From IMG/VR virus record IMGVR_UViG_3300017920_000006, positions 1-20,945 of that record: 20,945 nucleotides of DNA. One strand, given 5' to 3'. Shown here piece by piece: positions 1 through 20,945 of this stretch. Below the pieces are notes generated by a model that saw only the letters and a list, made by a program, of their open reading frames with translations, searched no databases and was not told the DNA's origin. Every line of letters starts with the position of its first letter. Positions within the stretch are counted from its first letter, which is position 1. This stretch comes from a virus. A program made the position numbers and the translations under genes.

Positions 1-598
1 CTTTTAAATCATCATCTTTTATAATTATCGGCTCATACTCAGGGTTAAGTGAAATGAGCTGAACCATACTTTCATATTGATAAAACTTTTTAAGAACTGC
101 TTTATGTCCATTAATTGCAATCACTCCTATTTCACCATTTTCAAGTACAGGAGTTTTAATAACAAGAGCTAAATCTCCTTCTTCAAACTTTGGTTTCATA
201 GAATCACCTTTTACAAACAAGGCAAAATCAACTTGCTTTTCATTTGGAATACTAATCATATCTATTATATCTTCAATTGGGTCTATTCCGTTACCAGCTG
301 ATATTTCTCCAACAACTGGTATCATTTTTAAATTCTTTCTAATATCTCCAGGTTTTATATCTTCATCTTCTTTTATTTCTTTATCCGTCCTTAACCCCAA
401 AATATAATCTGTCGAAACACCTAGAGCTTGAGCAAGTTTTTTTAATATATCTGCCTTTGGCTTGTGAACTCCAGCTTCAATCCTATATATAGTTGTGTGG
501 CTTACATCTATAATTTTTGAAAGTTTTTCCATAGATAAACCTTTGTTTTCTCTAATCTTTTTTAAATTTTTTCCAATAGAAAAATCTTCATTCTTCAT
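1..598 (-). CDS. CI/LexA-like phage repressor (XRE HTH + S24 peptidase), 3' end cut by window
   Basis: Read on the minus strand from ATG at 598-596, this frame stays open to the left edge, giving 199 residues; only a short C-terminal tail should be missing. Residues about 8-65 form an XRE helix-turn-helix (SMEKLSKIIDVSHTTIYRIE). Residues about 93-199 form an S24/LexA self-cleavage domain with a likely cleavage dipeptide A101-G102 (EISAGNG), catalytic Ser133 in GDSMKP and Lys170 in AVLKKF. The Ser-Lys spacing of 37 equals that of LexA. Inference: it is the lysogeny repressor, cleaved during the SOS response, binding the TTGCG operators between it and the divergent Cro-like gene and shutting off the early operon. 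Its promoter overlaps the leftmost operator, so self-regulation is likely. The family is clear; operator specificity is inferred from position only. Confidence 0.93.
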   Translation of the reverse strand, partial: MKNEDFSIGKNLKKIRENKGLSMEKLSKIIDVSHTTIYRIEAGVHKPKADILKKLAQALGVSTDYILGLRTDKEIKEDEDIKPGDIRKNLKMIPVVGEISAGNGIDPIEDIIDMISIPNEKQVDFALFVKGDSMKPKFEEGDLALVIKTPVLENGEIGVIAINGHKAVLKKFYQYESMVQLISLNPEYEPIIIKDDDLK

Positions 599-632
599 AT
601 CCACACCCCTATTAATAACTTTAAGCATTCTA

Positions 633-661
633 ATTATACCAAAAAACTTGCGAAAAAGCAA
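633..661 (-). promoter_or_regulatory. Leftward promoter of the repressor gene (candidate)
   Basis: On the minus strand there is a perfect -10 TATAAT (638-633), a 17-bp spacer and a weak -35 TTGCTT (661-656). It lies about 35 bp upstream of the repressor start. The -35 and spacer overlap operator copy 645-660, so a bound repressor or Cro would affect it. The weak -35 fits a repressor-maintenance promoter, but activity is inferred. Confidence 0.55.
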
Positions 662-783
662 AAAATCAATAATTTATTCAAAAAGTTTACATAATTGTAA
701 TTGACAAACTTGCGTAAAAGTAGTAATATAAAAATGAACTTGCGAATAAGCAGTTGCGAAATAAAAAATATTGCGTAAATGAA
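645..783. promoter_or_regulatory. Operator array for CI/Cro
   Basis: Three copies of a 16-bp motif, consensus AACTTGCGNANAAGYA, start at 645, 707 and 737. They have CTT...AAG dyad symmetry. Two further TTGCG cores lie at 754-758 and 771-775, making five TTGCG sites in the same orientation within 130 bp of otherwise A+T-rich sequence. The 645 copy covers the leftward promoter. The 707 copy sits directly after the rightward -35, in the spacer. The 737 copy is at the predicted transcription start. This is the expected layout for a repressor/Cro switch; which protein binds which site cannot be read from sequence. Confidence 0.75.
701..729 (+). promoter_or_regulatory. Early rightward promoter (PR-like)
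   Basis: Consensus -35 TTGACA (701-706), a 17-bp spacer and -10 TAATAT (724-729). The predicted start is near 736. The spacer holds operator copy 707-722, and another copy overlaps the start. It points at the Cro-like gene and the early operon beyond. The near-perfect match makes this one of the two strongest promoters in the window. Confidence 0.85.
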
Positions 784-796
784 AGGAGGTTTTGTT

Positions 797-1000
797 ATGA
801 AAAATCATTTAAGAAAAATAAGGAAAAAGAAAAAAATCAGCCTTGAAAAACTTGCTGAAATGACAGGGCTTAACCCTTCTACTGTTTGGAGAATTGAATC
901 TAATATCATGACTCCTAAGATCTCAACTGTTAATAAATTAGCAAAAGCTTTAAAAGTGGAAATAAATGATTTATTTGAATTTCAAGAACTAACAAAATAA
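797..1000 (+). CDS. Cro-like XRE-family regulator
   Basis: 67 residues, nearly all a single XRE helix-turn-helix: a basic N-terminus (KNHLRKIRKKKK) then ISLEKLAEMTGLNPSTVWRI, with further helices to about residue 60. An upstream in-frame ATG at 779 exists, but an AAGGAGG ribosome-binding site at 783-789 lies directly before ATG 797, so 797 is the start. As the first gene of the rightward early operon, facing the repressor across shared operators, it is in the Cro position. Known Cro proteins repress the repressor promoter and later damp early transcription; that role is inferred here. It lacks a peptidase domain, unlike the facing repressor. Confidence 0.85.
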   Translation: MKNHLRKIRKKKKISLEKLAEMTGLNPSTVWRIESNIMTPKISTVNKLAKALKVEINDLFEFQELTK

Positions 1001-1025
1001 TAACAGAAAAAAAGGAGGCAGAAAC

Positions 1026-1220
1026 ATGGATATAAAAGAAAACAATAAAGAAAGAAAAACAGAAGGAATTCAATTTAGAAGTGAACAGACTAATTACAAA
1101 ATAATAAAAAAGAACGGTCGAGTAAATTTAGAATTAAACGTTGAAAATACCGAAAACATTGATACAAGAAAGTTGTTTCAAGCGATAGAAAATAATTTTA
1201 ATCTTTTTGTGGATAAGTGA
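1026..1220 (+). CDS. Small hypothetical protein of the early operon
   Basis: 64 residues starting at ATG 1026, preceded by AAAGGAGG at 1011-1018. I do not recognise a family. The N-terminus is very charged (DIKENNKERKTEG). The middle (FRSEQTNYKIIKKNGRVNLELNVENTEN) looks like short beta strands and the C-terminus like a helix. Codon 30 region carries the left copy of a 12-bp inverted repeat (1109-1120). The last 23 bases overlap, on the opposite strand, the open frame that continues the leftward gene at 1339-1533. It may be an ordinary small early protein, or its 3' end may have been rebuilt by an inversion or insertion at the repeat. Confidence 0.6.
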   Translation: MDIKENNKERKTEGIQFRSEQTNYKIIKKNGRVNLELNVENTENIDTRKLFQAIENNFNLFVDK

Positions 1221-1338
1221 GTCTATTTGCTTTTCTTATTTCATCTTCAATGTCATCAAAAGGATCTTCAGAAATATAATTAATTTTTGGAACTTTTTCA
1301 ACCAGTAATTTTTTTAAAGAAATTTTAGTTTTGTTTTT
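1198..1338 (-). other. In-frame open continuation beyond the stop of the 1339-1533 gene
   Basis: After the TAA at 1341-1339 the same minus-strand frame stays open for 46 codons to a TAA at 1200-1198. The translation is protein-like: KISLKKLLVEKVPKINYI, then an acidic stretch SEDPFDDIEDEIRKANR. It contains no ATG, GTG or TTG and no ribosome-binding site. It is therefore best explained as the tail of the upstream gene, cut off by a nonsense mutation, reached by stop-codon readthrough, or separated by a sequencing error. Confidence 0.45.
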
Positions 1339-1533
1339 TTAGTTGAAATATTTTAGGTGGCTTTTAAATTTACTTAAAAATATATCGAATATGAAGTGAT
1401 CAAAATTATCATAGTCAAAAACTATAACATTAAAAGGGTATTCATTAAGTTTATTTTGTTTTTCAAATGATTCATTAATAGATTTATAACAATCAATATT
1501 ATGTTCAGATAATTCATAAACAATGGTTAACAT
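1339..1533 (-). CDS. Small leftward hypothetical protein, probably truncated by an in-frame TAA
   Basis: 64 residues read leftward from ATG 1533-1531, with a strong ribosome-binding site (GGAAGGAG) upstream on the minus strand. It is rich in Phe, Tyr and Asp (e.g. NVIVFDYDNFDHFIFDIFLSKF). I recognise no family. It is the only leftward gene between the switch and the rest of the rightward operon, so it may be expressed in the lysogen as an accessory gene. A possible -10 TATAAT on the minus strand (1569-1564) has no good -35. The same frame continues beyond the stop for 46 codons, giving a putative full length of about 111 residues if the TAA is bypassed. It lies inside the 12-bp inverted repeats. 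Confidence 0.55.
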   Translation of the reverse strand: MLTIVYELSEHNIDCYKSINESFEKQNKLNEYPFNVIVFDYDNFDHFIFDIFLSKFKSHLKYFN

Positions 1534-1591
1534 AAATCACTCCTTCCCGACCGTTCTTTATGAATTATATCAAAAATAAGGAGGCGGAAAC

Positions 1592-2416
1592 ATGAATTTA
1601 CAAAAATTTACTAACAGAGAATTTGGAGAAATCAGGACATTAGAAAAAGATAACCAAATTTGGTTTGTGGGAAGAGATATAGCAAATATATTGGGTTATA
1701 CAAAAACAGATGCAATGTATAGAGTCGTTGATGAATCAGATAAACAAATGATAGACCCTCAAAACCCTATTTTTAAGGGATTCCCCCAAAATGGAGGGAG
1801 CAACATTTTAGAGAAAAACCCAAACGTTAGAAGAATGACAATAATAAATGAGTCTGGTTTATATCAAGCTATTTTTAGTTCTCAATTACCAAAAGCAAAA
1901 CAATTTAAAAGGTGGGTAACTTCAGAAGTACTTCCAACAATAAGACAACATGGAGCTTACATGACACCAGAAACGATAGAAAAGACATTAACAGATCCAG
2001 ATTTTATTATTCAGTTAGCTTCAAATTTAAAAGAAGAACAAGAAAAAAGAAGAAAAGCAGAAGCAGAGTTAGAAGAAACAAGACCAAAGGCATTATTTGC
2101 AGATAGTGTTGCAAACTCAAAAAGCACAATCCTTGTAAGAGATTTAGCAAAAATACTAAATCAGAACGGTATTGATACAGGAGAAAAAAGATTGTTTAAG
2201 TGGCTTAGAGAAAATGGATACTTAATAAAAAGAAAAGGAAGAGATTACAACTCTCCAACACAAAGAGCAATTGATATGGGGTTATTCAGGTTTACAGAGA
2301 ATACAATTAATAGATCTAACGGAGATACTTTAATAAAGAAAACGCCACTTGTCACTGGAAAAGGTCAAAACTATTTTGTAAAAAAATTCTTATATGAAAT
2401 GGAGGGAGTTAAATGA
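1592..2416 (+). CDS. Phage antirepressor (Bro-N + KilAC)
   Basis: 274 residues, start ATG 1592 with AAGGAGG at 1579-1585. Residues about 1-115 are a Bro-N domain: FTNREFGEIRTL, WFVGRDIANILGY, then TIINESGLYQAIFSS and FKRWVTSEVLPTIRQHG. Residues about 140-165 are a charged coiled-coil linker. Residues about 168-272 are a KilAC domain (ALFADSVANSKSTILVRDLAKIL, WLRENGYL, TPLVTGKGQNYFV). Proteins of this design counteract or bypass the lysogeny repressor and promote lytic growth; DNA binding through Bro-N is known for the family. Its stop overlaps the next ATG (ATGA at 2413-2416), so the two are translationally coupled. The family call is firm; the specific target is inferred. Confidence 0.92.
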   Translation: MNLQKFTNREFGEIRTLEKDNQIWFVGRDIANILGYTKTDAMYRVVDESDKQMIDPQNPIFKGFPQNGGSNILEKNPNVRRMTIINESGLYQAIFSSQLPKAKQFKRWVTSEVLPTIRQHGAYMTPETIEKTLTDPDFIIQLASNLKEEQEKRRKAEAELEETRPKALFADSVANSKSTILVRDLAKILNQNGIDTGEKRLFKWLRENGYLIKRKGRDYNSPTQRAIDMGLFRFTENTINRSNGDTLIKKTPLVTGKGQNYFVKKFLYEMEGVK

Positions 2417-2619
2417 TTGAAAATAAATCAGATGTGATATCAGCATTTTTGATAAACACAGGAAAAACTCTTGAAATGATTGAACAGAATAAAAGGAGGG
2501 TTGAAAATGAAAGGAATACAAGTAAAAGTACCGATTGTTTATCTCGTAGAAGAAAACTGCAACAGCATAGCAAGCAGTTTCATGCAGAGAAAGAATCTCG
2601 AAAAATTTCAACTTCTTGA
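2413..2619 (+). CDS. Small hypothetical protein, coupled to the antirepressor
   Basis: 68 residues from ATG 2413, overlapping the antirepressor stop by 4 bases and preceded by GGAGGG at 2402-2407. The first 35 residues (IENKSDVISAFLINTGKTLE) look like a normal protein. The last half is written in a second frame over the 2507-2965 gene and is rich in Arg, Lys, Ser and Gln, as expected of out-of-frame sequence. The 113-base overlap is long for this genome. It may be a genuine small protein, or a once-shorter gene whose stop was lost. No family recognised. Confidence 0.45.
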   Translation: MIENKSDVISAFLINTGKTLEMIEQNKRRVENERNTSKSTDCLSRRRKLQQHSKQFHAEKESRKISTS

Positions 2620-2965
2620 AGAAAGTGAAAACGAGTTAAAAAAGTTTATACATCATTTGCTAACAGAATTCAATAAATTATCCAGAGACAAAATAAAAAG
2701 AGAAATCAAATATATGTACGACCAGTTAATTTTTATAGATAAGAAACAAGATGAACTCATTACTTCTGTACTTAATTTGAGTTTATATATTGGAAGAATA
2801 AACAAAGATAGCAACGGGTTACTTAAGAAATACGACGTTAAGGGAAATTACAAAGATCATGCAGAGATTTATGAAAAACCGACACGACACCAATTATTGC
2901 TTTATGAGGAGGTTGAGGAGTATGACAGTAAAAGAAAAGCCCACTGCGGTAACAGTGGACGATAG
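2507..2965 (+). CDS. Hypothetical early protein, helical
   Basis: 152 residues from ATG 2507, chosen because AAAGGAGGG at 2489-2497 precedes it; an in-frame ATG at 2480 has no such site. After a short strand (KGIQVKVPIVYLVEEN) the protein is mostly predicted helix with many Glu and Lys, roughly residues 25-110, and could form a coiled coil. The C-terminus (KPTRHQLLLYEEVEEYDSKR) is overlapped by the next gene for 44 bases. Placement between the antirepressor and the SMC-like/RecT genes suggests a recombination or early takeover accessory, but I recognise no family and assign no function. Confidence 0.7.
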   Translation: MKGIQVKVPIVYLVEENCNSIASSFMQRKNLEKFQLLEESENELKKFIHHLLTEFNKLSRDKIKREIKYMYDQLIFIDKKQDELITSVLNLSLYIGRINKDSNGLLKKYDVKGNYKDHAEIYEKPTRHQLLLYEEVEEYDSKRKAHCGNSGR

Positions 2966-3104
2966 TTTCAAACAATTTAGAGAAACGTTAAAAGCAGCTT
3001 TGCTATGCGAAGCAATTAACGCTTCTAACAATAAAGATTATAACACAAAAGATCCTAAAGAAATATTTAAAAAACTTTACAAATACTATGGAGGTGCAAA
3101 ATGA
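2922..3104 (+). CDS. Small hypothetical protein upstream of the SMC-like ATPase
   Basis: 60 residues. The frame is open upstream, but the start is placed at ATG 2922 because GAGGAGG at 2905-2912 precedes it and residues before it are the out-of-frame tail of the 2507-2965 gene. The sequence is helical and soluble-looking (DDSFKQFRETLKAALLCEAI ... PKEIFKKLYKYYGG). The stop TGA overlaps the ATG of the ATPase gene (ATGA at 3101-3104), so translation is coupled and expression one-to-one is plausible. It may be a small partner of the ATPase; that is inference from coupling only. Confidence 0.65.
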   Translation: MTVKEKPTAVTVDDSFKQFRETLKAALLCEAINASNNKDYNTKDPKEIFKKLYKYYGGAK

Positions 3105-5116
3105 GGATTGAATTAAAAAGAATGACATTAGAAAACTTTAAAGGAATTAAAAAACTTGAGATAGATTTTTCAAATAGAACAGACATTAGTGGAGCTAACG
3201 CAACAGGTAAAACAACTATCTTTGACGCTTTTACATGGTTGCTTTTCGATAAAGACTCAACAGACAGAAAATCTTTTGGAATAAAAACATTAGATTCAAA
3301 CAATAACGAAATCCATGGATTAGAACACTCAGTTGAATGTGAGCTTGCCGTAGACGGTGAAATTTTGAGCCTGAGGAAAGTTTATAAGGAGAAATGGACA
3401 AAGAAACGGGGTGAAGAAAATGAAGAGCTTACAGGGCATACTACGGACTATTTCAGAGATGATGTTCCAGTGAAGATGAAGGAATACAACGATACAGTCA
3501 ATCAAATCATAGATGAGAACATATTTAAACTCGTTACCAACCCTTTGTATTTCAACCAAAATATGCACTGGAAAGAAAGAAGAGATCTTCTCTTAGAAAT
3601 ATCTGGTGACGTAAGCACAGAAGATATTCTAAATTCAAAAGCAAAGCTAAAACCTTTAGAGAAGCTTTTAGAAAAAAAGAACATTGAAGATTTGCAGAAA
3701 AGTTTGAACCACAAAAAGAAAATGATAAATGATGAATTAGATAAGATTCCAATTCGTATAGATGAAGCAATGAAAAGTCTTGAAGAATACGACATTGATT
3801 TTGAAGCAGTTGAAAAACAAATTAAAAGCAAAGAAAAAGAAATTGAAGCAATCGAAAAACAGATTAATGATGAAAGTCAAAAAGATAAAGAAATAAGCGA
3901 ACTTAAGTCAAAGAAATACAAACTTGAAGCTGAATTGAATGAGATAAAACACACTAAGGAAATGAAATCAAATGAGCCATTGAGAGAACTTCAAGAACAT
4001 CTTAGAAACAAAGAATATGAAATAAAAGATATAAAGCAAGATATTAAAAACATTCAATCATCTTTGGAAAGAGAAGAGCAGAACAGAAAACTCAACCAAG
4101 AAACAGTCAAATCTTTAAACGATGAAATAAAAGAGTTGGAAGAGGAAAATCAAAAACTTAGAGAAGAATACAGAGAAATTACAGAATCAGAATTTAGTAT
4201 AGATGAAAATGAATTCAAATGCCCGACTTGTGGACAATCATTACCAGAAAATCAGAAAGAAGAAAAGATTCAAGACATGAAGATTAATTTTAATACAGAT
4301 AAAGAAAACAAACTTCAAAAAATTAAACAAAAAGGAATTTCAAACAACAAAAAGATAGAAGCAAAAAGAGAGCAGATACAGAAATTAGAAAATGTAGAAG
4401 AAACAGACACTCAAGAACTACCAAAACTAAATGAAAAATTAGATCAACTCTTAGAAGAAAAAAGAAAACTCGAAAAACATATAGAAGAATTCAAACCTTC
4501 TACAGATGAAACAGCAGAAGAAAAGAAACTCAAAAAACAAATTCAAGAAATAGATGAAAAAATAGAAAACACTCAAGAAGCAGATACATCAAAACTACAA
4601 GAACAGAAAAAAGAATTAATCAGAGAACAAGACGAATTGAAAGAGAAGTTAGGATTCAAAAAACAACAAGAAAAGATCCAAGAAAGAATAAAAGAACTTA
4701 GAGAACAAGAGGAAAAACTAAACAAAGAATATTCAAATTTAGAAAAATACGAGAATCTAACAGATGAATTCATAACCACTAAGGTAAATATTTTAGAGCA
4801 AAAGATAAATTCAAGATTTAAAAATACTCGTTTTAAACTCTTTGAAAGACAGATAAACGGTGGAATAAAAGAAACATGTTCAACACTAATAAACGGTGTG
4901 CCATTCGAAGACGCAAACAACGCTGCAAAGATACAGTCAGGAATAGATATCATAAATGTTTTATCAAAATACTATGAAGTAGAAGCACCAATCTTTATAG
5001 ACAACAGAGAGTCAGTGAACGAAATACCAGAAACAGAAAATCAAGTTATAAACCTTATTGTATCAACAGACAGAAAATTAAAAATAGAAAATAAAGAACT
5101 TGAGGAGGTTAAATAA
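3101..5116 (+). CDS. SMC/Rad50-like ATPase with zinc hook
   Basis: 671 residues. The N-terminal head (1-170) starts IELKRMTLENFKGIKKL, typical of SMC/Rad50/RecF proteins, with Walker A GANATGKTT at 31-39. Two long Glu/Lys-rich coiled-coil arms (about 190-365 and 395-560) flank a zinc-hook CPTC at 374-377. The C-terminal head has a signature-like AAKIQSGIDII and a Walker B-like APIFIDNRESV, in which Asn follows the Asp where Glu is usual. It is much shorter than SbcC or Rad50 (about 1000 residues or more), so the arms are short. It is coupled to recT (TAATG at 5114-5118) and to the small gene before it. Known relatives bind and process DNA ends with a nuclease; here no SbcD-like nuclease is adjacent, and an MBL-fold protein follows recT. 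A role in end processing or phage recombination is inferred. Confidence 0.9.
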   Translation: MRIELKRMTLENFKGIKKLEIDFSNRTDISGANATGKTTIFDAFTWLLFDKDSTDRKSFGIKTLDSNNNEIHGLEHSVECELAVDGEILSLRKVYKEKWTKKRGEENEELTGHTTDYFRDDVPVKMKEYNDTVNQIIDENIFKLVTNPLYFNQNMHWKERRDLLLEISGDVSTEDILNSKAKLKPLEKLLEKKNIEDLQKSLNHKKKMINDELDKIPIRIDEAMKSLEEYDIDFEAVEKQIKSKEKEIEAIEKQINDESQKDKEISELKSKKYKLEAELNEIKHTKEMKSNEPLRELQEHLRNKEYEIKDIKQDIKNIQSSLEREEQNRKLNQETVKSLNDEIKELEEENQKLREEYREITESEFSIDENEFKCPTCGQSLPENQKEEKIQDMKINFNTDKENKLQKIKQKGISNNKKIEAKREQIQKLENVEETDTQELPKLNEKLDQLLEEKRKLEKHIEEFKPSTDETAEEKKLKKQIQEIDEKIENTQEADTSKLQEQKKELIREQDELKEKLGFKKQQEKIQERIKELREQEEKLNKEYSNLEKYENLTDEFITTKVNILEQKINSRFKNTRFKLFERQINGGIKETCSTLINGVPFEDANNAAKIQSGIDIINVLSKYYEVEAPIFIDNRESVNEIPETENQVINLIVSTDRKLKIENKELEEVK

Positions 5117-6042
5117 TGAGTCAAATAGAAGCAAAGAAAAATGCAGAAATGGAAAGTGGAGATCATAAAACTTGGGTTGAAGCTGTTACTTCTAAAATAA
5201 CAGAATTAGAAAAAAAAGAAGGTTTTAGTGTTCCAGCTAACTATTCAGTAGCAAACGCAGTGAAATCAGCGTACTACAAGCTCATGACAGCAAAAACAAA
5301 GGATAAGCAACCTGTTTTAAAGGTTTGCGATAACAAATCGATTGTGAACGCTCTAATGGACATGACAATCCAAGGACTAAGTCCAGCGAAAAATCAATGT
5401 TATTTCATCCCTTACGGAAAAGAATTACAACTACAAAGAAGTTATTTTGGTACTGTTGCAGCAGTTAAGAGAATGAGTAATGTAGAGCATGTTTACGCAA
5501 ACATAGTTTATGAGGGCGACAAGTTCAAGTTTGGAATAAATCCAGAAACAGGAGTACACGAAATATTAGAACATGAGCAATCTCTTGAAAACATTGACAT
5601 AAAGAAAATCAAAGGAGCTTACGCAGTAGTAGTAACCTCTGATGATTCACCAAATTATGTAGAAATTATGAGTATGGCACAGATAAAACAAGCATGGGGT
5701 CAAGGAATGATGAACGGAAATTCAAAAGCTCACCAAAATTTTACAGACCAAATGGCAAAAAAAACGGTTATAAACAGAGCTTGTAAGATGTTTGTAAACA
5801 CATCAGATGATTCAGATTTGCTTGTCGAAGCATTCAACAACACAACAGAGAACGAATATAAAGAGTACGACGAAGATGAAGAAATTAAGGAAGAAATAAA
5901 AGAAGCTCCAAAAAAGAAAATAGGATTCGAACAGAAACCTAAAGTACAAAAAGCACCTAAAGAAGAAATAAAAGAAGAAAAACAACAAACAAAAACACAA
6001 TCCGACAAAAAACAACCGAGTCTTGAAGATGCACCATTTTAA
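5116..6042 (+). CDS. recT: RecT-family single-strand annealing protein
   Basis: 308 residues. The core (about 20-230) has RecT features: ANAVKSAYYKLMTAK, the NQCYFIPYGKELQLQRSYFG segment, then a VVTSDDSPNYVEIMSMAQIK stretch and MAKKTVINRACKMF. RecT anneals complementary single strands and promotes strand invasion at ends resected by a 5'-3' exonuclease. Residues about 245-300 are a highly charged, probably disordered Glu/Lys tail. The protein ends SLEDAPF, which resembles the acidic C-terminal tip of bacterial SSB (DDIPF type). The start overlaps the ATPase stop by one base. No RecE, lambda Exo or YqaJ-type exonuclease gene is next to it; the following MBL-fold gene may fill that role. Confidence 0.93.
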   Translation: MSQIEAKKNAEMESGDHKTWVEAVTSKITELEKKEGFSVPANYSVANAVKSAYYKLMTAKTKDKQPVLKVCDNKSIVNALMDMTIQGLSPAKNQCYFIPYGKELQLQRSYFGTVAAVKRMSNVEHVYANIVYEGDKFKFGINPETGVHEILEHEQSLENIDIKKIKGAYAVVVTSDDSPNYVEIMSMAQIKQAWGQGMMNGNSKAHQNFTDQMAKKTVINRACKMFVNTSDDSDLLVEAFNNTTENEYKEYDEDEEIKEEIKEAPKKKIGFEQKPKVQKAPKEEIKEEKQQTKTQSDKKQPSLEDAPF

Positions 6043-6772
6043 ACTTTCTGTCATAGGATCTACCTCCCGAGGGAATTGCTATCTTCTCAAAGGGGATAGC
6101 GAAACCCTTGTTCTTGAAGCAGGAATGAGGTTTTCAGAAATCCAGGAAAACATGAACTATGAAATAGAAAACATTGTCGGTTGTTTAATTACACATAGCC
6201 ATGGAGATCATTCTAAATACACAAAAGATTATTTGAAATACGGAATAGATTGTTATATGACACCAGAAACAAGCAAGAAACTGAAACTCAAGCACCACAG
6301 AGTACACAATATAAAAACAGAAGAGATATTCAACGTAGGAAACTTTGAGGTGATAGCTTTTCCAACAAAACACGACTGTGATGGATCGGTAGGATTTTTA
6401 GTAAGACATAAAGGATTAGGAACTCTTTTATTTGCAACAGACACGTATTATATTGATTACGATTTCCAAGGACTTAATCATATCCTTATTGAAGCAAACT
6501 ATGACAAACAAATCTTAGCAGACAACATTATTGAAGGAAAGATACCTCAAGTCGTAGCAAAAAGAGTCCGAAAAAGTCATTTTGAAATAGATAATTTGAA
6601 AGAGTTTTTAATGAATTCAGATTTGTCTCAAGTAAAAGAGATTGTTTTGCTTCATCTTAGTGATGGAAACAGCAACGCTAAAGAATTTCAAAAAAGAATA
6701 CAAGAATCGACTTTTATAACCACGTACGTAGCGGATTCGAACATGGAAATCATTTTACCCCCAGTAGAGTGA
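6029..6772 (+). CDS. MBL-fold metallohydrolase, YycJ/WalJ-like (possible DNA exonuclease)
   Basis: About 247 residues. The metal-binding signature LITHSHGDHS (HSHGDH) is present at about residue 56, followed by FPTKHDCDGSVGFLV, the TLLFATDTYYI aspartate motif and a C-terminal LLHLSDGNSNAKEF, the pattern of the YycJ/WalJ branch. Family knowledge: a YycJ protein has been reported as a 5'-to-3' double-strand DNA exonuclease, so this product could supply 3' overhangs to RecT; that is inference. The start is uncertain. ATG 6029 lies within the recT 3' end, and TTG 6023 in the same frame is the alternative; neither has a strong ribosome-binding site, so coupling to recT translation is likely. Confidence 0.85.
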   Translation: MHHFKLSVIGSTSRGNCYLLKGDSETLVLEAGMRFSEIQENMNYEIENIVGCLITHSHGDHSKYTKDYLKYGIDCYMTPETSKKLKLKHHRVHNIKTEEIFNVGNFEVIAFPTKHDCDGSVGFLVRHKGLGTLLFATDTYYIDYDFQGLNHILIEANYDKQILADNIIEGKIPQVVAKRVRKSHFEIDNLKEFLMNSDLSQVKEIVLLHLSDGNSNAKEFQKRIQESTFITTYVADSNMEIILPPVE

Positions 6773-6786
6773 AGTAACACCCCTTT

Positions 6787-6825
6787 GAAAGTCTCTCGGG
6801 GGACTAATCCACCCCCGAGAATTTC
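6787..6825 (+). promoter_or_regulatory. Strong G+C hairpin between the MBL gene and the replication gene
   Basis: TCTCGGGGG (6794-6802) and CCCCCGAGA (6812-6820) form a perfect 9-bp stem with a 9-nt loop. GAAA (6787-6790) can extend it with TTTC (6822-6825) across a small internal loop. No U-run follows, so it is not a standard intrinsic terminator. It ends 8 nt before the ribosome-binding site of the GTG-started gene at 6848. It may block 3' exonucleases, pause RNA polymerase, or bind a protein. Confidence 0.6.
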
Positions 6826-6847
6826 TATACATAAGGAGGATTTAGAA

Positions 6848-7582
6848 GTGAACAGTATTATCAGAACCCACAAAAACAAAAATTATACTGCAATAAATAA
6901 TAAATTTTTGAAAAGAAAAGATCTATCAATGCAAGCAAAAGGGCTACTTACTTATATATTGACTTTGCCAGATGATTGGGTCTTATATAAAACAGAATTA
7001 AGTAAACATTTTAAAAATGGTAAGTCAGCAGTGAATTCAGCGTTTAAAGAGTTACTTCAAGCAGGTTATATAGTAAGAGAAAAGAAAAGAGAAAAAGGCA
7101 AGTTTGTCTATAGTTACCATGTATTCGAGGTTCCAACCGTGACCGATTATCCGCAGCGGATAAACCGTAGCGGAAAAACCGTAGCGGATAATCAGCAACT
7201 ACTAAATACTAACAAACAAAGTACTGACAAACTAAATACTAACAAAGATAAAGATATTGTCGAGTACAAAAAAATAATTGATTATCTTAATGAAAAAACA
7301 GGAAAGAATTATAAGTCCACAACAGAAAAAACAAGAAGTTTTATAAGAGCAAGAACGAAAGAAGGATTTACTGTAGAAGATTTTAAAACAGTTATAGATA
7401 AGAAATGCAAGCAGTGGAAAAATGACTCTAAAATGAACAGATATTTAAGACCAGAAACACTTTTTTCAACGAAATTTGAAGGATATCTTAATGAGGAGGT
7501 TGGAAAGATTGAGCAAAGATACAAAAGAAATTCAAAAGAAGACAGACTCAGAAAAATCAAAGACCCAGCAAACTATATGTAA
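6848..7582 (+). CDS. Replication initiation-type protein (winged-helix, lambda O/DnaD-like position)
   Basis: 244 residues from GTG 6848. This start is chosen because AAGGAGG lies at 6833-6839; the upstream frame runs through a hairpin. Residues about 1-95 form a phage replication winged helix: FLKRKDLSMQAKGLLTYILT, LPDDWVLYKTELSKHF, then AVNSAFKELLQAGYIVREKK. Residues about 97-137 are a low-complexity linker encoded by repeats (iterons, then LNTNK/STDK units). The C-terminal part (about 138-225) looks like a conserved phage replication C-terminal domain (IIDYLNEKTGKNYK ... GFTVEDFKTVIDKKCKQW). A DnaC-like loader gene follows and overlaps by about 74 bases. The function inferred is origin binding at the array inside its own gene and helicase-loader recruitment, as for lambda O and P. 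Confidence 0.82.
   Translation: MNSIIRTHKNKNYTAINNKFLKRKDLSMQAKGLLTYILTLPDDWVLYKTELSKHFKNGKSAVNSAFKELLQAGYIVREKKREKGKFVYSYHVFEVPTVTDYPQRINRSGKTVADNQQLLNTNKQSTDKLNTNKDKDIVEYKKIIDYLNEKTGKNYKSTTEKTRSFIRARTKEGFTVEDFKTVIDKKCKQWKNDSKMNRYLRPETLFSTKFEGYLNEEVGKIEQRYKRNSKEDRLRKIKDPANYM
7137..7247. other. Putative replication origin: 14-bp iterons plus A+T-rich 15-bp repeats
   Basis: Four units start at 7137, 7151, 7165 and 7179, an exact 14-bp period. Three share CCGYAGCGGAWAAW (each with a CCG-NNN-CGG dyad) and the first is degenerate (CCGTGACCGATTAT). Since 14 is not a multiple of three, the repeats fall in different reading frames, so selection is on the DNA rather than the protein. Immediately downstream, TACTRACAAAS units start at 7207, 7222 and 7237 (15-bp period) in very A+T-rich sequence, a plausible unwinding region. 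The layout mirrors lambda ori inside gene O. Confidence 0.75.
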
Positions 7583-8249
7583 CTGCGAAGATCCTTCTGC
7601 TTGTCCTATGAACGGGTATATTATGCAACCAGACGGAAAAGTTAGAGAATGTAAAAAATATTTTAAATGGAAACAAAATCAAAAACTTATCAAGAAACTT
7701 CAATTAACTCTGCCAAAACAATTTTGGAGTAAAAGATTTGAGAACTTTGATACTTATAACGAATCAATCAAAAAATCAAGAGAAATATGCGAAAAATACA
7801 CTAACAAAAATCTATGGAATAAAGGTATAAATCTATTTCTTTTAGGGAGTTATGGCAGAGGTAAGACACATCTTGCTGCATCTATAACAAGAGAAGCAGT
7901 AAAAACAGGAGAAAGCGTTATTTTTATTACCGCCCCACAGCTAACAGGCGAATTTAAAGAAGTAAGAGAAAAATTCAACAAACTTAAGAAAGTAAATTTA
8001 TTAATTATAGATGATGTTGCAGGAGAGCTTGATAATAGCTTCATATCGCAAGAATTTTTTAATTTGATTAATTATAGGTACGAAGCAGAAAAAGGCACTG
8101 TGATAACGACTAACTTGAATATAAACGTATTGAAAAATGAGTTTGGTCCAAGGATATGGGATAGATTATCAGAAAGAACAGAAATTTTAACCTTAAAAGC
8201 AAAAGAAAGTTATAGACAAAAAAGAAAGAATTTAATCGAGAGTTTGTGA
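7509..8249 (+). CDS. dnaC: DnaC-like helicase loader (AAA+ ATPase)
   Basis: About 246 residues from TTG 7509, chosen because GGAGG lies at 7495-7499, nine bases before it; an in-frame ATG at 7491 overlaps that site and is less likely. The N-terminal 50 residues hold four cysteines (C24, C26, C32, C48 in ICNCEDPSACP and RECKKY), a possible zinc-binding helicase-interaction domain. The AAA+ core has Walker A GSYGRGKT (113-120), Walker B LLIIDDV (D168-D169), sensor 1 TVITTNLN and a C-terminal arginine-finger-like GPRIWDRLSERT. Such proteins place the replicative helicase on origin single-stranded DNA. It overlaps the upstream initiator gene in another frame. No phage helicase is in the window, so it probably loads the host DnaB. 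Confidence 0.9.
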   Translation: MSKDTKEIQKKTDSEKSKTQQTICNCEDPSACPMNGYIMQPDGKVRECKKYFKWKQNQKLIKKLQLTLPKQFWSKRFENFDTYNESIKKSREICEKYTNKNLWNKGINLFLLGSYGRGKTHLAASITREAVKTGESVIFITAPQLTGEFKEVREKFNKLKKVNLLIIDDVAGELDNSFISQEFFNLINYRYEAEKGTVITTNLNINVLKNEFGPRIWDRLSERTEILTLKAKESYRQKRKNLIESL

Positions 8250-8257
8250 GGTGGATC

Positions 8258-8506
8258 ATGAAAATAAGTAGAGATGAACGAAGATTATTAAAAGAAGCAA
8301 TATCTTTTTATGCGAGACAAACAAGCCAACATATCAACGAAATCAATAGTGGAATATACAAAAAGAATTTACCAGATGACGAAATAACGGTTGATGCAGT
8401 CAATAAATTAAAAAACAAATATGAGAGATTATGGAAATTAAATCAAAGAATAGGGGAGGCTGATGAAATTGTTTTAGAAGATGTCAACGCTGTGGTAGGA
8501 AATTAA
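8258..8506 (+). CDS. Small hypothetical protein after dnaC
   Basis: 82 residues from ATG 8258, with GAGGTGG at 8248-8254; a GTG at 8246 is in frame but lies inside the ribosome-binding site. The sequence is helical and charged (ISRDERRLLKEAISFYARQT, then AVNKLKNKYERLWKLNQRI). I do not recognise a family. It begins 9 bases after the dnaC stop and is overlapped at its 3' end by the DUF6011-like zinc-finger frame, which lies one base back (-1) relative to it. A replication accessory role is possible from context only. Confidence 0.7.
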   Translation: MKISRDERRLLKEAISFYARQTSQHINEINSGIYKKNLPDDEITVDAVNKLKNKYERLWKLNQRIGEADEIVLEDVNAVVGN

Positions 8507-8682
8507 CTGATCCAGAAAGTCAAGAACGAGGATATGGACCAGAATGTTATAAGAAGTTAGGGAAGAAACACAAAGGAATAGCAGAAGAACAATTGACGCT
8601 GTTTAATAAAAAAACTCTCGAAAGCCAGGAGGCAATCAAGAGCAAACAACAATTAGATTATATCACAAATGAGGTGGTTTGA
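8463..8682 (+). CDS. DUF6011-like zinc-finger protein, needs a +1 shift near its start
   Basis: An open frame from 8467 to TGA 8680-8682 encodes RRCQRCGRKLTDPESQERG, then YGPECYKKLGKK, matching the DUF6011-type zinc finger (C-x2-C-G-R-x-L-T-D-P...G-Y-G-P-x-C). This frame has no ATG, GTG or TTG before the first cysteine. However ATG 8463, preceded by GGGGAGG at 8454-8460, reads Met-Lys-Leu-Phe and then meets a TAG (8475-8477). Slipping one base forward on TTTT (8472-8475) joins it to the finger, giving a typical 72-residue protein. This may be a programmed +1 shift (Phe codon before a stop), a mutation or a sequencing error. Function of the family is unknown. The next gene overlaps its stop by one base. 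Confidence 0.65.
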
Positions 8683-8891
8683 TGACATGGTTTATCTTAA
8701 TAGGGTTAGGGATATTATATTTCATAGCTTTTAGATTCATGCAATTTGTAGGACAAATGAGCGACCAAGAAAGATTTATGGAAGATGAATATCAAATTCA
8801 GTTTTTAAATGAAAAGCAGAGAGAAAAAGAGAAAAGAATAGATCAACATTTTGAATTTCTTCAAAACGGATATGTGAGGCGAGAAAAATGA
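8682..8891 (+). CDS. Small single-pass membrane protein
   Basis: 69 residues from ATG 8682, which overlaps the preceding TGA by one base and follows GAGGTGG at 8671-8677. Residues 3-20 (WFILIGLGILYFIAFRFM) are a transmembrane segment. The rest (about 28-69) is charged and helical (DQERFMEDEYQIQFLNEKQR) and likely cytoplasmic, perhaps coiled coil. No family recognised. Its stop overlaps the next ATG (ATGA at 8888-8891), so it is coupled to the YopX-family gene. Confidence 0.72.
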   Translation: MTWFILIGLGILYFIAFRFMQFVGQMSDQERFMEDEYQIQFLNEKQREKEKRIDQHFEFLQNGYVRREK

Positions 8892-9298
8892 GAGATATTA
8901 AATTTAGAGCATGGGATAAAAATAATAAGAACTTATTAAAAATATTTGATAGTACTACACAAGAGTATTGGTTTATACCAATGTGGAACAAAAACTTTGA
9001 AATTATGCAATATACTGGATTAAAGGATAGAAAAGGCAAAGAAATTTATGAAGGCGATATTTTAGATTTTGAAGATACTGATAACAAAGGAAGAGATTTT
9101 TACAATAGAGCGGAATTAGAATTTAATAAAGGTAGGTACGAATTCAAAAAATTCTTAATAGAAGATACTTATGTTGAAGAAGAAATGCATAATTCTTCGA
9201 ATAGTGATTTTATAGATATTATAAAAGATTCTGATGTTGTTGGAAATATTTATGAAAATCCAGAGCTATTGGAGGGTGAAAATAATGTGGATAGTTGA
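8888..9298 (+). CDS. YopX family protein
   Basis: 136 residues with the hallmark family sequence: N-terminal RDIKFRAWDKNNKNL, the central MQYTGLKDRKGKEIYEGDIL motif and C-terminal VVGNIYENPELL. The family is widespread in phages of Firmicutes and related hosts, often several copies per genome; its function is not established. The length is normal. The start ATG overlaps the membrane-protein stop and follows a weak GAGGCGAG site. The next gene begins inside its 3' end. Confidence 0.93.
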   Translation: MRDIKFRAWDKNNKNLLKIFDSTTQEYWFIPMWNKNFEIMQYTGLKDRKGKEIYEGDILDFEDTDNKGRDFYNRAELEFNKGRYEFKKFLIEDTYVEEEMHNSSNSDFIDIIKDSDVVGNIYENPELLEGENNVDS

Positions 9299-9452
9299 AA
9301 TAGTTTATTCTAATGGAAAAACAGGCTTCACTAAACCTTATACTCACTACGCAATAGCAGAAACAGCAGCTAAAAGAATAGCTCAAAAAGAAGAAGTAAT
9401 AAGAACATATTTAAGACGTAGAACTTTACCAACAAGACAATCAGTTAATTAA
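9285..9452 (+). CDS. Small hypothetical protein
   Basis: 55 residues from ATG 9285, preceded by GGAGGG at 9271-9276; the frame upstream is the out-of-frame end of the YopX gene and is not used. The sequence (WIVEIVYSNGKTGFTKPYTH, then AIAETAAKRIAQKEEVIRTY) suggests two or three strands followed by a helix with an Arg-rich tail (LRRRTLPTRQ). No family recognised. It is the last gene before the structured leader at 9451-9536, and its stop codon abuts the first strand of that structure. Confidence 0.65.
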   Translation: MWIVEIVYSNGKTGFTKPYTHYAIAETAAKRIAQKEEVIRTYLRRRTLPTRQSVN

Positions 9453-9536
9453 TCCCCAGCAAAATCTAATAAAAGTGAGGTGAATATCCCTCTTTTTATA
9501 TATACGCATTTATCCCCGTAGCTGGGCGGGGATTTT
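9451..9536 (+). promoter_or_regulatory. Switch-like structured leader with a terminator hairpin
   Basis: The segment between two genes can form three competing elements. (a) ATCCCCG (9512-9518) with CGGGGAT (9527-9533), an 8-nt loop and then TTTT: an intrinsic terminator. (b) AATCCCC-AGC (9451-9460) with GCT (9521-9523) and GGGGATT (9528-9534), or CCCAGC with the loop GCTGGG (9521-9526). Both use bases of the terminator, so they act as an antiterminator or a pseudoknot. (c) GAGG (9477-9480) with CCTC (9489-9492), followed by five T. It sits 13 nt before the ATG of the next gene. It matches no riboswitch I can name. Confidence 0.6.
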
Positions 9537-9548
9537 AGGAGGTAATTT

Positions 9549-9821
9549 ATGAAAAATGTTTATAAATTAAATCAAAAAGGTAGAGAATATTTTAAAAAAC
9601 AAGCTGATAAAGATGGAGTAGTACACGTTTCTGATGTAGACGATTGGGATGGTGATTTTGGAGTCAATCTTAAAGTAATGTTAGAAGGAAAATATGTTTT
9701 AAACGAAGAATATGACCCTGAATATAAAAATGCTATTGGATTCACTGAAGGATTAAAATATCGTTTAGATGGAACAACCATATTTGTAACTGAAGAATTG
9801 ATTGATGAGGAGGGAAAATAA
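9549..9821 (+). CDS. Acidic hypothetical protein
   Basis: 90 residues from ATG 9549, with AGGAGG at 9537-9542 directly after the leader hairpin. By my count there are 20 Asp/Glu against 13 Lys/Arg, with an acidic cluster VSDVDDWDGDFG near residues 27-38. It has predicted strands (GVNLKVMLEGKYVLNEEY, TTIFVTEEL). No family recognised. It is the first gene of the SSB/ThyX/dUTPase group and overlaps the next gene by one base (TAATG). Its small acidic character would fit a protein-binding or DNA-mimic role, but nothing specific supports that. Confidence 0.72.
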   Translation: MKNVYKLNQKGREYFKKQADKDGVVHVSDVDDWDGDFGVNLKVMLEGKYVLNEEYDPEYKNAIGFTEGLKYRLDGTTIFVTEELIDEEGK

Positions 9822-10003
9822 TGAAAACGGAAAAAATTGAGAAAGTTTTAGAAGAATTAGACAATATAATTAAAGATTTTAAAAAACAAGAAGGACTTAC
9901 ACTCGATGAATTGATTGATTTAAAGGAAATGAAATGTGATTTGGTTTCGCATGTAGAAACCATAAATACGATGACTCAACATAATCAAATGGAAGGAAGA
10001 TAA
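9821..10003 (+). CDS. Small helical hypothetical protein upstream of ssb
   Basis: 60 residues from ATG 9821, which overlaps the previous stop (TAATG) and follows GAGGAGGG at 9808-9815. Almost entirely predicted helix: KIEKVLEELDNIIKDFKKQE, a turn GLTLDEL, then IDLKEMKCDLVSHVETINTM, likely a helical hairpin that dimerises. No family recognised. The ssb gene starts one base after its stop. Confidence 0.62.
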   Translation: MKTEKIEKVLEELDNIIKDFKKQEGLTLDELIDLKEMKCDLVSHVETINTMTQHNQMEGR

Positions 10004-10004
10004 T

Positions 10005-10460
10005 ATGAGCATAGCATATAACAAAATAATTCTTATTGGTAGATTGACAAGAGATCCAGAAGTGAGATCAACTGTTAGTGGTTCAAGCGTTGCTAACTTT
10101 TCATTGGCGGTTGATAGGCAGTCTAAGAATAACAATGATGTTGATTTTATAAACATTGTAGCTTTTAACAAGACTGCTGATTTTGCAAGCAACTATCTTG
10201 AAAAAGGAAAGCTTATTCTTGTTGAAGGTCAATTAAGAATAAATAAATGGACAGATAGAAATGATGTTAAAAGAGAAACAGCTGAGGTATGGGCTAATAG
10301 AATGGCATTTATGGAAACAAAGAAATCACAGCTAAAACAACCAGCAGAGCAAAACTATCAGGAAGATAATAATGGAATAGGTGGTTTTGATGAAGATCCT
10401 TTTGGAGATATAGAAAATGATTTGACTTCTGATAGCAATAGTATAACAAGGGGTGAATGA
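10005..10460 (+). CDS. ssb: Single-stranded DNA-binding protein
   Basis: 151 residues; GGAAGGAAG precedes ATG 10005. Residues 1-105 are a bacterial SSB OB fold: NKIILIGRLTRDPEVRST, GSSVANFSLAVDR, FINIVAFNKTADFASNYLEK and GKLILVEGQLRINKW. The C-terminal 45 residues are disordered and acidic. The usual terminal DDIPF-type tip is missing. Instead a GGFDEDPFGD sequence lies about 25 residues before the end, and the protein finishes NSITRGE. The protein protects single strands during phage replication and works beside RecT. Its tail may recruit partners less well than host SSB. It is close-packed with thyX. Confidence 0.93.
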   Translation: MSIAYNKIILIGRLTRDPEVRSTVSGSSVANFSLAVDRQSKNNNDVDFINIVAFNKTADFASNYLEKGKLILVEGQLRINKWTDRNDVKRETAEVWANRMAFMETKKSQLKQPAEQNYQEDNNGIGGFDEDPFGDIENDLTSDSNSITRGE

Positions 10461-10461
10461 T

Positions 10462-11058
10462 TTGAAAGTTTTAGATAAAGGATTCGTGAAATTAGTAGAT
10501 GTTTGGGGAAACGAGCTAAAGATAGCAAAGACAGCAGGGATCTCTTTTAAAAATGAAAACCCAGATATCGAAAAAGTTATTTCACAAATAATAAAACACC
10601 CTGGTTTTGGTACACCTTTTGAACATGCAGGTTTAAGCGTAAGAGTCAAAGCTCCAATATTCGTCCTTAGACAATGGATGCGACAGAGGCATTTATCATA
10701 TAACGAACGAAGTGGAAGATATACAAAGTTAGATCAAGAGTTTTATTTACCAAATGAAGATGAAGATATCAAGATAACTTATCAACAAAGCTACAACAAA
10801 GCTTTTGATACTTACAAAACACTTTTAGAAAAAGGAGTTAAGAAAGAAAAAGCAAGAGCAGTTCTACCAGTAGCGACTTATTCAGAAGTTTTTATCTCGG
10901 GGAATTTAAGAGCGTGGCTACATTTTATTAAGCTAAGAAAAGATCCACACGCTCAATGGGAAATAAGACAATACGCAAGTATAGTTTATACGCTTATAAG
11001 AGAGTATTTTCCAGAAACTATTAAAGCTTATGAGGTGATGAAAGATGATATTCGTTGA
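10462..11058 (+). CDS. thyX: Flavin-dependent thymidylate synthase ThyX
   Basis: 198 residues. TTG 10462 is preferred because AAGGGGTG precedes it by about 6 nt and the protein then begins KVLDKGFVKLVDVWGNEL, like known ThyX; GTG 10453 is the alternative and would add three residues. The enzyme makes dTMP from dUMP using FAD, NADPH and methylene-tetrahydrofolate. Seen: TPFEHAGLSVRVKAPIFVLR, the ThyX motif RQRHLSYNERSGRY (consensus RHRx7S core, with Gln for His), and HAQWEIRQYA near the C-terminus. It pairs with dUTPase two genes on, which supplies dUMP. ThyX is typical of hosts lacking ThyA and is found in phages too. Confidence 0.94.
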   Translation: MKVLDKGFVKLVDVWGNELKIAKTAGISFKNENPDIEKVISQIIKHPGFGTPFEHAGLSVRVKAPIFVLRQWMRQRHLSYNERSGRYTKLDQEFYLPNEDEDIKITYQQSYNKAFDTYKTLLEKGVKKEKARAVLPVATYSEVFISGNLRAWLHFIKLRKDPHAQWEIRQYASIVYTLIREYFPETIKAYEVMKDDIR

Positions 11059-11656
11059 TGTTCAAGAAGACAGTGTAAATGCAATGGATAGGGAAGAACT
11101 CTCTATCCTTGCAGCGAACAAAGGAATGATTGTAGAAGAGTTCGGAAAACCTGGGTTATACATGGACGACAATTTTAGAGTTTTAAATTATGGAAGATAT
11201 TCAAAAAGACAACAACAAAGAGAATTAATGAAAAAGAAAAATAGATTATCTAGGCAAAACGAAAGGATAATAAAGGCAATTCAAAAAGAAACCAACATGC
11301 ACAGATATGATGTAGTAAGGTTTTTACTTACTTATAAAAATGCTTTAAGAAAGGAATTCATGAACGATCAGTTCTTTTATAAGCTAACGGATAATGAAGT
11401 CAAAAAGCTAATATTTTTTATAAAAGAAAAGCCTTATTTAAGAGTTTTACTAAGGTATAAAGAACTTAACGAAGCGAAAGAATACGCAGATACTCATATC
11501 ACTCAACACGAAATCGTAGGATATGACGATGTAACTTCTTATAGACAATTCCAGATAAGGAACGCTCATAAAACAGAGAAAATAGGGGGAACAAACTTTT
11601 ATCCAATTTCAGAAAAAGAAAAAATTGAATCTAAAATAAGGGAGTGGTTAAAATAA
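11045..11656 (+). CDS. Hypothetical protein between thyX and dut
   Basis: 203 residues from ATG 11045, overlapping the thyX end by 14 bases with GAGGTGATG upstream. The N-terminal third includes REELSILAANKGMIVEEFGK. Residues about 55-90 are strongly basic (YSKRQQQRELMKKKNRLSRQ), followed by helices (YDVVRFLLTYKNALRKEFMN; VKKLIFFIKEKPYLRVLLRY). The C-terminus overlaps dut by 13 bases. I recognise no family. The basic helix could bind nucleic acid; the genomic position between two nucleotide-metabolism genes is the only functional hint. Confidence 0.75.
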   Translation: MIFVDVQEDSVNAMDREELSILAANKGMIVEEFGKPGLYMDDNFRVLNYGRYSKRQQQRELMKKKNRLSRQNERIIKAIQKETNMHRYDVVRFLLTYKNALRKEFMNDQFFYKLTDNEVKKLIFFIKEKPYLRVLLRYKELNEAKEYADTHITQHEIVGYDDVTSYRQFQIRNAHKTEKIGGTNFYPISEKEKIESKIREWLK

Positions 11657-12063
11657 CAATATATTTTGAAAATAAAGAGCTTAGAACAGAGAAAAAATAC
11701 CAAGACGCAGGAATTGATATACCAAGTAAAGAAGATGTAGTAATTAAACCAGGGCAAACAAAAATGATTAAAACTGGCGTATCAAGCGTGATTGATGAAA
11801 ACCATTTCGGATATATAACAGGTAGATCTTCTCTGAATGCTAAAGGAATAATGACACTTCAAGGAACTATTGACCCTGAGTATCGTGGAGAAATAAGAGT
11901 TGTTTTACATAATCTTACTGATGAAGATTTTGAGATAAACAAAGGAGATAGAATAGCTCAAATGATTCTTATAGAGTTCAATCCAGATTATAACGACCTA
12001 ATCGGTAAAGCACCTCAAGACACTTTAAGGGGGGCGAATGGATTTGGCAGTACAGGAAGATAG
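11644..12063 (+). CDS. dut: dUTPase (trimeric Dut family)
   Basis: 139 residues with all five dUTPase motifs: DAGIDIPS (1), GRSSLNAKG (2), GTIDPEYRGEI (3), GDRIAQMIL (4) and RGANGFGSTG (5). It hydrolyses dUTP to dUMP and pyrophosphate, keeping uracil out of phage DNA and supplying ThyX with dUMP. The start is GTG 11644, overlapping the previous gene; the ribosome-binding site (AAGGGAG) is abnormally close, so initiation is probably coupled. The next in-frame ATG would remove motif 1 and is not credible. The length is typical. Confidence 0.94.
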   Translation: MVKITIYFENKELRTEKKYQDAGIDIPSKEDVVIKPGQTKMIKTGVSSVIDENHFGYITGRSSLNAKGIMTLQGTIDPEYRGEIRVVLHNLTDEDFEINKGDRIAQMILIEFNPDYNDLIGKAPQDTLRGANGFGSTGR

Positions 12064-12433
12064 AATTAGCTCAAAAGAATACAGAAAATTGATATCAAAC
12101 AAAAAAAGAAAGTACAGAAATAAGATAGTAACTCTCGATGGGCATAAATTTGACAGTCAGAAAGAAGCACAATACTATGCAGAGTTAAAGATCTTAAAAT
12201 CTAAAGGAATAGTTAAAAAAATAGAGTTACAGCCAAGATTTCTGCTTCAAGAAGGATTTACCAAAAATGGTGAAAGACACAGAGCAATAAACTATATAGC
12301 AGATTTTAGAATAACTTACGCAGACGGCTCAGTCGAGATAGTAGACGTAAAAGGAACTAAAACAAATGTCTATAAGCTGAAAAAGAAGTTGTTTGAGAAG
12401 AAGTATCCAGATTTGACAATCAAGGAGGTGTGA
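12038..12433 (+). CDS. DUF1064 nuclease (putative phage Holliday-junction/VRR-like endonuclease)
   Basis: 131 residues from ATG 12038 with AGGGGGG just upstream, overlapping dut by 26 bases. It shows the DUF1064 pattern: TLDGHKFDSQKEAQYYAELK, KIELQPRFLLQEGF, then RAINYIADFRITYADG and EIVDVKGTKT with YKLKKKLF after it. The Glu of KEAQYY, Asp of ADF and Lys of VKG form a PD-(D/E)xK-type site. Family members are phage proteins annotated as nucleases or resolvases; a role in resolving branched replication DNA before packaging is inferred. Confidence 0.88.
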   Translation: MDLAVQEDRISSKEYRKLISNKKRKYRNKIVTLDGHKFDSQKEAQYYAELKILKSKGIVKKIELQPRFLLQEGFTKNGERHRAINYIADFRITYADGSVEIVDVKGTKTNVYKLKKKLFEKKYPDLTIKEV

Positions 12434-12434
12434 G

Positions 12435-12587
12435 ATGGCTATGGGTTTAATATTATTCGTTACATTTCTTGTTATATTTTTTAGTTTTGTATTTTTAATG
12501 ATGACTAATGACATCAAGGATATAAAAGATACTTTAACAGGCAAAAAAAATTACTATTATCCAGAAGAAATTAACAAACATTTATAA
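12435..12587 (+). CDS. 50-residue membrane peptide
   Basis: ATG 12435 follows AAGGAGGTG at 12422-12430, one base after the DUF1064 stop; TAA at 12585-12587. Residues 4-23 (GLILFVTFLVIFFSFVFLMM) are a clear transmembrane segment, followed by a polar tail TNDIKDIKDTLTGKKN and YYYPEEI. An alternative ATG two codons on (12441) would change little. No family recognised; small phage membrane proteins of this kind are often of unknown function. The strong ribosome-binding site and tight spacing support a real gene despite its size. Confidence 0.7.
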   Translation: MAMGLILFVTFLVIFFSFVFLMMTNDIKDIKDTLTGKKNYYYPEEINKHL

Positions 12588-12591
12588 AAAA

Positions 12592-12616
12592 TCCTCCCTG
12601 CTAGCCACAGGGAGGA
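12592..12616 (-). terminator. Hairpin with a U-run only in the leftward direction
   Basis: TCCTCCCTG (12592-12600) and CAGGGAGGA (12608-12616) form a perfect 9-bp stem with a 7-nt loop. On the plus strand it is followed by an A-run, not T. On the minus strand it is followed by ATTTTTT. As an intrinsic terminator it therefore works for leftward transcripts, although no leftward gene lies nearby. It may stop antisense transcription from the late region or act as an mRNA-stabilising hairpin at the end of the early operon. Confidence 0.6.
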
Positions 12617-12662
12617 AAAAGAAAAACTTAAGCTAATAAATTATATCACAGGAGGTTAAGCC

Positions 12663-13112
12663 ATGCCAGTTTTATTATACTTTGAAAAAAGAGAAATTGA
12701 ACAAATGCTTCAAAGATATAAACCGAGCCTTCAAAAGATCATGCAAAGGCCACTTAATTTGTATATGGCAAATCATGAGATACAAATAGAAAGCTTTATT
12801 CCTGGTGGGATAGATAAACCAACAACAGGGAAACCAAAAGATTTTGAGTCAATGCTTAAAGAAGGATATAGCAAGGAATTAGTTGACTCTATTGCTATTT
12901 ACTCACTCGTAGAAGAGTGGATGAAGATACTTAAAAGTCATGAAAGAGAAGTTTTGTTTCACCGATATATTAATCATGATTTTGAAATAAAAGGTAAGAG
13001 ATATAAATGTTTATCTTTAAGGGAAACAGCACAAAAAATGAATATCTCTAAATCTTCTGTGGAGAATTACGAAAGAGAAGCAATCAAGAAGATAGAGATA
13101 TACAACGCTTAG
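12663..13112 (+). CDS. ArpU/sigma-like late transcription regulator
   Basis: 149 residues; AGGAGG precedes ATG 12663. The N-terminal half is helical (YFEKREIEQMLQRYKPSLQK). The C-terminal region has a sigma region-4-like helix-turn-helix: LKSHEREVLFHRYIN, then LSLRETAQKMNISKSSVENYEREAIKKIE. This is the ArpU/RinA-type arrangement found just before phage packaging genes, where such proteins switch on late transcription. Its own promoter is not evident; it lies downstream of the 12592-12616 hairpin. The strong promoter at 13338 is the obvious candidate target, by position. Confidence 0.82.
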   Translation: MPVLLYFEKREIEQMLQRYKPSLQKIMQRPLNLYMANHEIQIESFIPGGIDKPTTGKPKDFESMLKEGYSKELVDSIAIYSLVEEWMKILKSHEREVLFHRYINHDFEIKGKRYKCLSLRETAQKMNISKSSVENYEREAIKKIEIYNA

Positions 13113-13123
13113 GAGGAATAATT

Positions 13124-13336
13124 ATGGAAGAACAAAAGTTAAAGCTAGGTGATTTAGTGCGATGCATAAGTTTTCAAGATGATTATAATACAGAAATTGG
13201 TAGAATAGTAGGGAAGCATAAAAGCGGAAGACAATGGGAAGTAAAGTTATTTAATCATGCTTTTACCGAACATTTTTTTACCGAAAAATTAGAAAAGATA
13301 ACTAAAAAACAAGCAATCAAAGAATTAGGTCTATAA
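13124..13336 (+). CDS. Small SH3/KOW-like hypothetical protein
   Basis: 70 residues from ATG 13124 with AGGAGG upstream, 11 bases after the regulator stop. Sequence KLGDLVRCISFQDDYNTEIG, then RIVGKHKSGRQWEVKLFNHA, suggests a small beta barrel. The C-terminus is a basic helix (EKITKKQAIKELGL). I cannot name the family. The late promoter -35 begins two bases after its stop, so it is the last gene before the late operon. A barrel with a basic tail could bind RNA or RNA polymerase, which would make it interesting as a late-control partner; that is speculation. Confidence 0.68.
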   Translation: MEEQKLKLGDLVRCISFQDDYNTEIGRIVGKHKSGRQWEVKLFNHAFTEHFFTEKLEKITKKQAIKELGL

Positions 13337-13337
13337 T

Positions 13338-13367
13338 TTGACTGATTTGGACAAAATATGGTATAAT
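13338..13367 (+). promoter_or_regulatory. Late promoter
   Basis: -35 TTGACT (13338-13343), 18-bp spacer, extended -10 TGG-TATAAT (13359-13367). The predicted start is near 13374. It needs no activator by sequence. It faces the packaging/head operon but reaches a terminator within about 50 nt. Confidence 0.8.
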
Positions 13368-13392
13368 TTGATAAGATGCATACAGTATGTGG

Positions 13393-13421
13393 AGAGCCGA
13401 CTAAAAAATCGGCTCTTTTTT
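13393..13421 (+). terminator. Intrinsic terminator 1, in the late leader
   Basis: AGAGCCGA (13393-13400) and TCGGCTCT (13409-13416) form an 8-bp stem with an 8-nt A-rich loop, followed by a run of six T (13416-13421). It lies about 20 nt from the predicted late transcription start, so the default transcript is a roughly 48-nt RNA. Confidence 0.88.
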
Positions 13422-13430
13422 AATGGTAAC

Positions 13431-13497
13431 AAACCTCGGCCATCACTTGAAAAAGTGGTACCATGATTATTCATGGGGATGGATCCGAGGTTTTTTT
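13431..13497 (+). terminator. Structured three-way-junction terminator 2, in the late leader
   Basis: Outer stem AAACCTCGG (13431-13439) with CCGAGGTTT (13485-13493), extended by CCATC (13440-13444) with GATGG (13478-13482) across a two-base bulge. Inside are two hairpins: ACTT-GAAA-AAGT (13445-13456, GNRA loop) and CCATGA-TTAT-TCATGG (13461-13476). Seven T (13491-13497) follow, so the 3' end acts as a terminator. The fold is far more elaborate than a terminator needs and may be a cis-acting antitermination RNA, a regulated attenuator or an sRNA. Confidence 0.75.
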
Positions 13498-13513
13498 ATT
13501 AGGGGGGATAGAT

Positions 13514-13849
13514 ATGAAACCAATACCAAAACCAATACATGATTATGTTTGGCAAAGAGATGGTGGTCGTTGCCGTTTTTGTGGATTAGAGGGTGAACAC
13601 GTTCATCATATATATTCCAGGTATTCTCAAATTCCTGCACATTTAAAAATACCTATGACAATCAGCAACAATCACCCAGACAATTTGATTCTTTTATGCT
13701 CAAAACATCATTATCGAGTTCATAACGGAAATATTGTTTACGATAAAGTGAAAGAAATCAAAGTTTCAAGACAAAGAGCTAAGTGGGTTAAGACACCAGA
13801 GAAATTACACGACTGCTTAGAGAAAAACAAAAGCAAATTAGCTAAATAG
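13514..13849 (+). CDS. HNH endonuclease (packaging-associated)
   Basis: 111 residues from ATG 13514, chosen for the AGGGGGG site at 13501-13507; upstream in-frame codons lie in the structured terminator. Zinc cysteines CRFCGLEG (about residues 22-29) are followed by the catalytic HVHHIYSRYSQ, NNHPDNLILLCSKHHYRVHN. This C-x2-C...H-H...N...H-x3-H pattern is the HNH fold. HNH proteins beside terminase genes are known to assist cos cleavage and packaging by terminase in several siphophages, and the position here (first gene of the late operon, two genes before terminase) fits. A homing endonuclease is a less likely alternative. Confidence 0.9.
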   Translation: MKPIPKPIHDYVWQRDGGRCRFCGLEGEHVHHIYSRYSQIPAHLKIPMTISNNHPDNLILLCSKHHYRVHNGNIVYDKVKEIKVSRQRAKWVKTPEKLHDCLEKNKSKLAK

Positions 13850-13940
13850 TTAAAGCGTGTGATGTTTTTTAGTCTTTTACGATAAATTATACTGAATAAA
13901 AATACAATGCAAATATGAGCCTCTGAGAGGGAGGTGCGAT

Positions 13941-14144
13941 ATGGATAAAAATAATATAGAGTTTTCTGCTATTATAGCTCCGATTCAAACAGGTATAACT
14001 ATAGGACTTGATGGAGCAAGAATAAAGTTAGATATACCCGAAAGTGAAAGTGCAGCTTATCATAAGTTAAGTGCTTTTGGAAGAGGAAAAATACTCAAGG
14101 TTAAGATAGAAATCGTTGAAGATCAGCAAGATAATGGTTGGTAA
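13941..14144 (+). CDS. Small hypothetical protein before terminase
   Basis: 67 residues from ATG 13941 with GGGAGGTG upstream. A small all-beta style sequence: EFSAIIAPIQTGITIGLDGA, RIKLDIPESESAAYHKL, then RGKILKVKIEIVED. I do not recognise a family. A small hairpin CCTCTGAGAGG (13920-13930) abuts its ribosome-binding site. It lies between the HNH gene and the terminase small subunit, so it may be part of the packaging group. Confidence 0.65.
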   Translation: MDKNNIEFSAIIAPIQTGITIGLDGARIKLDIPESESAAYHKLSAFGRGKILKVKIEIVEDQQDNGW

Positions 14145-14148
14145 GAAA

Positions 14149-14176
14149 CTGTTAAGTTATTCCTTAACGCTGTTAA
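14149..14176 (+). repeat. CTGTTAA direct repeats with a dyad upstream of terS
   Basis: CTGTTAA occurs at 14149-14155 and 14170-14176, 21 bp apart (two helical turns). Between them GTTAAG (14151-14156) and CTTAAC (14163-14168) form a 6-bp inverted repeat. Terminase small subunits often bind repeated sites at or near their own gene, so this is a candidate pac/cos-type recognition site; it could also be an mRNA hairpin. Confidence 0.4.
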
Positions 14177-14216
14177 ATATAACATACCATAACGATAAAA
14201 AATAGGAGGTGATGGC

Positions 14217-14642
14217 ATGCCAAGAGTATCTAAAATAGTACAATACGAGCTTGAGAACAAGGTGTTAAGTTTAGCTTCACAAGGTATGTCATCAAGAGAC
14301 ATTGAAAAGGTTATAAAAAAAGAAGAAAAGAAAAACATTTCTTATGTTGCTATAAATAAATTTTTACAAGAGACAAGAGAAGAGAGGGCAGAAACATCAA
14401 AAAGACAAATACAAGAGCATATTCAAAAAAGTATTCCTAATGATTTACAGAACTTAGATAATATGAATAATAAACTCTTAGAGTGGTTCAATGATGAAGA
14501 ACTTAAAAAGTCTAGAAGGCTTCAAGTATATAATTCCTTACTAAAAGGTATAGAACTAAAATTAAAACATTCTGGGGCAGAAGAAAACACTGTAGATGAT
14601 GTTTTAGATAAGATTAGATCTAAGTGGGGATTAGATAAATGA
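14217..14642 (+). CDS. terS: Terminase small subunit
   Basis: 141 residues from ATG 14217, with AGGAGGTGATG directly upstream. Residues 8-55 form a helix-turn-helix DNA-binding domain (LENKVLSLASQGMSSRDIEK, then NISYVAINKFLQETREER). The centre is a helical oligomerisation region (IQEHIQKSIPNDLQNLDNMN). The C-terminus is basic and charged. The gene ends in ATGA overlap with the large subunit, the usual pairing. Small subunits form a ring that recognises the packaging site and passes DNA to the large subunit. The call rests mainly on the HTH, size and position. Confidence 0.88.
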   Translation: MPRVSKIVQYELENKVLSLASQGMSSRDIEKVIKKEEKKNISYVAINKFLQETREERAETSKRQIQEHIQKSIPNDLQNLDNMNNKLLEWFNDEELKKSRRLQVYNSLLKGIELKLKHSGAEENTVDDVLDKIRSKWGLDK

Positions 14643-15886
14643 CACTTGAAGGCAAGAAACAATATTTAAAAGATATAGGAGCTAATTTGCATAAAGGTGG
14701 ACAAATAGACGCGTTCTTTTCAGAAGCAAGGTTTAAAGTGCTTGATAATGGCAGACGTTGGGGAAAATCTTTATACGCTTCAATAGAAGCTATACCTTAT
14801 GCTTTCATGAAAAATAAAATGGTTTGGATTGTAGCTCCTACTTATGAACTAACAAAAAAGGTTTTTAGAGAAATATATAACTACATTAACCCCAGAGAAT
14901 TTATATGGAAAGACAAAGGTCGTTGTACTATGTCAAAGAGTGAACTGTTTATTGAAACTAATACAGGCACTCAATTTGTAGGTAAATCAGCAGATAACCC
15001 TAAATCACTTGTTGGTGAAGGGGTTGATCTTTTAATAATTGATGAGGCTGCAATGATTCCAGAAAAAATATGGACTGAATATTTAAGACCAACTCTTACA
15101 GATAAAAAAGGTAGAGCTATTATAATCTCTACCCCTAAAGGTAAGAATTGGTTTTTTCATTTATATACAAGAGGTCAAGATCAGCTGTTTGAAAATTATG
15201 TAAGTTGGAAACATCCAACTTGGCATAACCCTTTTATTGATCCTGAAGAAATTGAAGAGGCAAGAAAAACATTACCAGAAAGGATATTTCAGCAAGAATA
15301 CGAAGCTGCATTTTTAGATGATACTGGTGGAGTTTTCAGAGGAGTTAGAAAGAATATAAGAAAAACGTTGAGGGAACCTAAACCAGGCGAACATTTTTTT
15401 ATTGGAGTCGATTTGGCTAAGTATATGGATTTCACGGTAATAACTGTTCTTGATGAGTTTGGTAATCTTGTTTACTTTGATAGATTCAATCAAGTTGATT
15501 GGAGTTTGCAAAAACAAAGAATTAAAAGTGTATATAAGCAATATCCTGGAAAAATAACTATAGATTCTACAGGCGTTGGAGATCCAATTTATGAAGACTT
15601 GAGAAATGAAAGCATTAATATAGATTCTTTTAAGTTTAATAACAGCAGTAAAACAGACTTAATAAACAATCTTTCATTATCTATAGAGCAGAATAAGATA
15701 CATTATGAAGATATACCTGTTTTAATTAATGAACTAGAAATATATGCATATGAATTAACCCCGTCAAGAAATTTAAAAATGAACGCTCCAGCAGGATATC
15801 ATGATGACTGTGTTATTTCTCTTGCTTTAGCGGAATGGGGTAGAACGAATGTAGCTATGTATTCAGAAGAGGAAATTGAATGGTGA
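14639..15886 (+). CDS. terL: Terminase large subunit
   Basis: 415 residues. ATPase domain: Walker A-like NGRRWGKS (37-44), adenine-region VWIVAPTYELTKK, Walker B LLIIDEAAM (131-139, catalytic E136) and coupling motif IISTPKGKN. Nuclease domain (about 255-405): GVDLAKYMDF (D258), ITIDSTGVGDP and the final YHDDCVISLALA, the three acidic positions of the RNase H-like fold. This is the packaging motor that cuts concatemers and pumps DNA into the prohead through the portal. Length and motifs are complete. The start overlaps terS (ATGA). Confidence 0.97.
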   Translation: MTLEGKKQYLKDIGANLHKGGQIDAFFSEARFKVLDNGRRWGKSLYASIEAIPYAFMKNKMVWIVAPTYELTKKVFREIYNYINPREFIWKDKGRCTMSKSELFIETNTGTQFVGKSADNPKSLVGEGVDLLIIDEAAMIPEKIWTEYLRPTLTDKKGRAIIISTPKGKNWFFHLYTRGQDQLFENYVSWKHPTWHNPFIDPEEIEEARKTLPERIFQQEYEAAFLDDTGGVFRGVRKNIRKTLREPKPGEHFFIGVDLAKYMDFTVITVLDEFGNLVYFDRFNQVDWSLQKQRIKSVYKQYPGKITIDSTGVGDPIYEDLRNESINIDSFKFNNSSKTDLINNLSLSIEQNKIHYEDIPVLINELEIYAYELTPSRNLKMNAPAGYHDDCVISLALAEWGRTNVAMYSEEEIEW

Positions 15887-15895
15887 GGTGATTAA

Positions 15896-17113
15896 ATGAG
15901 ATATCATGATGAGATAGATAATAAGCTACTATTAGAGCTTTATAAAGATGATTTTGAATATGCTGAAGGGAGTAATATTTCTCTTGTTTATAATTATATT
16001 CCTAAGTTTATTCTCTTATCGATAGCTCTTACAATGCAAAAAAAATTAAATCTAATCGGTGAAAAAGAAAATGATAATCAAATTGAAAATATTTGGAAAA
16101 TATGGGATAACAACAATATGCAAATGCTTAAGTATAAAATAGCTTTGCATTATTTTTTATTTAAAGAAGTAAATCTTGAAGCTGTTTGGGAAGATGAAGA
16201 TAAAATACTGGGAACGAAAATTATCCTTCATGATCCAGAAAGTGTGAAAGTTGAAAAACTTGGCGATCAAATAATAAAGGTAACTATCAACTCAAAAGAA
16301 CTAAACGAAGAGGGAAAAACTGTTAATGTAAAAAAGGTTATGACAAAAGACAATATCTCAATACAAAGAGGGGAAGAAAATCCAGAAGTAAAAGACAATT
16401 TATATGATTCGATTCCTTTTATTCATATTGAAAATTCAAACTATAGAATAAAAAGCCTTATAAGACTACAAGATACAGAAAATAGATATGAGGGATATTT
16501 AGATGCTCTTTTTGATTTACACTCTGACCCTATACTATTTGATGACTTGGGCGAAGCTTTTAGGGCAAAAGAGTTGAAAAAAGAGACTTCTATAAAAATT
16601 AGTAAAGATAAGACAAAAATTAGGAAGTTTCTCCATTATCCAAAAGACTCAAAAGGTGCAAGTATGCTTGAGAGTAATGGAGCAATGGCACAAAGAATAC
16701 AAGATCAGCAAGACAAAATATGGGATAAAGTCAAAAGGTTATATCCAGAAATAGTTTTAATGGAAATGCTTCAAAGTTCTGGGAATGTAACTGGTGTTGG
16801 TTTAGACAAGAAATTGATAGAAATAACTACAAGTATCAACTATGCTCGAGGTGAAATAAAAAACGCTTTAGAAGAATTAAACGAGCTTATCGGTTGGTTG
16901 GTAAATAACAACAGAACTAAAACACAAATAGAATTTGAAGATGTAATTCCAAAATCTTTTGATGATTTAATACAAGAAGTTTCAAAAGCTACTGGATTGT
17001 TATCAAAAGAATGGCAGTTAAACAGATTAGAAGATAAAGGAATAATAAATTCAGCAGACGACGAACTCAAAAAGCAAAAAAAAGAAGTTCAAGCAAACCC
17101 TATGGGTTGGTGA
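15896..17113 (+). CDS. Portal protein (SPP1 gp6-like)
   Basis: 405 residues from ATG 15896, with GAGGTGAT nine bases after terL. It has the SPP1-type portal layout: N-terminal NYIPKFILLSIALTMQKKLN, a beta-rich wing (LGTKIILHDPESVKVEKLGD ... IKVTINSKEL), a middle clip region (DSIPFIHIENSNYRIKSLIR, LQDTENRYEGYLDALFDLHS), then a helical stem and crown (IEITTSINYARGEIKNALEE) and a C-terminal Lys-rich tail. Portals form a 12-fold ring at one capsid vertex, the channel for DNA. The position after terL and before the minor head protein supports it. The family is inferred from sequence pattern and synteny. Confidence 0.9.
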   Translation: MRYHDEIDNKLLLELYKDDFEYAEGSNISLVYNYIPKFILLSIALTMQKKLNLIGEKENDNQIENIWKIWDNNNMQMLKYKIALHYFLFKEVNLEAVWEDEDKILGTKIILHDPESVKVEKLGDQIIKVTINSKELNEEGKTVNVKKVMTKDNISIQRGEENPEVKDNLYDSIPFIHIENSNYRIKSLIRLQDTENRYEGYLDALFDLHSDPILFDDLGEAFRAKELKKETSIKISKDKTKIRKFLHYPKDSKGASMLESNGAMAQRIQDQQDKIWDKVKRLYPEIVLMEMLQSSGNVTGVGLDKKLIEITTSINYARGEIKNALEELNELIGWLVNNNRTKTQIEFEDVIPKSFDDLIQEVSKATGLLSKEWQLNRLEDKGIINSADDELKKQKKEVQANPMGW

Positions 17114-17117
17114 TTAG

Positions 17118-18047
17118 ATGACAAAAGAAGAATTTTATAAAAGGTTTAACCAACAAAGAAGAGATTTTTTAAACACATCTATAAATACACTTGAAAAGAA
17201 ATACAATAAAGAATATGAAAAGCTTTTTAAAGAATTAAACTACAATATAACTCAAAAAATATCTAAATATAAAGATGATAATAATAACTATAGATCATTA
17301 CATCTCACAAAAATGAAAAAGGATATCGATGAAGAGATAAGAAAATTCAACAAAGAATGGAATATAAAGCACGAAGAACTATTAAAAAGAGCAAGTATAA
17401 ACGCTTTAGATGACACGAAATCTATATATAAAAACTTTTCTCTTGATTCTTTAACAGATAACGTAAAATGGAATAAAAATATTATGGATTATCTTATTTC
17501 TTATAAAGCTCAAGATGGGTTGAATATATCTGATAGACTGTGGGGTCATTCAAAACAAATAAGAGATAATCTAATAAACACTTTACAAAAAAATATCCTT
17601 GCTGGTGAATCTGTTTGGGACACAATGATGGAATTAAAAAATACTCCTAATGTTGAAATACCAAAGTATTTAAGAGAACAATTTGATTTAATGGGAGATA
17701 AGCAAATTCAAAAGACTGTGGATCTTTATACAGTTAAAAAAACAAATTATATGACAAGAAGATTAGTTGAATCTGAAATTGAAAGAGCTTACAGAACTAC
17801 TAATCAAAAACTTGTTGAAGAGAAAGAATGGATAAAAGGATTGAAGTGGAATTTATCCTCAAAACATAAGTATGGTGAATATGACTGCGTATGTGAAGAT
17901 AATTCAACAGCTAATAATTTTAAAATGGGAAAAGGAGTTTATCCTCCAAAATATTACCCACCAGCTCCTGCTCACCCTCGGTGTAAATGTTATGATTCTG
18001 AGATTTTTAATGATGAAGTAATACAAAAAATAGAAGATATAGAATGA
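17118..18047 (+). CDS. Minor head / head morphogenesis protein (Mu F / SPP1 gp7-like)
   Basis: 309 residues from ATG 17118, 4 bases after the portal stop, with a weak GGTGAT site. The first 150 residues are helical and Lys/Glu-rich. The C-terminal third carries the family pattern: LVESEIERAYRTTNQKLVEE, then KWNLSSKHKYGEYDCVCEDN and finally PPAPAHPRCKCYDSE, a conserved Cys/His cluster. Such proteins are present in few copies inside or on the head and bind the portal. The call is from this motif and its position. A strong terminator follows about 35 bases after the stop. Confidence 0.9.
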   Translation: MTKEEFYKRFNQQRRDFLNTSINTLEKKYNKEYEKLFKELNYNITQKISKYKDDNNNYRSLHLTKMKKDIDEEIRKFNKEWNIKHEELLKRASINALDDTKSIYKNFSLDSLTDNVKWNKNIMDYLISYKAQDGLNISDRLWGHSKQIRDNLINTLQKNILAGESVWDTMMELKNTPNVEIPKYLREQFDLMGDKQIQKTVDLYTVKKTNYMTRRLVESEIERAYRTTNQKLVEEKEWIKGLKWNLSSKHKYGEYDCVCEDNSTANNFKMGKGVYPPKYYPPAPAHPRCKCYDSEIFNDEVIQKIEDIE

Positions 18048-18081
18048 GTTTCTTTGAATCGATGCCATTGCCCTCCTTGTT

Positions 18082-18108
18082 AGCCCCTTTTATAGGGGCT
18101 TTCTTTAA
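18082..18108 (+). terminator. Intrinsic terminator inside the late operon
   Basis: AGCCCCT (18082-18088) and AGGGGCT (18094-18100) form a 7-bp stem with a 5-nt loop, followed by T-rich TTCTTT. About 100 bp then separate it from the scaffold gene. I see no convincing promoter there; a 13-bp near-palindrome GAGTTTAAAACTC lies near 18168-18180. Confidence 0.75.
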
Positions 18109-18211
18109 TGTTAGAGGGTAATTAATCACAGAATTTTAAAAAGATTTATATAAAAGCAAATACAAAGAGTTTAAAACTCAATATCAATCAATATTATAGG
18201 AGGTAATGTAT

Positions 18212-18838
18212 ATGTTAGAAGAAAAAGAAGGAATGAATATCGATCTTCAACTTTTTGCAGAAGATGGAGGGAATACTCAAGAAAATAACGATTCAAGCAA
18301 TCAAGATAACAATGAAGGTAGTAAAAACAACCAAAATAACCAGGACAGTAACAAAAATAACGTAGATGATAACAAAAAAGAAGAAAAAATTACAAAGTTA
18401 GAAGAAAGGTTAGAAAAAATGTCTAAGATGTTAGAAAATCTTACTCCTAAAAAGGAAGAGAAGAAAGATGAATCTAAGAAAAAAGATAATAAAGAAAAAT
18501 CAGATGTTGAGAAAGAGTTAGAAAAACTTAAAAATGAAGTTAAAATGAAAGACCTTGAAAATATGGCTGAGAAAACATTAGTTAAAGAAGGACTTTCAGA
18601 TCACATGGATTCACTTTTACCAATTGTTATGACTGATGATGCTGAAAAGATAACAGAAAATATTAAAACTCTTAAAACAATCATTGAAAAGTCAGCTCAA
18701 AAGAAAATTGATGACTTAAAAAAAGGTAAAGGAATTCAAGGTAATTCAGATTTATCAAAAGATCAAATTGATAAAGAAGTTGAAATGGCGTTGGGTGGAA
18801 TTGGAGATTCTTCAAACTTAGATGATTTTTGGAAATAA
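18212..18838 (+). CDS. Scaffolding protein (DUF4355)
   Basis: 208 residues from ATG 18212. ATG 18206 is too close to the AGGAGG at 18198-18203, so 18212 (8-base spacing) is used. Near the N-terminus is the typical MNIDLQLFAEDGG motif, followed by an Asn/Gln/Ser-rich disordered stretch (about 25-55), a long coiled coil (KITKLEERLEKMSKMLENLT onward, about 60-125) and a helical C-terminal part ending LGGIGDSSNLDDFWK, the likely capsid-binding end. DUF4355 proteins lie just before decoration and major capsid genes, as here, and guide capsid assembly. Confidence 0.9.
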   Translation: MLEEKEGMNIDLQLFAEDGGNTQENNDSSNQDNNEGSKNNQNNQDSNKNNVDDNKKEEKITKLEERLEKMSKMLENLTPKKEEKKDESKKKDNKEKSDVEKELEKLKNEVKMKDLENMAEKTLVKEGLSDHMDSLLPIVMTDDAEKITENIKTLKTIIEKSAQKKIDDLKKGKGIQGNSDLSKDQIDKEVEMALGGIGDSSNLDDFWK

Positions 18839-18855
18839 TTCGGAGGTGAAATTAT

Positions 18856-19197
18856 ATGTTAAATCAAACTGATTATGGATCAGTAGCAAATTTTTTGGCA
18901 AGTGAACATAAGATTGTTTTGGGTGGTACTATTGATTCTTCGTTAATTACAACAACAGATAAGTATCTAGAAGCAGGAACTGTTTTAGGAAAAGTGACAG
19001 CTACGGGTAAATTAGCTGTTTATGACGATACTCAAACAGATGGGAGAGAAACAGCTGTGGGAATATTAATGGAACCAGTAGTAGCAGAGGAAGATGTTAT
19101 GGTTACATATATGGTTCATGGTGCAGTAATAGAAAGTAAATTGACAAGTTATGATGAAGCAGCTAAAACCGATTTACCACACATAATTTTCGTATAA
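18856..19197 (+). CDS. Head decoration protein (lambda gpD-like)
   Basis: 113 residues from ATG 18856 with GGAGGTG upstream, 17 bases after the scaffold stop. A gpD-like beta sequence: EAGTVLGKVTATGKLAVYDD, GRETAVGILMEPVVA, then VMVTYMVHGAVIESKL. Such proteins trimerise on the capsid surface after expansion and stabilise the head against DNA pressure. The pairing with a gpE-like capsid gene immediately downstream is the classic arrangement. The length is normal. Confidence 0.92.
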   Translation: MLNQTDYGSVANFLASEHKIVLGGTIDSSLITTTDKYLEAGTVLGKVTATGKLAVYDDTQTDGRETAVGILMEPVVAEEDVMVTYMVHGAVIESKLTSYDEAAKTDLPHIIFV

Positions 19198-19210
19198 GAG
19201 GTGAAGACTT

Positions 19211-20227
19211 ATGAAGAATATCTATAATTTATTAGATTCAAAGAAATTTGTGGATCATGTAATGAACAGACCACAAAGAAATTATTTGGGAGCAGCAATA
19301 TTTCCTTCTGAACCAACTGATTCATTAAGATTTGAATATCTAAAAGGTGCTAATGCTAACCCAGTAATGGGTAATGTAATAGCGTGGGGTAAAGAAGCTC
19401 CTATAAGAGGTAGAGATAATATGGCAACTATCTCTGGTAAAATCAACGCTATCAAATTAAAAATGAATCTTGGTGAGGAAAATATGATCAAATTATTCGA
19501 ATCAAGAAATTCTGGTAGCAATATACCTCAATCAGTAATAAAGAAATATTTTGATGATGTAATTTACACATATGACGGTGTAGAAAACAAAATAGAATAC
19601 TTAAGAATGCAAGCTCTTTGTAAAGGTATTCTTGACTATACTAATGATGGTTATCAGATCACCGTTGATTATTTAATGCCAACTGAAAACAAACCAACTG
19701 TATCTACATTATGGAGTGATGAAACAAATTCAAATCCAGAAGCAGATATTTTCACATGGATGACTATGATAAAAGAAAATGGCGGATTAACACCTACAAA
19801 AGCTATAACTTCAACAAAAGTATTAAATCACATATTGAACAACGCAAACCTAAGAAAAGCTATTTTAGGAGTTAATTCAGATAGATTATTGACTCAGAAA
19901 GATTTAAACGCTTATTTTGGTTCAAAAGGTTATCCTCAAGTTACTACATATGATTTACGAGCCAGAGATTTAGATGGAAATGTAAAAAGGTTCTTTGACG
20001 AAGACAAATTTGTTATACTTCCTGGAAATGGGCAAGCTGGTAAAACATTAGTAGCTCCTACAGCTGAATCATTATCAACAACAATGAAAAAAGTTAAAAC
20101 ATTGAAAGGTATTACAGTAACTCAATGGGAAACTAATGATCCAGTTGATTTATGGACAAAGGCAGCAGGTGCTCAAATAGTAACCATGCCTTATGCAGAA
20201 CAACAAGTTTCAGCAACTGTAATATAA
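19211..20227 (+). CDS. Major capsid protein (gpE family)
   Basis: 338 residues from ATG 19211, with GAGGTGA upstream. It begins NIYNLLDSKKFVDHVMNRPQ and shows gpE-family landmarks: NYLGAAIFPSEPTDSLRFEY, an APIRGRDN segment, a conserved KMNLGEENMIKLFE, a central AITSTKVLNHILNN and C-terminal QWETNDPVDLWTKAAGAQIV, MPYAEQ. It is an HK97-fold shell protein, expected at about 415 copies per T=7 head. No N-terminal cleavage propeptide is obvious. A terminator follows seven bases after its stop, fitting a need to express this gene above its downstream neighbours. Confidence 0.95.
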   Translation: MKNIYNLLDSKKFVDHVMNRPQRNYLGAAIFPSEPTDSLRFEYLKGANANPVMGNVIAWGKEAPIRGRDNMATISGKINAIKLKMNLGEENMIKLFESRNSGSNIPQSVIKKYFDDVIYTYDGVENKIEYLRMQALCKGILDYTNDGYQITVDYLMPTENKPTVSTLWSDETNSNPEADIFTWMTMIKENGGLTPTKAITSTKVLNHILNNANLRKAILGVNSDRLLTQKDLNAYFGSKGYPQVTTYDLRARDLDGNVKRFFDEDKFVILPGNGQAGKTLVAPTAESLSTTMKKVKTLKGITVTQWETNDPVDLWTKAAGAQIVTMPYAEQQVSATVI

Positions 20228-20233
20228 ATAATG

Positions 20234-20260
20234 CCGCCCTTAATGGGCGGTTAATTTTTT
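20234..20260 (+). terminator. Intrinsic terminator after the major capsid gene
   Basis: CCGCCC (20234-20239) and GGGCGG (20245-20250) with a 5-nt loop, then TTAA and six T (20255-20260). Only 15 bases remain before the next ATG, leaving no room for a promoter. Downstream genes must be read through it, so it probably lowers their expression relative to capsid. Confidence 0.85.
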
Positions 20261-20275
20261 AGAGGAGGAAAAAAC

Positions 20276-20557
20276 ATGAAATATAAGGTATTAAAGCCAG
20301 TTACTTATAAAGGGAAAGTTGTAAATGAAGGAATAATTGAATTAGACAAAAATGAAGTAAGAGATACATTAGTTAAAAGAGGAGTTTTGGAAGAAATAAA
20401 AAAAAATGAAAACTCTGATGAAAATAAGTTGACTGTTGAACAGTTAGAAGAAAATACAGTTCCAGAATTAAAAGAAATAGCTGAAAAAAAGAAAGTTGAA
20501 TTAAAGGCAAAAGATACTAAAGAGGAGATAATCAAAAAAATAAGCGAAGTGATTTAA
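20276..20557 (+). CDS. Connector-region protein with HeH/SAP-like C-terminus
   Basis: 93 residues from ATG 20276 with AGGAGG upstream. Residues 1-45 are a beta hairpin-like region (MKYKVLKPVTYKGKVVNEGI). After a charged linker, residues about 58-92 (TVPELKEIAEKKKVELKAKD, then EEIIKKISEV) are a helix-extended-helix fold of the HeH/LEM or Rho-N type. Genes of this kind often sit directly after the major capsid in siphophages; the function is unknown, possibly a head accessory. It lies behind the capsid terminator. Confidence 0.8.
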   Translation: MKYKVLKPVTYKGKVVNEGIIELDKNEVRDTLVKRGVLEEIKKNENSDENKLTVEQLEENTVPELKEIAEKKKVELKAKDTKEEIIKKISEVI

Positions 20558-20558
20558 A

Positions 20559-20879
20559 ATGACAAATCTAGAAAAAATGAAAATAGAATTGAGAGATCAA
20601 AATGGAACTATATTTAATGATACTGAGTTAGAATCTTTTTTAATAGATAATTCTCTAAATAAAAATGATGAATATGTATTAGAAAACAAGCCTAAATTAA
20701 TGCTTTCAGTTAGAGATGCTTTAAGAAGCTTGCTAAGAGATTGGAATGCAGCTCAAACTAAAATATCAGGGGATATGCAAGAAAGCTATAGTAAAGGTGG
20801 AATAGTATCAGAAATAGAGAAAATAGAGAGGACATATCTAAATGATTTAATAATTGGAGCGATGGAGTATGAAGATTGA
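20559..20879 (+). CDS. Putative head-tail connector protein
   Basis: 106 residues, ATG 20559, with only a weak GAAGTGAT site and one base after the preceding stop. It has helical segments with a Trp in the middle (SVRDALRSLLRDWNAAQTK), then GIVSEIEKIERTYLNDLIIG. The size and the place between the capsid-downstream gene and an HK97 gp10-like gene match head-tail adaptor proteins (gp6-type). The family is not recognised with confidence from the sequence alone, so the name is positional. It overlaps the next gene by 11 bases. Confidence 0.6.
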   Translation: MTNLEKMKIELRDQNGTIFNDTELESFLIDNSLNKNDEYVLENKPKLMLSVRDALRSLLRDWNAAQTKISGDMQESYSKGGIVSEIEKIERTYLNDLIIGAMEYED

Positions 20880-20945
20880 ACTTGTAGGTTCTAAAGACAT
20901 ACAAAAAAAGATAAAACAAATGAAGAAAAATGTTGGTCCAGAAAA
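20869..20945 (+). CDS. HK97 gp10-like head-tail protein, 5' fragment
   Basis: The frame starts at ATG 20869 and runs open off the right edge. It reads KIELVGSKDIQKKIKQMKKN and then VGPE. This N-terminus is typical of HK97 gp10-type proteins (head-tail completion), which follow the connector gene. A GGAG (20864-20867) is close to the ATG. Only 25 residues are visible, so the call depends on the N-terminal pattern and gene order. Confidence 0.6.
   Translation, partial: MKIELVGSKDIQKKIKQMKKNVGPE

Follow-up and report, generated by a model that had tools for sequence, protein, structure and literature searches.

A putative Q/AlpA-like antitermination gate at the late promoter of a temperate-type phage

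In the virus record IMGVR_UViG_3300017920_000006 (positions 1 to 20,945; hereafter the window, i.e., the whole stretch of 20,945 nucleotides that was analysed), we found a near-consensus promoter that runs at once into two serial terminators, T1 and T2, ahead of the packaging genes. Sequence comparison, a structure model, and analogy with known systems together make it probable that a temperate-type phage here controls its late promoter through a Q/AlpA-like antitermination gate, with the protein encoded at 12663 as the effector. The record has an early region with a Cro/CI-type repressor-like gene, an antirepressor, and RecT; past it, the order is the 12663 regulator, a small ORF at 13124, the promoter, T1, T2, an HNH gene, terS, and terL. 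No PF00589 integrase was found in the window record or in G003, both of which are fragments. The features are as follows:

12663..13112, plus strand: sigma-70-region-4-like late regulator gene (149 aa; phrog_35069), the proposed Q-like antiterminator
13124..13336, plus strand: small ORF (70 aa) between the regulator and the promoter, not conserved
13338..13343, plus strand: -35 element TTGACT (TTGAC or TTGAT in most relatives)
13349..13361, plus strand: spacer element GGACAAAATATGG, predicted at -25 to -13, conserved, a candidate regulator-binding element
13362..13367, plus strand: -10 element TATAAT, 18 nt from the -35 element and preceded by TGG
13372..13377, plus strand: TAAGAT, the second -10-like hexamer, spanning about -2 to +4 and overlapping the predicted start, a candidate sigma-dependent pause element
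13374, plus strand: predicted transcription start, placed 7 nt past the -10 hexamer
13392..13421, plus strand: terminator T1, 8-bp stem (9 with a G-U pair) and T6, with equivalents in relatives
13431..13497, plus strand: terminator T2, outer 9+5-bp stem around two hairpins, and T7
13514..13849, plus strand: HNH endonuclease (Pfam HNH_2, 1.1e-4), the first gene past the gate, with GGGGGG before its start
14217-14642, plus strand: terminase small subunit (TerS), assigned by position and relatives, the start of the late operon
14639-15886, plus strand: terminase large subunit (TerL; Terminase_6N, 3.3e-13)

According to the mechanism that we propose, the host RNA polymerase would start unaided at the near-consensus promoter and would pause just after initiation at TAAGAT, held there by sigma region 2. 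Without the regulator, transcription would terminate at T1 (~45 nt) or at T2 (~120 nt), and the HNH, terminase, and structural genes would remain off. The early operon would supply the sigma-region-4-like 12663 protein, which would bind the conserved element between -35 and -10 and load onto the paused polymerase, and the loaded polymerase might then pass T1, T2, and later terminators. Instead of causing a pause, the second hexamer could also be the -10 element of an alternative start located 10 nt downstream.

The TTGACT-18-TATAAT promoter reported in the first-pass annotation appears to be real. It has 11 of 12 consensus matches and a TG before the -10 element, and it ranks first among the 32 promoter-like sites in the 7 kb from 10000 to 17000, a class whose number is not above chance. 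The 20-base promoter core (13351-13370) has a single occurrence in the window, with 0.01 expected at three or fewer mismatches. Two metagenome contigs carry near-identical copies of the region in which the promoter, T1, and T2 are kept, with 1-nt changes only in T or G runs. The T1 transcript could carry a short leaderless ORF from an ATG at 13376; we considered this reading and dropped it, as the ATG is absent from relatives such as G031 and L046.

Both terminators were also much as first described, each consisting of a GC-rich hairpin and then a T-run, the criterion for an intrinsic terminator. The core stem of T1 (13393-13400/13409-13416) encloses the loop CTAAAAAA and is followed by T6 at 13416-13421; its 51-nt fold has a predicted energy of -15.9 kcal/mol (z -3.7 vs. 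shuffles), and the RNA would end at ~45-48 nt if +1 is the predicted start at 13374. T2 is built from a 9-bp outer stem (13431-13439/13485-13493) and a 5-bp inner stem (13440-13444/13478-13482) around a GAAA hairpin and a 6-bp UUAU hairpin (13461-13466/13471-13476), with T7 at 13491-13497. Its fold of -28.1 kcal/mol (z -4.6) was equalled by no shuffle and ranks among the most stable terminator-like folds on both strands of 270 kb of these loci. A simple terminator scan of the plus strand listed neither T1 nor T2.

The unusually stable three-way junction of T2 raises the question of whether this RNA is itself the effector, either antiterminating in cis as put RNA does or sensing a ligand or protein in the leader of the HNH gene. 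In the Marinitoga phage MCV2, an element with the same topology (a 12-bp stem around two hairpins, -33.8 kcal/mol) lies directly before an accessory gene, which would suit such a role. The two elements are, however, unrelated in sequence. T2 is transcribed after T1 and therefore comes too late to rescue it, it terminates in T7, and most relatives share neither its sequence nor its fold but have plain hairpins there or none. The T2 DNA was not found in 103 Thermotogota genomes, no Rfam family matched the window at the gathering threshold, and a permissive Rfam search of 13300-13540 returned weak matches only, the best being bglG-cis-reg (21.9 bits vs. a gathering score of 80). We therefore regard a cis-acting or sensing role of the T2 RNA as very unlikely; the first-pass annotation had listed the folded RNA among the candidate effectors. 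Second terminators are also present in MCV2, L015, L043, L068, and L069, as an 18-bp hairpin in L015 and as plain hairpins in L043, L068, and L069. Since relatives carry plain second hairpins in the same layout, the branched shape seems to be one solution for a strong second terminator rather than a conserved RNA.

Homologs of the 12663 protein were gathered from Marinitoga phages, Thermotogota genomes, and viral contigs, and the DNA just downstream of their genes was then read. Fifteen distinct loci, phage or prophage and mostly from Thermotogota, have the promoter module downstream of these homologs. It is present in the window (also in both near-identical copies), in the Marinitoga phages MCV1, MCV2, and MPV1 and the Marinitoga prophage G043, in the Thermotogota prophages G031, G083, and G082/L046, and in the IMG loci L015, L042, L043, L044, L045, L050, and L054. 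In most relatives the promoter directly follows the regulator gene; in G083 the module lies ~830 nt past it, with other ORFs between. We then applied a strict test, in which -35 and -10 elements with at least 10 of 12 matches and a spacing of 16-19 had to be followed within range by a hairpin with at least four G-C pairs and a T-run. It was passed by 13 of 19 regions after regulator genes, by 0 of 1,080 dinucleotide shuffles, and at 3 places in 254 kb of control DNA from the same loci; the module loci are kin, so that these comparisons and trials are not independent. The pass in L011 (weak promoter, no second hexamer) was left out of the module count. MPV1, L050, and L015 failed the strict rule (weak T-run, as in T1 of MPV1, long hairpin, or poor -35), yet they align with the others. 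No adjacent module was found beside the regulator homologs in L011, L027, and L052, or at the broken copy in L049.

Two loci were found via the terminase small subunit and not via the regulator. Both have related terS genes, with the promoter and then two terminators directly before terS (L069 3370-3990, L068 810-930), and in L069 this series of promoter, two terminators, and terS comes after a gene for a different sigma-R4-like protein. A scan of the viral contigs with the promoter-core pattern returned known relatives only, plus one chance match inside a gene (L016). Among the individual loci, L042 has two tandem late-promoter/terminator modules (4459-4650) after a single regulator gene, the first without a good -35, and in Marinitoga lauensis (L013/L014 5778-6252) a frameshifted regulator copy is followed by a degenerate promoter-like sequence and no terminator.

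When 16 late promoters were aligned on the -10 element, the shared layout was TTGAC(A/T), a spacer ending with the consensus ~ACAAAATATGG, TATAAT, 3-5 nt, TA(T/A/G/C)(G/A)AT, an initial transcribed region with the consensus ~ggataAGTATAC, and a hairpin. The second -10-like hexamer lies 9-11 nt past the first in all 16, compared with 10 of 95 control promoter-like sites of the same loci. This hexamer, TAAGAT in the window, and the conservation of the layout in relatives are additions to the first-pass annotation. In the Marinitoga phages, the spacer and -10 sequence of the late promoter has a further copy (ACAATATATAGTATA) 31 bp upstream (L010 4443-4457, also L006 and L026); might it be a second regulator site?

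The stem of T1 ends at +38 to +44 in 11 of 12 accepted modules and at +60 in L054, while the stem sequences are unrelated among relatives (AGAGCCGA, GGAGCC, CCGGGC, GGGGC, and others). Thus, the position of T1 appears to be under selection and its sequence does not, as would be expected of a terminator rather than of an RNA that acts by base pairing. A regulatory small RNA of 45-48 nt ending at T1 had been put forward in the first-pass annotation, and a strong promoter with an immediate terminator would indeed make such an RNA abundant; with stems that differ completely from phage to phage at a kept position, however, we find this reading hardly credible. The same anatomy bears on the idea that T1 and T2 end early-operon transcription and that the promoter leaks through them by inefficient termination, with no regulated antitermination. 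Terminators are common at the boundary between early and late genes, and many intrinsic terminators are leaky. However, all relatives have the start ahead of T1, with T1 mostly at the near-constant distance given above, a simpler placement would be before the promoter, and the conserved second -10-like hexamer would be left unexplained, so we consider such a boundary function improbable.

The 12663 family is the only gene common to all its module-bearing loci next to the module, and for this reason we propose it as the antiterminator. The window protein matches Pfam Sigma70_r4 (2.3e-6) and phrog_35069 (2e-33), a family listed as of unknown function, with weak similarity to phrog_36. In its predicted structure (pLDDT 81), the match to sigma-R4 domains comes from residues 69-149 (Z 7.8, rmsd 1.5 over 73 residues), a Z below 8 being modest on its own; the structure search with this model returned sigma-R4 domains, and 21Q and AlpA were not among the matches listed. 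The N-terminal part modelled alone has low confidence (pLDDT 65), and the regulator profile, when searched against PDB sequences, gave weak HTH matches only. On this combination of genomic position, predicted fold, and analogy, the 12663 protein as effector of the gate is the best explanation. The earlier suggestion of an "ArpU-like" effector stands in part: the family occurs beside the module and has a predicted sigma-R4-like C-terminal domain, but it is not canonical ArpU, because TIGR01637, absent from the matches of the window protein, gave no match in the window record, G031, G083, G082, or G045, and because none of the 11 regions beside canonical ArpU genes carries the module.

The 70-aa product of the 13124 ORF, also considered as an effector in the first-pass annotation, is disfavoured: it was found elsewhere only in the two near-identical copies of the same phage, in most relatives no such ORF separates the regulator gene from the promoter, and the protein has no family match. 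Within this ORF there is a 15-nt imperfect tandem repeat (CATGCTTTTACCGAA) at 13256-13285. A strong terminator-like hairpin on the minus strand (12592-12616), opposing the operon, lies between the 12435 ORF and the regulator gene; it is possible that it marks the end of an antisense transcript.

The main rival to the antitermination reading is that the 12663 protein is an ordinary late activator, similar to Ltr, ArpU, or RinA, that recruits the polymerase, with T1 and T2 serving to stop stray transcription. Its sigma-R4-like DNA-binding domain would be in keeping with such a role, late regulators at the same place in Gram-positive phages have been described as activators (PMC13123087), and L015, which lacks a good -35, would fit as well. 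By contrast, the near-consensus -35 of nearly all relatives should need no activator. In all relatives the terminators lie beyond the start, and a productive transcript has to get past them. The binding sites of Ltr activators are repeats upstream of the -10 element (PMC13123087), and such an array was absent from the four loci examined. The lack of the module in the 11 canonical ArpU regions also speaks against simple activation, which we therefore consider unlikely, albeit worth keeping in mind.

Antitermination by a Q-like protein, the reading that we prefer, has well-described counterparts. Q and AlpA systems require a binding element between -35 and -10 plus a -10-like element in the initial transcribed region, which holds the polymerase via sigma region 2, and the target terminator lies just downstream. 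The first-pass annotation had inferred that late expression is gated by antitermination; the comparative anatomy (spacer element, second -10-like hexamer, and early terminator) matches these cis requirements, and antitermination itself is what we infer from it. Its statement that no named element fits exactly was too strong, as the layout of a Q/AlpA late promoter fits well. Similar to the pR'-tR' regions of phages 21, lambda, and 82, the window places a regulator gene immediately before a late promoter whose core elements are good; a conserved element lies between -35 and -10, a -10-like hexamer in the initial transcribed region, and a terminator just downstream. The window regulator is predicted to be sigma-R4-like, as reported for 21Q, which folds like sigma-R4. 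On the other hand, we found no sequence relationship between the regulator and the Q families, and the second hexamer overlaps the start in the window (offset 10), whereas that of lambda is at +1 to +6. The present phages are those of thermophilic Thermotogota, with two serial terminators of which T2 is branched, and their antitermination is a prediction. In 21Q and AlpA, the ring that plugs the polymerase RNA exit channel is in the N-terminal part.

In Pseudomonas aeruginosa, AlpA acts at PalpB and PPA0807 through a binding element at -25 to -20 (GGGACG) and, in alpB, a -10-like CACGAT at -1 to +5; the PA0807 promoter has two serial terminators, one beginning 26 bp downstream. The window has GGACA at -25 to -21, which may be a coincidence, its -10-like hexamer at -2 to +4, and terminators before its first gene, of which the AlpA promoters have one or two. 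However, no homology was detected, and AlpA governs a chromosomal lysis regulon whereas the window promoter precedes a phage packaging operon. The antiterminator GafZ of the Caulobacter gene transfer agent combines a sigma-factor-like HTH with a binding site between the -35 and -10 elements of the cluster promoter, as would the window regulator, but it needs GafY and IHF for activation of a weak -35, and its terminator lies after the first gene. With the ArpU/Ltr/RinA group (TIGR01637, phrog_36), the window regulator shares its position before terS, its small sigma-R4-like architecture, and the weak phrog_36 similarity noted above; it differs in the failure of TIGR01637 on proteins of the window type, in having the promoter-terminator module, and in that the group is described as activators binding upstream repeats (PMC13123087). 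HK022 put RNA is likewise a structured leader RNA of a phage, whereas T2 follows T1, ends in a T-run, and is not conserved.

Overall, a system that works like Q, AlpA, and GafZ is the best explanation, and the resemblance is one of analogy. We are somewhat inclined to regard phrog_35069 as a new family of Q-like processive antiterminators, characterized by a sigma-R4-type domain, loading at a start-site pause, and serial (in some cases branched) terminators acting as a stringent double gate, that would control late genes in Thermotogota phages. The workings of Q-type antitermination are known from proteobacterial phages and their relatives (lambda, 21, 82, AlpA, GafZ), and in the part of the literature covered we found no paper on such a system in Thermotogota phages. 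If the proposal is true, the same promoter logic operates in phages of a deep-branching thermophilic phylum via a regulator family without prior function; it would also provide a simple sequence signature for finding more such systems and heat-stable proteins for structural work. It raises the question of whether other phages' sigma-R4-like late regulators, for which the usual annotation is sigma factor or activator, are antiterminators.

Immediately past the gate of the window, the longest HNH frame begins at 13463, i.e., within T2. Because indels in T and G runs between 13463 and 13514 disrupt this longer frame in L002/L003, the start is taken to be 13514. A search of the HNH protein against phages gave no match, and TerS is 47% identical to its counterpart in L015.

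In G043 and L068/L069, the gate leads toward terS with no protein gene between. Accessory genes lie between T1 and terS in MCV1, MCV2, and MPV1, and late transcripts must therefore pass several terminators there. In the Marinitoga phages, these genes occupy L006 5300-6290, L007 4240-5520, and L010 4550-5945, those of MPV1 being an annotated toxin-antitoxin pair, and they are followed by a second GGAGCC..GGCTCC-like terminator copy; G043 (L026) is the bare form. This looks as though accessory genes insert at the gate. Between T1 and terS, the late leader also holds a tRNA-Pro gene, annotated in MPV1 (L010 6064-6135), with tRNA-Pro-like sequences at L006 ~6388-6460, L007 ~5652-5725, and L026 ~2130-2203. 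A structured element (ACTCCTTGGGGTTCCGTCCACCAAGGGAAAGTGC) with a T-run end is found in opposite orientations at L036 1713-1764 (reverse complement), L042 6003-6052, and L044 2209-2258, and in G083 it precedes an NYN-like gene on the other strand. Just upstream of terS in the Marinitoga phages (L006 6485-6576, L007 5750-5840, L010 6160-6232) are repeated CCGGCA units and a 72-nt hairpin (-36.8 kcal/mol in MCV1/2), a possible packaging site or extra terminator.
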